A stretch of 64,000 nucleotides of DNA from Acidobacteriota bacterium (GTDB taxonomy: Bacteria; Acidobacteriota; Terriglobia; Versatilivoradales; Versatilivoraceae): positions 157,940 to 221,939 of the forward strand of contig JAPPDF010000080.1 in the NCBI GenBank assembly GCA_028875575.1, read 5' to 3'. Position 1 is the first letter of the stretch. Each line of letters starts with the position of its first letter. The notes beneath the pieces were generated by a model that saw only the letters and a program-made list of their open reading frames with translations, did no database searches and was not told the DNA's origin. The translations under genes and the position numbers were made by a program. This document shows positions 1 to 64,000 of the stretch, one piece after another.

Positions 1-545
1 GTGTGTTTTTGGCCACCCTTAAGAAACAGGGACTGCTTGTCGGACTCAAGCGCCTTTATTGCCGCGGGCAGCTTTGTCGCACCCATGCCGGCGCTGTAGA
101 GTTGGCTGTTGACGCTGTCGTCGCTCAGCAGTTTGTCGCTGTGGAGGTCATCGAGGGTGAAGGTGAAGACGTTCTGAAAGACGTCCCTGGAGTGGTGACC
201 CAGCAGACGTGGCAGTTCGCCCTCGGGGAGCGGCCCTCCCGATGCGGCGGTCAGTGCGACCGGCCCGCCGCTTGTCCCCTGGAATCGCTGGACGGTAACG
301 GTCTCGCCGTCGTCATCGACGAATGTGACTCTGCCACCGTGTCGGCCCCCGGCCAGCGGCTGGTAAGGATTGCTGCTGCTACGGCCATCGGGGAATCCAA
401 AAAACACCCTGCGGACAAACTCCAGCAGGGTGCTCTTTCCGGCCTCGTTGGGACCGAGAAAGACGGTGACGGGCCGTTGGAAGGGGCCCAATGCCCGATT
501 GGAGAAATGTCCGAAGCCTTCGATGTGCAGATTCAAAATCTTCAT
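1..545 (-). CDS. yhaN: YhaN-like AAA ATPase of DNA repair, partial (C-terminus beyond window)
   Basis: Reading the minus strand from an ATG at 543-545 gives about 181 residues with no stop before the window edge. The start MKILNLHIEGFGHFSN and the Walker A motif GPNEAGKST at residues 31-39 match the SMC/RecN-like ATPases that include Bacillus YhaN. Known for the family: large ATPases with long coiled coils, paired with a YhaO-type nuclease and thought to act on DNA ends as SbcC/Rad50 does. The ATG overlaps the stop of the upstream nuclease gene (ATGA), so the two are probably co-translated. Only the N-terminal ATPase lobe is visible; coiled coils and Walker B lie outside the window. Confidence 0.85.
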   Translation of the reverse strand, partial: MKILNLHIEGFGHFSNRALGPFQRPVTVFLGPNEAGKSTLLEFVRRVFFGFPDGRSSSNPYQPLAGGRHGGRVTFVDDDGETVTVQRFQGTSGGPVALTAASGGPLPEGELPRLLGHHSRDVFQNVFTFTLDDLHSDKLLSDDSVNSQLYSAGMGATKLPAAIKALESDKQSLFLKGGQKH

Positions 546-1810
546 CGGTCGTCGTTCTCGGCGAGCAGGTCCACGGCAATGGCCTCAGCCTCATCGACCA
601 GCGCGGCAAGTTCCTCGTCGTTTGGGGTAGACTCAGACAAATATCGTCGAAAGCGGTGATGTCGGTAGAGGTCGGAAAGCCCTGTTCCAAGCCTTGCCAG
701 GAGTTCCGCATCGATCTTCGACCGGTCCGCCGCCCGCAGCACCTCCGCCAGAAAATCGGAGCCCTTCAGCCTAACTTCCCGGTTGAAGGGTGAGGCGCTC
801 GCGTCCTCGATTCGTTCGCACCAGACAAACGGCGACCGTTCGGTCCCTTCCCGGTTGATTGCTTCGGCCAAGTCCCCAATCGTATTCGGCCTGCGGAGAG
901 TTTGTCTCAACTCACCGCGACCGGTGAGCGTTATGCGTACGACGACCGACCGACCATCAGTCCCGTCCTGCACACCCTGCATCCGTTCGTGCAGTGCGTC
1001 CAACAGTTCCTGTTCCGTCTCGAACGCTCCGATATCCAAATCAAGCCGCGCCCAGCGGACGGTGTCCATGGGCCGGAAGTCGAGACCAACGTTCCCCCCG
1101 TCGTCCACTTCCACCAGATACACACCCCGGGGGCCGGCCTCGTTCGGGTGCCGACCCTGCGGGTTACCTGGGTAGACTACCACCGGCTTATGCTCACTCA
1201 GAACTGAGCGCGTGTGCACGTGGCCGAGTGCCCAGTAATCAAATCCGGACGCTGCAAGGTCGTCTAGCGAGCAAGGGGCGTATGCCGCATGGTTGGGATC
1301 ATTGCTGACGTTGGCGTGTAACAGTCCAATCGAGAAAGGGCTTGGTTCGGTCTTGCCGAGGCGGCGGGCTAGGTTTTCAGTGACATCGCGCTTCGGGTAG
1401 CTGATGCTGTGTATGACTGCACGGTTTGGGTCGTCGAACACAGGCACGGCTTTCCATTCGGTGCCGAAGCGGAAACAGCCTGGCGGATAATCCAGCCGCG
1501 CCTCCCAGCCGTCCAATGGGTCGTGATTGCCGTGGCAGACGAAGGAACGAATGCCCTTGGCGTCCAACTTCTTCAGGCCCTCGACAAACTTGAGTTGAGC
1601 GCGCAGGCTGCGGTCGACCCCGTCGTACACGTCCCCTGCGACCAGCAGCGCGTCCACCTCTTCGGAAATGCAAAAGTTGATGATGTTGTCGTATGCGTCA
1701 AAGGTGGCACTGTATAACTTGTTGGCCACGTTTTCGGGCGCGGCGGCCTTCAGGCCTGTGAAGGGGCTGTCCAAGTGCAGGTCGGCGGCATGTACGAAGC
1801 GAATTCGCAT
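542..1810 (-). CDS. yhaO: YhaO/SbcD-like metallophosphoesterase (DNA repair exonuclease)
   Basis: A 422-residue calcineurin-type phosphoesterase. Metal-binding motifs appear in order: HAADLHLD (residues 7-14), AGD (58-60), HGNHD (93-97) and GHVH (about 195). The family cleaves DNA using two metal ions and works with a partner ATPase; here the partner gene follows with a 4-bp overlap. The start at 1810 is chosen because GGAGAAAG precedes it and the first residues MRIRFVHAADLH begin the domain directly; an upstream in-frame extension to 2029 lacks family similarity. The C-terminal 120 residues would be the capping/ATPase-binding region. Cytoplasmic. Gene name is by similarity to the Bacillus YhaO type. 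Confidence 0.9.
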   Translation of the reverse strand: MRIRFVHAADLHLDSPFTGLKAAAPENVANKLYSATFDAYDNIINFCISEEVDALLVAGDVYDGVDRSLRAQLKFVEGLKKLDAKGIRSFVCHGNHDPLDGWEARLDYPPGCFRFGTEWKAVPVFDDPNRAVIHSISYPKRDVTENLARRLGKTEPSPFSIGLLHANVSNDPNHAAYAPCSLDDLAASGFDYWALGHVHTRSVLSEHKPVVVYPGNPQGRHPNEAGPRGVYLVEVDDGGNVGLDFRPMDTVRWARLDLDIGAFETEQELLDALHERMQGVQDGTDGRSVVVRITLTGRGELRQTLRRPNTIGDLAEAINREGTERSPFVWCERIEDASASPFNREVRLKGSDFLAEVLRAADRSKIDAELLARLGTGLSDLYRHHRFRRYLSESTPNDEELAALVDEAEAIAVDLLAENDDR

Positions 1811-2111
1811 CGTCTTTCTCCATATCTGCATCCGGATGGGGCCGCCAGTATAGCAAAGGGTGCCTGACTGCGCCCGCCGGAGAAACGAAGCGGAGCGACA
1901 GTCCTCAAGCAGGGTTGCATCGCTCCACACCGGACGCTTAAGATAGCAGCCATGGGGCCGTAGCCCATGAATCCCGGTCTTGGTCAAAGGCGTGCTGAAG
2001 GCAATGCCTAGAGCAGGATGGCCATTCATGTCCCCATGCCAGTGATGGCCTGTTGAAATGGCATTTCAACATTGCCGGCCCGAGCACAAACCTATTCACC
2101 TTTTACCCGTC

Positions 2112-2867
2112 ATGGATGAATTGAAAGGAAGGGTGGCCATCGTCACCGGGGCGGCCTCCGGGATCGGCCGCAGCGTGGCCGAACTCTTCGCGCGGGAAGG
2201 GGCGGCCGGACTGACGCTGGCCGACATCCAAGCGGCCCCCCTGCATCGCCTGGCTTCGGATCTTCGCAAGCACCGCGACGCTGACCTGCTGGTTTCCGAG
2301 ATCGACGTTTCCGACCCGGACCAGGTGGACCGCATGGTTCAGGCGACCGCGGAACGGTTCGGCAGGATCGATATTCTGGTCAACAACGCGGGAATCTGCC
2401 CCATGGTTCCCTGGGACCGGACCACCCTGGAAAGCTGGAATCGAATGCTCTCGGTCAACCTGACCAGCGCTTTCCTTTGCAGCAGGGCGGTGCTGCCGCA
2501 CATGAAAAAACGGAAGTTCGGCCGGCTGGTCCACATCTCCTCGGTGGGAGCGTTCGTGGGCAGCGTCACCGGTCATGTCGGCTACGGGGTGAGCAAGGCG
2601 GGCGTCATCGCGCTCTCCAAGTACCTGGCCAAGCAGTTTGCCTGCGACGGCATCCTTTCCAACACCGTCGCGCCCGGAAGCATCGATACGCCTCTTGCCG
2701 AGGCCTTCGGCGAGGAGAACCTGCAAAGTTACGTGGAGGCGTCGCTGCTGAAGCGCCAGGGAACCCCCCGGGAAATCGCCGAGGCGGTCCTGTTCCTGGC
2801 CGGTCCCCGGTCGAGCTACGTGACGGGCTCGACCATGCACGTGAACGGAGGCTCTCTCTTGATCTGA
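2112..2867 (+). CDS. SDR-family NAD(P)-dependent oxidoreductase
   Basis: A 251-residue classical short-chain dehydrogenase. The cofactor motif TGAASGIG is at residues 12-19, NNAG follows in the middle, and the catalytic Ser and Tyr-x3-Lys (ISS, then YGVSK) are present. The C-terminus (SSYVTGSTMHVNGG) is typical of FabG-like members. The start at 2112 places the Rossmann motif at its usual distance; an in-frame codon at 2058 would add an unmatched leader. Substrate is unknown. The cupin gene begins 83 bp downstream on the same strand, which may indicate a shared pathway, though no chemistry can be read from that. Confidence 0.9.
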   Translation: MDELKGRVAIVTGAASGIGRSVAELFAREGAAGLTLADIQAAPLHRLASDLRKHRDADLLVSEIDVSDPDQVDRMVQATAERFGRIDILVNNAGICPMVPWDRTTLESWNRMLSVNLTSAFLCSRAVLPHMKKRKFGRLVHISSVGAFVGSVTGHVGYGVSKAGVIALSKYLAKQFACDGILSNTVAPGSIDTPLAEAFGEENLQSYVEASLLKRQGTPREIAEAVLFLAGPRSSYVTGSTMHVNGGSLLI

Positions 2868-2950
2868 CTTCCACCCGGAGGGCGGGTCAAGGGGCCATCG
2901 GTCCCGACCGCGGCCAGCTTCCCCCGCTTTCCCTGCGAAAGGCATCCCCA

Positions 2951-3355
2951 ATGGCACAAAACCCGGAATGGGTCCTGGATCCGAAGCACTTCCCCGTCTG
3001 GCAGGCTCCCGATGGATCCCGCAGGGTCAACCTGCTGGTGAGCCCCGAAACCTGCGGTGCCGGCGACATCTCGGCCGGACTCTTCTGGCTGCACCCCGGG
3101 CATGAAACCCAGGCCGACATCCACCCCGAGTCGGCCGAAATCTACTACGTGGTGAGCGGGCGCGGGAGACTGGTGATGGACGGTCAGGAATTCAGGGTGG
3201 AGAAGGGCATGACCGTCTACATTCCGGCGGGAGTCAAGCACCAGTCCTTCAACGACGGCCACGAAGACCTCTGCTACTTCTACGCCTTCGCTCCGCCTCC
3301 CCCGGGTCCCAGCAAGCAGGAGGACCAGGGCTGGAACCGGATGGCTTTCCGGTAG
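2951..3355 (+). CDS. Small cupin-domain protein
   Basis: A 134-residue single-domain cupin. The first cupin motif can be seen as HPGHETQADIHPESAEIYYV and the second as PAGVKHQSFND, giving His/Glu ligands suited to a divalent metal. Proteins of this size may be isomerases, dioxygenase-like enzymes or binding proteins; function cannot be assigned. The start at 2951 (MAQNPEW) is the first ATG that yields a cupin of normal length. It follows the SDR gene on the same strand and converges with the P450 gene. Confidence 0.85.
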   Translation: MAQNPEWVLDPKHFPVWQAPDGSRRVNLLVSPETCGAGDISAGLFWLHPGHETQADIHPESAEIYYVVSGRGRLVMDGQEFRVEKGMTVYIPAGVKHQSFNDGHEDLCYFYAFAPPPPGPSKQEDQGWNRMAFR

Positions 3356-3418
3356 AGGGATTCCGTGGAGTCGGCCCTGCTTTCCGATCTTGCGGGAGAA
3401 CCAGGGTGGGCTCCATAT

Positions 3419-4630
3419 TTACCCAAAGGTCACCGGGAGGCGCTCCAGGCCGCGAAAGACCGTATTTTTCCAGACCAGCTCCTCGGTTGCCAGCTCCAGG
3501 TTGGGCAAGCGCCGCAGCAGCGCATTGATGGCGATGGGAGCTTCCAGACGCGCCAGCGGAGCTCCCACGCAGAAGTGTGGACCCTGACCGAAAGAGACAT
3601 GTCTGTTGGGGTGCCGCTCGATATCGAATGAGTCCGGGTTCGGGAATACGGCCGGGTCCCGGTTGGCCGCACCCAGCATTTGCACCACCAGCTGACCCTT
3701 CTCGATGAGATGGCCGTCCAACTCCACCGACTCGGTGGCCAGGCGGCGGTTGCGCTGGAACGGTCCCTCGTAGCGCAGCATCTCTTCCACCGCCGTCCCG
3801 GCCTTGTCCGGATCGGCTTTCAGTTTCCCCATCTGTTCCGGATGTTGGATCAGGGCCAGCACCCCGCTGGAGATCAGGTAGGTGGTGGTCTCGTGCCCGC
3901 CGATCAGCAAGGTCACGCACGTCGAAATGAGCTCCTCTTCGGTCAGTCGTTCCCCTTCCTCTTCGGCCGCCACCAGGGCGCTGATGAGATCGTCCCGAGG
4001 CTCCAGTCGGCGACGCCTGAAGGTCGATCGAAAGTAGTCCTGCAGAGCCAGCAGAGCCTCCTGGGATAACAAAAGCACGTCGGGCAGGGGCTTGGGGGTA
4101 GCCATGAACTCGATAATTTTCCCCGACCAGCGCTTGAGCTTGCCGTGGTCGGCCGCGGGGACCCCCAGCAGCCTGGCAATGACCGTGACCGGCAAGGGGT
4201 AGGAGAAGTCCCAGATGATGTCCATCCTGCCCCGAGGCCGTACCTCGTCGATCAGCCCCTCGACGATCTCCTCCACGTAACCGGCCATGGCGGCGATGGT
4301 GCCCGGCAGGAAAGCCTTGTGCACCAGCTTGCGCATACGAGTGTGATCCGGTGGGTCGACATTGATGAGGCCCTGAGAATAGTGACGCACCAGCGGCTGG
4401 ACCTGTTCCCGAACCGCTTGAGGGATCTCCATGGTGGCGGTGAGTCTGCCGACGCTGGTGAACCGTTTGGGATTTTGCAGGGTGCTGACAATTTCCCGAT
4501 AGCGGGTGAGGATCCAGCAACCCCAGAGATCGCTCCAGTATATGGGAGCTTGGCGACGCAGCAGATGGTAGGTGGGATAGGGACTCTGCGCGAATTCGCG
4601 GGAAGTGAGGAGGTGGTCGAACTCTCCCAT
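3419..4630 (-). CDS. Cytochrome P450 monooxygenase
   Basis: A 403-residue soluble bacterial P450. The haem-ligand loop FGQGPHFCVGAPLARLE is near the C-terminus with the axial Cys, the oxygen-activating I-helix motif GGHETT is in the middle, and the K-helix ExxR appears as EEMLR. Family members insert one oxygen atom into small molecules using electrons from a ferredoxin; no ferredoxin or ferredoxin reductase gene is adjacent. The start at 4630 (MGEFDHLL) gives the normal length of about 400; an extension to 4720 looks non-coding. Substrate unknown; the neighbouring SDR/cupin genes are convergent rather than co-transcribed. Confidence 0.95.
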   Translation of the reverse strand: MGEFDHLLTSREFAQSPYPTYHLLRRQAPIYWSDLWGCWILTRYREIVSTLQNPKRFTSVGRLTATMEIPQAVREQVQPLVRHYSQGLINVDPPDHTRMRKLVHKAFLPGTIAAMAGYVEEIVEGLIDEVRPRGRMDIIWDFSYPLPVTVIARLLGVPAADHGKLKRWSGKIIEFMATPKPLPDVLLLSQEALLALQDYFRSTFRRRRLEPRDDLISALVAAEEEGERLTEEELISTCVTLLIGGHETTTYLISSGVLALIQHPEQMGKLKADPDKAGTAVEEMLRYEGPFQRNRRLATESVELDGHLIEKGQLVVQMLGAANRDPAVFPNPDSFDIERHPNRHVSFGQGPHFCVGAPLARLEAPIAINALLRRLPNLELATEELVWKNTVFRGLERLPVTFG

Positions 4631-4830
4631 GGGCGGCGCTCTCCAATCGGATGGGTCCGGAATTGGCCGGAGACCTGCAGCTCCGTCGGCAGGCCGTGCC
4701 TGAACGGGCCGGAGCGGCACATCTTCGAAATCTTATCACGGGAACTCCGGAGGCATCCGGGATGCGGGCACGTCGGCTTCGACCGGGCTTGGTGGCCAAC
4801 ACGCCGCCTTATGATTTGCCGGTATAATTT

Positions 4831-4983
4831 ACATGGATGAACAGGATATACAGGATTGTCTTTGGGAGTTGGGGGTCCTGCAATCCTGGCCATCCGCAAA
4901 CCCACACCGATTCATTCCTCCAGTGAACTTCTCCTGTAGCGGCTTCCCGTCCTGTTTATCCTGTACATCCTGGCCATCCATGT
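4831..4983. repeat. Palindromic ACAGGAT-type repeat element
   Basis: The left arm at 4831-4857 starts ACATGGATGAACAGGAT and continues with a second CAGGAT unit. The right arm at 4950-4983 is the inverted version, whose reverse complement starts ACATGGATGGCCAGGAT. The arms are about 27-33 bp and are separated by about 90 bp. The same unit recurs at 54983-55174 and 55608-55643 around the GxxExxY gene, so this is a dispersed family. Confidence 0.75.
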
Positions 4984-5075
4984 TCTTGATCATAGAGCTT
5001 TTTGCATAGTTCGCAGCGGGGCAGGTTATCTTGCCTGCAAACCTGAGATTCTGCCTTTTTCAATTTCAGGTTCAA

Positions 5076-5166
5076 CCTGGTGAAAAATGCCGCCCAACCA
5101 CAAAAAGCACAAAAGTCACAATTTGAGTTTTTGTGCCTTTTGTGGCCATTCCCGGCTAAACGCCCC
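5076..5166. repeat. Dispersed CACAAAAAGCACAA hairpin repeat, copy 1
   Basis: This stretch contains CCACAAAAAGCACAA and, about 30 bp later, TTGTGCCTTTTGTGG, which are inverted repeats with one mismatch. A second copy, including the flanking GGTGAAAAA and TGGCCATTCCCGG, is present at 58019-58113. Both copies sit in intergenic DNA. Confidence 0.75.
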
Positions 5167-5298
5167 GTCCTATCACCCGAATCTGGATCGGTCGATCAGC
5201 CAGGCGTATAATCGGACCCGAAGCCGACCGAATCTTTGACGAACCCGAAGTGAACCATAGGGGTGAACCGGCCCCTGGTTTGCCCTGAGAACCATTCC

Positions 5299-6360
5299 AT
5301 GGAACCGACACTGTTTCCCACCACCGTGATTGGCAGCCTGCCCCGCCCGGCCTGGGTGCTGGACCTCATCCTGGACCGCAAGGCCGGCCGCATTTCGGAA
5401 GAGGAGTCCGAGCCGTTGCTGGATCGGGCCATCGAATCCTCCATCGCCCTTCAGGAACAGGCCAGGCTGGAAGAGATCACCGACGGCGAGTGGCGCCGGG
5501 AGAGCTACGTCAAGGTATTTGCCGAACGGGTACGAGGCTTCAAGGCCGACCTTCACGACAGCGGAATGCCCTATCCGGCCGTGGTTGCTCCCATCGAGTA
5601 CCATCGCCCCCTGGTGCTGCACGAACTCCGCTTTCTGCGGGCCCGCACCCGGCGACGGGTCAAGATCACGCTTCCCGCGCCCTACATCATCGGACGGCGC
5701 ATGTGGCACGCCGACCACTCCCGCAAGGCCTACCCCACTCGGGAGGGCCTGATGGAAGCATGCGTTCCGATCCTCCGCCGGGAAATCGAAGCCCTCCGCG
5801 AGGCCGGCGCCGATACCGTTCAGTTGGACGAGCCCTGGCTGTCCACCATGGTGGATCCCGCCTTCCGCCGTCGGGAGGGGATCGACGATCCCTCCTACGA
5901 AATGGACCGGTGCGTGGACCTGGTCAACCAGGTATTGGACGGCTTTCGGGGCCTGGCCACGGGAATGCACCTCTGCCACGCCCATTTCGACCGCCAACAC
6001 GGCAGCGAGGGTCCCTACGAGCTCATCATGCCGGCGCTGCAAAGGGTTCGGGTGGGAACCATTTCCATGGAATATGCCACCCCGGTGGCTGGTGGGCTGG
6101 ATTCCCTGGCCCAGTTCCCGGAGAAAGTGCGGCTGGGGCTGGGCTGCATCGACCACTGCGAACCCAGAGTGGAGAGCGTGGAAGAGGTGGTGAAGCGGGT
6201 GGAGGAAGCCATGCGGCACCTGGACAAGAGCCGCATCACATTGCACCCCGACTGCGGATTCGCCCCTTCCGCCCAGAACCCGATGGATCTGGACGAGGCC
6301 TATCGGAAACTCAAGGCAATGTGTCGGGCGGCCCGCCTACTGCGGGAAAAGCATGGCTGA
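5299..6360 (+). CDS. MetE C-terminal-like cobalamin-independent methyltransferase
   Basis: A 353-residue protein resembling only the catalytic half of cobalamin-independent methionine synthase, whose full length is about 750 residues. FPTTVIGSLPRP near the N-terminus is the family signature. Candidate zinc ligands of the MetE type are all visible: HLC in GMHLCHAHF, the Glu of ISMEYATP and the Cys of HPDCGFAPS. Members of this short type transfer methyl groups from varied donors, and may act on methylated compounds other than methyltetrahydrofolate. The start at 5299 begins the domain directly; 5263 is an in-frame alternative. It is the first gene of a plus-strand run to 11894. Confidence 0.85.
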   Translation: MEPTLFPTTVIGSLPRPAWVLDLILDRKAGRISEEESEPLLDRAIESSIALQEQARLEEITDGEWRRESYVKVFAERVRGFKADLHDSGMPYPAVVAPIEYHRPLVLHELRFLRARTRRRVKITLPAPYIIGRRMWHADHSRKAYPTREGLMEACVPILRREIEALREAGADTVQLDEPWLSTMVDPAFRRREGIDDPSYEMDRCVDLVNQVLDGFRGLATGMHLCHAHFDRQHGSEGPYELIMPALQRVRVGTISMEYATPVAGGLDSLAQFPEKVRLGLGCIDHCEPRVESVEEVVKRVEEAMRHLDKSRITLHPDCGFAPSAQNPMDLDEAYRKLKAMCRAARLLREKHG

Positions 6361-6450
6361 CGCACCGCATTGCCGACAGCGAGCCGCAATTCCCGGCTGT
6401 GCTCCCGCCTGGCGAAACCCGATCTTTCCGCGGGAAAGGAGTCCCCTGCA

Positions 6451-7926
6451 ATGGTGAATCCGATGGGTGCATTGACAGGAAGAACCTCGGTCCGGCTGGG
6501 TCTGGCCGGAATCGCTCTGGTGATTCTCTATCTGGGTCGCGTGACCGGCGGCCCGGGAGAATCTTCCGGGGGAGCCCGCTGGCTGGCGGGGGACCACCAC
6601 ATTCACAGTCGCTTCAGCGTAGGCTGGAACCGGGACAACGATCCACCCACCCCGATCATCGGGGGCGACGCCATCTACCCCATTCCCATGAATGCGCTCA
6701 TGGGTAGGCGCTTCGGGCTGTCCTGGGCGGTTGCCACCGACCACGGCGGTCCCAACCACAGCAAGGTCAACCTGGAACGGGCCTATCCCGAGCTGGTGCT
6801 GTCGCGGGAGCTGGTTCCCGAGGTGGTCCAGTTCTGGGGCATGGAGTTCAACTCCCCGGGAGCCGACCACAGCAGCCTCATCATTCCCCATAGCCAGGAC
6901 GAGGCCCAGCGGCTGTACGAGCTGGAGTCGGGCTTTGACCGCGCCGAGGCCTATCCGATCGACGAAACGCGGGATACAGAACCCCGCATGATCGAGGCCA
7001 TTCAATTGATGAACGGTCTGGAGCACAAGCCGGTCCTGATCGCCAACCATCCCTCGCGCTCGGCCTCGGAGACCGGTGAATACGGAGCCTACGACCCGGC
7101 CGAGCTGCGGCGCTGGAACGATACGGCCCCCGAGGTGGCGGTGGGCATGGCGGGAGCCCCCGGCCACCAGGCAAGGACGCTCAACCCGGACGGAACCCTC
7201 GATCCGGAAAGTCCCCGCGGGTCCTATGGCAGGTATCCGACCCGGGGAGGGTTCGATCCCATGACCGCTCGGCTGGGCGGTCTCTGGGACTCGATGCTGG
7301 GAGAGGGGCGCCGCTGGTGGATCACCGCCAACTCCGATTCCCACGTGCACTACACCGAGGGCGGCAGTGATTTCTGGCCCGGCGAGTACTCCAAGACCTA
7401 CGTTCACGCGGAGAAGTCGCATCCCGGTATTCTGGAAGGACTGCGCCGCGGGCGAATCTTCGTGACCACCGGGGATCTCCTCTCGGAGCTCTATGTGACG
7501 GCGCGTTCAAAAGACCTGAGGGCGAAAATCGGGGGCACCCTTCAGGCCACCGCCGGAGCCTCCGTCGAGGTCACCATCCGGTTCAGAGATCCGGAGTCTC
7601 CCAACTGGCATGGCGACACCCCGGAGGTGGTCCGGGTGGACCTGATTGTCGGCAACCTGACCGGACCATTGTCCGACCCGGCCCAGGACCGCAACCCCAC
7701 TACCCGGGTGGTGCGGCGATTCACTCGGGACGACTGGTCCCGCCAGGGTGAGTACCGGACCATGAGCCATACTCTGGAGGGCATCAAGGACGACCACTAC
7801 CTCCGCATCCGGGGCACCAACACCGGAGAGCTGGAACCGGAGCCTGACCCTCGCGGAGAAGACCCCTGGAAGGACCTCTGGTTCTACTCCAATCCGATTT
7901 TCATTGAAGTGACCAATGGAGACTAG
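6451..7926 (+). CDS. CehA/McbA-family metallohydrolase, membrane-anchored or exported
   Basis: A 491-residue protein with a hydrophobic N-terminal segment (about residues 14-29) followed by a PHP-type domain starting DHHIHSRFS. Further His/Asp motifs such as ATDHGG, ANHPSR and TANSDSHVHY fit the metal site of the CehA/McbA group, whose founding members hydrolyse carbaryl. Natural substrates are mostly unknown. The start at 6451 is supported by GGGAAAGGAG ten bases upstream. The last 11 bp overlap the following oxidoreductase gene, suggesting one operon. Confidence 0.85.
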   Translation: MVNPMGALTGRTSVRLGLAGIALVILYLGRVTGGPGESSGGARWLAGDHHIHSRFSVGWNRDNDPPTPIIGGDAIYPIPMNALMGRRFGLSWAVATDHGGPNHSKVNLERAYPELVLSRELVPEVVQFWGMEFNSPGADHSSLIIPHSQDEAQRLYELESGFDRAEAYPIDETRDTEPRMIEAIQLMNGLEHKPVLIANHPSRSASETGEYGAYDPAELRRWNDTAPEVAVGMAGAPGHQARTLNPDGTLDPESPRGSYGRYPTRGGFDPMTARLGGLWDSMLGEGRRWWITANSDSHVHYTEGGSDFWPGEYSKTYVHAEKSHPGILEGLRRGRIFVTTGDLLSELYVTARSKDLRAKIGGTLQATAGASVEVTIRFRDPESPNWHGDTPEVVRVDLIVGNLTGPLSDPAQDRNPTTRVVRRFTRDDWSRQGEYRTMSHTLEGIKDDHYLRIRGTNTGELEPEPDPRGEDPWKDLWFYSNPIFIEVTNGD

Positions 7927-9175
7927 CCCCAACGACAGCCGGTGCCGGATCGCCGTGGTGGGCGGCGGCATCGTGGGCGTCTGCTGCGCCCTCTACCTGC
8001 AGCGGGACGGGCACAGCGTGGCGATCATGGATCCCGGCGGACCCGGCGAGGCCTGCAGCAGCGGGAACGCCGGACAGTTCGTGACCGGTTACTGTGTGCC
8101 CCTGGGCCTTCCGGGCATCGCCAGGGAGGTGCCGGCCATGGTCCTGGATCCCCTGGGGCCCCTGACCATTCGCTGGCCCTACCTGCCGAGCCTGCTCCCC
8201 TGGCTGCTGCGATTCGTGGCTGCCAGTTCCCCCGGGCGTGTCGATGAGATCGCCAGGGCTCTCTACCGGCTCAACAAGGATTCCCTCGTCGCCTTTTCCC
8301 CGCTTCTGGAGCAGGCCGGAGCCGAGCACTTGATCCGGCGCAAGGGCAGGCTGGACGTCTACCAGTCGGAGCGCGTCTTTGCCAAGGCGCAAGTCAAGTT
8401 CGACCTGCTGCGCCGCTGCGGCGTCCAGGTGGAGATGCTGGACCAACAGGGGATCCGGGAACTGGAACCGGAGCTGGCGGACCGATGCCGGCAGGGAGCC
8501 TTCTATCCCGAGTCGGGTCATACCACCAGCCCGCTGGGATTGACCCGATTGCTGGCCGAGGATTTCGTGCGCCGCGGCGGAGACGTATTGCGGGAGAGGG
8601 TCACCGACTTCCGCATGGGTGCGGACGGCGCCTGGTCGGTGGTTACCGATGTCTCCCGCCACCCGGCCGATCAAGTGGTGCTGGCGGCAGGGGCCTATTC
8701 ACGCCCCCTGGCAGCCAGGCTGGGCAGCCGGCTGCCGCTGGAGGCCGAACGCGGATACCACCTCATGCTGCCGCAGGCCGGGATCAGGCTGCAGCGAACC
8801 GTGGTCCACGGGGACCGATACTTCGGCCTGACGCCGATGGAAGGAGGGATGCGCCTGGCCGGCACGGTCGAGCTGGCCAGCGTCCACGCCAAACCGAACT
8901 ACGCCAGGGCCCACGCCCTGCTCCAGGCCGCCCGGCAGGCTCTGCCCTCCCTGAACGGCCAGGGGGCGGTTCCCTGGATGGGCTGCCGGCCGTCCATGCC
9001 CGATTCCCTGCCGGTGCTGGGCCGATCACCGCTTCACCGCTCGGTCTATTTCGCCTTCGGCCACGGGCATCTCGGACTGACCGGCGCCGCCACCTCAGGC
9101 AAGATCATTGCCGACCTGGTGGCCGAGCGGGCGCAGGACAGCCAGTTCCAAGCCTATCGCGCCGACCGGTTTTAG
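7916..9175 (+). CDS. FAD-dependent D-amino-acid dehydrogenase-like oxidoreductase (DadA type)
   Basis: A 419-residue DAO/DadA-family flavoprotein. The FAD-binding motif VVGGGIVGVCCALYL lies at about residues 12-26, and ATSGKIIADLV near the C-terminus is typical of DadA-like enzymes. The family oxidises D-amino acids or N-substituted amino acids to keto acids at the membrane. The ATG at 7916 lies within the end of the CehA gene. The substrate cannot be deduced; N-methylated or D-amino acids are possible. Confidence 0.88.
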   Translation: METSPNDSRCRIAVVGGGIVGVCCALYLQRDGHSVAIMDPGGPGEACSSGNAGQFVTGYCVPLGLPGIAREVPAMVLDPLGPLTIRWPYLPSLLPWLLRFVAASSPGRVDEIARALYRLNKDSLVAFSPLLEQAGAEHLIRRKGRLDVYQSERVFAKAQVKFDLLRRCGVQVEMLDQQGIRELEPELADRCRQGAFYPESGHTTSPLGLTRLLAEDFVRRGGDVLRERVTDFRMGADGAWSVVTDVSRHPADQVVLAAGAYSRPLAARLGSRLPLEAERGYHLMLPQAGIRLQRTVVHGDRYFGLTPMEGGMRLAGTVELASVHAKPNYARAHALLQAARQALPSLNGQGAVPWMGCRPSMPDSLPVLGRSPLHRSVYFAFGHGHLGLTGAATSGKIIADLVAERAQDSQFQAYRADRF

Positions 9176-9238
9176 CCGGCATATCTCACCGGGGCGCTGG
9201 GCTCTCAGGTGGAAACGGGCGGCAGACTGGGAGAAACC

Positions 9239-10123
9239 ATGACCATAACAAGGGTTGGAGTCGTGGGGGCCGGGCTGATGGGTTCCGGCATTGCGCAGGT
9301 TTCGGCCGCGGGCGGTTACCGGACCGTGGTCCGCGAGGTGTCCCAGGAACTCCTGGACCGCGGTCTCACCAAGATCGCCGCGTCCCTGGATCGGTCGGTC
9401 AAGAGGGGCAAGGCGACCCCCGAGCATAAAGAGCAGACCCTGAAGAACCTTTCCGGCACCACCGCCCTGGAGGAGTTGGGAGAATGCGACCTCGTCATCG
9501 AAGCCGTCACCGAAGACCTCGCGGTCAAGAAAGAGGTCTTCGCCGCTCTCGACGCGATTTCCAAACCGGAGACGATTTTCGCCACCAACACTTCGTCCCT
9601 GACGGTCACCGAGATGGCGGTGGTCACTCGCCGTCCGGAACAGTTTGTCGGTCTTCATTTCTTCAATCCCGTCCCCATCATGAAGCTGGTGGAAGTGGTT
9701 CGAACCATACAGACGAAACAGGCGACCTTCGACACCGTCTTCAAGTGGGCTCGATCGGTGGGAAAGGTCCCTATTGCCTGCAAGGACAACTCGGGATTTG
9801 TGGTCAACCTGCTTCTGGTGCCCTACCTGCTCAGCGCCATTCGAGCCGTCGAAAGAGGCACCGCCTCCATTGAGGATATCGATCGAGGCATGAGCCTGGG
9901 CTGCGGGCACCCCATGGGTCCGCTCACGCTGCTCGACTTCGTGGGGCTCGACACCATTTACTCCATCGCCAACATCATGTTCGACGAATACCGGGAGGCA
10001 CAGTACGCGCCGCCGCCCTTGCTCAAGCAGATGGTTCAGGCAGGCTTCCATGGCCGCAAGTCGGGGAGGGGCTTCTACGACTACGGTCCTGCGGAGCCGG
10101 TCTCCGCAGAGTTGGGCCTTTGA
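9239..10123 (+). CDS. 3-hydroxyacyl-CoA (3-hydroxybutyryl-CoA) dehydrogenase
   Basis: A 294-residue NAD-dependent dehydrogenase of normal length for the short 3-hydroxybutyryl-CoA type. The NAD motif GAGLMGSGIAQ is at residues 10-20, the catalytic His is in GLHFFNPVP, and GHPMGPLTLLDFVGLD marks the C-terminal domain. It oxidises 3-hydroxyacyl-CoA to 3-ketoacyl-CoA in fatty-acid breakdown or butyrate-type pathways. The start at 9239 is preceded by GGGAGAAA; an earlier in-frame codon at 9209 would add a non-conserved leader. The following acyl-CoA synthetase gene fits acyl-CoA metabolism. Confidence 0.93.
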   Translation: MTITRVGVVGAGLMGSGIAQVSAAGGYRTVVREVSQELLDRGLTKIAASLDRSVKRGKATPEHKEQTLKNLSGTTALEELGECDLVIEAVTEDLAVKKEVFAALDAISKPETIFATNTSSLTVTEMAVVTRRPEQFVGLHFFNPVPIMKLVEVVRTIQTKQATFDTVFKWARSVGKVPIACKDNSGFVVNLLLVPYLLSAIRAVERGTASIEDIDRGMSLGCGHPMGPLTLLDFVGLDTIYSIANIMFDEYREAQYAPPPLLKQMVQAGFHGRKSGRGFYDYGPAEPVSAELGL

Positions 10124-10247
10124 TCCCGAATCTCATCCCCAACCCTGGCCGGACGAATTCAGATTCGTTTGCGTAGAACCGGCAAAACGGGAGCAGAAAT
10201 ACAGCAGCTGACCAGGCCGACCCGACCTGACGGAGAACTGTCGCCAC

Positions 10248-11894
10248 ATGCTTCTGAGAAGACCGAGCTACCAGGAGACCTATGACGCATTCCGCTGGGA
10301 GATTCCGCAGGACTACAACATTGCCGTCGACGTCTGCGACAGGCACGCCACCGGAAGAACCAGGCGCGCCCTGATCTACCACCAGGAAGAGACCGACACC
10401 ACCACCGAGTATTCATTCCATCAGTTCAGAGAATGGAGCAATCGGTTAGCCGCCGCACTCAGGTCCCTGGGCATCGAAAGAGGGGAGCGCATCGCCATCG
10501 TGCTGCCGCAAGGCCCGGAAGCCGCGCTGACCCACCTGGCCTCCTCCAAGCTGGGAGCCGTCGCGGTTCCCCTGTTCTGTCTGTTCGGCCCCGACGCCCT
10601 CCAATTCCGGCTGAATGACAGCGGAGCCAAGGCCGTGGTTGTGAATGCCGAGAACCTGGAAAAGATCACCGCAATACGAACCCGGTTGCCGTCGCTGAAG
10701 TTGATCATTGTCGTGACCCAGGGCAGCGTTGGCGAGTTTCACCGCTTCGACGAACTGCTGACCGGGGCAAGGGGCTCCTTCACCCCGGTGCGCACCAGGG
10801 CCGAAGACCCGGCGTTGCTGATCTATACCTCCGGAACCACGGGCCCACCCAAGGGGGCTCTGCACGCCCACCGCGCGCTGCTGGGCCATCTGCCCGGAGT
10901 CGAATTTTCCAACAACTTCGCTCCTCAGTCGGGAGACTGCTTCTGGACTCCGGCGGATTGGGCCTGGGTGGCCGGCCTCATGGACGTGTTGCTGCCGGCC
11001 TGGCATCATGGACTCCCGGTCGTTGCCGGGACCTTTCGGAAATTCGATCCTGAACGGGCCTTCGCCCTTTTGGGACAGCACCGGATTCGCAATGCCCTCA
11101 TTCCTCCGACGGCTCTGAAGATGATGCGCGAGGTCCCGGAACCGCGGAACCGATACCGCTTCAGCCTGAGATCGATTTTCAGCGGCGGCGAGCCTCTCGG
11201 AGCCGAGGTTCTCGATTGGGCCAAGGGCACTCTGGGTGTGACCGTCAACGAAGTCTACGGTCAGACCGAGGCCAACATGGTCGTGGGCAGTTGTCACGAG
11301 GTGATGGGAATCAAGCCGGGATCCATGGGTCGTCCGATCCCCGGACATCGGGTCGAGGTGATTGGCGAGGACGGAAATCCTGGCCCGGTCGGCGAGATCG
11401 GCGAAATAGCCGTCAGGCGACCCGACCCGGTGATGTTCCTGCAGTACTGGAAGAGCCCCCGCGCCACCGAGGAGAAATTCACGGGAGATTGGGCGCGCAC
11501 CGGTGACCTGGCCCGCAAGGACGACGACGGTTATATCTGGTTTGTGGGACGCACCGACGATCTCATCACCAGCAGCGGATATCGGATCGGCCCGGCCGAA
11601 GTGGAAGAGTCGATACTCAAGCACCCGGACGTTTCCATGGCGGCCGTCATCGGCGTGCCCCACTCGATCCGCGGCACCATCGTCAAGGCCTTCGTCAAAC
11701 CCAAGCCCCGATGCAGGCCAACCTCGGAACTCCGACAATCCATTCAGGAATTCGTCAAGACCCGATTGGGTTCCCACGAATACCCGAGAGAGATTTCATT
11801 TGTCGAATCCTTCCCCATGACGACCTCCGGAAAGATCCTGCGGCGGGAACTGCGGAAGCAGGAGGAAGAAAGGCGTCACAGCCAGGCAAAATAA
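10248..11894 (+). CDS. AMP-forming acyl-CoA synthetase
   Basis: A 548-residue ANL-superfamily ligase. The nucleotide motif IYTSGTTGPPKG is at about residues 191-202, the YGQTE motif follows at about 340, TGDLARKDDDGY is the hinge region, and TSGKILRREL holds the catalytic Lys near the C-terminus. It activates a carboxylic acid to acyl-AMP and then acyl-CoA. The sequence looks closest to acetyl/medium-chain synthetases of the AcsM/Acs2 type, but chain length cannot be read. It follows the hydroxyacyl-CoA dehydrogenase by 124 bp on the same strand. Confidence 0.93.
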   Translation: MLLRRPSYQETYDAFRWEIPQDYNIAVDVCDRHATGRTRRALIYHQEETDTTTEYSFHQFREWSNRLAAALRSLGIERGERIAIVLPQGPEAALTHLASSKLGAVAVPLFCLFGPDALQFRLNDSGAKAVVVNAENLEKITAIRTRLPSLKLIIVVTQGSVGEFHRFDELLTGARGSFTPVRTRAEDPALLIYTSGTTGPPKGALHAHRALLGHLPGVEFSNNFAPQSGDCFWTPADWAWVAGLMDVLLPAWHHGLPVVAGTFRKFDPERAFALLGQHRIRNALIPPTALKMMREVPEPRNRYRFSLRSIFSGGEPLGAEVLDWAKGTLGVTVNEVYGQTEANMVVGSCHEVMGIKPGSMGRPIPGHRVEVIGEDGNPGPVGEIGEIAVRRPDPVMFLQYWKSPRATEEKFTGDWARTGDLARKDDDGYIWFVGRTDDLITSSGYRIGPAEVEESILKHPDVSMAAVIGVPHSIRGTIVKAFVKPKPRCRPTSELRQSIQEFVKTRLGSHEYPREISFVESFPMTTSGKILRRELRKQEEERRHSQAK

Positions 11895-11912
11895 CGGACT
11901 TCACTCCAGAAA

Positions 11913-12209
11913 TTATTGAACGGTCGCGGCGGTAGCCTGAAGACGAAGGCCTAGGACTCGCATGACCTTGAGCACGGTAGCGAACTCCGGGTTGCCATCG
12001 GCCGACAGCGCCTTGTAGAGACTCTCTCTGCCCAGACCCGCTTCTCTGGCAACCTTGGTCATACCCTTGGCCCGCGCAACATCCCCCAACGCAGCCGCTA
12101 CAAGCCTGGGATCGCCGTCCTCGAACGCCGCTTCCAGGTAAGCTACGATGTCCTCCTCGGTCTCAAGATAATCCGTAGCGTCCCACGGCCGGGTGTGAGT
12201 CTTGGCCAT
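11913..12209 (-). CDS. HigA-like addiction-module antitoxin, no toxin seen beside it
   Basis: A 98-residue protein of the 'putative addiction module antidote' family. The helix-turn-helix region is visible as GMTKVAREAGLGRESLYKAL, followed by GNPEFATVLKVMRVLGLRL. Such proteins normally follow a RelE-like toxin gene. Here the 180 bp upstream (12210-12390) contain no toxin frame, only repeat-like GC-rich DNA and then a tRNA gene. The start at 12209 is supported by GGGAGATAAC immediately upstream. It is either a solitary regulator or the survivor of a lost pair. Confidence 0.85.
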   Translation of the reverse strand: MAKTHTRPWDATDYLETEEDIVAYLEAAFEDGDPRLVAAALGDVARAKGMTKVAREAGLGRESLYKALSADGNPEFATVLKVMRVLGLRLQATAATVQ

Positions 12210-12267
12210 TGTTATCTCCCTTCTTCCCCATATCTCGACACCGCCTGGGGGACAACGTGCCAAAAAA

Positions 12268-12330
12268 ATCCCCGGGCGGCAGCCCAGGGCGATCCGGTCA
12301 GTCGCGAATGCGGCGGGCACAGTCACGCAT
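12268..12330 (+). repeat. Partial copy of the CCCCGGGCGGCAGCCCGGGG repeat family
   Basis: The segment contains CCCCGGGCGGCAGCCCAGGG and, shortly after, TCGCGAATGCGGCG. The same two blocks in the same order occur at 47821-47880 and, inverted, at 50942-51006. This is the shortest copy and lies just upstream of the antitoxin gene. Confidence 0.6.
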
Positions 12331-12390
12331 TGAAAACGGTCGATGCCCAGCTCTTGTGAGAAATGCGATCCAGCATAGTGTTTCAGATAC

Positions 12391-12467
<77 letters not shown>

Positions 12468-12678
12468 TTGTCTGCAAGAATATAGTTCCTTTCCCGGTCC
12501 AAGTCCACCGGGGCCGGCAGGGGCCTGCAAGACAAGGGCGCAGTCCAAAGTCGAGCCGGTGAGGGGAACCGATACGCGCCGGCAACCACCAAACTCACGA
12601 GGGAGCAAGATCCCCGCGACCCTAGCGACATTTCTCTACGATGCGGATGCGTCTGGTTCCCTTTTCCATCACGGAACT

Positions 12679-14064
12679 CTAGACAAAGCCGAACAGCGGC
12701 GGGAAGGCGACGACCACGAAGCCTGCCCAGACCGCGTAGACCGGCAGGTAGTCGGTCTGCCAGCGTTCAAGGGCGGAGAAGGTGCCGCGGCCGCTCAGGA
12801 AGCGCGCGTACAGCCAGGCCGACCAGGCGAGGTTGACCAGCAGGATCAGATTTTCGCCCAGCGCCGCCACCCGGTTGGGGCTGAAGCCGAACTCGGAGAT
12901 CCGTCCGGCGATGGCCGCCAGCGCCACGCCGTCGACAACGAGAGCGCTGACTACGAGCAGGAGCTGAAGCGCATCGAACGCGTCGGGCGGGGCGTGCCGG
13001 TCCCGCGCCGAGACCGCATAGAGCAGCAGGCCCAGGACCAGCGCCAGCAGCAGGTCAAAGCCGATCAGCACCTCCCGGTCCACGTTGATGCCACTGCCGG
13101 TCCAGACCATGGTGGCGAGGAAGGCAATCAACACGGCCGCGAACAGCGGCGTGAACAGGCGGGTGAGCACCGGCGCCATGTTCTCGATGACGCTCTGTTT
13201 CGCCTCCACGAGCCAGGCGCCGACGATGACGGCGCCCATCGCGCCGCACGGCAGCAGCCACTGCGTCGCGAACCACTTTACATCCGCCCCGATCGCGGCA
13301 AACATGCCGACGGTGAATCCGGTCAGGACGCCCCCACCCAGGGCCATAAGCACGTAGTAAATGAACAGCTCGCCGGAGAAGCGCACGAAGTCCATGCGTC
13401 GGCGGCCGTCGCGCCAGCGCCCCCCGGTGTAGGCAACGCCTACCGCGAGCCACAACGCAATTGGCAGGTGCAGCGCAGCCAGCGTCCAGGTGTGACCGGC
13501 CGGCGTGAACGGGAAGGCGTTGACGACGAGTGCGGCGGTGGTGAAGGCCAGCGCCAGTCGGACACACCCGGTCCGGTTCAACCGGCGCTTCCAGGCGAAG
13601 TAGCCGGCGAGGAACGGAAACACGAAGAAACTGAGATTGGGGAAGTAGGGCGCCTTGGAGTCGAACAGGCCCTCTCCTGATCCGATGTGCGGGTAGCCGA
13701 ACAACTCGGGAAGCTTGACGGCCATGCCGGCGGCCGCGGCCAGACCGATGACCACCAGGATCTCCATGCGCGTGGTTTTACGCGCTTCGTGGTCCGCTCC
13801 CGAAGAGACGACAAGCTGTTTCCAGAGCCGCTCGGAGTGCTCGCGCGCGAACTCGCGCGATACGGCATCCAGGTTGCCCAGCCGCTTGACGGCCACCAGG
13901 AAAGCTTCGTCGGCAGCCAGACCCGCATCGACGAGCGCCGCCACCTGGTCCCGCAGATGTCCTTCCAGTTCCTCCACGTCGACCGTACGGATTGCCGGCC
14001 GGCGTTGCAGCCAGTTTCGCCACTGTGCGATCTGTGCCTCGAGTGGGTCGTTGTTCGTCACCAT
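12679..14064 (-). CDS. Permease-prefix-domain integral membrane protein
   Basis: A 461-residue protein. The first 85 residues are soluble and carry the 'permease prefix' pattern (VEELEGHLRDQVAALVDAGL, then AVKRLGNLDAVSREFA) seen in acidobacterial proteins encoded beside PadR regulators. About ten hydrophobic segments follow, for example AAAGMAVKLPELFG, LALAFTTAALVVNAF and LLLALVLGLLLYAV. Unlike the ABC-type MacB permeases that share this prefix, no MacB/FtsX domain is seen, so the membrane part is of unknown function. It lies 28 bp downstream of the PadR gene on the same strand, almost certainly as one operon controlled by PadR. Confidence 0.8.
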   Translation of the reverse strand: MVTNNDPLEAQIAQWRNWLQRRPAIRTVDVEELEGHLRDQVAALVDAGLAADEAFLVAVKRLGNLDAVSREFAREHSERLWKQLVVSSGADHEARKTTRMEILVVIGLAAAAGMAVKLPELFGYPHIGSGEGLFDSKAPYFPNLSFFVFPFLAGYFAWKRRLNRTGCVRLALAFTTAALVVNAFPFTPAGHTWTLAALHLPIALWLAVGVAYTGGRWRDGRRRMDFVRFSGELFIYYVLMALGGGVLTGFTVGMFAAIGADVKWFATQWLLPCGAMGAVIVGAWLVEAKQSVIENMAPVLTRLFTPLFAAVLIAFLATMVWTGSGINVDREVLIGFDLLLALVLGLLLYAVSARDRHAPPDAFDALQLLLVVSALVVDGVALAAIAGRISEFGFSPNRVAALGENLILLVNLAWSAWLYARFLSGRGTFSALERWQTDYLPVYAVWAGFVVVAFPPLFGFV

Positions 14065-14092
14065 GATCGTTCCGTCCGCGTCGCCGTGGGAT

Positions 14093-14443
14093 CTATCCGA
14101 GAGCAGGCGCCTGGGTGCGTTCCCTCCAAAGCCCGCGGAGTGTCGAGTCCACCACCTGCCACTGCTGTCGTTGAGCCTCCAGGTGCGCCTGGCCTGCCTT
14201 CGTGATGCGGTAGTAGCGGCGACGCCGGCCGGTCTCGGCAGTGGCCCAGCGGGCCTCGGCGTAGCCGAGTCGCTCCAGGCGGTGCAGCACCGGATACAGC
14301 ATCCCGTCCGTCCATCGGAGCTGGCCCCGCGACAGCTCGCCGACCCGCTTGATGATGGCGTAACCGTAGCTGTCTCCCTCGGCCAGGATGGCCAGGACGA
14401 GTGGCCCGGCCGAAGCAGCTACCAAGTCCTTGCTGATGTTCAT
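14093..14443 (-). CDS. PadR-family transcriptional regulator
   Basis: A 116-residue PadR-type winged-helix repressor. The pattern LAILAEGDSYGYAIIKRV, then GMLYPVLHRLERLGY and RRRYYRITKAG, is the standard PadR fold. The start at 14443 (MNISKDLV) gives the usual length of about 110; a longer frame to 14542 runs through the AT-rich presumed promoter. Family members sense small molecules or envelope stress and repress an adjacent membrane-protein gene, which here is the permease-prefix protein directly downstream. Confidence 0.93.
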   Translation of the reverse strand: MNISKDLVAASAGPLVLAILAEGDSYGYAIIKRVGELSRGQLRWTDGMLYPVLHRLERLGYAEARWATAETGRRRRYYRITKAGQAHLEAQRQQWQVVDSTLRGLWRERTQAPALG

Positions 14444-14480
14444 GGCGTCGAGTCCCGGCGCGTCGGCGACGACGCACGAT

Positions 14481-14520
14481 CCTATACATAACACATCAAT
14501 GCATATTTGTACTAGGTAAA
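14481..14520 (-). promoter_or_regulatory. AT-rich presumed promoter/operator of the PadR operon
   Basis: About 40 bp of AT-rich sequence lies 40-80 bp upstream of the PadR start in an otherwise GC-rich region. It contains ATGCAT and a TATGTATAGG stretch on the minus strand that could serve as a -10 region. PadR proteins bind partly symmetric ATGT/ACAT-type sites and usually repress themselves. The exact site is not resolved. Confidence 0.35.
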
Positions 14521-14653
14521 AGTCGGCGAGTTGCCGAGGCAATCGAAATCCGGCGGTTTGCCCGAGAGCGGTTCACGCGAATGGGGTAACAGCCGATGAT
14601 CGGGTGGGAGTAGCCCGCATTTCTCACCAGGGGGTGTGATCATGGCGCAGTAA

Positions 14654-14734
14654 TTTCCTCCTCAGCGCGTGTTCGTGAGCGAAGAGCGTAGCGGTTTCTA
14701 CGGTCGAGCGAGCATGTGCGCGCTGAGGAGGAAA
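14654..14734. repeat. Perfect 16-bp inverted repeat enclosing a second hairpin
   Basis: TTTCCTCCTCAGCGCG at 14654-14669 and its exact reverse complement at 14719-14734 form outer arms. At the apex, CGTAG (14687-14691) and CTACG (14698-14702) form a small stem with a six-base loop. Between outer arms and apex, GTGAGCGA-like and TCGAGCGAGC-like segments could pair imperfectly. The whole would fold into one long rod as RNA or a cruciform as DNA. Confidence 0.75.
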
Positions 14735-14986
14735 GGACAAGCCAGGGCGCGCCCAGCGCCGTTTGTAGTCGCAAGAAGTCCCAACAGGTTCGATAAAGTG
14801 CTGAATATAAAAGGTCTTTTTAAGAACATTCAGCGACCTGGTGAGAAATGCGGGTTAGCACGTATCCAGGCGCTCGACCTGGCCGAGGACCCAGGCGGCA
14901 GGAACAGGCGCCGGCGCGTGTCGACTTCCGCGAATCCCCTCCAGGGGGCAGTGATGGGCTCGCCGGCACCGAAGTAATGGGGCGGC

Positions 14987-17011
14987 TCAAGGCCTTTCCG
15001 GATAGATCCGCATGACGTGGCCCCCGCCCGGCTCCAGCCGGGCTGTCACCACGTCGGCGGAGCCGACTCGAAGGTGTTGCCGCCGGACTCCGGTCGGATC
15101 ACCCTCGACATCCGCATAAACCTCGGCCCGGAAACGTCCTGACCCCAGAAACTGCAGAGGAATTCTCAACTCCCGTCCGTCCCAGTTGGTCATGCTGCCT
15201 ACGTACCATTCCGTTCCGCTCCTGCGGGCAACGGTGATGAATTCTCCCACCCTGCCCTGCAGGACCCTGGTCTCCTCCCAGGAAGTCGGCACCCTGCCCA
15301 GGAACTCGATTCCCGGCTGCTTCCGGTAGGCGGCCGGATAGTCCACCAGCATCTGCAGGGGACTCTCGTAGACCACGTACATGGCCAGTTGATGACCGCG
15401 GGTCCCCTGGGCCAGGGGTTCACGCGCCCGGGGCTCGAAGTCTTTGCGGAGCACGGTGCGAAAGGCTCCGGGCGTGTAGTCCATGGGTCCGGCCAGCATC
15501 CGGGTGAAGGGAAGGGTCAGGTCGTGGGTGGGGTTGCAGCGGGTTCCCAGCCGGTTCCACTCCAGGCCCAGAACGGCTTCCCGGGTAATGATGTTGGGCC
15601 AGGTGCGGCGCAGGCCATCCGGCTTGTAGGCTCCATGGAAGTTGACCAGCAGGCGGTGGCCGGCGGCCCGGCGGGCCACCTGGTGGTAAAAGCCCACCAT
15701 CTCCTGGTCGTCGCGGTCCATGAAGTCGATCTTGACGCCGGCAATCCCCCAGTCCTCATAGAGCCTGAAGGCCTCTTCCATCTGCGCCCGGGCCCTCTTC
15801 CAGTGCAGCCACAGCAGGATGCCCACCCCACGCTTCCGCCCGTATCCGATCAGGTGGGGGAGATCGAGCTCGGGCCGGCTCCGGGTGATGTCTCCCTGCT
15901 CTTCGCTGCCCTGATGCCAGCCGGCGTCGATCTGAAGGTACTCCAGGCCCTGGTCGGCGGCGAAGTCCAGGTAGTGCTTCATGGTCGCGGTATTCATTCC
16001 CGGCTCGAATCGGACTCCCTTGGCGCTGGTGCCGTTCCACCAGTGCCAGGCGGCCTTGCCGGGCCGGATCCAGGAGGGATCGGATATCCGGTTCGGCTCG
16101 TTGAGATGCAGCAGCAGCACATTGTTCTCGATCAGTTTCCCCGGTGTCCTGCCCAAGAGGAAGACGCGCCAGGGCGACTGCAGGGCACCCTCCCTTCGGA
16201 CCTTTACTCCCGTCCGGCGCGGATGGGGCGAGAGGCGGCTTTCCAGCGTTTCCGGAATGCCCGGAACGGGGGTCAGGTACATGCCGGCGTAGTCGGTGAT
16301 GTTGGCCTCGGCGAGGGCCAGCCAGGAACCTGAGAGGGTCTGCAGCAGCAGCGGCAGGCCGACGATGGCGCCGGGCTGCAGGCGCCACAGTGGCTGGGGA
16401 TTGAACTCCGACTCGTAGTTGGTGGCGAAGTCCCGAAGTTGCAGCACCCAGGCGCGGCAGCCCTCCGGGAAAAAGAAGGTGGAGTTTTCTTCGAGCAGGT
16501 CCACATCCGACAGGCCGGGTTGAGGCGGAACGCGGTAGCGAAAGGCGGCTCCCTCGTCGTAGGCGCGAAAAACCAGGTCCAGACGGCGGCCGGAAGGTGT
16601 GCTCTCCCGAAGGCGAAGAACCCCCTGGCGGTAAGCGTCCCTCAGTTCCCCACGCGTTCCGTAGGGGAGACGGTAGCGCTCGTCCCCGGACGAAGTGTCC
16701 CAGTCCAGTAGAACGAAATCCCGTCCAAGCGGAGGCCCGCCCCTGAGATCCAGCCCCAGCCAGGAATCCCTCACCACCGTCGCCCCATGGAAGCCGATGC
16801 GATAGTAGGGACGGACTCCCCTGGGATAGGGGGTCCGCAATTCCTTCAGACCGACCGTGAGGGTGACCTGGCCGTTGGGCGAGCGTAGCTGGAAGTCACG
16901 GGCCAGGAGCGCCGGATTGTAGACGACTTGCAGCGCACAGAGAATCGAGATTGCGAGCGCGGTCTTGAGCGGGTCGATGCGCCTGCGGATCCTGGTCCTG
17001 TTGTCGTCCAT
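14987..17011 (-). CDS. Glycoside hydrolase family 97 alpha-glycosidase, exported
   Basis: A 674-residue protein with an N-terminal signal-like segment (LKTALAISILCALQVVYNPALLA). The N-terminal beta-sandwich begins LRSPNGQVTLTVGL, the (beta/alpha)8 barrel carries EYLQIDAGWH and GIAGVKIDFMDRDDQEMV, and the tail is a beta domain. This order is that of GH97 (SusB and related alpha-glucosidases and alpha-galactosidases). Whether it is inverting or retaining cannot be settled without alignment of the catalytic Glu/Asp set. It is divergent from the DUF1549/DUF1553 gene at 17223, with a 210-bp shared upstream region. Confidence 0.92.
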   Translation of the reverse strand: MDDNRTRIRRRIDPLKTALAISILCALQVVYNPALLARDFQLRSPNGQVTLTVGLKELRTPYPRGVRPYYRIGFHGATVVRDSWLGLDLRGGPPLGRDFVLLDWDTSSGDERYRLPYGTRGELRDAYRQGVLRLRESTPSGRRLDLVFRAYDEGAAFRYRVPPQPGLSDVDLLEENSTFFFPEGCRAWVLQLRDFATNYESEFNPQPLWRLQPGAIVGLPLLLQTLSGSWLALAEANITDYAGMYLTPVPGIPETLESRLSPHPRRTGVKVRREGALQSPWRVFLLGRTPGKLIENNVLLLHLNEPNRISDPSWIRPGKAAWHWWNGTSAKGVRFEPGMNTATMKHYLDFAADQGLEYLQIDAGWHQGSEEQGDITRSRPELDLPHLIGYGRKRGVGILLWLHWKRARAQMEEAFRLYEDWGIAGVKIDFMDRDDQEMVGFYHQVARRAAGHRLLVNFHGAYKPDGLRRTWPNIITREAVLGLEWNRLGTRCNPTHDLTLPFTRMLAGPMDYTPGAFRTVLRKDFEPRAREPLAQGTRGHQLAMYVVYESPLQMLVDYPAAYRKQPGIEFLGRVPTSWEETRVLQGRVGEFITVARRSGTEWYVGSMTNWDGRELRIPLQFLGSGRFRAEVYADVEGDPTGVRRQHLRVGSADVVTARLEPGGGHVMRIYPERP

Positions 17012-17222
17012 AGTGAGGCTTCTTCTGCCTGAGAGGCCGAGCTATCCTAGTATAACCTTGTGGGTCCGTCCCCACTGTAGTCCAACAGCAGCCCCCTGCA
17101 GCCTCAACCGACCACGAAACCAAAGAATCGCTGCGGCGCCTTCTGCTTGACCCGCAGCTTTGTGGACTTGTAAGGTTTCTTCTTCGATATAATTTCCATG
17201 GATGCAAACGATGGAGTAGTCC

Positions 17223-19946
17223 ATGGCTGTAACCCGCATTTCTCACCGATTGACCGTCCTGCTCTTGCAGGCCATCCTGGCTCCCTGCTTCGCCACCGGT
17301 GAACCCACCGATCCCATCTTTGAAAACGATGTCAAACCCCTGTTGCTGGCCCGATGTCAGGCCTGTCACTCGGAGGGAGAACAAACCAGCGGTTTTTCGG
17401 TGGCGAGCCTGCATTCGGTGATTTCCGGCGGGAACAAGCACGGCAAGGCGGTGCTGGCGGGCAATGCGGAGGCAAGCCCGCTCGTGCGCCTCCTCAAGGG
17501 ACAGATCAATCCCCGGATGCCACTGGGCGGAGTCCTGACGGAGAGCGAGATTGCCCGGATCGAAAGCTGGATTCGCAACCTGCAACCGACGGAAGGAGTT
17601 CAGGCCGAGGCCTGGATCTGGCCTTTCCAACAACCGGTCAAGACTGTTCCTCCCGAAGTCGGGAACTCCGGCTGGATACGCAATCCCATTGACCGCTTCA
17701 TCTTGCGCAGGCTGGAGCAAGAGAACGGGTTGGCGCCCGCCCCTCCCGCCTCCAGGCGGACGCTGGCGCGCCGCCTCTACCTGGACCTGATCGGGATGCC
17801 GCCCACGCCCGAGGCAATGCAGCGCTTTCTCAATGATCCTTCGCCCAACGCCTACGAAAAACTGGTGGACACCCTGTTGGCCGACGCCAGATACGGCGAG
17901 CGTTGGGGACGCCACTGGCTGGACCTGGTCCGATATGGAGAGTCGGACGGCATGGAAGGCGACATTCTCATAGGGAATGCCTGGCGCTATCGGGATTGGG
18001 TGATCGAGGCCTTCAATTCCGATCTGCCCTATGATCGGTTTGTCATGCTTCAAGTGGCGGGCGGAGACGAGCACAGCCGCAAGGCCTGGTACAAGCCGGA
18101 AATTCAGGGACATATTCCCGCGGGTTTCCTGCGGTTGGCGCCCTGGGATCTCGGCAACCTGGCGTCCGAACAACTGAGGCAGGACTTCCTGGATGAAGTC
18201 ACCACGGCGACGGGCTCCATCTTCCTGGGGTTGACCCTCGGCTGCGCCCGCTGTCACGACCACAAATACGATCCCATTCCCGCCAGGGACTACTTTCGCT
18301 TCCAGGCATTCTTCAACGCCATCCGGGTCCCGCTGCCACGCAACACCTCAGGCATTCCACCCGAAGAATTCATCGTCCCCTACCAGGATCCTCATTTCAG
18401 GACCCTGGCCGAATCCAAGATCGAACAGTACCGGGAGCGCCTCGAAAACGGAGCGGAAAAGCAGGAGTTGGAGGCGCTCGAACAGGCGCTTCTCGACAAG
18501 TTGATCTCAAAGAAAGTGTCGGAGGCAGCTTCGGACAAACTCACCGCCAAGGACCTTGAGCTCGAATTCTCACGGAAGGACCAGAACGTCTTTTCCGCCG
18601 AGGAAAAGGCGGAATATGACCACCTGAAGGAGACAGCCGGACGCACACTGGAGCAGAAAGACCACAGCGCCCTGGCTCGCTATGAAGAATGGCTCCTTGA
18701 AAAGCTCACCGCGGCCTATGCCGCCGGGACCACCGATCCACCGGGGCGTTTCCGGGCGCTGACGCTGGCGGATGTCCGGGCTGAAGCCCGCCGGGTGAAT
18801 CGCCCCTCCAAATACTTTACCCGGGAGGAGAAACAGCGGCATCTCGATCTTTCCGACACCATGGAGGTCCTGCGGCGCCGGCTGTTGCGCTGGAGGCCGC
18901 TGGCCCTGACGGTGACCAACGTGATCGGTCCTCCCCTGGGGCCGGGAATCCCGGCAACCCGCGTGCTGAAGGGCGGGGATTACCGGCAACCCGGAGAGGC
19001 GGTCGAGCCGGGATTCCCCAGCGCCATCAGCGGAAGCGATGCCGCGGCCGTGCTGGAAAAGGACCGCTACCGCCAGTATCCGACCCGGGGCCGGCGGATG
19101 ACGCTGGCCAGGTGGATCGCCAGTCCGCGGAATCCGCTCACCGCCCGGGTGATGGTCAACCGTATCTGGCAGCAGCACTTCGGACGCGGCATCGTGGGAA
19201 CTTCCAGCGACTTCGGCAAGAACGGCGACCGCCCCACCCACCCCGCACTGCTGGATTGGCTGGCGGTACGCTTCGTGAAAGAAGACTGGAGCGTGAAAGC
19301 CATGCATCGGCTCATGGTAACCAGCAGCACTTACCGCCAGGCGGCGGACAATCCAGGGGTCGGTGGCGCATCCCTGGATCCGGAGAATCGCCTGTTGTGG
19401 CGCTTCAACCGCCGCCGGCTCGAGGCCGAGGCCATCCGGGACAGCATTCTGTCTGCCAGCGGCCGCTTGAATCTGGAGCGAAGAGGGCCCAGCGTCTTTC
19501 CGCCCTTGCCGGAAGACATGAAGGATCTGAGCCGCCCCGCGCGATCCGGCGGGTCCATGTGGGAGCCCAACGAAAGTGAACCTGACGCCCGGCGACGCTC
19601 GGTCTACATCTTTCAGAGGCGGTCGCTCCCGCTGCCCATGATGGCCTCGTTCGATGCTCCCGTCTTCAACGAATCCTGTGAACGGCGCAGCGTCACCACC
19701 ACTCCCCTGCAGGCCCTTTCGATGATGAACGGCCGGCTGGTGAACGAGGAAGCGGCTCATCTGGCGACCCGCGTGGCAAGAGAAGCCGGGGGCCGGCGGA
19801 AGGATCGGGTGGCCCAACTGTTCGAGATCGCGTTGAACCGCCCGCCCGACCCGGCCGAGCAGCAGCAATTCGTGGAGTTCCAGGGATCTCTGGAAGCCCT
19901 TTGCCGGGTCATGCTCAATTCCAACGAGTTTTTGTTCATGGACTGA
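17223..19946 (+). CDS. Planctomycete-type cytochrome c / DUF1549 / DUF1553 protein, exported
   Basis: A 907-residue secreted protein with a hydrophobic N-terminus ([14 protein letters not shown]). A haem-binding CQACH is at residues 45-49 in a planctomycete-type cytochrome domain. DUF1549 follows (about 150-360) and includes a second CARCH motif near residue 342. A charged helical stretch spans about 400-520. DUF1553 (about 620-880) contains [13 protein letters not shown] and [13 protein letters not shown]. These proteins occur in Planctomycetes, Verrucomicrobia and Acidobacteria, nearly always beside a DUF1501 gene as here (61 bp downstream); a role in polysaccharide or sulfated-polymer breakdown is suspected but unproved. 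Confidence 0.95.
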
Positions 19947-20006
19947 GTTGAGGTAAAATAGCTTCCACAAAATCCGATCCGAAGGCACCCTCACAGGGAT
20001 TTCACC

Positions 20007-21434
20007 ATGAGCCCTCTACCCTCCCGCAGAGCGTTTTTGAAGAACTCCTATCTGGGCCTAGGCAGCCTGGCACTGATGGATCTGCTGGCAGGCGATGCGG
20101 GCGCCTCGGCCGATTCGGCCGAGAATCCGCTGTTGCCCAAGCCGGCTCACTTGCCCGCCAGGGCCAAGCGCTGCATCTTTCTCTTCATGGAAGGTGGAGT
20201 GAGCCAGATGGACACCTTCGAGTACCGGCCGGTCCTCGACAAGTATGCAGGGCAGCAGATGCCCTCGGTCCGCGGGACCGATCTGGACGTGGCCAGCCTC
20301 GGAACCGCCCACAACCGAATCATCCCTTCCCCCTTCAGCTTCGCCCGACACGGCCAGTCGGGTCGCTGGATGTCGGAACTGCTACCCCACCTCTCGACCT
20401 GTGTCGACGACATGGCCTTTCTCCATGGTGTCACGGTCGACAGCAGCAATCACGCTCCGGCTGTCTATCATTCCCTGACGGGACAGATCCTTCCCGGCGG
20501 AGCGGCCATCGGGGCATGGATGACCTATGGTCTGGGGAGCGAAAACCGGAATCTGCCCGGCTTCATTGTGCTGGGACAGGGGGCTCCCGCGGTGGGCGGC
20601 GCTTCCCAGTGGAGTCACGGTTTCCTGCCGGCCATCCACCAGGGCACGCTCTTCCGACCGGGTTCCAATCCCATCGCCGATCTGCACCCGCCGGCCGGAA
20701 CCTCTGCGAGCAGCCGGCGCAACGAGCTTGACCTGCTGAAATGGCTCAACCAGCGGCACGCCGGCCAGCGCACCCGGACCGGAGAACTCGAAGCGCGAAT
20801 TGCCGCCTACGAGATGGCCTTCCAGATGCAGAGCGCGGCGCCGGAGTTGATCGATCTCTCCGGGGAATCGGAAGCCACCAGAAAGCTCTACGGGCTCGAT
20901 GACCCGGTCGCGGGCACCTTCGGCCGCCAGTGCCTGATGGCCCGCCGCATGGTGGAGCGGGGGGTTCGCTTCGTCAAGCTCCTTCACGGCAAGGGCAAAC
21001 CCTGGGACCAGCACGGGGATCTGGCCGGCCGCCTGCCGGTCTTGTGTCATGAAGTCGATCAGCCCATTGCCGGCCTGTTGAAGGACCTGAAATCCCGGGG
21101 AATGCTGGAAGAGACCCTGGTGGTGTGGGCCTCGGAGATGGGAAGGACTCCCTTCGATTCCAACGTGGTATCGGACAAACCCGGAAGAGACCACAATCGC
21201 TTTGGGCTGGTCATGTGGATGGCGGGCGGAGACGTGCGCCCCGGAGCCACTTTCGGAGAGACCGACGAATTCGCGCTCCGCAGCTCCGGAGAGTCTCTAC
21301 CGGTGCGTGACGTGCACGCCACCCTTCTTCGCCTGATGGGGCTGGATCAGCACCAGTTGACCTTCCTCCATGCCGGGCGCTTCAAACGGCTCACCGACAT
21401 TGGCGGACGGGTCATCGACGAAATCCTGCTTTAA
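20007..21434 (+). CDS. DUF1501-domain protein, Tat-exported
   Basis: A 475-residue protein with a Tat signal SRRAFLK at residues 6-12, a hydrophobic stretch and an Ala-rich cleavage region (GDAGASADS). The body is the DUF1501 family, an alkaline-phosphatase/sulfatase-like fold; visible patterns include FMEGGVSQMDTFEY, SSNHAPAVYHSLTG, WDQHGDL and GRDHNRFG with candidate metal-binding Asp/His. It follows the DUF1549/DUF1553 gene by 61 bp, the standard pair. Export through Tat implies folding, perhaps with metal, before export. Substrate unknown. Confidence 0.95.
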   Translation: MSPLPSRRAFLKNSYLGLGSLALMDLLAGDAGASADSAENPLLPKPAHLPARAKRCIFLFMEGGVSQMDTFEYRPVLDKYAGQQMPSVRGTDLDVASLGTAHNRIIPSPFSFARHGQSGRWMSELLPHLSTCVDDMAFLHGVTVDSSNHAPAVYHSLTGQILPGGAAIGAWMTYGLGSENRNLPGFIVLGQGAPAVGGASQWSHGFLPAIHQGTLFRPGSNPIADLHPPAGTSASSRRNELDLLKWLNQRHAGQRTRTGELEARIAAYEMAFQMQSAAPELIDLSGESEATRKLYGLDDPVAGTFGRQCLMARRMVERGVRFVKLLHGKGKPWDQHGDLAGRLPVLCHEVDQPIAGLLKDLKSRGMLEETLVVWASEMGRTPFDSNVVSDKPGRDHNRFGLVMWMAGGDVRPGATFGETDEFALRSSGESLPVRDVHATLLRLMGLDQHQLTFLHAGRFKRLTDIGGRVIDEILL

Positions 21435-21448
21435 ACGGAAAAGAGAAT

Positions 21449-22885
21449 CTACCGCGTCAGCACGAAAGAATAGAGCTTGGCTCTCTGCAGGACAAACCTC
21501 AGACGAACCGATCGCCCGGCCAGGTCTTCCAGTCGCTTCGGTTCGTCAAAATGCACCTCGCCGTCGGTCACGTCGCCCTCTACAGGCCGGCTCCTGGCCA
21601 AGATCTCCCCCTGGTCACCGATGACTGCCACCTTCACTCGACCGGATTCCGAGTCCGCCGTCAGGCGCAAGCCACCTCGCCACCTCAGCGGTTTGGTCAC
21701 TAAGGTTGCCTGCCTGCCGGGATCGACCGGCTCATAGCCGGCCCACCCATCCAGACGTAGCGTTGCCAAACAAAATGCCCCCTCACGCCAATCGCGGTGG
21801 GCACCGTTGGAGCCACCGTAGTAGATACGGATCTCCTCCCGGGTGACAACGGGAGCGTTGGCGGCATACACGCAGCCCCAGTCATAGCTTCCTTTGACGG
21901 CAGAGTTTGGAATCAGGGGAGTGCCCGGATCGATCCGTTCCCAGTGAATCGTATCGGGACTCCAGGTCAGCTCGCAATGAACGCGATCTTCGTTGCGCCG
22001 GATGATCATGACCAAACCCAGGTAGACTCCACCGTAGCGAAACACTTCCATGGCATAGGTCTGGTTTTCCGGGTCTCCCCGAAGCACTTCCACCGCCTTG
22101 GTCCACTTGAGAAAGTCGGAACTCTCGGTTCGAGCCACGATCCTTTCACCTTCATAGAGCCGGGTCATGGCCACATAGCGGTTCAGTTCAGGTGCCCACC
22201 AGGCGTTATTGTGGGTGTCACCGTTGGCCTCCACCTCGGGGCAGGCGACCGGCTCGCTCCACAGCAACCCATCATCCGAAAACCGGACCGCCACTCCCGG
22301 CTTCCATTTCCGAATCCAGTTTCCCCCGTAAAACATCTTGTAAAGGCGCTGGGGGTCTCGCGAATCCTTGAGGATGCCGGCGCCGTGCACGCCCCGCAGC
22401 AACAGGTTGTTGGCCTTGCTGCCCTCGAAATCCACCAGGTTCAACTCGGGCTTGGTCCATGTCAGACCATCTTTGCTGACGGCATAGCAGATGCCGAATT
22501 CACGATCATAGGGACGGTAGGGCACCAAGTGCCTCTGCTCGCGCGGAGTCTTCCTGACCAGCGGATCTGCGATGAAGGGGTTGTACCAGCATCGGTAGAT
22601 TTTCTGCTCATCATCGTAAATGACGTTCGCGTACAGGTTGTCGAAACGCTGCTCCCAGGGCTTGTCTTCGCCAAAGAGCGGATTGGCTGGATGCTTGCTG
22701 ACGGTCCCCACAGCCAGACGGAGGTTGTGCTTCTCTTCGAGGATGCGGCTGTCGAGCAGGAGGTAGCGGAAGCGAGAGGAATCGTCCTCCGGCGTCCGTG
22801 GAATTGGCGGATTGTCAGCTGATAGACATCCCGCCAGGAGATAGCCGGCTGTCATAAGCGTCAGGACTGCAAACAGTGGTTGCAT
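21449..22885 (-). CDS. Lipoprotein with glycosidase-like beta-propeller (GH32/43/130-like)
   Basis: A 478-residue protein. The lipobox LAGC at residues 17-20 predicts a lipoprotein. Repeated blade-like patterns such as DEQKIYRCWYNPF, SKDGLTWTKPEL, FSDDGLLWSEPV and SPDTIHWERIDPGT are those of five-bladed propeller glycosidases, and RIYYGGSNGAHRDW resembles the fifth blade. The final 100 residues look like a beta-sandwich. Exact family and catalytic acids cannot be fixed by eye. It ends 15 bp from the convergent DUF1501 gene. Confidence 0.8.
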   Translation of the reverse strand: MQPLFAVLTLMTAGYLLAGCLSADNPPIPRTPEDDSSRFRYLLLDSRILEEKHNLRLAVGTVSKHPANPLFGEDKPWEQRFDNLYANVIYDDEQKIYRCWYNPFIADPLVRKTPREQRHLVPYRPYDREFGICYAVSKDGLTWTKPELNLVDFEGSKANNLLLRGVHGAGILKDSRDPQRLYKMFYGGNWIRKWKPGVAVRFSDDGLLWSEPVACPEVEANGDTHNNAWWAPELNRYVAMTRLYEGERIVARTESSDFLKWTKAVEVLRGDPENQTYAMEVFRYGGVYLGLVMIIRRNEDRVHCELTWSPDTIHWERIDPGTPLIPNSAVKGSYDWGCVYAANAPVVTREEIRIYYGGSNGAHRDWREGAFCLATLRLDGWAGYEPVDPGRQATLVTKPLRWRGGLRLTADSESGRVKVAVIGDQGEILARSRPVEGDVTDGEVHFDEPKRLEDLAGRSVRLRFVLQRAKLYSFVLTR

Positions 22886-22984
22886 AACTGCGTCGTCGCT
22901 CCTTGAATCCGGCGCCGTTGCGCACAGAAATACGGCAACGCTACTATCTGAGACAGAACACCCGTTCAGAAGCCGCGGGCGGGG

Positions 22985-23935
22985 TCAGCCGCGGGCCGGA
23001 CCGAAGGCCGACCAGCCCAGCAGGTAGCGGGCGTGGGGTGGGTAGCGATCCACGATATCGTCAGGAACGCTGCGGGTATAGTCGGTGAAGGGTTTGATCC
23101 AGGCGCGAATGAAATTCCCCAGCACGGCCCGCCGGGGGCCGTCCGTCAGGTTGGTTCCGGCCCGGTGCCAGGTCTGGGAAAACCAGATCGCCAAGCTGCC
23201 GGCAGGGGCCGTCAGCGCCACCTCGCCTTCGACCGCATCGTAGGTCCAGGGCGGCTTCCTGCCGCTGAGGTGGGTGCCGGCCACCACTCGGGTAGCTCCG
23301 TTTTCCACGGTGAAGTCGTCCAGCATCCAGCCGATGGCGATAGCCATGGGGATGGTGGGGAGTGGCTCGGGGACCATGGTGAATGGCGAATCGACATGCC
23401 AGTAGGAAGGTTCCGAATGGGGGCCGATACGGGTGGCGGCCATATCGGACAGCACGCAATCCTTCCCCAGCAGTTCGCCCATGATCTGCCGCAGAATGGG
23501 ATGGTCGAACAGACGGTCACAGCCGATCAGCTTGGCCGGAAGGTTGAAGCAGCGCTGCATGCGGCCTTCGTCCAGGAGCAGGGGGATGTGGAGAAAATTG
23601 TGGTTCACCTCTTCCGCTGGCACCGGCCAGGGAGTATCGTGATTGAGAGCCCTGGTGTGGCGGATCCTCTTCATGACCCGGCTTAGCTCTTCCGCACCTA
23701 CCTTGTAGGTTCTGGCCAGGTAGGCTTCGATTTCAGCATCGTCGGGAGATTCCGGGCCGTCTCCCGGATCGAAGTGAAATTCGCGCTCCCGGGCCATGAG
23801 CCGGTCACAATCCGCAATGAGCTGCTGCAGTTCCTTTCCTCGGAAGACCCGGTCGAAAATCACATACCCTTGCTGCTTCAGAAATTCACCACCTTCCTGC
23901 AACTGTTCCGGGTCAAAGACCTTGCAAGCATCCAT
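22985..23935 (-). CDS. Phytanoyl-CoA dioxygenase-family Fe(II)/2-oxoglutarate oxygenase
   Basis: A 316-residue member of the PhyH family. The iron-binding HxD is in YWHVDSPFT, the distal His in SQTWHRAGTN, and the 2-oxoglutarate-binding Arg in GPRRAVLGNF. The central MAIAIGWMLDDFTVENGATRVVAGTHL is the conserved PhyH core. These enzymes hydroxylate or demethylate small organic substrates; many uncharacterised members occur in scavenging bacteria. It is transcribed toward the propeller lipoprotein gene (99 bp apart). Confidence 0.93.
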   Translation of the reverse strand: MDACKVFDPEQLQEGGEFLKQQGYVIFDRVFRGKELQQLIADCDRLMAREREFHFDPGDGPESPDDAEIEAYLARTYKVGAEELSRVMKRIRHTRALNHDTPWPVPAEEVNHNFLHIPLLLDEGRMQRCFNLPAKLIGCDRLFDHPILRQIMGELLGKDCVLSDMAATRIGPHSEPSYWHVDSPFTMVPEPLPTIPMAIAIGWMLDDFTVENGATRVVAGTHLSGRKPPWTYDAVEGEVALTAPAGSLAIWFSQTWHRAGTNLTDGPRRAVLGNFIRAWIKPFTDYTRSVPDDIVDRYPPHARYLLGWSAFGPARG

Positions 23936-24182
23936 CGTCGTGCCTCCCTTTGGACCTCCGGAGCAATATCGGCGACACCATCATACTCCTTCCGACGGCA
24001 GTTCTGCACCTCTCGAAGGCAGCTTCCTGAATGATTCCAACTTCAGCTCGGGTTTCCCGCGGGATTGGCGGGTTCTTGGTAAGGGAGTTGGCCGATTGAA
24101 AGGCTTATCGGCCCAGATTGGGGGAAATAGCCGTAGCTCTCAAGATCGACAATCGCCCTGCCAAGATGTTACCTTCCTTGAC

Positions 24183-24398
24183 ATGAAAACGGTGATTTCC
24201 ACCAAAGGCCGGATTGTCATACCGGTTGAATTGCCCAAGCACGACAACATCCAACCCGGCCAAGCCTTTGAAACTGAACGGGTGGATAAAGGTGAATATC
24301 GCCTGGTGCTTGCCGAAACACCGAAGAACCGGGGACTGGTGGATATTCTCCCGGCCTGTCCCGTGAAAGGCTGGTTCGTATCTATCGAAGAAAATTGA
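24183..24398 (+). CDS. AbrB/VapB-type antitoxin without visible toxin
   Basis: A 71-residue swapped-hairpin AbrB-type protein: MKTVISTKGRIVIPVELPKH is the DNA-binding part, and PVKGWFV near the end is the usual tail of the VapB group paired with PIN-domain toxins. The reading frame stops soon after this tail, and no PIN-domain frame follows in the 258 bp before the next gene. It may be an orphan antitoxin, or the remnant of a VapBC pair. Confidence 0.8.
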   Translation: MKTVISTKGRIVIPVELPKHDNIQPGQAFETERVDKGEYRLVLAETPKNRGLVDILPACPVKGWFVSIEEN

Positions 24399-24656
24399 AT
24401 ACCCCTCCGAACCCTACCGCCTTGAGCGTAACCCCATGGAAAGCACCGGACCCCACCCCCAGAAACCGGCCCACCCCTTACGCTCACAACCTTCCTGTTG
24501 CTTGCGGAATGCGGGACGGAATCCGCGTATAATCCAGACCCAGCGGAAAGACCTGTTTATTGCGTCGAGTCGAAGCGCGCAATTCCTGAGTCCTGAGCCT
24601 CTGGGCGTCCTGGAATTGACCCATCCCCCCCGGCGCGCAAGCGATCAGGAGCACAG

Positions 24657-26984
24657 ATGATGGAGAATGAAGCCAAACAATCTCCCGGCGGAGGCCGGGG
24701 GTCGGGCGGTCAGAGCCGGCGGGCCTTTCTGAAGTCCGGAACTCTGGCGGGAGCCGCAGGGCTGCTGACCCCCGCCTGCGGGCTGGAACAGGCAGGAAAG
24801 CGGGGTTCGACCACCGACAGGCAGTTCACTCCGGGACCCGACGACATCGTCCTGGAGAACCGGCAAGCCAGGTTGATCATCGGGGCGGACGGCATCGCCC
24901 GCAGCCTCTGGCACAAACAGACCGGCCAGGAGTGCCTGGCTCCCGGGACCGCGGCCCCCGCGTTTTCGGTGACCCAGTACCGTCCCTACGAGAACGAGCT
25001 GCAGCTCAGGTACCCCGCCAAATCCAGGACCTTCCCGGTTCGTTCGGTGCACCGGGAGGGGGATCGGCTGCTGCTGGAATTCGAGCTGGTGGATCATGAA
25101 ATCACCCTCAGGACCGGGGTCACCGAAGACTACTTCAGCTTTTCCGTGGAGAAGATCGAGTCGGCCAAAAAGCCGGGCTTTCGCCAGAAACGGCCGACTC
25201 CGCTCGACGAGGTGTGCCTGCTCCAGCTCCCGGTTCGGGACCGCAAACATTTCGGAGAGTGGCTGAACGTCCAGTGGGACGACTCGGTGGCGGTCTGCCT
25301 ACTGGGAACCGATCCCCACCCGCGCATCGACGGACTGGAACGGGACGGATACCACCTGATGCAGGCCGCGGCCGTACGGGGGGTCAAGCTGGAGGGGGTG
25401 GGAGCGGCGCTCGTCGTGACCGGCGCCGAGCGGATCCTGGACGGGGTAGCTCAGGTGGAGAAGGACTTCGACCTGCCTCCCGATGTGGAGAGTCGGCGGC
25501 GCAGGGAGTACCCCTACTCCTACTACTGGGTCAGTGACGTCACCCCCGCCAATATCGATCTCCACCTGGAATACGCCAGGCGAGGCGGATTCCGGACCTT
25601 CATGATCTACTACACCGCCTTCGCCCCGAACCCGGGCCACTATCGCTTTCGCAAGGACCGCTACCCGGAAGGCATACGCGACTTGCAGCGGATCGTCCGC
25701 AAGATCGAGGATGCCGGCCTGATTCCGGGACTCCATCACCACTACAACAAGGCCATCGGGCAGGACCCCTATATCACGCCCCGGCCAGACCCCCGCCTCA
25801 ACCTGAAGCGCACCTTTACCCTGGCCGGCGCCGTGGATACCTCGCAGACCGCAATCGAGGTCGAGGAAAATCCCGAAGGCTGCGAGCTGGACTCGGCGGT
25901 CAAGGTGCTGAAACTGGAGGAGGAACTGGTGGAATATGGCTCCTTCACCACCCAGCGCCCTTACCGCTTTATGGAATGCCGGAGGGGAGCGCTGGGAACC
26001 CGGGCCCGGCGACACCGGCCAGGACGCAAGTTCGGCCTGCTGGGAGAGGTCGCCGGCGTGGTCGGCGTCTACGACCAGAAGACCGGCATCCAGGAGGAGG
26101 TCGCCCAACGCCTGGGGAAGCTCTACGGCCGGGCCGGCTTCCGGTTCGCCTACTTCGACGGCGCCGAGGACGTCCCTCCGCCCTACTGGTTCAACGTCTC
26201 CCGCGCCCAGTGGCTCACCTGGAGGCAGATGAAGCCCGGACCGCTGTTTGCGGAAGGGGCCTGCAAGTCTCACTTCAGTTGGCACATCCTCACCCGGGGC
26301 AACGCCTTCGACATCTTCCGCCCGGAGGTCATGAAGGATGCCACCCGGGCCCATCCCTGCGAGGAGGCGCCCCGCATCGCCAAGGACTTTACCGGCCTCA
26401 ACTACGGGTGGATCGATTACTGGGAATCCTCGGCGGAGACCATGGGGACCCAACCGGACATGCTGGAATTCGTCACCAGCCGGGCCGCCGCCTGGGACTG
26501 CCCCATTTCCTTCCGTGGGCGGCTGGAGCTGTTTTCAAGACACCCCAGGACGCCGGACAATCTTGAAGTCCTGCGACGGTGGGAGGAGGTGAGGGTGAAC
26601 CGCTGGCTGACGCCGGCCCACCGGGAGGCCCTCAAGAATCTCGACCAGGAGCACACCCTGCTGCTGACGGCATCCGGAGAATTCGAGTTGGCGCCCTGCC
26701 GTCAGATCGAGCGAGCCGGCGGCGACCGGCTGCGCGCCTTCTACTTCGAGCACCAGGGAGCTTCCTGGATCGTCTACTGGCACACGGCGGGCAGCGGCCG
26801 GGTGGAACTGGAACTTCCGGGGGATAGCTTGCGTTTATGGCAGGACCCGGGGAAGGGCCCGGTGGCGTTTCGGTCCACGGGAGGCCGAGTGGACCTTCCG
26901 GCGGAGGGAAGGCGCTACCTGGAGTGCCCCGGTCTCTCCAGGGAACAGGTCATGCGAGCATTTCAGGAAGCCGGCCTAAGTTGA
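24657..26984 (+). CDS. Large Tat-exported lipoprotein, putative glycoside hydrolase-like barrel, function unknown
   Basis: A 775-residue protein with a Tat motif SRRAFLK (residues 20-26) and a lipobox-like LTPAC ending at Cys41. A beta-rich region (about 60-270) resembles the N-terminal sandwich of family 36/97-like glycosidases. A probable TIM barrel (about 280-640) includes YYWVSDVTPANIDLHLEYAR, FMIYYTAFAPN, LHHHYNKAIG and FAYFDGAEDVP, whose acidic residues could be catalytic. A small beta domain closes the protein. I do not recognise the family and assign no substrate. ATG codons at 24657 and 24660 are both possible. It stands alone between two intergenic regions. Confidence 0.8.
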   Translation: MMENEAKQSPGGGRGSGGQSRRAFLKSGTLAGAAGLLTPACGLEQAGKRGSTTDRQFTPGPDDIVLENRQARLIIGADGIARSLWHKQTGQECLAPGTAAPAFSVTQYRPYENELQLRYPAKSRTFPVRSVHREGDRLLLEFELVDHEITLRTGVTEDYFSFSVEKIESAKKPGFRQKRPTPLDEVCLLQLPVRDRKHFGEWLNVQWDDSVAVCLLGTDPHPRIDGLERDGYHLMQAAAVRGVKLEGVGAALVVTGAERILDGVAQVEKDFDLPPDVESRRRREYPYSYYWVSDVTPANIDLHLEYARRGGFRTFMIYYTAFAPNPGHYRFRKDRYPEGIRDLQRIVRKIEDAGLIPGLHHHYNKAIGQDPYITPRPDPRLNLKRTFTLAGAVDTSQTAIEVEENPEGCELDSAVKVLKLEEELVEYGSFTTQRPYRFMECRRGALGTRARRHRPGRKFGLLGEVAGVVGVYDQKTGIQEEVAQRLGKLYGRAGFRFAYFDGAEDVPPPYWFNVSRAQWLTWRQMKPGPLFAEGACKSHFSWHILTRGNAFDIFRPEVMKDATRAHPCEEAPRIAKDFTGLNYGWIDYWESSAETMGTQPDMLEFVTSRAAAWDCPISFRGRLELFSRHPRTPDNLEVLRRWEEVRVNRWLTPAHREALKNLDQEHTLLLTASGEFELAPCRQIERAGGDRLRAFYFEHQGASWIVYWHTAGSGRVELELPGDSLRLWQDPGKGPVAFRSTGGRVDLPAEGRRYLECPGLSREQVMRAFQEAGLS

Positions 26985-27073
26985 AACAAACGCTGCGTCT
27001 CAGGAAGCCGCAGCTTTGCGGCGTCGCGTATGCCCCCCTCCGCATCAGCCTTCGCCTGCGGCTCGGCTTCTGC

Positions 27074-27151
27074 GACTCCCCCTCAAGGGGGGAGTGATTC
27101 CTGAGGCTTGCATACAACGCACGAGCATCACTCCCCCCTGGAGGGGGAGTC
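27074..27151. repeat. 25-bp inverted repeat of GACTCCCCCTC type
   Basis: The arms at 27074-27098 and 27127-27151 are reverse complements with one mismatch. Each arm is itself nearly palindromic (CTCCCCCTC then GGGGGGAG). The right arm forms the beginning of the 125-bp repeat and is also present at its copy at 36603-36627. Confidence 0.75.
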
Positions 27152-27253
27152 GGTGAGACTAGGGCTCCGCCCGCAGTCGAACCGGTGGGGGGGGGGACGG
27201 AACCGGCGAGGTCGCCACATAGGAGATCCAGCCCGCCGTCGAGCCGCTGGGGC
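27126..27253 (+). repeat. 125-bp dispersed repeat, copy 1
   Basis: Shares GGTGAGAC, CCGCCCGCAGTCGAACCGG, a run of G, then ACGGAA, GGCGAG, CCACATAGGAGAT and GTCGAGCCG with copies at 36602-36728 and 50671-50777. Inside each copy, GCAGTCGAACCGG and GCCGTCGAGCCGG are spaced about 60 bp, so the unit looks like an old tandem duplication. Confidence 0.8.
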
Positions 27254-27448
27254 CCCAGTCTCCGGGGTTGGTACGAGGTCTCTGTTTCACCCGGCATGAT
27301 CCACCCGGCAGGCCAGGGGCCGACCTCGCATGAAACAGGACGGTTCTCGTGCAGGATTCAATAGTTGTCCCACCCGCCTCTCCGACAACGTTGGATCCTT
27401 CGGTCCTTCACCCTCCAACTGGCGATCCCTCCTGCCCACCCCTCATTT

Positions 27449-27462
27449 TTAGATCAGTCTAA
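27449..27462 (+). promoter_or_regulatory. DtxR/MntR-type operator palindrome
   Basis: TTAGATCAGTCTAA is a perfect inverted repeat (TTAGA and TCTAA around TCAG) with AT-rich flanks, set in GC-rich DNA 111 bp before the regulator start. It resembles DtxR/IdeR/MntR boxes (TTAGG or TTAGA half sites). TTGACA at 27481-27486 may be the -35 element just downstream. Autoregulation of the iron operon is inferred. Confidence 0.6.
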
Positions 27463-27572
27463 TAAAATTCCAAAGTGCTCTTGACAACCTGAAAAGAACA
27501 CATTGGACGCTTGCGAAGGGTGTCTTTTTCGGTTACTCTAAATTGGTATGAAAGCAAACGAAGGGTAATCCG

Positions 27573-28346
27573 GTGGCAGCTGAATCGCAGAAGAAGGCAA
27601 CCGTCTCCAGCACCGTGGAGGACTATCTCAAGGTGGTCCTCAAGATCGAGGACATGAAGCAGAGGGCCAGCACCTCCAGGGTGGCGCGTCACCTGGACGT
27701 GGCCGACGCTACTGTCACCGACATGCTGAGAAAGTTGAAGAAGGCCGGACTGCTGGAATACAAGCCCTACTACGGGGCCACACTGACGCGGAAGGGACGT
27801 CAGGTGGCCGTGCGGATTCTGCGCCGTCACCGGCTGCTGGAGATGTTCCTCCACCAGGTGCTGGGCTACGGTTGGGAGCAGGTCCACCAGGAGGCCGAAC
27901 GCCTGGAGCATGCCGTTTCCGACCTGTTCATATCCCGGATCGACGCCCTGCTGGACTTTCCCTCCCAGGACCCCCACGGAGAAGCCATCCCCGACGCCCG
28001 GGGGTTTCGGCAGGTGGAGGACGACCTCTGCCTGGCCGAGGCCGAACCGGGGAGCTACAGCGTCCGCAAGGTCACCAACAGCGACCCCGAGTTCCTGGCC
28101 TATCTGGACAAGGTCGGCCTGCGTCCGGCCACCCGGCTCTCGCTGCAAGAGAAGGCCCCGTTTCAGGGGCCGTTGAAGCTGCTCCCCGAATCCGGCCGGG
28201 AGCCTGTATACCTGGGGCTGGAGGCCTCCAGGAGCATCTTTGTGTTGCCCCTGAAGGACCGCCCCCCCGCCCCCGCTGCACTCCCGGAGAGTCGCGCATC
28301 CCAGGGGGCTGTCGGCCGGCCCGGCCGAGGCGCTTGGAACGAGTAG
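27573..28346 (+). CDS. DtxR-family metal-dependent transcriptional repressor
   Basis: A 257-residue protein. The N-terminal winged helix reads VEDYLKVVLKIEDMKQRAST, then VADATVTDMLRKLKKAGL. The dimerisation domain has HRLLEMFL, HQEAERLEHAVS and DPHGEAIP, which hold the usual His/Glu metal ligands. The C-terminal part (about 150-235) resembles an SH3/FeoA-like domain. The GTG start at 27573 follows GAAGGG. It is the first gene of an operon with a DtxR-FeoA fusion and FeoB proteins, so it most likely represses ferrous iron uptake when iron (or manganese) is plentiful. Confidence 0.92.
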   Translation: MAAESQKKATVSSTVEDYLKVVLKIEDMKQRASTSRVARHLDVADATVTDMLRKLKKAGLLEYKPYYGATLTRKGRQVAVRILRRHRLLEMFLHQVLGYGWEQVHQEAERLEHAVSDLFISRIDALLDFPSQDPHGEAIPDARGFRQVEDDLCLAEAEPGSYSVRKVTNSDPEFLAYLDKVGLRPATRLSLQEKAPFQGPLKLLPESGREPVYLGLEASRSIFVLPLKDRPPAPAALPESRASQGAVGRPGRGAWNE

Positions 28347-28403
28347 GAATCAGCCGCGCTGGGCCGCCCGCCATTGATTTGGCCGGGCGGACCGGAGATT
28401 CCC

Positions 28404-29429
28404 ATGAACGAGCTGACGGGTCCCATACTGTTGGTTCTGGCTGCCCTGGCGATCTATTTCCTGTTTCGGCCCGGACCTGGCTGGCTGGAGCGCTGGCGCA
28501 GGTGGCTGCGCCTGTCTGACCGGGTGCTGTCCGAGGATGCACTCAAGCACCTCTACCATTGCGAGTACGAGCAGCGGGAGGCGACGATTCAGAGCCTTTC
28601 CGGAGCTCTGGGCACACCCGTGGAAAGGGTGGCCGGGCTGGTTCAGCGCATCGAGGCCGGTGAGCTGGTCACTTCCGAAGGCGCCTCGCTACGATTGACC
28701 CCCAAGGGAAGAGAGTACGCCCTGCGAATCATCCGGGCGCATCGCCTCTGGGAGCGCTACCTCTCGGAGGAGACGGGACTGAAGGAGCCGGACTGGCACA
28801 AGCGCGCCGAGCAGGAGGAGCATCGCCTGTCCTCCAGCGAAGCCGATGCCCTGGCGGCCCGCATGGGCAACCCGCCCTTCGATCCGCACGGCGATCCCAT
28901 CCCCACCCAACGGGGGCAGCTCCCCCCGCGCCGGGGCCAACCGCTCACCAGCCTGGCGGTGGGAGAACGGGCCAGGATCGCCCATCTGGAGGACGAGCCC
29001 GAGGCCGTCTATGCCCAGTTGGTGGCCGAAGGGCTGCATCCCCTGATGGCGGTTCAGTTGACCCACGTTTCGGCCGAGCGCATCTGCTTTTGGGCTGAAG
29101 GCGAGGAGCATGTGCTGGCGCCCATTGTGGCCGCCAACGTTTCGGTGGTTTCCCTGCCGCGGGAGCAGCCGGTGGAAGAGTCCCTGGAAACTCTGGCGTG
29201 CCTGGAACCCGGCGAAGAAGCCACCGTGGTCGGTCTGTCTCCCAACTGCCGGGGCCTGGAAAGGCGCCGCCTCATGGACCTGGGCCTCCTTCCCGGGACG
29301 GTGGTGGCAGCCGAGATGAAGAGTCCGGTGGGAGATCCGACGGCCTTCAGGATCCGGGGAGCGCTGATCGCGCTGCGCGGGGAGCAGGCGGCCAGTATCC
29401 GGATCAACTCCCGAAGACAGGTGGCCTGA
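28404..29429 (+). CDS. Membrane-anchored DtxR-like/FeoA fusion protein
   Basis: A 341-residue protein with unusual architecture. A single transmembrane helix ([16 protein letters not shown], residues 5-20) is followed by a winged-helix-like region and a DtxR dimerisation domain that keeps metal ligands ([29 protein letters not shown]). Two FeoA-like modules follow; the last ([26 protein letters not shown] within it) is a clear FeoA. The start at 28404 is the ATG that begins the helix. Its stop shares one base with the FeoB GTPase start (TGATG). It may regulate FeoB directly at the membrane in response to metal; DNA binding by a membrane-tethered protein is possible but unproved. Confidence 0.85.
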
Positions 29430-30253
29430 TGCAACCGACTCACCCTCCAAGCGCCTGCGAGGTCTGCCCCGCCCACCATCCGGCCAATCTGAAGCGGCTG
29501 GGGGTGAACATGGACCGCTACGACTTTGTGGTGGCCCTGGCCGGCAATCCCAACACCGGCAAGAGCACCCTGTTCAACAGCCTCACCGGCCTACGCCAAC
29601 ACACCGGCAACTGGCCTGGCAAGACCGTGACCCGGGCCGAGGGCGGCTTTGCCTACCAGGGCAGCCACTACAAGCTGGTCGACCTGCCTGGCACCTACTC
29701 GCTGCTCTCCACCAGCACCGACGAAGAGATCGCCCGCGACTTCATCCTGTTCGGACAACCCGACGTGACCGTGATCGTGGTGGACGCCACCCGGCTGGAG
29801 CGCAACCTCAACCTGGTCTGCCAGGTGCTGGAAATCACCGGGCGGGCGGTGGTCTGCCTGAACCTCATGGATGAAGCCGAGCGTCACCGTTTGACGGTCG
29901 ACCAACGATCCCTGGCGCGGGAGCTTGGCGTCCCGGTGGTGCCTGCGGCGGCTCGCCAGGGACGGGGCGTTCCCCTGCTGATCGACATGATCCACCAGGT
30001 CGCCACCGGCAGTTTCGTCTGCAAGCCCCATCGCATTCAGAGTGAGCCCCCGGCGCTCAAGCGTGCCGTCAGCCTGCTGGTTGAAAAGCTGGAGGCGGCC
30101 TTCCCCGATCTTCCCAATGCCCGCTGGGTGGCCCTGCGCCTGCTGGAGGGGGACGCCAGGATCGAGGAAGCCGTGCGCTCGGGGGAGCTGGCCGGACTGG
30201 TGAGAGCCCCGGAAGGGGTGGGAACGGCGGCGCCGGCGGAGAGGGCGGGATGA
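29429..30253 (+). CDS. feoB: FeoB GTPase half (split ferrous iron transporter)
   Basis: A 274-residue cytosolic protein matching only the N-terminal half of FeoB. GTPase motifs are in order: GNPNTGKST (G1), a Thr in WPGKTVTRA (G2), DLPGTYS (G3) and NLMD (G4). The C-terminal 100 residues are the start of the helical GDI-like region ([17 protein letters not shown]). The N-terminus carries CEVCPAHH, a possible extra metal-binding patch. The gene is joined by ATGA overlap to the permease half, so both are made together; GTP binding here would gate the pore in the partner. Confidence 0.92.
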
Positions 30254-31677
30254 ATCCTGTGAACACCCGGGAAGAAGTGCTGGAGGCGGCGGCCAATCTG
30301 CGCTGGGAGGTGGGGCCCGACCTCCACGACTCGCTGATGGAGGCGCTTTACACCGATGCCGCCCGGATCTCGGATCGGGTGCTGAGTCGGGACGACACCC
30401 GGCCTGCCTTCGACCTGGACCGGACCATCGACCGGCTGGTCACCAGCCGCTGGCTGGGCTTCCCCATCATGATGCTGCTGATGGCGGCAGTGCTGTGGGT
30501 GACCATCGCCGGGGCCAACGTACCCTCCAGCCTGCTATCCTCCCTGTTCCTGGAAACCCTCCATCCCGCCCTCAAGCAGGCGGCGGCCGCGGCCGGACTG
30601 GCCTGGTGGCTCGACGGTCTGCTGATCGACGGCATGTTCCTGGCCATGGCCTGGGTGGTGAGCGTGATGCTGCCCCCCATGGCCATCTTCTTCCCCCTCT
30701 TCACCCTGTTGGAAGACTTCGGCTATCTGCCCCGGGTGGCCTTCAACCTGGACCGCTGGTTCAAGAAGGCCGGAGCCCACGGCAAGCAGGCCCTCACCAT
30801 GGCCATGGGCTACGGATGCAATGCGGCCGGGGTGGTGGCCACCCGGGTGATCGACAGTCCCCGGGAACGGCTGATCGCCACCCTGACCAACAACTTCTCC
30901 CTCTGCAACGGCCGCTGGCCCACCCAGATCCTGATCGCCACCATCTTCATCGGCAGCCTGGCCCCTCCGGCCCTGGCCGGGCTGGTGTCGGCGGGGTCGG
31001 TGATGGCGGTGGTGCTGCTGGGAGTGGGGTGCACCTTCCTGGTGTCCTGGGGACTGTCCCGCACCCTGCTCAAGGGAGAGGCTTCGGCCTTCAGCCTGGA
31101 ACTGCCCCCCTACCGTCCCCCCCGGATCCTGCAGACCATCTACACCTCCCTCATCGACCGCACCCTGATCGTGCTCTGGCGGGCGGTGGTGTTTTCCGTG
31201 CCGGCCGGCGCCGCCATCTGGCTGGTATCCAACATTCATGTCGGCGGCACCAGCCTGGCGGAGCACCTGATCCAGGGGATGGACCCCTTCGGGCTTCTCA
31301 TCGGGCTCAACGGCGTCATCCTGCTGGCCTACATCATCGCCATCCCCGCCAACGAGATCGTCATCCCCACCGTGCTGATGCTGACCGTGTTGAGCGCCGG
31401 TCTCTCGGGGGTGGGGGAGGGCGCCGGCGTCATGTTCGAGTTCGATGCGGCCTCGGCCACACTGGGAGTGCTGGAGGCAGACGGCTGGACGCTGCTGACC
31501 GGAATCAACCTGATGCTGTTCAGCCTGTTGCACAACCCCTGCTCCACCACTCTCTACACCATCTGGAAGGAGACCGGCAGCGTCAAGTGGACGGCGGCCT
31601 CGGCGCTCCTCCCCATCGCCATGGGCTTTCTGGTCTGTTTCTGCGTGGCCCAGGCGTTTCGCTGGCTCGGCGGGTGA
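30250..31677 (+). CDS. feoB: FeoB permease half (split ferrous iron transporter)
   Basis: A 475-residue membrane protein matching the C-terminal part of FeoB. A soluble leader of about 70 residues completes the GDI region, followed by about nine hydrophobic helices with two Gate domains. Typical motifs are [15 protein letters not shown] in the first Gate and [19 protein letters not shown] in the second, each with the conserved Cys. It would carry Fe(II) across the inner membrane. Annotation pipelines may call it 'nucleoside recognition domain protein'. Start ATG at 30250 overlaps the stop of the GTPase gene by 4 bp. Confidence 0.92.
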
Positions 31678-31789
31678 GGAGGGAGTCGCAGGAATCGAGC
31701 CGCAAGATCCAAGAGAGTAATCCACCAAGTCACACGAAGGACCACCAGGTCACCCAAGGCGTTGGAGCGGGCTCACGAAGGCTCTGCCG

Positions 31790-31903
31790 CGGATCGGCGG
31801 GGACGTTGTTGAATTACTGGAATAACTTGTGTGGGTAGGGGACGTGGTTCAACCAATGAAGTTCAGGAGCCGCCGATCCGAGTTATTCCAGTAATTCAGC
31901 AAC
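31790..31903. repeat. Interleaved inverted repeats A-B-A'-B'
   Basis: A (31790-31800, CGGATCGGCGG) is the exact reverse complement of A' (31870-31880). B (31805-31826, starting GTTGTTGAATTACTGG) is the reverse complement of B' (31882-31903) with one mismatch. Because the order is A, B, A', B', the two stems cannot nest; they would form a pseudoknot or alternate with each other. Confidence 0.75.
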
Positions 31904-32526
31904 CGAGTCCGAACCGGCAGCGGTCAGGAACCTGGATACGACGTCGAGGCCCGATGGAATCTGCTCAAGGCCCACGTCCCCAAGGACTTGACCGGAAAAA
32001 CCGTTCTAGACCTTGGAGACAATGCCGGATTTTTTGCCGTCCAGATGAAAAGACGAGGCGCCGCCCGGGGTGTTCTGGTGGATCCTTTGGTCCGGTTCAA
32101 TGAGCAAGCAGAGTTCACAGCCGATCAATTCGAAGTGGAAATCGAGACGGCTATCGATGACGCGCACACCCTTGCCTCACCACCGAGAGCCGGTTCGATA
32201 CCATTGTCTGTGTCGGCTTGATCTATCACCTCAAGTATCCTACCATCGTCCAGGATCGGCTTGCGGAGATGGCCAAGGAGCCCATCCTGATCCAGTCGGC
32301 CAAGGAGGAAGCGGCTAACGCTTTTGCTCCCGATTTCCGCTTCGTCGAACACGACCATAACGGAGATGATACTTGCTGGTGGTTCCCCAACTATGAAGGT
32401 CTGGCAGCCCTGGTTCGCAGCTCGGAAATGAAGATCATTGCCCGTCCGCATCCTCAAATGATAGGTGCAAAGCCTGTATCCACTCCTGGCAAGGTCGTTC
32501 TGCCCAAACTGGTATTCCCGAAATAG
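31895..32526 (+). pseudogene. Frameshifted SAM-dependent methyltransferase remnant
   Basis: The first frame (from 31895, just after an in-frame TAA at 31892) encodes GYDVEARWNLLKAHVPK and the SAM-binding VLDLGDNAGFFAVQM. The downstream frame encodes ESRFDTIVCVGLIYHLKYP and runs to a stop at 32524-32526. The two belong to one class I methyltransferase of the type seen intact at 48016, but the frame changes by one base between about 32165 and 32185 and no start codon with a leader is present upstream. Either decay or a sequencing error could cause the shift; the missing N-terminus favours decay. Confidence 0.75.
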
Positions 32527-32765
32527 GGCAAGCGGGGCGGCTCTGTCTTTCCCGGCCTTCAGAGATACGACCCAGGCTAATGGTCTGACCTGATCGAGCG
32601 GTCCAGGGAAAGCGAGTGATTATCCGGATCGGGACTTCCCCCGTCTGAAGCCACCGGTTCGGGATGTGATTAGATTCTCGGCGGATTTGCTGTTGAATTC
32701 GCCGTGCTTCCTGTATTCCGACCCTCGACGTCCGTTCGCTCGCGAAGAATCTTGCGGGGCTGGCT

Positions 32766-33833
32766 ATGACTATCGCCCCAAGGAACTCCCAATCACAAGA
32801 AACATCCCCGCCGGGCGGTTTTCTCCTTCGCCTGCTGCTGAGAATTCCTGCGTGCCGCCGTCTTGCCGACGAGAACCGATCATTGCAGGAGAGCCTTGCT
32901 GACGCGCGGGTCCGTCTTGTGCGCCTTGGAGAAGAAATTGCCGCGCGCGACCAGCGGCTGGAAGCCCTGTCTTCGCTCGCGGCCGAGCAGCGGGCGAATC
33001 AGCTTTATGAACCTCCCGGTCATTACTATTCGCCCATCGTCGACCCCGACGACAATTGGGTTCGCCGGGCCATGGAACAGGAAGCACACCCCGATGCGGT
33101 GCCGGCGGAGTTTGGCATCGATGAAGGTGAGTTGCTGCGTTGGTTCGACAAGATCGCGGCGCACTATCCGGCAAATCCGTTCCCGGAGCAGCCCGCGCCC
33201 GGCCGGCGCTACCATTACGCCAACCCCAGCTTCCCGCTCGCCGACGCCCTGGCCCTTCTTGGTTTCCTGCTGGAGTTCCGTCCCCGTCGTTTTGTTGAGG
33301 TCGGGGCGGGCTATTCCTCCTGTGCGGCCATCGACATCAACGAGCAGCATCTCGGCAGTGCGCTCGAAATGACCTTTATCGAGCCCCATCCGGAGCCCGC
33401 ACTCGAACTCTTCGGCGACGACCTCAAGTATCGCAAGTCTGTCCGTCCGCAGCGCTTGCAGGAGACGCCACTCTCGCTCTTCACCGACCTCGACGCCGGC
33501 GACGTCCTATTCATTGATTCCTCGCACGTGGGCAAGACCGGCAGCGACGTCCTCGACTACCTGTTTCGCATTCTCCCACGGCTCCGCCCCGGCGTGCTCG
33601 TCCACCTGCACGACATCTTTTTCCCCTTTGAATATCCTGAGGCTTGGATCGCAGACCAGAACCGGTCCTGGAATGAGACCTATTTCGTGCGTGCGTTTCT
33701 CTGCGCCAACCCCAACTTCCGGGTGCTCTACCTGTCAGACTGGATCTACAAGTGCCGCCGTGATTTGTTCGAGACGCGCATGCCGCTCTGCGTCCCGCAC
33801 CGCGGCGGCAGCCTGTGGATGCAATCCGTCTAA
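32766..33833 (+). CDS. Class I SAM-dependent methyltransferase with coiled-coil leader
   Basis: A 355-residue protein. Residues about 35-75 are charged and heptad-like (RRLADENRSLQESLADAR), suggesting a short coiled coil. The methyltransferase core starts near 175 with RRFVEVGAGYSSCAAIDIN, followed by LFIDSSHVGKTGSDV and LVHLHDIFFPFEYP, as in the TylF/Methyltransf_24-like group that modifies sugars or natural products. Codon use and GC are slightly lower than neighbours. It is flanked by repeats and by a decayed methyltransferase, so it may belong to a small acquired island. Confidence 0.85.
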   Translation: MTIAPRNSQSQETSPPGGFLLRLLLRIPACRRLADENRSLQESLADARVRLVRLGEEIAARDQRLEALSSLAAEQRANQLYEPPGHYYSPIVDPDDNWVRRAMEQEAHPDAVPAEFGIDEGELLRWFDKIAAHYPANPFPEQPAPGRRYHYANPSFPLADALALLGFLLEFRPRRFVEVGAGYSSCAAIDINEQHLGSALEMTFIEPHPEPALELFGDDLKYRKSVRPQRLQETPLSLFTDLDAGDVLFIDSSHVGKTGSDVLDYLFRILPRLRPGVLVHLHDIFFPFEYPEAWIADQNRSWNETYFVRAFLCANPNFRVLYLSDWIYKCRRDLFETRMPLCVPHRGGSLWMQSV

Positions 33834-34572
33834 CCTGCAGTCCTTCCTTCCCTGTCGGCGCTCCTGTTTGGATGCGGACAATGGGTTGGGAATTCTTGAA
33901 ATCCTGAATTACTTCGTCAACTCGGCGGGGTCGGTCACAGTTGTTGTCTATCGCGAGTCCAGTCAGCCACCCAGGCACAAGTCAGCCTCACCCGCTAGCG
34001 CTTCCCGATATGCCGAGTCGCCTCCCGCTTGGCCGCGTGTCAACGGGCATCGAAAATCGCAGGGTTTTGGGCATTGACGACCACAGGAACGCTGAGAGAG
34101 CCGGCCTTTCCGGATCCCCCACAGGGGGGGCCTGGGGTTCCTGAGGCGAAATCGGTGCAGGAGGCGTTCCGGGGTGTTCTGGCATGCCAGGGGCCTGGAA
34201 ATGGCAGCCCGCCCGGCAAAGCTCGCAGATTCCGGGGGCAGGAGACCGTCGAACGCCATGGCGACTTCGATGTCGTCATGGAAGAGGTCGTCCGATAGGA
34301 GCAGGAAATCCCGGCCTCCGACGGCCGCGAACCGATCAACGATTTCCACCTCCGGGGGGCAAGGACTTGGCGTCGTAGAGGTGGCCCACTTGCAAATGGG
34401 GGGATTGAAGCGGTCTGATACAAAATAAGTCTTTTATAATTAGCTTGTTACCAGAGATACAACATAAACGCGTAGGTGGCGAATCAATAGTCGGGTCCCG
34501 GGAACGCACTGCCTTTCCGAAACAACGTCCCCTATCTCCCGCGGGCCGAGTTGACGCCCGCTGCCCAACCGC
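33834..34572. other. Intergenic region, no intact gene; possible decayed frame on minus strand
   Basis: No intact gene is supported. On the minus strand, about 34180-34420 encodes EIVDRFAAVGGRDFLLLSDD followed by LFHDDIEVAMAFDGL in one frame, reminiscent of the core strand and helix of B12-binding radical SAM proteins, but it lacks a cysteine cluster and starts and ends abruptly. An AT-rich patch lies at 34420-34470. Confidence 0.35.
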
Positions 34573-36315
34573 TCACATGGAGGCGGCCGGTCCGACGCGG
34601 ACGGTGATCACGTCCGTGTCGTGAAACTGCTGGTGGCGCACCGACGACGCATAGTGGCGCAGCAGCCTGAGAGAGACCTCCGTCTCGACCGGGGGACCGC
34701 TGGTCTGTTCACCCAGCAGCGCCAACTGATCCTCCAGATTGGTGTCGTCGGTCGTGGCCGCAAACTCGAGTTCGACCGCATCTCCATCGTTGCGCGCCAC
34801 GAGCAGGAGGTGGCGTCCCGAGGGCGCCCTGCCTTCGTCCTCCGGCCGCGTCAGGGTGAGCAGCATCTCCTCGCCGACTGCACGCAGTCGATCGGTCATC
34901 TCCCGGCTGCGCTTGCCGCGTGCGGCAAAAGCGGACAGGAACGAGTCGATCTTCGGCAGGTTGGCCAGGGTCAGTTCCGCCTTCAGGCGCCGGGGGCGCG
35001 GTCCTGTCAGCTCCACGAACTGTGTCAGAACAATCACGGTCACCCCGCCGACCGTCATGCTGTTTCCGAGCAGATCGCTCCAGGCGCCCTGCAGGAGCTC
35101 GGGATAGATCCATTGGAGTTGGAAGGCGATGCCCAGCCAGAAGGCGATGCCTACCGCGAAGCCCTTGCGATAGTCCAGCCCGTCGTGCATGAGCACCCGG
35201 ACGCCGAGAATGAAGAGGGATGCCACCAGCACGATGTAGTAGGAGGCCACCACCGGACCGGGAATGGCAACGATGACGGCGACCAGCTTCGGCAGAAACG
35301 CCAGCACCACGAAAATGACACCGACGCAGATGCCGACGACCCGGGCCGCCACCCGGGTGAGATCGGCCACCGCAATGCTGGCCGCGTAAGTGGTGTTGGG
35401 AACCGTGCCCGTCAGGCCGGACAGCAGGTTGCCCAGGCTGTCGGCCGTGAGCGCCCCCTGGATCGACTGGAAGTCGATGGCACGCGGCCTGCGCCATGAG
35501 ATCCGCTGGATGGCGATGCCGTCTCCGATGGTGTCCAAGGCGCCCACCAGCGTTACCAGCACGAAGGCGGGCAGAAGGGCCCAGAAGTCGGGGCCGAAGC
35601 CGAAGTCGAGACCCGGCCAGGCAAGCTGCGGAAAACCGACCCAGTCGGCCTCCAGGACGCGCCGGGTGTCGTAGATTCCGTAGAAGAGGCCGCCGCAGGC
35701 GCTGCCCGCAACCATTCCCAGAGCCCCGGCCCAGAGCCTCCAGACGCCGCTGGCCCGCATTGAGATCACGGCCATCAGCGCCAGGGTCAGGCCTGCCGTG
35801 ACCGGGGCGGCCGAGGGCGCAGCCTCCGCCGGCACGTCGTTCAGCTTGCGAAAGATGATCGGTCCCAGCGTGACCGGGATCAGCATCAGCACGGTGCCGG
35901 CTACGGTCGGCGTGAAGATCTTCCTGAACAGCGAGAGTTTTGCCGCCAGAAAGAACTGACACAGGGAGGAGACGATGATCAGGCTGGCCATCAGGCCCCC
36001 GCCACCCCGTTCCAGCGCCGCCACGCAGACGGCCAGGAAGGCGCCGCTGCTCCCCATGAGCAGGAGGTAGCCGGAGCCGAGGCGGCCGATGCGAGCGGAC
36101 TGGATCACCGTGGTGACTCCACTGACCACCAGCGCGGCAAACACGGCCCATACCAGATAGGCTTCGTTGCCCCCCGCGGCTCCAACCAGGATCGCCGGAG
36201 TCAGCACGATTCCGGCGGCCGTCAGCGTGGCGTACTGCAGCCCGAGGCCTATGGTGAGAGGAAGCGGAGGTCGTTCGTCCGGCTCGTAACGGACGTCCTG
36301 GACGTGGTTTTTCAT
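34573..36315 (-). CDS. NCS2-family purine/pyrimidine permease with extra C-terminal soluble domain
   Basis: A 580-residue protein. The first 430 residues are a nucleobase/ascorbate (NCS2, uracil-xanthine type) permease with about 12-14 helices; GTVPNTTYAASIAVADLTR carries the family signature region, and ALDTIGDGIAIQR the helix-8 acidic motif. Normal relatives end near here, but this one continues for about 130 residues. The tail has DRLRAVGEEMLLTL and SLRLLRHYASSVRHQQFHD then DVITVRV, a pattern like the ends of GHKL/anti-sigma-type ATPase folds but without clear ATP-binding boxes. Start at 36315 (MKNHVQDV) precedes the first helix normally. Confidence 0.88.
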   Translation of the reverse strand: MKNHVQDVRYEPDERPPLPLTIGLGLQYATLTAAGIVLTPAILVGAAGGNEAYLVWAVFAALVVSGVTTVIQSARIGRLGSGYLLLMGSSGAFLAVCVAALERGGGGLMASLIIVSSLCQFFLAAKLSLFRKIFTPTVAGTVLMLIPVTLGPIIFRKLNDVPAEAAPSAAPVTAGLTLALMAVISMRASGVWRLWAGALGMVAGSACGGLFYGIYDTRRVLEADWVGFPQLAWPGLDFGFGPDFWALLPAFVLVTLVGALDTIGDGIAIQRISWRRPRAIDFQSIQGALTADSLGNLLSGLTGTVPNTTYAASIAVADLTRVAARVVGICVGVIFVVLAFLPKLVAVIVAIPGPVVASYYIVLVASLFILGVRVLMHDGLDYRKGFAVGIAFWLGIAFQLQWIYPELLQGAWSDLLGNSMTVGGVTVIVLTQFVELTGPRPRRLKAELTLANLPKIDSFLSAFAARGKRSREMTDRLRAVGEEMLLTLTRPEDEGRAPSGRHLLLVARNDGDAVELEFAATTDDTNLEDQLALLGEQTSGPPVETEVSLRLLRHYASSVRHQQFHDTDVITVRVGPAASM

Positions 36316-36961
36316 ATTGGATTCCCGTGTTGTCGTCTCATCGATGGGTGCCTGTCTCTGCCGCTCTCCGTGCATCGTCGGGGCGCAGGAACCGGCCGGT
36401 GGCCCCGAATCTGAGCGTCTGAAAATTGAATTTCCTAATTTAGGGCGTTCCCGGTGAGAAAACAACCGCTGGATTGGCAAAACAGGTTCGCCCACTGGCG
36501 GAACCCCGGCGCTCCCGTGAAGCATCCTCCACACCCTAAACCGCAAACAGGGTTTACATCCTGCACAGGAATCGGGCAAGAAGTCTCGTGCTGGCCTCAA
36601 GGATCACTCCCCCCTGGAGGGGGAGTCGGTGAGACAAGGGCCCCGCCCGCAGTCGAACCGGTGGGGGGGACGGAATCGGCGAGATCGTCACATAGGAGAT
36701 TCAGCCGCAGTCGAGCCGGTGGGGGGCAGACGCGGCGCCTCGTGATTTGCAGGGACAATCAACATCGATGCGCAGCATGCACAGGATTTTTCCCGGAAAC
36801 GGCCAGCCTGTATTCCCGAGCAGCCACAAGACCCCGCGATGTCCCTTCCGGTTGACTGGCTTCCTCGTTGCCGTCACAATGGACCGCCGTCCGGCCCCGG
36901 GGCCAGACTTGGCTGCGCTCCACCCGGCGAGCATTCATGAATTCCCGATCCGGAGGCTTGC
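36316..36961. other. Intergenic region with a dispersed repeat, no gene seen
   Basis: It separates the divergent NCS2 permease and aldolase genes. A copy of the 125-bp repeat lies at 36602-36728, followed at about 36762 by a degraded CATCGATGC...ACAGGAT-type motif. No coding frame is supported. Confidence 0.55.
36602..36728 (+). repeat. 125-bp dispersed repeat, copy 2
   Basis: This copy begins with ATCACTCCCCCCTGGAGGGG and contains GGTGAGACAAGGGC, GCAGTCGAACCGGTGG, ACGGAATCGGCGAGAT and CACATAGGAGATTCAGCC, ending in GTCGAGCCGGTGGGGGG. It is in the same orientation as the copies at 27126 and 50671. Confidence 0.8.
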
Positions 36962-37717
36962 ATGCGATTGGAAAATCCCCTGAAGGTTGCGCTGAACGCC
37001 GGAAAGGTGTCGGTCGGTTCCTGGCTGAACCTGGCCTCTACCCTGGCTGCCGAAGTCCTCGCCACCGAAGGGTTCGAGTGGCTGACCGTGGACATGGAGC
37101 ACGGGCCCTGGGCGTTGGACGATGCCGCCAACGGATTCCGGGCCATCGAGTCGCGGGGCGCCGTTCCCCTGGCCCGGGTGTGGTCCCACAAATCGGAAGA
37201 CATCGCCCGGGTGCTGGACGCCGGCGCCCTCGGCGTGGTCATTCCCCACGTGTCCAACCGCGCCCAGGCGGAAGCCCTGGTGCAGGCGGTCCGCTATCCT
37301 CCGCTGGGCCAGCGCTCCGCCGGAACCGGTCGCAATCAGACCTTTGTCGACTACCCGGCCGTCGCCAATGAGCAGATCCTGCTGATTCCCCAGATCGAGG
37401 ACCTCGAGGGCGTGGATCAGATTCAGGAGATCATGGCGGTTCCCGGTATCGACGTGGGCTTCATCGGTCCCCACGATCTGGGTCTGTCCATGGGTCTCAA
37501 GGCCGAGCAGATCGGCAGCGACCCCGAACACGAGCGCCAGCTCATGCGGATCCTGGAGGGGTGCCAGGCCGTCGGCAAGCCCGCCGGCCTGCCTGTGCGC
37601 GACGTGGCTGCCGCCAACAAGTGGATCTCACGGGGATTTCAGATGATCGACCTCTCCAACGACCTGGCCATGCTGCGAAGCAGCGTCCGCTCCCAGTTGG
37701 CCCAGGTGAAGCGGTAG
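36962..37717 (+). CDS. HpcH/HpaI-family aldolase
   Basis: A 251-residue class II-type aldolase. VDMEHGPWALDDA, the glycine-rich GALGVVIPHV and GQRSAG are family motifs, and IDVGFIGPHDLGLSMGL supplies the Asp for metal binding. The family cleaves 2-keto-3-deoxy sugar acids or 4-hydroxy-2-ketoheptanedioate to pyruvate and an aldehyde. The sequence is closest by eye to 2-keto-3-deoxy-L-rhamnonate aldolase-like members, but substrate is not certain. ATG at 36962 immediately starts the conserved MRLENPLK. No partner gene of a sugar-acid pathway is adjacent. Confidence 0.9.
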   Translation: MRLENPLKVALNAGKVSVGSWLNLASTLAAEVLATEGFEWLTVDMEHGPWALDDAANGFRAIESRGAVPLARVWSHKSEDIARVLDAGALGVVIPHVSNRAQAEALVQAVRYPPLGQRSAGTGRNQTFVDYPAVANEQILLIPQIEDLEGVDQIQEIMAVPGIDVGFIGPHDLGLSMGLKAEQIGSDPEHERQLMRILEGCQAVGKPAGLPVRDVAAANKWISRGFQMIDLSNDLAMLRSSVRSQLAQVKR

Positions 37718-37787
37718 GGAAGAGCGGACGGCAAACTCCGTTTCCCGAACGATTCGCTTGCATTGACCGTATTCCTTGGTCGGTCAT

Positions 37788-37999
37788 CCCCCCGGGAGCG
37801 CGGGCGTCCCGCCCGCATGCACTGCCGTTCGGTGCCACTCAGTTTCCCTGCGATGGGGCACCCGGCCACCCTGCCGTCTGGAACGGCATGGGCCCGGCCG
37901 AAGCAGAGTGCTGGCGCCGTTGCCGGTCGAAGCCGGTGGAGGAGATGGCCGAGGCTGCGGGAAGTCTTTTGCGGGCGGGACGCCCGCGCTCCCGGGGGG
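37788..37999. repeat. Perfect 29-bp inverted repeat of GGGAGCGCGGGCGTCCC type
   Basis: The arms at 37788-37816 and 37971-37999 are exact reverse complements and are separated by 154 bp without a gene. The core GGGAGCGCGGGCG recurs in part at 47626-47638 and, in hairpin form, at 58133-58165, so it belongs to a dispersed GC-rich family. Confidence 0.8.
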
Positions 38000-38010
38000 T
38001 TTTGCCGACT

Positions 38011-38562
38011 TCAGTCGAAGCGGGGCAGTCGGTCGGGGAGTTGGCTCAACAGGGGGGCGTCACGGTCCTTGGCGGACAGGAGGGGTTGCCGGATGGGCCA
38101 TTCGATCCCGATCTCCGGATCGTCCCAGCGTATGGCGATCTGGTCGTCCGGGTCGTAGTACCGGTTGCACTTGTACTCCACCTGGGCCGAAGGGCTGGTG
38201 GTGGCGAAGCCGTGGGCGAAGCCCTCGGGAATGAAGAACTGCCTGCGGTTGACCGCCGAGAGACAGACGCCGGTCCAACGCCCGAAGGTGGGCGACCCCA
38301 GCCGGATGTCCACGGCCACGTCGAACACCTCCCCCTCGATCACCCGAACCAGCTTGGCCTGGGCCTGTCGCACCTGGGCGTGCAACCCCCGCAGGGTTCC
38401 ATGGCGTGAGAGGGAGTGGTTGTCCTGCACGAATTCCAGCGGGAGGCCCTGCCGGTGGTAGCGTAGGGCGTGGTAGGACTCCAGGAAGAAACCCCTGGTG
38501 TCGCTGTAGACGTCGGGCTCGATGATCAGCACTCCCGGCAGCGCCGTCCGGGTGACTTTCAT
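38011..38562 (-). CDS. rfbC: dTDP-4-dehydrorhamnose 3,5-epimerase
   Basis: A 183-residue RmlC of normal length. SDTRGFFLESYH opens the cupin fold, the catalytic His lies in TLRGLHAQ, and the catalytic Tyr region reads EYKCNRYYDP. The enzyme inverts C3 and C5 of dTDP-4-keto-6-deoxyglucose in L-rhamnose synthesis. It is the third gene of a minus-strand rfbB-rfbA-rfbC operon, 3 bp after rfbA. The last gene of the pathway (rfbD) is at 45591 on the opposite strand. Confidence 0.96.
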   Translation of the reverse strand: MKVTRTALPGVLIIEPDVYSDTRGFFLESYHALRYHRQGLPLEFVQDNHSLSRHGTLRGLHAQVRQAQAKLVRVIEGEVFDVAVDIRLGSPTFGRWTGVCLSAVNRRQFFIPEGFAHGFATTSPSAQVEYKCNRYYDPDDQIAIRWDDPEIGIEWPIRQPLLSAKDRDAPLLSQLPDRLPRFD

Positions 38563-38565
38563 GAC

Positions 38566-39441
38566 CTATTCCTTCGGCTCCACCAGACCCATCAGATAGC
38601 GCCCGTAGGGGCTTCCCTGCATCGACCTGGCCATGCGGCGGACGTCAGCGGCCTCGATCCATCCCATTTCGAGCGCGATTTCCTCCGGGCAGGCCACCAT
38701 CAGACCCTGGCGCTCCTCCAGGGTCTGAATGAAGACCGATGCCTGCAGCAGCGACTCGCGGGTGCCCGCATCCAGCCAGGCTATCCCCCGTCCCAGCTTC
38801 TCCACCCGCAACTGGCCCATGGCCAGGTATTCCCGGTTCAGATCCGAAATCTCCAGTTCGCCGCGGGCCGAAGGCTTGAGCCGTGCGGCCAGGTCCACCA
38901 CCTGCCGGTCGTAGAAATAGAGCCCGGTCACCGCGTAGGAGGAGCGGGGCCGCGCCGGCTTCTCCTCCAGGCCGGTGGGCCGGCTCTCTTCGTCGAAGGA
39001 GACCACGCCGTAGCGCTGCGGATCGCGCACCTGGTAGGCGAAGACGGTGGCCCCGCTGCTCTGCCGGCTGGCCCGGCGAAGACTCTGGGAGAGTCCCTGG
39101 CCGTAGAAGATGTTGTCGCCCAGTACCAGCGCCGGCGCCTGGTCCTCCAGGAAGTCCCTGGCGATGAGGAAGGCCTGGGCAATGCCTTCCGGACGAGGCT
39201 GAACCGCATATTTCAGGCTCAGGCCCCACTGGCTGCCGTCACCCATCAGTTCCTCGAAGGCGGGCCGGTCCCGGGGAGTGGTGATCGCCAGAATGTCCGT
39301 GATCCCGGCCTGCATGAGGGTCGACAGCGGATAGTAGATCATCGGCTTGTCGTAGACCGGGAGAATCTGCTTGCTGATGACCCGGGTCACGGGAGCCATT
39401 CGGGTGCCCGAGCCTCCGGCCAGAATGATTCCCTTTCTCAT
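38566..39441 (-). CDS. rfbA: Glucose-1-phosphate thymidylyltransferase
   Basis: A 291-residue RmlA of normal length. The nucleotide motif [16 protein letters not shown] lies at residues 4-19 and is followed by [26 protein letters not shown] carries the metal-binding Asp. It makes dTDP-glucose from dTTP and glucose-1-phosphate and is normally inhibited by dTDP-rhamnose. The start at 39441 overlaps the end of rfbB by 4 bp; a longer in-frame extension to 40203 is a shadow of rfbB. Confidence 0.96.
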
Positions 39442-40532
39442 GATTCCACCCTGTCCGCGGTCCCCAGCCGTCGTCGGTCGTAGTTGTCTTCCTGTACCTT
39501 GCGGCACCAGTCCCGGTGTTCGGCGTACCAGCGCACCGTTTGGGCGAGGCCTCCCTCCAGGGCGTATCTGGGAGCCCAATCCAGCTCCCTCCGGATCTTT
39601 CCGGAATCCACGGCATAGCGGCGGTCGTGGCCCGGTCGATCGGGCACTTGCCTCTTCAGGTCGGCGTAGGCCGCAAGCCCCCGGCGCTGCATGGCCGGGT
39701 TGGTTGCAGCCGGAAGCAGCGCCTCCAGGCAGGCGCAAACCTGGTCCACCATCTCCAGGTTGGTGCGCTCGTTGCCGCCGCCGATGTTGTAGCCGGCTCC
39801 CGGGCGACCTCCTTGCAGCACCAGCAGCAGGGCGGCGCAGTGGTCCTCCACGTGCAGCCAGTCCCTCACATTCCCGCCGTCTCCGTAGATGGGCAGCGGC
39901 CTGGCCTCCATGGCGTTCAGCACCATCAACGGTATCAACTTTTCGGGAAACTGATAGGGTCCGTAGTTGTTGGAGCATCGGGTAATGAGGGTCGGCAGGC
40001 CGTAGGTCCGGTGATAGGCCCGCACCCAGTGGTCGGCGGCGGCCTTGGACGCCGCGTAAGGGGAGTTGGGAGCGCAGGCGGTGGCTTCCGAGAAGGTCGA
40101 TTTTCCCTCGGCGCTTCCGTAGACCTCGTCCGATGAGACCTGCAGGTAACGGAAGCGGCGGCGGGCCGAGCCCTCGAGCTGCCGGTAGTGGGTGCGGGCG
40201 CATTCCAGCAGCTCGGCGGTGCCCGCTACGTTGGTGGCCAGGAAGGGGCGGGGATCGTCGATGGAGCGGTCCACGTGGGTCTCGGCCGCGAAGTTGACCG
40301 TCCAGCTCGGCCGGTGGTCCTGAAAGAGCCTTCGGACGAAGTCCCCGTCGCCGATGTCTCCCCGCAGGAAGCGGCAGCGGGGTTTGCCGGCCAGTCCCTC
40401 CAGGTTGTGGAGGCTGCCGGCATAGGTCAGCTTGTCCACCACTACCAGCCGGGCTTCGGTTCGGGCCAGCGCCAGCCGGACGAAGTTGCAGCCGATGAAT
40501 CCGGCGCCTCCGGCAACCAGCATGGTCTCCAT
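39438..40532 (-). CDS. rfbB: dTDP-glucose 4,6-dehydratase
   Basis: A 364-residue extended SDR. The NAD motif [11 protein letters not shown] is at residues 8-18, [10 protein letters not shown] and SSDEVYG are RmlB hallmarks with the Asp/Glu catalytic pair, and YAASKAAAD holds Tyr-x3-Lys. It converts dTDP-glucose to dTDP-4-keto-6-deoxyglucose. It is the first gene of rfbB-A-C; the promoter should lie in the 144 bp shared with the divergent cupin gene at 40677. Confidence 0.96.
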
Positions 40533-40676
40533 CCGGTCGTCCCTCCCCGGAGCGGGTCTCGGTTCCCGTCCCGGCCGGCGGTCGGGGAAACCGGCATTCC
40601 GGCTTGAGGTTGCCCGCGCCGATCGTCTAGGCTAGCTGGGATCCATGACCGCAATCGACTGCAGGAAGGCCACATT

Positions 40677-41051
40677 ATGCCACATGACCCACAGGACGAT
40701 CCCCGATCCCTGATATACCAGGAGCAGCGGCCCTGGGGCGCCTTTCGCCGCTTCACCCACAACCAGGTGAGCACGGTCAAGATCATCACCGTCAACCCCG
40801 GGCAAGTTCTTTCTTTGCAGCTTCACCGCCACCGGGACGAGCTCTGGGTGGCTCTCGACCCGGGCTTGCAGGTGACCGTGGGAGAGCGGACCTGGGAGCC
40901 GGAGGCCTACGAGGAGGTCTACATCCCACGCCAGACCCGCCATCGGGCCGCGGGCGCGGGTCCCCGGCCCAGCCGCTGGCTCGAGATCGCCTTCGGTGAG
41001 TTCGACGAGGACGACATCGTCCGCCTGGAAGACCGTTACGGACGAGGATAG
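40677..41051 (+). CDS. Stand-alone cupin like the C-terminal domain of type II phosphomannose isomerase
   Basis: A 124-residue protein matching only the cupin half of ManC-type bifunctional mannose-6-phosphate isomerase/guanylyltransferase. QRPWGAFRRF, LSLQLHRHRDELWV and YIPRQTRHRAAG are the motif set with His/Glu metal ligands. Such single-domain forms may be isomerases or sugar-binding regulators. It lies at the head of the plus-strand side of the polysaccharide locus, divergent from rfbB. Confidence 0.88.
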   Translation: MPHDPQDDPRSLIYQEQRPWGAFRRFTHNQVSTVKIITVNPGQVLSLQLHRHRDELWVALDPGLQVTVGERTWEPEAYEEVYIPRQTRHRAAGAGPRPSRWLEIAFGEFDEDDIVRLEDRYGRG

Positions 41052-41236
41052 GGCAGGGGAGTGGGAGGCTGGTGTCGAGAATGGATGGGGGCAAGCCGCC
41101 CGTTCCGATGGCTGGCGCCGATGGCTACATGCGGACGCCGCCCGGGCGGCTTTCTGGAATCCCGAGCTGCCGCCCGGGGATCAACGATTCATTCCCGATA
41201 GAACGTGGATGGACAGGATAGGAGGGCAATGCCGTC

Positions 41237-41422
41237 CTAGCAGTCTATGCAACGCACTTCCCCGAAGATCAGGGCCTGCCGGTCGGGATTCTCCCGGGCG
41301 TAGTCGATAAGGCAGCGCACCGCCTTGCCGATGTCGGACAGGCCGTGGGCCTGGACCATCTGCTCCAGGAACTCCACCTTGGCCGCTTCCAGGGGAATGG
41401 ATTGATCCGTCTTGTCTTTCAT
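41237..41422 (-). CDS. 61-residue conserved-looking protein, ribbon-helix-helix-like with C-terminal CxxC
   Basis: The small frame begins MKDKTDQSIPLEAAKVEFLE after a good ribosome-binding site (GAGAGGAG about 6 bases upstream). The middle (AHGLSDIGKAVRCLIDYAR) looks like a short helix pair as in ribbon-helix-helix proteins, and the end (FGEVRCIDC) has a CxxC. I do not recognise the family. It is transcribed downstream of the DUF4202 gene (82 bp gap). Confidence 0.65.
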   Translation of the reverse strand: MKDKTDQSIPLEAAKVEFLEQMVQAHGLSDIGKAVRCLIDYARENPDRQALIFGEVRCIDC

Positions 41423-41504
41423 GGGGCTCTCCTCTCTGAAACGAACGATGCGCGCTATCTTACCGGAAAGGGCGCGGGACATGAACCGGATAGCGGCAAT
41501 CGGA

Positions 41505-42122
41505 CTATCTGCCAGGGGTGTTGCCTGACCCGCGGACGGCCTTCCGAACCAAACCGGCGGCGCCCTCGGACAGCTCCAGCCGCAGCGCCAGTGTCCTGGC
41601 GTCGGGCGACATCTTCTTCCAGGTTCGGCGGAGAATGTGCAACAGCTTCTCTTCGGTGTGCTGGCGGGAGAAGTCCTCGAGCTGCACCTCCAGAAAGACC
41701 AGGCAGGCGGCGTCCTCCAGGGCTTGGGCTTCGGGGTCGGTGCGCAGCCGCTGCTTTCTCAGCAGCTGCTCGACCCGGGCCACGGTTTGAGACTCGTAGC
41801 CCACCCGCACCAGCACCTCGGCGGCGGCGCGGGCATGGAACCGGCCCAGCGCGTCTCTCCAGTCCCGGTAGCCCTTGCGGGTCATGGGGTAGGAGTCGCG
41901 GGGGATAGCCCAGCGGCGGACGTGCTGGCTGTGGGCCGCCAGGCGAAGGGCTGAGGAGGCCTCGGGAGCCAGGCGCTCAACCCAGCGGCCGAGCCGTTGG
42001 TGGTAGTCGAGTGATGCCAGGATGCTTTTGGGGCCGTCGGTGCCAACCGAGGGATCCTCCCGGTGCATGGCGTCCAACAGGGCAAAGGCCTCGCGCAGTC
42101 TTGGATCTTCGTGAGTCGTCAT
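41505..42122 (-). CDS. DUF4202-domain protein
   Basis: A 205-residue helical protein. The patterns LRLAAHSQHVRRWAIPR, YPMTRKGYRDWRDALGRFHA and DAACLVFLEVQLEDF match the DUF4202 family, whose conserved His/Asp residues suggest an HD-domain-like hydrolase. Function is unknown. The start at 42122 (MTTHEDPRLREAF) is chosen as the first codon of conserved sequence; an extension to 42188 is possible but without support. Confidence 0.85.
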   Translation of the reverse strand: MTTHEDPRLREAFALLDAMHREDPSVGTDGPKSILASLDYHQRLGRWVERLAPEASSALRLAAHSQHVRRWAIPRDSYPMTRKGYRDWRDALGRFHARAAAEVLVRVGYESQTVARVEQLLRKQRLRTDPEAQALEDAACLVFLEVQLEDFSRQHTEEKLLHILRRTWKKMSPDARTLALRLELSEGAAGLVRKAVRGSGNTPGR

Positions 42123-42329
42123 GATTCCCTCTAATCCGCCCCGGCACCTGTCGAAACCATACCATGCCCGCGCGCCGAAGGCACTCATCCCCTCCCCACC
42201 CGCCCGCCCATGGTTTCAATCTGCTCTCTGCCACGCTAGAATAGATCCGCCTGGGGTCGTCGCCGCTGCCAGTGCGGTGCCGGCCAAACCCGAGGCCCGA
42301 TTTTCCCCGCCTGTTCCGGCGATTTGGCC

Positions 42330-43646
42330 ATGCATGCCGTCACCGTCGAAAACATATCCAAGAACTACCGCATCTACTCCAAGCCCTCGGCCCGACTGAA
42401 GGAGCTGATCTTTCGGCGGCACCGCTACCACCAGGACTTCTGGGCTCTCAGGGAAGTCGGCTTCCAGGTCGAACAGGGCGCCACCTTCGGGATTGTGGGC
42501 GAGAACGGCTCAGGCAAGAGCACCCTGCTCCAGATCATCGCCGGAACCATGACCCCGACCACGGGCAGCGTGGCATTGAGCGGTCGGGTGGCGGCCCTGT
42601 TGGAGCTTGGGTCCGGCTTCAACACCGAGTTCACCGGCCGGGAGAACGCCTTTCTGAACGCCGCAATCATGGGGCTGAGCCGGGACGAGATCGACCGGAA
42701 AATGCCGGAGATCGAGCGCTTCGCCGAAATCGGCAGCTTCATGGACCAGGCCGTCAAGACCTATTCCAGCGGCATGTACGTGCGCCTGGCCTTTGCCATC
42801 GCCATCAACCTCGACCCCGAGATTCTGCTGGTGGACGAGGCTCTGGCGGTGGGAGACGTCTATTTCCAGCAGCGCTGCGTGCGCCGGCTTCGCCGGATGC
42901 GGGACGAGGGCAAGACCATCCTGCTGGTCTCGCACGACGTGGCCGCAATCAGGAACCTGTGCGATGGGGCCATCTGGCTGGAGAAGGGCAGGATCAGGGA
43001 TCGAGGCGCCCCCGACAAGGTGACGGCCCGCTACCTGGCCGCCCTGACTCAGCGCCGCGATCCTTATGCCGGCGAGGAGGCCCCCGAGGCGACCCAACTC
43101 CAGCCGGACGCAGCCGGTGATCTGTCGGTGCATTCGCTTCCGAACGTGGACGAGCGTTGGGGCAATGGCCACGCCCGGATCCTGGGCATCCGCCTGCTCG
43201 ACCAGGCGGGCAGGGAGCCGCAAACCCTCTTTCACGGCGACCTGGTGACGGTGAGGGTATCGGTCCGGTTCGACCGCCCGGTGGAATCGCCCCTGATCGG
43301 GATTCTCATGCGCAACCGCCTGGGCGAGGAGATCTCCGGAAGCAACACCTCGGTGGAGAACCTGCGGTTGCCGCCGGCCCGACCGGGCCAGGTCTACACG
43401 GTGGACTTCCATCTGCGGCTCCCGGTGCTGCAGCCGGGCCAATACCATCTCACCCCGGCGGTGGCCAACGGGACCCATCGCGATTCGGAGATGTGCGACT
43501 TCGTGGAGAACGCCCTGAACCTCACCCTGAAGCAGCGGGAGACGGTTTACGGCTACCTGAAGATGGGCTGCCGCATTGAATTGAGGCAGGTGAGTTCGGC
43601 CAAATCGGGGCTGGCCGGAGCCCGCGGGCTGAAGGTAGAAGTTTGA
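42330..43646 (+). CDS. Wzt-type ABC transporter ATPase for polysaccharide export
   Basis: A 438-residue ATPase. Walker A GENGSGKST (about residues 59-67), signature YSSGMYVRL and Walker B ILLVDEAL are intact. After the ATPase (to about 240) comes a C-terminal beta-sandwich of about 150 residues (VRVSVRFDRPVESPLIGIL), as in Wzt proteins that recognise the end of O-antigen chains. It should pair with a Wzm permease, but no permease gene lies beside it. An in-frame TTG at 42324 is an alternative start. It probably exports the rhamnose-containing glycan made by the surrounding genes. Confidence 0.93.
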   Translation: MHAVTVENISKNYRIYSKPSARLKELIFRRHRYHQDFWALREVGFQVEQGATFGIVGENGSGKSTLLQIIAGTMTPTTGSVALSGRVAALLELGSGFNTEFTGRENAFLNAAIMGLSRDEIDRKMPEIERFAEIGSFMDQAVKTYSSGMYVRLAFAIAINLDPEILLVDEALAVGDVYFQQRCVRRLRRMRDEGKTILLVSHDVAAIRNLCDGAIWLEKGRIRDRGAPDKVTARYLAALTQRRDPYAGEEAPEATQLQPDAAGDLSVHSLPNVDERWGNGHARILGIRLLDQAGREPQTLFHGDLVTVRVSVRFDRPVESPLIGILMRNRLGEEISGSNTSVENLRLPPARPGQVYTVDFHLRLPVLQPGQYHLTPAVANGTHRDSEMCDFVENALNLTLKQRETVYGYLKMGCRIELRQVSSAKSGLAGARGLKVEV

Positions 43647-43763
43647 AGGAGGAAGTTTGAAAGAGGGCGAAGCCCGCGCCCCCACCGGCTGAAGGCTCAT
43701 CGCGAAACTCCGGGCCTGGCGGGACAGTCGCCCCCCGGCCCCTTTTGGACATAAGAAAGGAGC

Positions 43764-44216
43764 ATGATGATCAAGGATGTGAAGGTGGTGCCCCTGGTCG
43801 CCCACGTGGATGACCGGGGCTATCTGATCGAGATCTTGAGGAGCACCGACGAGCACTTTACCCGATTCGGGCAGGTCTACCTGGTGGGCGACCTGACCCG
43901 CGGGACCGTCCGTGCCTTTCACAAGCACGCCAGGCTGTGGGACTGGTTTTTTATCAGCCACGGATCGGCCAAGTTCGTGCTGCGGGATGACCGTCCCGAC
44001 AGCCCAACCTATAATGAGATGCAGATCTTCGTTACCGGGGCGCGCAATCCTGCCTTGATCGTGGTGCCGCCCGGTGTCTACCATGGCTGGATGGCGCTGG
44101 AGGACGACACCCAACTGGTCAGCACGGCCAGCGAGGTCTACAACCGGGAGAAGCCGGACGAAGTCCGCATTCCCCCCAACTCCTTCGGGGACGTGTGGGA
44201 AGTCAAGGGAAGGTAG
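43764..44216 (+). CDS. RmlC-like sugar epimerase-family protein
   Basis: A 150-residue protein of the dTDP-4-dehydrorhamnose 3,5-epimerase superfamily. DDRGYLIEILR and VVPPGVYHGWMAL match RmlC, but the catalytic RGLH is replaced by RAFHKH, and it is about 30 residues shorter than rfbC. It may be a 3- or 5-epimerase or isomerase for another deoxysugar or a non-catalytic relative. ATG at 43764 follows AGAAAGGAGC. Confidence 0.85.
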   Translation: MMIKDVKVVPLVAHVDDRGYLIEILRSTDEHFTRFGQVYLVGDLTRGTVRAFHKHARLWDWFFISHGSAKFVLRDDRPDSPTYNEMQIFVTGARNPALIVVPPGVYHGWMALEDDTQLVSTASEVYNREKPDEVRIPPNSFGDVWEVKGR

Positions 44217-44368
44217 TAGGGGAATGATGAGTGATGAATGATGTATGGATTGTGATGAGTGGAGGGTTTCCGGAACAGGCGAGCGGCTGGTGATCTGGTT
44301 GAGCTTTTTTTGAAGGACCGCGCCGAGAGCGACGAGATACTTAACGTGTCACAATGCACCATCCATTC

Positions 44369-44408
44369 TTCAAACTTCACACTTCAAACTTCACACTTCA
44401 AACTTCAC
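44369..44408. repeat. Short tandem repeat, 14-bp unit
   Basis: TTCAAACTTCACAC is present at 44369-44382 and 44383-44396, and a third truncated unit ends at 44408. The repeat lies just upstream of the promoter region of the epimerase gene at 44489. Confidence 0.85.
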
Positions 44409-44488
44409 CTAGCCGCACAACCGCCCCATACCACGCGGCGGCTCATAAGGGATAAAACAGAGGTGTTCCAAACAGAAGGAGGTTGGCC

Positions 44489-45589
44489 ATGATTCTGGTA
44501 GTTGGTGGAGCCGGCTATATCGGCTCGGTGTTGGTCAGGGAGTTGTTGGCGCGGGGCTACGCGGTCAGGGTCTTCGACCGCATGTACTACGGGGATGCCG
44601 GCCTCCGCGAGGAGAGGGAGCGAATCGAGCTGAAAAAGGGAGATGTCCGCACCATGGACCCCTCGGTCCTGGAGGGTATCGAGGCCGTCATCAACCTGAG
44701 CGGCCTCTCCAACGATCCCACGGCGGAGTACAACCCCCAGGCCAATTACGAGATGAACACCCGGGCCAACCTGTCGCTGGCCCGGCTCTGCAAGCGGAAG
44801 GGCATCCGCAGGTTCGTCTTCGCCTCCTCCTGCTCCATTTACGATGTCGGCATCGCCGACGAGGAAAAGGACATCGTCCTGGATGAAACCTCCCAGGTCC
44901 ATCCCAAGGCGGCCTACGCCAGCTCCAAGCACCTGGCGGAAAAGGGTTTGCTGGAACTGGCCGACGAGAATTTCTGCCCGGTCATCCTGCGCAAGGGAAC
45001 GATCTACGGCTTCTCTCCCCGGATGCGCTATGACCTGGTGGTCAACACCTTTTTCCGGGACGCCCTCTCCAAGGGACACGTCACCACCCACTACGGAGGC
45101 GAGATGTGGCGGCCGCTGGTGGATATCCGGGATGCGGCCCGGGCCTACATCCTCTGCCTGGAAGCCGAGGAGTCCAAGGTCTCGGGAGAGATCTTCAACG
45201 TGGTCTACCGAAACTTTCGGATTTCGGAGTTGGCGCTGCGGGTGGTCGGCACCCTCAAAGAGGTTGGGATAAAGGTGGAGCTCAAACCGGAATACCGCTA
45301 CCAGGGTGTCCGCAGCTATCGCGTCTCCGGCAAGAAGCTGGAGCGGGTGCTGGGATTCGCCCCGGCGGTCACCGTGGAAGAAGCCGTCAAGGACATGGTG
45401 GAGAGCGTCTCCCGATACGGCTATACCGACTTCGACAACCCCCGCTACTACAATATCGCCTGGATGAAGCTCCTGGAGCAGGCCGACGAGATCATCAGGA
45501 TCACCGGGTCGGTGTTCGACACGGTCCCGGCCGCGCCCTTCAAGCCGGCCGTGGTCGGGATGGGAGGCCGGGAGCCGGGGAGCCGCTGA
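44489..45589 (+). CDS. NAD-dependent NDP-sugar epimerase/dehydratase
   Basis: A 366-residue extended SDR. The NAD motif VVGGAGYIGSVLV is at residues 4-16, SSCSIYD is the Ser region, and YASSKHLAEKG has Tyr-x3-Lys. It probably epimerises, reduces or dehydrates a nucleotide sugar in the same glycan. The start at 44489 has a strong AGGAGG six bases upstream, stronger than the alternative at 44483. It is one base from rfbD (next gene), so translation is likely coupled. Confidence 0.9.
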   Translation: MILVVGGAGYIGSVLVRELLARGYAVRVFDRMYYGDAGLREERERIELKKGDVRTMDPSVLEGIEAVINLSGLSNDPTAEYNPQANYEMNTRANLSLARLCKRKGIRRFVFASSCSIYDVGIADEEKDIVLDETSQVHPKAAYASSKHLAEKGLLELADENFCPVILRKGTIYGFSPRMRYDLVVNTFFRDALSKGHVTTHYGGEMWRPLVDIRDAARAYILCLEAEESKVSGEIFNVVYRNFRISELALRVVGTLKEVGIKVELKPEYRYQGVRSYRVSGKKLERVLGFAPAVTVEEAVKDMVESVSRYGYTDFDNPRYYNIAWMKLLEQADEIIRITGSVFDTVPAAPFKPAVVGMGGREPGSR

Positions 45590-45590
45590 C

Positions 45591-46457
45591 TTGAAGATAC
45601 TCCTGATTGGAGCTTCCGGCCAACTGGGCGCCGATCTGGTGACGGCCCTGTCCGACCACCAGTTGCTCACCCCGCCCCGCCGCTCGCTGGACCTGGTCCA
45701 GTTCGACCGGGTCCGCCGGTTCCTGCAATTGGAGCGTCCCCAGGTGGTGATCAACACAGCAGCCTTCCACCGGGTGGACGACTGTGAGTCCCAGGTCTCG
45801 ACCGCCTTTCAAGTGAACGGAGAGGCCGTCCACAACCTGGCCCTGGCCGCCCGCGAGGTCGAGGCCGTGCTGGTGCACTACAGCACCGACTACGTCTTCG
45901 ACGGGGCTGGCGGCCGCCCCTATCGGGAAGACGACCTGCCTCGTCCTCTCAACGTCTACGGCGCCTCCAAGCTGGCCGGCGAGCACCTGCTGGAATCCGT
46001 TTGGGAAAAGCATGTCGTGATCCGGACCTGCGGGCTCTACGGCCATGCCGGCAGCCGCGGCAAGGGAGGCAACTTCGTCGAGACCATGATCCGGAAGGCC
46101 GCCGGGAATGAATCCATCCGGGTGGTCGACGACCAGCGGCTGACCCCCACCAGCACCCGCGAGCTGGCCCGCGCCACCGCCGCCCTGATCGAGACCTCCC
46201 ACTACGGACTCTTTCACGTCACTTCCAAGGGTAATTGCACCTGGTACGAGTTCGCCGGCGAAATCTTCCGGCTGTTGGGTCTCAAGCCCGACCTGACACC
46301 CACTACCTCCGACGCCTTCGCCGCCGCGGCCCGGCGGCCGGCCTATTCGGTGCTGGCCAACCATCACCTGGAAGATCTGGGAATGGATGACCTCAAGCAC
46401 TGGAAGGACGCCTTGCGCGAGTACCTGAGCGACCGCAACCAGCGCCCAGGGGCTTGA
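45591..46457 (+). CDS. rfbD: dTDP-4-dehydrorhamnose reductase
   Basis: A 288-residue RmlD of normal length. GASGQLGADLV near the start binds NADP, VINTAAFHRVDDCE and YSTDYVFDG are family motifs, and YGASKLAGE carries Tyr-x3-Lys. It makes dTDP-L-rhamnose, so with rfbA, rfbB and rfbC the full four-step pathway is present in the window. It uses a TTG start, since TTG at 45591 follows the previous stop by one base and no closer ATG is in frame. Confidence 0.93.
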   Translation: MKILLIGASGQLGADLVTALSDHQLLTPPRRSLDLVQFDRVRRFLQLERPQVVINTAAFHRVDDCESQVSTAFQVNGEAVHNLALAAREVEAVLVHYSTDYVFDGAGGRPYREDDLPRPLNVYGASKLAGEHLLESVWEKHVVIRTCGLYGHAGSRGKGGNFVETMIRKAAGNESIRVVDDQRLTPTSTRELARATAALIETSHYGLFHVTSKGNCTWYEFAGEIFRLLGLKPDLTPTTSDAFAAAARRPAYSVLANHHLEDLGMDDLKHWKDALREYLSDRNQRPGA

Positions 46458-46460
46458 TCC

Positions 46461-47591
46461 ATGGGGAGTCCATTCCACCCATTGCAGCCCGGCTTCTGGC
46501 TCAGGCTGGGCGCGCTGCTGCTGATGGTCCCCTTCGACCTGCTGGTGGCCCTGGGGCTCTGCCTGGCCGAGATTCTCTACCTTCCTTTCTCCCTGCTCCG
46601 CCGCAAGCCTGACGCAAGGGGCCTGCCTGCCCGGCTCCGGGCCAGCCTGATCGTCCTCAACTGGGATGGGAAGCACCTGTTGGAGGAGTTCCTGCCCAGC
46701 GTGGTGGAGGCCGTCCGCCAGGGCGGGGACGGCCACGAGATCCTGGTGGTGGACAACGGCAGCCGCGACGACAGCGTTGCTTTTTTGAACGCCGGCTATC
46801 CCCAGGTCAAGGTGGTGGCGCTGGACCGGAACCGGCGTTTCACCGGGGGCAACAACGCCGGGGTGCAAGCAGCTACGGGCGACGTGGTGGTGCTGCTCAA
46901 CAACGACATGGAGGTCGACCCGCACTTCCTGCGGCCCCTGCTGGACGGCTTCCGGGAAGAGAACGTCTTTGCGGTGACCTCCCAGGTCTTCTTCCAGGAC
47001 AAGTCGCGCCGGCGGGAAGAGACCGGCAACACGAAGTCCCGCTGGCGGCAGGGGTTCCCCGAGCCCTACCACGACGAGGTCCCTCCGGAGCCGGCCGGGG
47101 TGCGCCTGCCCGTCCTCTGGGCGGGAGGCGGCTCCAGCGCCTTCGACCGGCGCAAGTTCCTGGCCCTGGGAGGCCTGGACACGCTCTACGACCCCTTTTA
47201 CCTGGAGGACGTGGATCTTTCCTACCAGGCCTGGAAGCGGGGCTGGAAGAGCCTGCTGGCCAGCGACAGCCTGGTGGTCCACAAGCACCGGGGCACCAAC
47301 CGGGGCAAGTTCGGCGACAACTTCGTTGACAACACCATTCGCAAGAACCAGTATCTGTTCGTCTGGAAGAGCATCACCGACGCCCGATGGATCCTGCAGC
47401 ACTGCCTCTTCCTGCCGCTCACCCAGGCCCGTTTCCTGACCCAGACCAATGTCCGCTTCGAGCTTCGGGCATTCTTCAAAGCCTTGCTTCAGTTTCCGGA
47501 AGCGCTCTACAAGCGCTACCGCCGGCGGGCCGACTATCGCCGCAGCGACGCCTCCATCTTCGCCGAGACCTCCGGGGGGGAGGGGCATTGA
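46461..47591 (+). CDS. Membrane-associated family 2 glycosyltransferase
   Basis: A 376-residue protein. Residues about 13-46 are hydrophobic (LGALLLMVPFDLLVALGL) and may anchor it to the membrane. The GT-A domain follows with ASLIVLNWDGKHLL, VVDNGSRDDSV, LNNDMEVDP (DxD-like metal site) and YLEDVDLSYQAWKRG (catalytic acid). This is the rhamnosyltransferase-like branch of GT2. It follows rfbD by 3 bp, which fits transfer of rhamnose from dTDP-rhamnose. Confidence 0.92.
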   Translation: MGSPFHPLQPGFWLRLGALLLMVPFDLLVALGLCLAEILYLPFSLLRRKPDARGLPARLRASLIVLNWDGKHLLEEFLPSVVEAVRQGGDGHEILVVDNGSRDDSVAFLNAGYPQVKVVALDRNRRFTGGNNAGVQAATGDVVVLLNNDMEVDPHFLRPLLDGFREENVFAVTSQVFFQDKSRRREETGNTKSRWRQGFPEPYHDEVPPEPAGVRLPVLWAGGGSSAFDRRKFLALGGLDTLYDPFYLEDVDLSYQAWKRGWKSLLASDSLVVHKHRGTNRGKFGDNFVDNTIRKNQYLFVWKSITDARWILQHCLFLPLTQARFLTQTNVRFELRAFFKALLQFPEALYKRYRRRADYRRSDASIFAETSGGEGH

Positions 47592-48015
47592 AGAAGAGGC
47601 GCGACAGAAAAAGAGTTGTTCCACCCGGGAGCGCGGGCGGGCATCCTTTACACGTTAGACCGCAAACATTTGCACCGTTGAACATCTATTGGAAAAATTC
47701 TATCCATCATCAGTGTTGTCGGTTAGGGGAGAGCTGCGTAGCTGCGGTTGGCGTAGGTCAACCGAACAAACGCCACCTGCAAGCCATCCTTTTAGAGCTG
47801 CGTAGCAGCGGCTCAGGGTAGCCCCGGGCGGCAGCCCGGGGTCGTATGGGTTCTGCACCAACCTAGCCGCGAATGCGGCGAATCAGGAGCGGCCTTGGGG
47901 AACGCGCGGCCTCCCCAAAGGAACGCTTGAAGGGGTTTCGCGCCGCAGCCGAATTAGCGGCGGCAGCACATCGCCTATTGGCTTTAGCCCGGAATCCCCG
48001 TCCGGGAGGACCAGG
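47592..48015. other. Repeat-filled intergenic region, no gene seen
   Basis: A short GGGAGCGCGGGCG segment lies at 47626-47638. The rest is occupied by a copy of a 200-bp repeat (47685-47890) followed by a GC-rich stretch and a ribosome-binding site for the methyltransferase. Confidence 0.6.
47685..47890 (+). repeat. 200-bp dispersed repeat, left copy of an inverted pair
   Basis: Landmarks in order: CTATTGGAAAA, GGTTAGGGGAGAGCTGCG, AGCTGCGGTTGG, GCCATCCTTTTAGAGCTGCG, AGCCCCGGGCGGCAGCCCGG, and AGCCGCGAATGCGGCGAAT. The same landmarks occur in reverse complement at 50942-51146. The repeat has many short palindromes and no coding frame. Confidence 0.85.
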
Positions 48016-48777
48016 ATGACCAAGGAAGAACGCTTGCAACTGGCCCACACCCCCCCGGCCTGGATGTACGAGTTCGACCTGGGAGATGGCATCCGCACGC
48101 CGCTGCTCTCCCCGGAGCTTCGCCAGATACACCGGACTCGCCGGGACATGATGCTGCCGGCGCTCGCGGAATCCTTTCCCGAGGGCCTGGCCGATCTCGA
48201 CTGCCTGGACGTGGCCTGCAACGAGGGCTACTTCAGCTTTCTGCTCCAAGCCAGGGGAGCCCGGGTGCGGGGCATCGACGTGCGGCCCCTCAATATCGAG
48301 CGGGCCCGGGCCGTGCAGCGGATTCAGGGACAGAACCCCGGAGAGCTCACCTTCGACGTCGAGGATTTTCTGGCCAACCAGGACCCGCCGGACCGCTATG
48401 ACCTGACCCTGTTTCTGGGTCTGCTCTACCATCTCGAGAATCCCATGGGAGCCCTGCGGATTCTGCATCGCATCACCCGCCGGATGTGCGTGGTGGAGAC
48501 CCAGCTCACCCGGCAGCAGGCTCCGGTGGTCAGCGGCTGGGGAGCGACGGGTACCTTCCTGGAACTGCCGGCGGCCCTGGCCATCTACCGGGAGCCCGAC
48601 ATCGAGGAGAACCGCCTGGCGGCCCACCGGGGCCTGAGCTTCATCCCCAATGCCGCCGCTGCGAGCGAGATGCTTTCGGCGGCCGGTTTCTCCGAGATAG
48701 AGAGGGTTGCCCCGCCCGAGGATGCCAACCCCCAGTACCTGGCCGGAGATCGAGCCGTCTTCCTGGCGTTCAAGTGA
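48016..48777 (+). CDS. Class I SAM-dependent methyltransferase
   Basis: A 253-residue methyltransferase of the type also seen in tRNA mo5U34 and sugar modification. SAM-binding LDVACNEGYFSFLLQ and GARVRGIDVRPLN, and LFLGLLYHLENP are visible. The start is preceded by GGGAGGACC. Its locus, with glycosyltransferases and a Wzt ATPase nearby, suggests modification of the glycan or its terminus. It is the intact relative of the decayed gene at 31895. Confidence 0.9.
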   Translation: MTKEERLQLAHTPPAWMYEFDLGDGIRTPLLSPELRQIHRTRRDMMLPALAESFPEGLADLDCLDVACNEGYFSFLLQARGARVRGIDVRPLNIERARAVQRIQGQNPGELTFDVEDFLANQDPPDRYDLTLFLGLLYHLENPMGALRILHRITRRMCVVETQLTRQQAPVVSGWGATGTFLELPAALAIYREPDIEENRLAAHRGLSFIPNAAAASEMLSAAGFSEIERVAPPEDANPQYLAGDRAVFLAFK

Positions 48778-48846
48778 TGCCGGGGGGGGCGCTAAAGTTC
48801 GGCCCGGAAAACACCGACCGCTAACCTTCCTTATAATATATAGCCC

Positions 48847-50037
48847 ATGGATTCCCTGAACATCCTGGTGCTGACCGCCTATCCGCCGGCCCTGGGCCTG
48901 CACGGCGGCGGCCTGCGCATGTATTACAATGTCAAGGTCCTGGCCTCCAGGCATCGGGTCACGCTGATCTCCTTTATCGAGCACGAGAGAGAGAGAGAGC
49001 TGCTGGAGAAGCTGGAGCCGCTGGGCGTGGAGGTTCGGGCGGTTCCACGCCGGCCGGTTCCGCCCCGCCACCTGTGGCTACCCCGGCCGGCCGAGCACTA
49101 CGAGTTTGCCGGCGTAGCCATGTCCGCCGAAGTCCGGAGTGTGCTTCAAGGCCGGCGCTTCGACGTCATCCAGGCCGAGTACCTCCAGATGGCCCAGCAC
49201 GTGCCCCGGGAGGCCGTCCGGCGCACCGTCCTCACTCTCCACGAGATTCAGTACGCCAATGCCGCCCGGGTTTTCGAGAAAGCCGGCAATCCCTGGACCG
49301 GGGCCCGCAGATGGTACGATTGGATGGTGCAGCTCAACTACGAGATTCGGTCCTGCTCCCGCTTCGACGCGGTCGTCTGCATGACCGGGGAGGACGCCCG
49401 GCTGCTAGCCGAGTTCGTGCCCTCCTCCAAGCTGCGGACCGTTCCTATCGGGGTCGACAGTCGCTTCTTCAAGCCGGAGGTGGTTGCAGGCGGCGCACCC
49501 CCCGGCAACAAGCTGCTCTTCGTGGGCAACTACCGCCACCCGCCCAACCGGGAGTCGGTCTACACCATGGCCGAGCGGATCCTTCCTGAGGTGCTGCGCC
49601 AGGAGCCGGAAGCCGAGTTCTGGGTGGTGGGCGGCAATACGGAGATGCTGGACCCGGAAAGGCTGGGCCGCCACCCCCGTGTGCGACTGCAGGGCTACGT
49701 CCAGGACCTGCGGGCCGTGTACGGACAATCCGCCGTTTTCGCCGCTCCCATCCTGTCCGGAAACGGCATGCGGGTGAAGCTGCTGGAGGCGCTCTCCATG
49801 GGCATGGCCGTGGTCACCACGCCGCTGGGAGCCCAGGGATTCCGGGTTCGGCACGGTGAGGAACTGCTGATTGCCGATTCCCCGGAGGCCTTTGCCGCCG
49901 CCATCGCCGAGTTGCTGCGGGATTCCCGCCGGCGGGCCGAGCTGGGCTCCAGGGCCCGCGAGCTGATCCGCGAGCGCTACGACTGGAGCGTCATCGGGCG
50001 GCAGTTTCTGGACGTGGTCGAGGCCGGTCATGGCTGA
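48847..50037 (+). CDS. Family 4 glycosyltransferase
   Basis: A 396-residue GT-B enzyme. The N-terminal lobe opens NILVLTAYPPALGLHGGGLR with a glycine loop, TLHEIQYANA marks the linker strand, and KLLFVGNYRHPPNRESV opens the C-terminal lobe. VTTPLGAQGFRVRHGEELL and the preceding LLEALSMGMAVV form the donor-binding motif. It uses an NDP-sugar to extend the glycan. The C-terminus overlaps the following gene by 8 bp. Confidence 0.93.
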   Translation: MDSLNILVLTAYPPALGLHGGGLRMYYNVKVLASRHRVTLISFIEHERERELLEKLEPLGVEVRAVPRRPVPPRHLWLPRPAEHYEFAGVAMSAEVRSVLQGRRFDVIQAEYLQMAQHVPREAVRRTVLTLHEIQYANAARVFEKAGNPWTGARRWYDWMVQLNYEIRSCSRFDAVVCMTGEDARLLAEFVPSSKLRTVPIGVDSRFFKPEVVAGGAPPGNKLLFVGNYRHPPNRESVYTMAERILPEVLRQEPEAEFWVVGGNTEMLDPERLGRHPRVRLQGYVQDLRAVYGQSAVFAAPILSGNGMRVKLLEALSMGMAVVTTPLGAQGFRVRHGEELLIADSPEAFAAAIAELLRDSRRRAELGSRARELIRERYDWSVIGRQFLDVVEAGHG

Positions 50038-50629
50038 CAAGGTCCTGCTGGTTTGCTCTTCCAGCGCCGACAACATCCAGAAGGCTCGGGAGATTCTGTG
50101 TGGTCGCACCCCGGCCGACCGGCCCGAGCTGCACCTGCTCTGCAGCCCTTCCGACCTGCCCTACCTGCATAAGGAGCCGCCCGCCGTCCGTGTCTGGGTC
50201 TTTCCCCATCGCCGCGAACTCGGAAAGGGCTACCGGCTGTGGCTCTCGATCCGGAGACAGCGCTACCGGGAGGTGGCGGTCCTCTGGTGCGGAGACCTTC
50301 CCCGCCTGCGCCCCAAGCTCTTTGCCCTGGCCTGCGGTGGCAGGCGCATCCTGGTCTTCGACGACCGCCTGGAGTGCGCCCCGCTCGGCTTCTCCCTGCT
50401 GGGGAGGCTGCTGGTTGCCCGCGCTCGCCGGCTTTGGCGCCCCTGGTGGCGGGCCAGGGTGCGGCAGCCGGTGCGGGTCCTGCTGGCGCCCCTGGCAGGC
50501 GCATCCCGACTTCTACTGTCCGGGATTCGTTGGCTGGCACAATGGCTGCTGATTCCGGTGCGTTTTCTGCTGCTGCTCGGGTCGGTCCTGTGGCTCCACG
50601 CCCGCCGCCGGCCACCGGAGGAACTTTGA
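50030..50629 (+). CDS. Hypothetical basic membrane-associated protein in polysaccharide locus
   Basis: A 199-residue protein that I do not recognise. The N-terminal half has alternating strands and loops (KVLLVCSSSADNIQKAR, then VLWCGDLPRL and GGRRILVFDDR) as in a small Rossmann-like domain. The C-terminal half is basic and hydrophobic (WLAQWLLIPVRFLLLLGSVL) and likely binds membrane. Its start lies inside the end of the glycosyltransferase gene, so the two are co-expressed and may work on the same glycan. Confidence 0.7.
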   Translation: MADKVLLVCSSSADNIQKAREILCGRTPADRPELHLLCSPSDLPYLHKEPPAVRVWVFPHRRELGKGYRLWLSIRRQRYREVAVLWCGDLPRLRPKLFALACGGRRILVFDDRLECAPLGFSLLGRLLVARARRLWRPWWRARVRQPVRVLLAPLAGASRLLLSGIRWLAQWLLIPVRFLLLLGSVLWLHARRRPPEEL

Positions 50630-50670
50630 GGGATTTCAGACGCCCCGGGCTCCCGCCCCCGGGGGCCAGT

Positions 50671-50777
50671 GGAGCCGGTGAGACAAGGGCTCCGCCCGCA
50701 GTCGAACCGGTGGGGGGGACGGAATTGGCGAGATTGCCACAAAGGAGATTCAGCCCGCCGTCGAGCCGGAGGGGGGC
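50671..50777 (+). repeat. 125-bp dispersed repeat, copy 3
   Basis: This copy contains GAGCCGGTGAGACAAGGGC, GCAGTCGAACCGGTGG, ACGGAATTGGCGAGATTG, CCACAAAGGAGATTCAGCCC and GTCGAGCCGGAGGGGGG. Only the left CTCCCCCCT arm of the other two copies is missing or altered. Confidence 0.8.
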
Positions 50778-50941
50778 AACGCGGCGTTGCGGGAGTGACT
50801 ATCGGCGGCACCGGCAGCGTCGTTTTGGAAATGTTGTGCGATCGGGAACGCGGATCTTGATTCGCCGCGAAGGCGACGGCAGCGGGTGATTGTGGCGTGG
50901 GGCGGCGTTTTTTTGGAGAAGCGGTGCTTTCCCGAACGGGT

Positions 50942-51146
50942 GCTTCCTATTCGCCGCATTCGCGGCTGGGTTGGCGTAGAACCGGAACGACCCCGGGCTG
51001 CCGCCCGGGGCTACACGAGGGCGCAGCTCCGCTGCTCTATAAGGATGGCCTGTAGGGAACGTTTAGCCAGATTACCGACTCCAACCGCAGCTTCGCAGCT
51101 CTCACCTAACCCACAACGCTGCGGGGGGATAGGATTTTCTATTGAA
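50942..51146 (-). repeat. 200-bp dispersed repeat, right copy of an inverted pair
   Basis: The order is reversed against the copy at 47685-47890: ATTCGCCGCATTCGCGGCT, then CCCCGGGCTGCCGCCCGGGG, then TATAAGGATGGCC, CCAACCGCAGC, GCAGCTCTCACCTAACC and TTTTCTATTG. Identity is imperfect but clear over 200 bp. It closes a 3.1-kb segment carrying three genes. Confidence 0.85.
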
Positions 51147-51240
51147 TACCCCCGGGTTCCAGCCCGGGGGTTCGAATGGAGCCGCGAAGCGGCGACAGCA
51201 GATAGCCGTGGGACTGAGCGGCGTTTTTTGGGCACGGTTA
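51147..51240 (+). repeat. Partial copy of the 200-bp repeat family
   Basis: CCCCCGGGTTCCAGCCCGGG is followed by AGCCGCGAAGCGGCG and by AGCGGCGTTTTTTGGGCAC. It abuts the right copy head to head and shows the same right half in direct orientation. Confidence 0.65.
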
Positions 51241-51285
51241 GACTTTTTGGCGCCCCCGTTCATCTCGTCTCAGTGAGGAGCTCAC

Positions 51286-51873
51286 TTGGAGCTGGTACGA
51301 CTGACCGACAAGCATCTGGTAGCAAGAGCGGCTCGCGGTGACACCGGCGCCTTCAATCTCCTGGTGAGTCGATGGGAGAAGCGGCTCTTCAACTACGCCT
51401 TCCGCTTGACAGGGAACCGTGAGGATGCGCTGGACGTTTGCCAGGACACCTTTCTCAAAGCCTTCCAGCAGTTGCATCGACTCCAGGACCCCGCCCGGTT
51501 TGCCGGGTGGCTGTTCACCATCGCCCGCAACTACTGCCTGGCCCACTTCCGCGCCAGGCAGCGTCGGGCCGAGGACGGCGAAGGACCGGATCCCCAGGGC
51601 CTGGACGCCCTTCGGCCGGAGCGGTCGGCGGCGCGCCTCGGAGACCTGCAGGAGATGGAGCCGGCCGAGCTTCGCCTGCTGGTGGAAGGGGCGTTGGATC
51701 GGCTCTCCTTCGAGCAGCGGGAGGCGGTGGTGCTCAAGGTTTTCGAGGGACTCCGCTTCGATGAAATCGCAGGCATTGCAGGGTGTCCCTTGAGCACGGC
51801 CAAGTCCCGGATGTACCTGGGGCTGAGCCGGCTCAAGACCATCCTCAACGAAGAACCAGGGAGGAAATCATGA
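51286..51873 (+). CDS. ECF-type RNA polymerase sigma factor
   Basis: A 195-residue sigma-70 family protein. Region 2 is AARGDTGAFNLLVSRWEKRL and EDALDVCQDTFLKAFQQL; region 4 is LSFEQREAVVLKVFEGLRF and GCPLSTAKSRMYLGLSRL. The start is TTG at 51286, eight bases after GAGGAG; no ATG in frame gives a complete region 2. It is coupled by ATGA overlap to an anti-sigma factor, and both lie just before the type II secretion operon. Confidence 0.93.
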   Translation: MELVRLTDKHLVARAARGDTGAFNLLVSRWEKRLFNYAFRLTGNREDALDVCQDTFLKAFQQLHRLQDPARFAGWLFTIARNYCLAHFRARQRRAEDGEGPDPQGLDALRPERSAARLGDLQEMEPAELRLLVEGALDRLSFEQREAVVLKVFEGLRFDEIAGIAGCPLSTAKSRMYLGLSRLKTILNEEPGRKS

Positions 51874-52568
51874 ATTGCGAACGGTGCCGGGAACTGTTCC
51901 CCGAGGCGATCGGGGAGGAACTCGATCCCCAACTGGCCGGCGAGCTCCGGAAACGTCTGGCCGACTGCCCCGATTGCCGCGAGGAGCTGGAACTGCTGGG
52001 CCGGACGGCCTCGGTCCTCAAGACCGCCTGGCCCGAGGAAGCCATCCCCGAGCCCCTGGTCTTCGGCCGGCCGGGGAGGGCCGCCGTTGCCGGCGGCTTG
52101 GGGTTCGGCTGGAGCCGGCCGCCCCGCGCGGCCTGGCTGGGTCTGGCGGCGGCTGCCTGCCTGGTGGTCTGCCTGGGGACCCTCTCCTTTCTGAACGCCC
52201 GCGTCGAGATCGGGCAGGGAAGTTTCAGCCTCGCCTTCGGACCCGAGATTGCGCCCCCGGTCATCCAGCAAACGGCTCCCTCCGGTGATTCCGCTGCCCT
52301 GGTCGAGGCTCGTGTCCGCCGCCTGCTGGACCAGATGGTCGGGCAACTGGAGGAGACCTGGGAGGCCCGACTGCGGCAGACCGTGGCCCGGGCTCAGTCC
52401 CAATGGACGCGGCAGCGGTCGGTCGATCTCCGGCAGGTGAACGCGGACGTAGGCTATCTACTGAGGCTTCAGCAGGCCATGCGCCAGGATACGGCCCGGA
52501 ACGAGGTGCTGATCAGTTCGGTGGCCGACCGCTACCGGCCCCGTCCGGCAGATGCGGTCGCCCGATAG
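51870..52568 (+). CDS. Membrane anti-sigma factor, zinc-finger type
   Basis: A 232-residue protein. The N-terminal zinc-finger-like domain has Cys at residues 3, 6, 33 and 36 (NCERC ... CPDC); the usual His of ZAS anti-sigma factors is an Arg here, so metal may be held by four Cys. One transmembrane helix (about 87-108, AAWLGLAAAACLVVCLGTL) leads to a 120-residue periplasmic part predicted to be helical (LDQMVGQLEETWEARLRQ). It would hold the sigma factor inactive until an envelope signal is sensed. Confidence 0.88.
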   Translation: MNCERCRELFPEAIGEELDPQLAGELRKRLADCPDCREELELLGRTASVLKTAWPEEAIPEPLVFGRPGRAAVAGGLGFGWSRPPRAAWLGLAAAACLVVCLGTLSFLNARVEIGQGSFSLAFGPEIAPPVIQQTAPSGDSAALVEARVRRLLDQMVGQLEETWEARLRQTVARAQSQWTRQRSVDLRQVNADVGYLLRLQQAMRQDTARNEVLISSVADRYRPRPADAVAR

Positions 52569-52605
52569 ATCGGGCCGAAGCCGAAGGCAAATCGAGGAGC
52601 AGCAA

Positions 52606-53223
52606 ATGAGCAAGACACTTCTTTCAATCCTGATTCTGGCAGCCGCCTGGACGCTTTCCGGGCCGGCAGCCCCGACACCCGTCGACCCGGCAGGAACGCG
52701 CCCGGCCCCTGACTCCGCCGCTCCCCCGCCTCCTGCTCCGGTCGACCAGGGCAGGCTTCGAGGCCAGATCGAGCGTTTCCAGGCGGTCATCGAAAACGCG
52801 CTGCGGCGGAACGTTGGAAGCACCGTGCTCAGCAGTCCAAAGGGCGCCTACCTGGAGGGCTACGGGGCCGTCTTTTCCACGGAAGCCAGCCTCTATCGCA
52901 TCCGCCCCCTGACGCCCTTCAGTCCCAAGACCTACAGCCGCCAGGAGCTGGACGAGGCCTACCAGGCGGCTTTGGATCGGGTGGAGCACCTCAAGGAGAA
53001 CCTCCGCCATGCCGTTGCCGAACACGGCTCCCTGCTGGGACAGTTGAAGCCCGACCACAGCCTGGCCGTGATCGTTCACCTCTACAACGGCGTGGCCGAC
53101 CCCGGGCGACCCTATCCTTCCCAGTTGATCTTCAAGGCCAGTGCGGGATCGGTCAACGATTACCGCGAAGGGAAGATCACCATGGAAGAGCTGGTCCGAC
53201 AGGTGAGGATCAGCCAGTTCTGA
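52606..53223 (+). CDS. Exported hypothetical protein beside sigma/anti-sigma and gspE
   Basis: A 205-residue protein with a signal peptide (LLSILILAAAWTLSGPAAP) and a Pro/Ala-rich linker, then a helical and mixed domain with TVLSSPKGAYLEGYGAVFS and DHSLAVIVHLYNGVADP. I do not recognise the family. It starts after GAGGAGC with 37 bp to the anti-sigma stop and ends 11 bp before gspE, so it is probably in the same operon and acts in the periplasm, perhaps as the signal for the anti-sigma factor or in secretion. Confidence 0.75.
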   Translation: MSKTLLSILILAAAWTLSGPAAPTPVDPAGTRPAPDSAAPPPPAPVDQGRLRGQIERFQAVIENALRRNVGSTVLSSPKGAYLEGYGAVFSTEASLYRIRPLTPFSPKTYSRQELDEAYQAALDRVEHLKENLRHAVAEHGSLLGQLKPDHSLAVIVHLYNGVADPGRPYPSQLIFKASAGSVNDYREGKITMEELVRQVRISQF

Positions 53224-53233
53224 GCAAGATCGA

Positions 53234-54925
53234 ATGGCGACACGCAAGCTCATCGGACGGATCCTGCTGGACCGGAACCTGATCTCTCCCCCGGAGCTGC
53301 AGAACGGCCTGGCCCTGCAGCGGGAGCGGCGGGACAGGATTGGCCGCATCCTGCTGGACCTGGGATACCTCTCGGAACAGGACCTGCTGGCCGCCCTCTC
53401 GGCCCAGCACGGGACGGAGCTCATCCCGGCCAAGGACTTTCCGGCCGTGCCCCTGATGGTCGACAAACTGTCCCCCAAGTTTCTCCGCCAGTTCAGGATC
53501 CTGCCTCTGGACCAGGAGGACGGCGTGTTGACGGTGGCCATGGCCGATCCCTCCGACCGCAATACCCTGGAGTCCCTGCGCATGTTCACCGGGGTGGAGG
53601 TCCGGGTGCGCCTGGGCCGGGAAGCCGAGATCGACGAGGCCCTGGAACGGCTCTATGGGGGATCCGACGAGTGGGCCAAGGCGGTGCAGGAGTCGGACGA
53701 AGCTCTGGACGAGGCCGAGGGCATCGCCGAGAACATCGAGCAGCTTCGGGACATGGCTTCGGAAGTCCCGGTGATTCGCATGGTCAACCAGATGATCTCC
53801 CGGGCGGTGGAGCGCCGGGCCAGCGACATTCACCTGGAGCCCTTCGAGAAGGACTTCCGGGTGCGCTACCGGATCGACGGCATCCTGCATAACATGGATT
53901 CTCCCTCGCCCCAATTGAAGGCCGCCGTCATCTCCCGCCTCAAGCTCATGGCCAAGCTGAACATCGCCGAGCGCCGGCTGCCCCAGGACGGCCGCATCCA
54001 GCTCAAGGTGCTGGGAAAGGAGATCGATCTGCGGGTCTCCACCCTGCCCACCCTCTACGGGGAGAGCCTGGTGATGCGCATCCTGGACAAGAGCGACGCC
54101 AGCAGCTTCGAGCTGAAGCGCCTGGGGTTCCCCGACGACATCCTGGCCTCCATGGAGAAGCTGACGGCCCTGCCTCACGGCATTCTGCTGGTGACCGGCC
54201 CTACCGGAAGCGGCAAGTCCACCACCCTCTACAGCGCCATGAAGGGGATCAACCACCCCGACAAGAAGATCATCACCATCGAGGACCCGGTGGAGTACCA
54301 GATGAACGGGATCAACCAGATCCACGTCAACACCCAGATCGGACTCACCTTTGCCGCCGGCCTGCGCCACATCGTGCGCCAGGATCCCGACGTGATCATG
54401 GTGGGGGAGATCCGCGACCTGGAGACAGCCGAGATCGCCATCCGGGCGGCCCTCACCGGTCACCTGGTCTTCAGCACGCTCCACACCAACGACGCCCCCA
54501 GCGCCGTTACCCGGCTGGTGGACATGGGCGTGGAGCACTACCTGCTGGCCTCCTGCCTGGTAGGAGTGCTGGCGCAGCGGCTGGTGCGTGTCATCTGCCA
54601 AGGCTGCAAGTCGGGCTACGCCGGGGATGGGGACCGGCTGAACTCCCTGGGGTTTCCCCTCAACGGCGGCCAGGTCACGCTTTACCGAGGCGAGGGGTGT
54701 GAGTCCTGCGGCTTTACAGGGTACGAAAACCGTAAAGGAATCTTCGAGCTGATGCAGCCCGACGAGGAGATCCGCCGCATGATCGTAGCCAAGGAGGCCT
54801 CCAATGTCATCGGGCACTATGCGCGGCAACAGGGCATGAGGACGCTGCGGGAGGACGGCTTCGAAAAAGTACGGTCCGGTCTCACCACTTTGGAAGAGCT
54901 GGTCCGGGTAACGCAGGAAGTTTGA
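53234..54925 (+). CDS. gspE: Type II secretion ATPase GspE
   Basis: A 563-residue hexameric ATPase of the GspE/PilB family. N-terminal domains (about 1-150) begin LIGRILLDRNLI and are of the MshE-N type. The core has SDIHLEPF, Walker A GPTGSGKST (about 321-329) and DPDVIMVGEIRD with the Walker B/Asp box and the His of ALTGHLVFSTLHTND. A zinc site is formed by CQGC and CESC (about 455-495). It powers pseudopilus assembly at the inner membrane. GspF should follow, but a 797-bp insertion separates them. Confidence 0.96.
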   Translation: MATRKLIGRILLDRNLISPPELQNGLALQRERRDRIGRILLDLGYLSEQDLLAALSAQHGTELIPAKDFPAVPLMVDKLSPKFLRQFRILPLDQEDGVLTVAMADPSDRNTLESLRMFTGVEVRVRLGREAEIDEALERLYGGSDEWAKAVQESDEALDEAEGIAENIEQLRDMASEVPVIRMVNQMISRAVERRASDIHLEPFEKDFRVRYRIDGILHNMDSPSPQLKAAVISRLKLMAKLNIAERRLPQDGRIQLKVLGKEIDLRVSTLPTLYGESLVMRILDKSDASSFELKRLGFPDDILASMEKLTALPHGILLVTGPTGSGKSTTLYSAMKGINHPDKKIITIEDPVEYQMNGINQIHVNTQIGLTFAAGLRHIVRQDPDVIMVGEIRDLETAEIAIRAALTGHLVFSTLHTNDAPSAVTRLVDMGVEHYLLASCLVGVLAQRLVRVICQGCKSGYAGDGDRLNSLGFPLNGGQVTLYRGEGCESCGFTGYENRKGIFELMQPDEEIRRMIVAKEASNVIGHYARQQGMRTLREDGFEKVRSGLTTLEELVRVTQEV

Positions 54926-54934
54926 CGGCCCGCG

Positions 54935-55174
54935 CAGCCGCGTTCGCGACGGTGCGGATTAATCGAGACGGACTATTTATTGAACATCGATGCACAGGAT
55001 TAACAGGATGAGGAGCTGCTGCGAATGAAGCTCAGCGTAGAAAAAACATAAAGAACATGGATGGACAGGATGCACAGGATAATCAGGACGGGACGCTGCT
55101 GCCACGTCCGCGACGGGGAAGGTCAATCGAGAAGGACGACTAATTGAACATCGATGCACAGGATGTACAGGATA
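54935..55174 (+). repeat. Tandem copies of the ACAGGAT-type repeat before the GxxExxY gene
   Basis: AACATCGATGCACAGGAT occurs at 54983-55000 and 55147-55164, and a variant ACATGGATGGACAGGAT at 55056-55072. A longer flanking segment (CGACGG, AATCGAGA, ATTGAACATC) repeats at 54949-54983 and 55111-55147. The last copy runs into the GxxExxY coding start. The inverted counterpart is at 55608-55643. Confidence 0.8.
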
Positions 55175-55596
55175 AAGACAAACAGGATGAAAAGCTGCTG
55201 CATGAGAAGCTGACCCGTTCGATTATCGGGTGCGCGTTTGAGGTCATTAATGAGCTTGGGAGTGGTTTTTTGGAGTCCGTATATGAGAAGGCCATGATGA
55301 TTGCCCTCTCCGATGCAGGACTCTCTGTTGAGTGTCAGAAGCCGATCAAGGTCTTCTTTCGGGGGAAGCCGATTGGCGACTATTTTGCCGATCTACTCGT
55401 TGAAGAAAAGGTGGTGGTCGAACTCAAGGTCGTGAAAGCTCTCGTCCCGGAGCATGCGGCCCAGACCATCAACTACTTGAACGCGACTGGAATCCAGGTA
55501 GGACTGCTCATCAATTTCGGCAAACCCACTCTCGAATTCAAACGCTTTACCCGAAGCAACACGGATGAACAGGGCTTGAAGACGGCTGTCTCCTGA
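55144..55596 (+). CDS. GxxExxY-family protein inserted between gspE and gspF
   Basis: A 150-residue protein. The family motif GSGFLESVYEKAM is at about residues 39-51; DYFADLLVEEKVVVELKVVKAL has the Asp/Glu/Lys spacing of PD-(D/E)XK nucleases, though activity is unproved. HAAQTINYLNATGIQVGLLINFG is typical of the family. The first 16 residues (MNIDAQDVQDKDKQDE) are encoded by a copy of the ACAGGAT repeat, so the repeat provides the start; TTG at 55144 is the most upstream codon and the true start may be a little later. It is not a secretion protein. Confidence 0.88.
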   Translation: MNIDAQDVQDKDKQDEKLLHEKLTRSIIGCAFEVINELGSGFLESVYEKAMMIALSDAGLSVECQKPIKVFFRGKPIGDYFADLLVEEKVVVELKVVKALVPEHAAQTINYLNATGIQVGLLINFGKPTLEFKRFTRSNTDEQGLKTAVS

Positions 55597-55607
55597 AAAC
55601 AATCCTG

Positions 55608-55643
55608 TTAATCCTGTATATCCTGTGCATCGATGTTAATAAA
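55608..55643 (-). repeat. Inverted ACAGGAT-type repeat after the GxxExxY gene
   Basis: This sequence reads CCTGTTAATCCTG, then TATATCCTGTGCATCGATG, then TTAATA. Its reverse complement (TATTAACATCGATGCACAGG and onward) matches the copies at 54983 and 55147. The GxxExxY gene is therefore bounded by inverted copies. Confidence 0.8.
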
Positions 55644-55722
55644 CCATGCAAATGATGCCAATGATAACAGGACGGCTGACTCCCTGAATTATCCCAGTCC
55701 ATCGATGTGAATAAAACCCAGC

Positions 55723-56937
55723 ATGCCTACCTTCTTCTATAAGGCAGTCGGCAAGGACGGCGGGATCGTCAACGGGGTGGTGGAGGAATCCACCGACAGG
55801 GCGGCCGCCGTCAAGCTGCAGGACATGGGCCTGGTTCCCATCCAGCTCGGGACCCGGCAGAGTCGTCGCCTCTGGGACCTGGAGTTGCGCTGGAACCTGT
55901 CCGGCGTTCGCTCCAAGGACCTCATGTTCTTTACCCAGGAGTTGTCCACCCTGGTCAACTCCGGCCTGCCCCTCGACCGAAGCCTGGCCATTTGCAAGGA
56001 GCTTTCGGACAAGCAGCGGCTCCAGTCGCTGATCGACGAAATTCTGAAGGACATCAAGCGCGGCAGGTCCCTGGCGGACAGCCTCTCGTCCCATCCCCGG
56101 GTCTTCTCCAAGCTTTACGTCAACATGGTGCGAGCCGGAGAAGCCAGCGGAAGCCTCCCCCTGGTGTTGGAGCGCCTGGTGGAGTTCCAGCAGTCGGCCG
56201 ACGAGTTGAGAAGCTATCTCATCTCCTCGCTGATCTATCCGACCCTGCTGACCCTGGTCGGGGGAGCCTCCATCGTGGTTCTGCTGAACTACGTCATTCC
56301 CAAGTTTGCCGAAGTCTTTCAGGATGCGGGGCAGGCCATGCCCCTGCCGACGCAGATCCTGCTCTCCCTCAGCGAGTTCACCACCAGCTATTGGTGGATC
56401 ATCCTGCTGGGAGTGGCGCTTCTGGCAGGCGGGTTTTCCCGCATGGTGGCCAGCGAGCGGGGCCGGTGGTGGTGGGACCGGCTCAAGCTGCGGACACTGG
56501 TGATCGGCGAGATCCTGACCAAGGTGGAGATGGCCCGAATCTCCCGCACGCTGGGGACGCTGGTCCACAACGCCGTTCCGCTGGTGCAGGCCCTGGGCAT
56601 CGTGAGGGAAATCAGCGGCAATCGGGTCATCGCCCAGGCGATCCGCACGGTGGCCGAAGGGGTCAAGCGGGGAGAGGGAGTGGCGCTTCCCATGCGGCGA
56701 GCCCAGGTCTTTCCGCCCCTGGCCGTCCATCTCGTCGAGGTGGGCGAGGAGACGGGGCGCCTGGATGCCATGCTGCTGCGGCTGGCCGAGGTCTACGACA
56801 AGGACGTCCGCTCGGCGGTCAAGAACTTCATCGCCCTGTTCGAGCCGGTCATGATCCTGATCATGGGCGTGGTGGTCGGGGCCATCGTCATCTCCATGCT
56901 GCTCGCGATCGTGAGCATCAACGAAGTGCCTATTTGA
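55723..56937 (+). CDS. gspF: Type II secretion inner-membrane protein GspF
   Basis: A 404-residue GspF/PilC protein of normal length. An N-terminal YKAVGKDGGIVNGVVEESTD module is followed by two repeats of the helical GspF domain (FFTQELSTLVNSGLPLDRSL and ISRTLGTLVHNAVPLVQALG) and three membrane helices, the last LFEPVMILIMGVVVGAIVISM. It is the platform on which GspE acts. It begins 126 bp after the GxxExxY stop. Confidence 0.96.
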   Translation: MPTFFYKAVGKDGGIVNGVVEESTDRAAAVKLQDMGLVPIQLGTRQSRRLWDLELRWNLSGVRSKDLMFFTQELSTLVNSGLPLDRSLAICKELSDKQRLQSLIDEILKDIKRGRSLADSLSSHPRVFSKLYVNMVRAGEASGSLPLVLERLVEFQQSADELRSYLISSLIYPTLLTLVGGASIVVLLNYVIPKFAEVFQDAGQAMPLPTQILLSLSEFTTSYWWIILLGVALLAGGFSRMVASERGRWWWDRLKLRTLVIGEILTKVEMARISRTLGTLVHNAVPLVQALGIVREISGNRVIAQAIRTVAEGVKRGEGVALPMRRAQVFPPLAVHLVEVGEETGRLDAMLLRLAEVYDKDVRSAVKNFIALFEPVMILIMGVVVGAIVISMLLAIVSINEVPI

Positions 56938-56985
56938 CACGGGAACTCAGGTCGATTCGAGGATGTCCAGGGAGGAGAAACGACA

Positions 56986-57462
56986 ATGATTTCACTAAAA
57001 TCCATACCGTTCCACCGGCCCTTCGACAGGCGGGTTGAAGCGCCCGCAGCTCGACGCCAGCGGGGTTTCACGCTCATCGAGCTATTGGTGGTGATGGTGA
57101 TCATCGGTCTGCTGGGAGCCCTGGTGGGGCCCCGGCTGTTCCGCAATATCGGGAGGAGCAGGGTCACGGCGGCCAAGACGCAGATCGCCATGTTCCAAAG
57201 CGCCCTGGGCCAGTACAAATTGGAAGTCGGTGTCTTTCCCAGCACCGAAGAGGGGCTGACGGCTCTCCGGGTTCGGCCCACGTCGGCCCGGAACTGGGAC
57301 GGGCCCTACCTGCAAAAGGAGATCCCGCTGGATCCCTGGAGCAACGAGTATGTCTACCGCTTCCCTGGCGAGTTCGGGGATCAACCCGACATCATTTCCT
57401 ACGGAGCCGACGGCCGTGAAGGCGGCGAGGATGAGAACGCCGACGTGGTCAGTTGGAGATAG
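56986..57462 (+). CDS. gspG: Major pseudopilin GspG
   Basis: A 158-residue major pseudopilin. The prepilin-peptidase site is G27-FTLIE with Glu at +5, in the context RQRGFTLIELLVVMVII. A 26-residue basic leader precedes it, longer than usual. The C-terminal half (VFPSTEEGLTALRVRP, LDPWSNEYVYRFPGEFG, DIISYGADGREGGEDENAD) is the GspG calcium-binding part. It forms the pseudopilus shaft. Confidence 0.96.
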   Translation: MISLKSIPFHRPFDRRVEAPAARRQRGFTLIELLVVMVIIGLLGALVGPRLFRNIGRSRVTAAKTQIAMFQSALGQYKLEVGVFPSTEEGLTALRVRPTSARNWDGPYLQKEIPLDPWSNEYVYRFPGEFGDQPDIISYGADGREGGEDENADVVSWR

Positions 57463-57495
57463 CCAGTCCCGGCGAAGTTGGAGGGCACAGCCACG

Positions 57496-57999
57496 GTGGC
57501 ACTCACATCAAACAGAGACAGAGCCGGTTTCACGCTGCTGGAAGTGCTGGTGGTCCTGGTGCTGGTGTCCGTGATCACGGCAGTGGTGGCGCCCGCCTTG
57601 GGAACCGGCACCCAGACTCTGCGATTGCAGAGCGCGGCGCGCCACGTCGCCGCCACGCTACGGCTGGCTCGGGCCAGTGCGATCCGGCAGCAGGAGGTCT
57701 ACCTGGTGAGCTTCGACCGGGAAAGAGGTCAAGTGACCATGGCCAGAGGCGACCTCGACGATCAAAGGTCGTTCGATCTCCCCCGGGACGTCCGCCTTGA
57801 AAGGGCGGTTCTCTTGAACGACACCGCTCGAGCGGAGCGTCCCTCGCCCGATCCCGTGACTTTCTTCTTTGCACCCAACGGGGCCGCCCAGTCGCTGGAA
57901 GTGAGGCTTGTCAATGCCCGGGGCAGGTCGTTGAGAGTGGTGCAGGACTCCTTTCGCCGCTCACCGCGCATCGAGCCGGTTCCGCCGGAAGAGCAATAG
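57496..57999 (+). CDS. gspH: Minor pseudopilin GspH
   Basis: A 167-residue type IV-pilin-like protein. The peptidase site is G11-FTLLE with Glu at +5 in RAGFTLLEVLVVLVLV. The start GTG at 57496 follows GGAGGG by ten bases; TTG at 57478 is an upstream alternative. The beta-rich C-terminal half (EVYLVSFDRERGQVTMARG) fits GspH. It is the second gene of the pseudopilin set. Confidence 0.85.
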   Translation: MALTSNRDRAGFTLLEVLVVLVLVSVITAVVAPALGTGTQTLRLQSAARHVAATLRLARASAIRQQEVYLVSFDRERGQVTMARGDLDDQRSFDLPRDVRLERAVLLNDTARAERPSPDPVTFFFAPNGAAQSLEVRLVNARGRSLRVVQDSFRRSPRIEPVPPEEQ

Positions 58000-58018
58000 C
58001 GTGGCCGTTCCTCTGCGA

Positions 58019-58113
58019 ACCGGTGAAAAACGCTTTTTAACCACAAAAAGCACAAGAGTCACAAGAGGCACAATTTGTGGTTTTGTGCCTTTTGTGGCCA
58101 TTCCCGGTAAATG
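58019..58113. repeat. Dispersed CACAAAAAGCACAA hairpin repeat, copy 2
   Basis: AACCACAAAAAGCACAAGAG, then a short insert, then GTTTTGTGCCTTTTGTGG, flanked by GGTGAAAAA and TGGCCATTCCCGG as in copy 1 at 5076-5166. It lies in the gap between gspH and gspI. Confidence 0.75.
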
Positions 58114-58132
58114 CATCCCCGGGGCGGCATCG

Positions 58133-58165
58133 CCCGGGAGCGCGTTCCTCCTGCGCTCCCGGGAA
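58133..58165. terminator. GC-rich hairpin between gspH and gspI, possible terminator or repeat
   Basis: CCCGGGAGCGCG and GCGCTCCCGGG pair across a short loop (TTCCTCCT-like). No T run follows, so intrinsic termination is uncertain. It shares its core with the 29-bp inverted repeat at 37788-37999. Confidence 0.35.
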
Positions 58166-58248
58166 GCCCATTCGTGGTTCCTCTTCATTTCTTGACCCGC
58201 CTTTCGACTTTTTTGCGACTCAAGTGATCTAGAGGTAGGGGAACGGAA

Positions 58249-58713
58249 ATGCTGTCGATGCCACACAAACCAGCCGCCAGGCCCGCCCGCCGGGAGCCCC
58301 GCCCGAGGAGTGCCGACGGCGCCGGGGGGTTCACCCTGCTGGAGATCCTGGTGGCCATGACCATTCTGGGGGTTGGTTTCGTGGCGCTCTTTGGCCTGTT
58401 GTCCACTTCGCTGGGCACCGTTTCCCGCATCGGAGACCGGGAAACCCTGGTCCGGTCGGCCCAGATGAAGTTGAACGAGTTGTGCCTGAGCCTGAGGCAG
58501 GGTCGGGAGCCTCCCCGTCGGTCCGGGGAATTTGCCGGGAAGTACCGTTGGCGGGCCGAAATCCGGACTGTCGCCGGCGACGAGGAAACGGCAGCCCAGC
58601 CGGACTACCGGCTCGCCAGGGTTCGGTTGCGGGTCACCTGGCAGGGGAGTCGGGCCGAGAATCAATACCTCCTGGAAACCATGACATGGGTCCCGAGTCC
58701 ACGCGAGCAATGA
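58249..58713 (+). CDS. gspI: Minor pseudopilin GspI
   Basis: A 154-residue protein. The peptidase site G27-FTLLE lies in DGAGGFTLLEILVAMTILG after a basic leader of 26 residues. Beyond the helix, RDRETLV-like and MKLNELCLSLRQGREPPRRSG match GspI. It stops with ATGA overlapping gspJ. A 249-bp gap separates it from gspH and holds two repeats, so its own promoter may lie there. Confidence 0.85.
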   Translation: MLSMPHKPAARPARREPRPRSADGAGGFTLLEILVAMTILGVGFVALFGLLSTSLGTVSRIGDRETLVRSAQMKLNELCLSLRQGREPPRRSGEFAGKYRWRAEIRTVAGDEETAAQPDYRLARVRLRVTWQGSRAENQYLLETMTWVPSPREQ

Positions 58714-59459
58714 CCAGCCGTCCACCAAGATTGTCCCCTCCCTCCGGATTCACCCTCATGGAGCTGCTGGTCAGCTTCACCCTGATCGGTCTGCTGGCCG
58801 TTTTCATCCACCTGGGCTACGGAATCGGACTCAGCGCCCGCGAAAAAGCCGAGGTGGCCCTGCAGGAGTTTCAGACCAACGAAGCGGCCCTGGATGTCGT
58901 CAGTCGTCAAATCAGCGCCATGGTTCCCTATTTCTCCCACCAGGAACACGAGGGGAGTCCGGTGGAAGTGCTGCTCTTCCGGGCCTCCCCGCAAGGCCTC
59001 GGTTTTGTGAGCACCTATTCGGCGGCTGCGCGCCGCACCCAGGGGCTGATGTTCGTGCAGTACTTTACGGAAACCTCCAGGGACGGGACGGGTCGGATGT
59101 TGCTGCTGAACGAGCGACCGCTTTCCCGGGATCCCGAGCTGCCGGGCACTGTCATCGCCGGCATCTCCAGAACCGAGGACAATCGGTTCCTGGTCGAGCT
59201 GGCGGAGCCCGAGGTCCGGACGGATTCTCTCACTCTGGCTCAGGGTCTCTCTTCGGTGGCCTTCCAGACCTTCTCCCGGACCCGGGAAGAGTATGAAAGC
59301 AGAGGATTGGGCCGCAGGTGGACCAGGACGCTGGGAAGGCTGGCTGCCAGGAACAGGGAGCTGCTGCCGGCCGGAATCCGGATGAGACTGGAGTGGCAGG
59401 AACCGGGGCCGTTCGGCTCGAGGGAATTTACGATCGCCGTACCCGTGCAGGGTCAATGA
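58710..59459 (+). CDS. gspJ: Minor pseudopilin GspJ
   Basis: A 249-residue protein. The peptidase site is G13-FTLMELLVSFTLIGLL with Glu at +5. Length and later beta-rich regions (PVEVLLFRASPQGLGF, LAEPEVRTDSLTLAQGLSSV) fit GspJ, the largest minor pseudopilin apart from GspK. ATG at 58710 overlaps the gspI stop by 4 bp. Confidence 0.88.
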   Translation: MTSRPPRLSPPSGFTLMELLVSFTLIGLLAVFIHLGYGIGLSAREKAEVALQEFQTNEAALDVVSRQISAMVPYFSHQEHEGSPVEVLLFRASPQGLGFVSTYSAAARRTQGLMFVQYFTETSRDGTGRMLLLNERPLSRDPELPGTVIAGISRTEDNRFLVELAEPEVRTDSLTLAQGLSSVAFQTFSRTREEYESRGLGRRWTRTLGRLAARNRELLPAGIRMRLEWQEPGPFGSREFTIAVPVQGQ

Positions 59460-59470
59460 GGGTCTGAGAG

Positions 59471-60466
59471 ATGCAACCCGTTTCCCGGGATTGTCGAGGC
59501 GTCATCTTGATATCGGTTTTGTGGATCATGGTCGGATTGTCTCTGCTGGCGCTGACCCTGGCGGTGACCGTCAGAACCGAGGCCACCCTGGCCCGGGCCT
59601 CCGGAGATTCGGAGCAGGCCTACTTCTTTGCCAGGGGCGCCCTGGAAGCCGTGCTCTATCGGATGGCCTTCCCGGATCCTGACAAGGAGAAGCAGGAGGC
59701 CCTGTTCCCCTATGCCGGGGGGATGAACCACTATTGGCTGAGGAGCGACCGCATCGCCTGCCACGTGGCCGTGATGGACGAGGCCGGCAAGCTGGACCTC
59801 AACGTTGTCCGGGAGGAAACTCTGCAACGTCTGCTGAGGGTCCTGGGGGTGAACCGGACCCGGGCCGAATCCGTCGCCAGGTCGGTGGTCGCCTGGAGAA
59901 CTCCGGGTTCGGAGCCCGGGGCTTCGGCCGCGCCGAGACGGCCCTACCGCTTCGTGGAAGAGCTCCTGCGGGTCCCCGGTGTCAGCCGGGAGTTGTTCCA
60001 TGGTCGTCCCGTCCGGCAGGAGGACGGGAAGGTGGCCTTTCGCCGGGGGCTGGCGGACTTCGTGACGGTCTACTCCGGCTCCAGTCGGATCAATGTGAAC
60101 TATGCCGAGCCGGAAGTGCTGGCGGCGCTGCCGGGCGTCAGTTGGGACAGGGCCCAATCCCTGGCCGAGGCTCGAACGACCGGCCTGCTGGACGCCGCCG
60201 ACCTCTCCGACCGGCTGCCCGGGGATGCGCTGCCCTTTGTCACCGTCCAACCCTCTGAAGCCTTTTGCCTGGTGGCCACGGCCCGGCTCGAGGGGAGCTC
60301 CACCCGCAGGAGCCTCAAAGTGGTTGTCAGGCTCGACGGATCATCCAGGCAGCGGCATTGGCGCCTGGCCTGGTATGACGAGACCTGGCCCTCGCCCGCG
60401 GTACGCAGATTTTCTCAACGTCCCCTTCCCGAGAGGGGGGTCGCCGGCATGGATCGGATGGGGTAA
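59471..60466 (+). CDS. gspK: Type II secretion minor pseudopilin GspK
   Basis: A 331-residue protein. The N-terminal RGVILISVLWIMVGLSLLAL is the GspK leader, in which the +5 Glu is missing as is normal for GspK. The large globular part has two helix-hairpin-helix-like SAM domains (LLRVLGVNRTRAESVARSVV and EVLAALPGVSWDRAQSLAEA). GspK caps the pseudopilus tip with GspI and GspJ. Confidence 0.93.
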   Translation: MQPVSRDCRGVILISVLWIMVGLSLLALTLAVTVRTEATLARASGDSEQAYFFARGALEAVLYRMAFPDPDKEKQEALFPYAGGMNHYWLRSDRIACHVAVMDEAGKLDLNVVREETLQRLLRVLGVNRTRAESVARSVVAWRTPGSEPGASAAPRRPYRFVEELLRVPGVSRELFHGRPVRQEDGKVAFRRGLADFVTVYSGSSRINVNYAEPEVLAALPGVSWDRAQSLAEARTTGLLDAADLSDRLPGDALPFVTVQPSEAFCLVATARLEGSSTRRSLKVVVRLDGSSRQRHWRLAWYDETWPSPAVRRFSQRPLPERGVAGMDRMG

Positions 60467-60468
60467 TC

Positions 60469-61959
60469 ATGGATTTCCCGGACCTGAGCTCAATCCTGAA
60501 GCAGTTCACCCTGGGGGTGTCCTTCGGCCAGGACTCCCTCCACCTGAGCCTGCTCTCCCTTCACTGGAAGCGTTTGCGCAGGGTGGATCGGCAGACCATC
60601 GACCGCTTCGACCAGGTGTCATCCACCGAGGGCCGGCGGCAAGTCCAGGGCTTCCTGAAGCGAAACGAAGTCACCCACTGCAACGTGGTGCTGTCTCTGC
60701 CCCACCGGGAGGTGCTGGTCCGGGAGCTGGAGCTGCCCCTGGAGGCCCGGGACAACCTGGCCAAGGTGGTGGAATACCAGATGGTCAACCTGCTGCCTTC
60801 CGAGGAGCAGGCCGTCAGCTACGACTACCTGGTGGTTCAGGAGGCATCCAATCCCCCGCGGCTGCGGGCCACCATCTTTGTCATCCTGCAGTCCACCCTG
60901 GAGCGGTACCTCGACCTTTGCCGGGGCCTGGGCCTGACATTGGATCGCATCGTTCCTCAAGCGGTGGCGGTCGCCGACTATGTCCGATCCGCGGCTCCCA
61001 AGGCCGGATCGGCCGCCGCGCTGATTGCGGTGCCAGCGCCCGGCGGAGGGGAACTGGTGGGATTGGCGCAGGGCCAACTGAGGCTGTGCAAGGAATATCG
61101 AAGCGACGGCCCCGATCTGGCGGAAACCCTCGAAAACGAAGTGGACCTGTTTCGGGGAGAGGCGCGCTTGCCGGAGGAGACGCCGGTGGAACTCTTCCTG
61201 GCGGGAGACGCTGAAGCCCTTTCGGAAGCCGGCGGGGAGTTGAACCCTCGGGTGGTGCCCCTGCCCCAGGCGGCAGTCGTCCGCCGGACCGGGCCCGCCG
61301 ATCGGGACCCCGGAACCCATTGGCCCGCCCTGGCGGCGGCCTTCTGCGGCTTCAGGCGAAAGGATGCCCTGGACGTCAACCTGCTGCCCGTGGAGCAGCG
61401 GGTCCGGAAACCGCGCTGGGAGATGCTTCCGACATACGGCTTGCTGGCGGTCAGCGGATTGCTGCTGCTGGCGCTGCTGTTCCGAGGGCCGGTGCAGCAG
61501 GGAGCGCTTTCCGAGGAGCTGAGCCGGGAGCGCCGGCGGCTGCAGCCTGCCGTGACGGCCGTCCGCGAGCTGGAGTCGCAAGCGGACCACTGGCGCGGCC
61601 GGGCCGGACTGCTCAGCCGGCACAAGCACCGGAACCAGGCATTGCTTGCCGCCCTGGACGACCTGTCTCTCATCTGGCCCCAGGACTCCATGGTGACCCT
61701 TTTCAACCTGGAAGACGGGGTGGTCCGGGTTCAGGGAACTTCCGGGCAGGCCGCGGCGCTGCCCCAAATCCTGGAAGACTCGCGCTATTTCAAGGAGGTC
61801 GAGCTGGTCTCGGCCATCACCCGAGACGCCCAGGGCAGGGAGAGCTACCGCATCCAGGCTCGATTGGAAGTCCCGCTGCCGCTCGGGGAAAACCCCGACC
61901 CGGCGGAAGTCCCGCCCCCACCGACATCGGGCGACGCTCCCCGGGAGGTGACTCCATGA
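60469..61959 (+). CDS. gspL: Type II secretion inner-membrane protein GspL-like (PilM-PilN type)
   Basis: A 496-residue protein. The N-terminal 310 residues form an actin-like PilM/GspL cytoplasmic domain (VLSLPHREVLVRELELP, MVNLLPSEEQAVSYDYLV, then LTLDRIVPQAVAVADYV). A single transmembrane helix follows (YGLLAVSGLLLLALLF, about 325-341), then a periplasmic PilN-like ferredoxin-like part (LSLIWPQDSMVTLFNLEDG). The arrangement matches GspL, which binds GspE. It starts 2 bases after the gspK stop and overlaps gspM by 4 bp. Confidence 0.88.
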   Translation: MDFPDLSSILKQFTLGVSFGQDSLHLSLLSLHWKRLRRVDRQTIDRFDQVSSTEGRRQVQGFLKRNEVTHCNVVLSLPHREVLVRELELPLEARDNLAKVVEYQMVNLLPSEEQAVSYDYLVVQEASNPPRLRATIFVILQSTLERYLDLCRGLGLTLDRIVPQAVAVADYVRSAAPKAGSAAALIAVPAPGGGELVGLAQGQLRLCKEYRSDGPDLAETLENEVDLFRGEARLPEETPVELFLAGDAEALSEAGGELNPRVVPLPQAAVVRRTGPADRDPGTHWPALAAAFCGFRRKDALDVNLLPVEQRVRKPRWEMLPTYGLLAVSGLLLLALLFRGPVQQGALSEELSRERRRLQPAVTAVRELESQADHWRGRAGLLSRHKHRNQALLAALDDLSLIWPQDSMVTLFNLEDGVVRVQGTSGQAAALPQILEDSRYFKEVELVSAITRDAQGRESYRIQARLEVPLPLGENPDPAEVPPPPTSGDAPREVTP

Positions 61960-62600
61960 CCCGGCTGTCTCCACGAGAGCGGAAACTCCTGGGTTGGGGT
62001 GGCGTAGCCTTGGCCCTCTACCTGCTGCTGGACCTGGCGGTCCTGCCCTATTGGGATGCTCTGGGCGAGACCCGGGCCAATGCGGAGATACAAGCCAGGC
62101 GGGTCCGGAACTTTCGCCGGATTCTCAATCGTCAAGAGCGGATCGAAGCCGAGCTGGAGACCTTGCGCCGCCGGACCGGGTCCCTGGAGCAGGGGCTGCT
62201 CGACAGCTCCGGAGATGCCCTGGCGGGAGCCGAGATTCAGGGCCTGGTCAAGGACATTGCGGCCGCCCACGGTTTGACCATTCAAAACAGCGACCTGGCT
62301 CCGGTCGAGAAGATCAGCCCTCGCTACAGCAAGGTTTCGACCCGGATCGGCCTGCAGGCGGGCATCCACCAGTTCGTGGATTTCATGGCGGCCATGGGTT
62401 CGGATCCCAAGATCCTCTTTGTGGAGGACCTGCGGATAGCGCCCTTCCGCGCCAGCAGGCGCAGCGACAGGAACAGGAACAAGGATGTCCGGGTGACGCT
62501 GGCCGTTTCGGCCCTGAAGCGGGTCGAGCCGGAGAAGGCGGAAGAGCAGCCGGTTCCCGCGGACGCGGCCGGCGCTGCCCGAAGGGGGGAGAGGCCGTGA
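61956..62600 (+). CDS. gspM: Type II secretion inner-membrane protein GspM-like
   Basis: A 214-residue protein with one helix at residues 11-30 (LLGWGGVALALYLLLDLAVL), then a charged coiled region (ARRVRNFRRILNRQERIEAE) and a small beta domain (IQNSDLAPVEKISPRYSKVS). It resembles GspM/PilO, which pairs with GspL in the inner membrane. ATGA overlap with gspL and GTGA overlap with the next gene show tight coupling. Confidence 0.82.
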   Translation: MTRLSPRERKLLGWGGVALALYLLLDLAVLPYWDALGETRANAEIQARRVRNFRRILNRQERIEAELETLRRRTGSLEQGLLDSSGDALAGAEIQGLVKDIAAAHGLTIQNSDLAPVEKISPRYSKVSTRIGLQAGIHQFVDFMAAMGSDPKILFVEDLRIAPFRASRRSDRNRNKDVRVTLAVSALKRVEPEKAEEQPVPADAAGAARRGERP

Positions 62601-63328
62601 AGAGAAGTCTGATCCTTTTGAACGTCGCCCTAATGGGAGCAGCCATTCTCCTGGGGTACACCCTGGTAGACCAGTGGCGTCAGTTCGAGGCCGAGCATGG
62701 CCGCGGCCGGTCCAGTTCCGGTACGCGAGCGGAGTCCGATGGTTCGGATGGGCCGACCTCGCCGGTGTCCGCCTCCAGCTTCGCGGCCATCGTGGACCAT
62801 CATCTCTTCCACCTGGATCGGAACAATGACCTCAGCGAGGAGCCTTCGGACGAACCTCCGGGAGCGTTTCGGCCCCTGCCGGTCCTGATGGGGACGATGG
62901 GCATCAGCGGGGAAGACTACGCCCTCATGGTTCCGGGCGGCCCCGGAAATTCCGACAGCCTCTACCGCCGTCTCAAGGTGGGGGAAGAGCTGGACGGCTA
63001 CACCCTGGTGCGCATCGGGATGGATCGGGTGGTTATGAAGACCGGGTCCAGGGAGGTCGAGGTCGGCATGGATGACCGATCCAGGAAACCCAGGAGGACG
63101 GCCCGGCCCGCCCGTTCTGCCCAGAACGAGCGGTCCCAGACCACCGGTGTCGGTTCCGGGGGCAGGCGTAGCGGCGCCTCCAGGCGCCAGCGGACCCGCT
63201 CGGACCGGCGGCCGGGGTCCGATACCAGGAACCTGCCGGTGGGGACGGTCAGGGACGGCAGGCGCCTGATCGAGGAGCAGACGCCGTTCGGCGCCATCAA
63301 GGTCTGGGTCGAGAACAAATCGGAATAG
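62597..63328 (+). CDS. gspC: Type II secretion protein GspC-like with long basic tail
   Basis: A 243-residue protein. A membrane helix (LILLNVALMGAAILLGYTL) is followed by an HR-like domain (SFAAIVDHHLFHLDRNN; LPVLMGTMGISGEDYALMV; YRRLKVGEELDGYTLVRIG) that resembles the part of GspC that binds GspD. The usual C-terminal PDZ domain is missing; instead there is a strongly basic, low-complexity segment (about residues 155-215, rich in Arg, Ser and Gly). GTG at 62597 overlaps gspM by 4 bp. Confidence 0.78.
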   Translation: MKRSLILLNVALMGAAILLGYTLVDQWRQFEAEHGRGRSSSGTRAESDGSDGPTSPVSASSFAAIVDHHLFHLDRNNDLSEEPSDEPPGAFRPLPVLMGTMGISGEDYALMVPGGPGNSDSLYRRLKVGEELDGYTLVRIGMDRVVMKTGSREVEVGMDDRSRKPRRTARPARSAQNERSQTTGVGSGGRRSGASRRQRTRSDRRPGSDTRNLPVGTVRDGRRLIEEQTPFGAIKVWVENKSE

Positions 63329-63384
63329 CTTGCCCTCCGGGAGATCGGAAGCTGCGGAGCGGGCGGAGCGCGAGGAGTCACATC

Positions 63385-64000
63385 ATGGTTCGAATTTCAT
63401 CGACGTCAACGGGGCGGGGGCTGGCTCTGCTGCTGCTGATCGGCCTGGGGGGCCTGGCGCACCTCCAGCCCCTGGCCGCCCTGGCTGAAGAAGACCAGGC
63501 CGGCAAGCCCCAACAGGCCGCACCGGCCGAGGGGGAGGACCCGAAAGAAGAAGCCCCCGAACCTGAACCGGAGTTCGAGCTCATCCGGACGCCTTTCGGG
63601 ACCATCCGCCAGCCCAGGTCCGAAACTCGACCCGACTCCGCGCAGGCTGCTCCCGAACCGGTCGAAACGGGAGAAAGCGCGCCGGCTTCCGGCGAGGCCG
63701 CCGCTTCCGATTCGGAGGGCGCTTCCGACACCGAGGGCGCTTCCGACGCGGAGGCGGATTCCGAACCGGCGGCTCCCCAGGGCCGGCAGGCTTCGGCCCC
63801 GTCCGGACCCAACACCCGCTTCCGATTCAATTGCGTGGATTGCGACCTGCTGGAGTTCGTCCGCAACATCGCCAACGAGCTGAAGCTGAACTACGTCGTC
63901 GATCCCAACGTCCAGGGAGTGGTCAACATCCTCACCTACGGCGAGATGAGACGTAGCGACCTCATGTCCCTTCTCGAGACCGTCCTGCAGATCAACGGCG
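63385..64000 (+). CDS. gspD: Type II secretion secretin GspD, partial (runs off window)
   Basis: The first 205 residues are visible. A signal peptide (ALLLLIGLGGLAHLQPLAA) is followed by an acidic, repetitive linker (EGASDTEGASDAEADSEPA) and the start of the N0 domain (RFRFNCVDCDLLEFVRNIAN, then VVDPNVQGVVNILTYG, with MSLLETVLQING at the edge). The secretin ring itself is outside. ATG at 63385 is preceded by CGAGGAG. As the last visible gene of the operon, it follows gspC by 56 bp. Confidence 0.93.
   Translation, partial: MVRISSTSTGRGLALLLLIGLGGLAHLQPLAALAEEDQAGKPQQAAPAEGEDPKEEAPEPEPEFELIRTPFGTIRQPRSETRPDSAQAAPEPVETGESAPASGEAAASDSEGASDTEGASDAEADSEPAAPQGRQASAPSGPNTRFRFNCVDCDLLEFVRNIANELKLNYVVDPNVQGVVNILTYGEMRRSDLMSLLETVLQING

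Follow-up and report, generated by a model that had tools for sequence, protein, structure and literature searches.

RAYT/REPIN systems comprise a gene between two inverted repeats and many gene-less hairpins in the same genome (PMC2817692, PMC8049555). The gene is often found at a fixed place, and the hairpins, which are scattered, are also retained in genomes that lack it (PMC2817692, PMC8049555). The locus described here shares this layout, as a gene for a GxxExxY protein lies between two inverted repeats that are also present as many hairpins in the genome. The GxxExxY family (PDDEXK_3; TIGR04256/PF13366) is listed without a role, and the papers we searched describe no link between GxxExxY proteins and inverted heptamer arms or hairpins.

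The insert between gspE and gspF

The window, that is the whole stretch of 64,000 nucleotides that was analysed (G000:C80:157940-221939), belongs to an assembly of 4.49 Mb in 101 contigs. In this genome the stop of gspE (54925) and the ATG of gspF (55723) are 797 bp apart. The region and one related element of the window contain the following features:

4830 to 4984 (C80:162769-162923), no strand: gene-less ACAGGAT hairpin of ~155 bp, an internal-deletion derivative (interior matches both gene ends)
53234 to 54925, + strand: gspE, the left host gene (ORF and stop; adjoins gspF with a 6-bp gap in G003)
54926 to 55722, no strand: whole insert from gspE to gspF (lacking in G003, reduced to a remnant of 263 bp in G001, complete in G006 and G002; drop in GC)
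54934 to 55014, + strand: leader and left arm, first copy of an 81-bp duplication (80% identical to 55098-55178)
55060 to 55090, + strand: second direct arm copy, ACAGGAT type (reading of the sequence)
55098 to 55178, + strand: leader and left arm, second copy of the 81-bp duplication, immediately 5′ of the gene (80% identical to 54934-55014)
55144 to 55596, + strand: GxxExxY gene for a predicted RecB/Cas4-like PD-(D/E)XK nuclease, with a TTG start within the arm (TIGR04256, PF13366, AF2 model and fold search, dN/dS 0.11-0.16)
55147 to 55176, + strand: left terminal arm of the gene-bearing unit, also coding for the first residues of the protein (93% complementary to 55608-55637; reading frame)
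55608 to 55637, - strand: right terminal arm, inverted (93% complementary over 30 nt to 55147-55176)
55689 to 55708, - strand: weak second copy of the right arm (80% complementary to 54984-55003)
55723 to 56937, + strand: gspF, the right host gene (ORF; 81-83% identical orthologues in four congeners)

The original prediction held that gspE and gspF are split by 797 bp with three direct copies of an ACAGGAT-type repeat, a GxxExxY gene whose first 16 codons are repeat sequence, and an inverted copy after its stop. All of these were located in the insert. Direct arm copies were found near 54983, 55060 and 55147. The reading frame of the gene enters from the left arm (TTG AAC ATC GAT GCA CAG GAT GTA CAG GAT ...) and traverses it, and therefore the repeat supplies the start region, about 16 codons, as had been proposed. 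Between 54800 and 55700 of the window, the G+C content drops from about 0.64 to about 0.48-0.55 across the insert. A search of the insert against Rfam matched no RNA family.

The 150-aa product of the ORF matched TIGR04256 (E 6.5e-43, 145.8 bits) and PF13366 PDDEXK_3 (E 2.9e-42, 144.2 bits). Since both scores exceed the curated cut-offs (35 and 22 bits, respectively), the protein is a member of the GxxExxY/PDDEXK_3 family. Residues G20, E23, Y26, D63, E73, K75, Q87 and Y91 were invariant in 19 sequences (G-x-x-E-x-x-Y; D, E-x-K, Q-x3-Y), and the window protein has the PD-(D/E)XK catalytic residues as well as the G-x-x-E-x-x-Y motif. Its AlphaFold model (pLDDT 90.7) has a predicted Cas4/lambda-exonuclease-like fold, with matches in the fold search to Cas4 SSO0001, LHK exonuclease, lambda exonuclease and MGME1 (4ic1 E 7.6e-5, 3syy, 3slp, 5zyv). 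The dN/dS was 0.11-0.16 for this gene family (A) and about 0.06-0.22 for two further families of the genus (B and D, see below), indicating that the protein is kept in working order by purifying selection. A sequence search of the PDB gave no solved homologue, and for the single gene of the unit Pfam gave no match other than PDDEXK_3. PADLOC had no match for the window protein and only a weak Cas4 match (E 0.014) for a relative; as this was the sole match, a defence role was rejected. We also rejected a phage origin, because no phage family in PHROG matched, viral contigs held one GxxExxY locus (L187, on an IMG/VR contig; relative 51% identical) and GxxExxY was rare on plasmids (seven records).

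The junction was then compared across the genus. In G003 the gap between gspE and gspF is 6 bp, which may be the ancestral state or the result of a precise loss. In G001 a 263-bp remnant is present that kept the arms and the start codons of the gene, while the gene itself is gone. The full module was found in the window genome (G000, 797 bp), in G006 (786 bp) and in G002, where the orientation is as in G000 and the left part is rearranged. These empty, remnant and full states support the earlier proposal of a putative insertion of a repeat plus GxxExxY module between gspE and gspF. A full gene of the ACAGGAT type was found at gspE-gspF only, in three species.

Hairpins and GxxExxY families of the genus

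The pattern ACAGGATNNACAGGAT occurred, with up to two mismatches, 140 times in forward and 137 times in reverse orientation in the genome, compared to 4 and 3 times for the reversed control pattern. This is far above chance. Arm sites of the ~155-bp hairpins amount to about 90 per strand. In all six congeners the numbers were similar, with 69-143 ACAGGATNNACAGGAT sites per strand with up to one mismatch (control 0-1), and few were present in genomes of other families. The hairpins themselves were read in about 470 kb, or ~10% of the genome, and the remainder was covered by pattern counts. In the stretches read, the sites mostly form head-to-head pairs ~115 bp apart, giving hairpins of 153-156 bp that run from AACATCGATG to CATCGATGTT. 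Likeness among the copies falls sharply at their ends, and some copies lie within larger repeats.

A consensus of 19 hairpins aligned over its full length with the GxxExxY element, apart from a central segment that is deleted. This 182-nt consensus, which folds with a continuous stem of 28 bp, is collinear with the first ~30 and the last ~12 codons of the gene, and therefore the hairpins are internal-deletion (MITE-like) derivatives of the gene unit. One of its frames reads LNIDAQDAQD*QDESFLHEKPARAMIRCGFADARD*KPAVS*KNPVHPVHRC, compared to LNIDAQD...QDEKLLHEKLTRSIIGCAFE and ...RDYKPAISRKNPVHPVHRC in the genes of G000 and G002. When matched to the gene ends, the interiors of 15 of 21 hairpins scored ~5 standard deviations or more above shuffled sequences. 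The gene-less repeat copy predicted near 4831-4983 proved to be one of these hairpins, and its interior resembles both gene ends (score 25, shuffled 14.7 +/- 1.5). Directly beside it, at ~4995-5160 of the window, lies a hairpin of the CACAAAA type whose left end resembles family B.

No target-site duplication was found at the family A hairpin boundaries tried. Two empty sites of A hairpins, in G005 and G004, correspond to composites of greater length (476 and 563 bp). The genomes of G001, G003 and G004 contain many A hairpins, and an A-type gene was not found in any of them. Several contigs of G012, a member of another family, have ACAGGAT hairpins that are short, their arm sites being separated by ~40 bp; the GxxExxY genes read in G012 have other arms.

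Four families of GxxExxY genes were found in the genus, namely A (ACAGGAT), B (CACAAAA), D (CACGAAT) and E (CACGAAG). The families are 29-46% identical to each other, and the copies read bear the motif of their own family. The expectation that other GxxExxY genes of the genome share the flanking repeat held in part. The second gene (on C99) lacks ACAGGAT but has an inverted motif of its own, CACAAAA, which was found 45 and 41 times on the two strands of the genome (control 0 and 0).

Family D is the clearest case of movement. Its unit of ~428 bp, with GxxExxY as the sole gene, was present at three unrelated sites, one common to L019, L253 and L256 and two others at L017 and L252. Between copies at different sites, homology starts with the first base of the GAACCAC arm. 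For L252 and L253 the match extends over 428 bp, up to the last base of the GTGGTTC arm, and some alignments of L017 extend 10-31 bp beyond that arm. At the L017 site, G004 has a deletion derivative consisting of an arm and the first codons, and G000 has a family-D remnant interrupted by a family-B MITE. In addition, G009 contains two GxxExxY copies that are 92% identical over about 400 bp and lie at unrelated sites. As judged from these alignments, the mobility of the GxxExxY-bearing unit is well supported. Movement of a gene-bearing module, as in the original prediction, is shown by the sister-family CACGAAT unit with its three sites; the full ACAGGAT gene was found at one site in three species, and its scattered copies are gene-less. 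At L333 (G000:C100), a family-B MITE that has a TCTT duplication splits a family-D GxxExxY remnant, which dates the order of the insertions.

Most family-B hairpins lie inside a MITE of ~195 bp with ends GAGCCTTTTGCAAAATTC and target duplications of 4-5 bp, and hence were spread by another transposase; GxxExxY-B itself was rejected as the spreader of most CACAAAA copies. The MITE flanks gave a k=4 identity of 0.59 compared to 0.31 +/- 0.036, and G003 has a clean 196-bp empty site. An example is L050:10957-11152, with the CACAAAA hairpin at its middle; 38 copies were present in the genus loci. In G001 (L188-L203), at least 40 dispersed C-terminal pieces of the family-B gene are bounded by CACAAAA arms, amid densely nested repeats that include tandem GATCATNCGAG units.

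Arms and proteins across phyla

We searched named genomes for the GPGLLE-type subfamily and used the best 80 matches, 78 of which gave usable loci. A strong inverted repeat surrounded GxxExxY in 59 of these 78 loci, compared to 3 of 624 equal-size frames elsewhere in the same loci. The sample covers more than ten phyla, archaea included (Acidobacteria, Planctomycetes, Chloroflexi, Verrucomicrobia, Proteobacteria, Cyanobacteria, Bacteroidetes, Omnitrophota, Spirochaetota, methanogens and others). When all three samples were pooled, 97 of 130 GxxExxY loci had the inverted repeat and about a quarter had no strong one. The usual arm consists of 2-4 copies of a heptamer (CACAGAG, CGCAAAG, CACGGAG, CGCAGAT or CACGAAT) with a period of 8-10 bp. 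The open frame begins in or 5′ of the left arm in 48 of 97 loci, and an extra arm copy was found nearby in 12 of 55 loci and in none for shuffled arms.

Similarity of the arms correlated with identity of the proteins (Mantel rho 0.46; maximum of the permutations 0.10). AG-type arms went with GxGLLE proteins in 63 of 64 cases and GAT/GAAT arms with GxGFLE in 11 of 12. This pairing is partly explained by co-inheritance of arms and gene. Arms that are alike across phyla at 50-60% protein identity suggest, however, that the non-coding sequence is constrained.

A proposed explanation and its comparison with described systems

We think it probable that the insert belongs to a family of tiny mobile units, in which a GxxExxY nuclease gene lies between arms, deletion gives rise to hairpins, and the nuclease is proposed to act on the arms. 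We base this on observations of the arms and boundaries of the units, insertions at several sites, derivatives formed by deletion, the pairing of arms with proteins, and purifying selection. The unit consists of a single RecB/Cas4-type PD-(D/E)XK nuclease gene between inverted arms built of ~7-nt motifs every 8-10 bp. It can be copied into new intergenic sites, and the gene begins within its left arm. Through internal deletions that retain both arms, gene-less hairpins arise, which were amplified to about a hundred copies in the way that RAYT amplifies REPINs. The nuclease would read the arms that belong to its own family, probably in the form of a folded hairpin (single-stranded or cruciform), and may nick or trim this hairpin, which could then be inserted elsewhere without a target-site duplication. 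Action of the nuclease on the arms, its role as the mover and the hairpin intermediate are inferred. Several findings count against this explanation, namely the many A hairpins in G001, G003 and G004, for which the search gave no A gene, the single site of the A gene, the composite nature of the two A-hairpin empty sites, the location of most CACAAAA hairpins in a MITE with target duplications, and the quarter or so of loci without a strong inverted repeat.

The same findings bear on the alternatives. Another enzyme, either a RAYT/IS200-type or a DDE transposase encoded elsewhere, could move hairpin elements that end in the arms, with GxxExxY as a passenger that, for example, controls or exploits the hairpins. 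The MITE carrying the CACAAAA hairpins and the A hairpins in genomes where the A gene was not found would fit this, but distinct GxxExxY families pair with distinct arms, also across phyla, the family-D unit contains GxxExxY alone with homology beginning at the arm end, and no target duplication was found for family A, so that we regard a mover of this kind as unlikely. Homing, in which the nuclease cuts an allele that is empty or carries a hairpin, at a fixed position, and the unit is copied in during repair, would spread the unit between alleles and not to new sites. It seems quite improbable: the restriction of the A gene to gspE-gspF in three species and the full, remnant and empty states of that site are as expected from homing, whereas the site is intergenic and outside any conserved sequence, family D occupies three unrelated sites, G009 has two unrelated copies, and hairpins are dispersed over the whole genome. 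A host housekeeping nuclease that processes or restrains hairpin or cruciform DNA, its gene lying among such repeats by chance, would account for the purifying selection and the exonuclease-like fold, but we consider it very improbable given a gene inside the arms that moves together with them, a patchy presence (24 of 41 relatives) and an arm motif that varies by family.

The small mobile unit with its own nuclease, our preferred explanation, suggests a type of mobile DNA element that is so far undescribed and present in many phyla. It is plausible, though somewhat less likely than not, that GxxExxY proteins in general move an ancient class of hairpin elements shared across domains, each subfamily reading its own heptamer arms. 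If the GxxExxY nuclease does the moving, it would represent a new enzyme class in DNA transposition, beside DDE, tyrosine, serine and HUH enzymes. The GxxExxY family is widespread in bacteria and archaea, CACAGAG-type intergenic repeats flank its genes in many phyla, and the link between them gives both a likely role, that of a nuclease-based hairpin mobile system similar to RAYT/REPIN. The natural arm-protein pairs, four of them in the genus, make specificity directly testable.

Among described proteins, Cas4, lambda/LHK exonuclease and MGME1 gave the best fold matches and share the conserved D, E-x-K and Q-x3-Y. In contrast to these, GxxExxY is only ~115 aa, with a TM-score to the query of about 0.5, and the window protein, being without a PADLOC match, does not qualify as a Cas4, which is defined by a profile match and a CRISPR context. 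As regards homing endonucleases, which cut the empty allele of their site so that repair fills it, the insert site is intergenic and family D lies at several sites. Like MITEs and short IS elements, the units have terminal inverted repeats, internal-deletion derivatives and nested insertions, and as in a MITE the 182-nt consensus represents a short gene-less element from a longer one. Unlike in MITEs, a fixed-length target duplication was not found for family A at the boundaries tried, though the outer MITE of family B has one, and unlike short IS elements the unit has no DDE transposase. For a transposon whose PD-(D/E)XK mover acts on its own ends, the arm-protein pairing offers indirect support. 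As in RAYT/REPIN, ACAGGAT hairpins remain in genomes where the gene was not found. However, the arms are arrays of ~7-nt motifs with a period of 8-10 bp and not GTAG-headed REPs, the hairpins retain pieces of the gene, and gene-bearing units move too. RAYT proteins are kin of IS200/IS605 (Y1/HUH, Transposase_17), whereas the only gene of the GxxExxY unit is PDDEXK_3, and this unrelated enzyme excludes membership in the RAYT family. By analogy, the best reading is that of a hairpin mobile system organised like RAYT/REPIN and apparently built on an unrelated RecB/Cas4-type nuclease.
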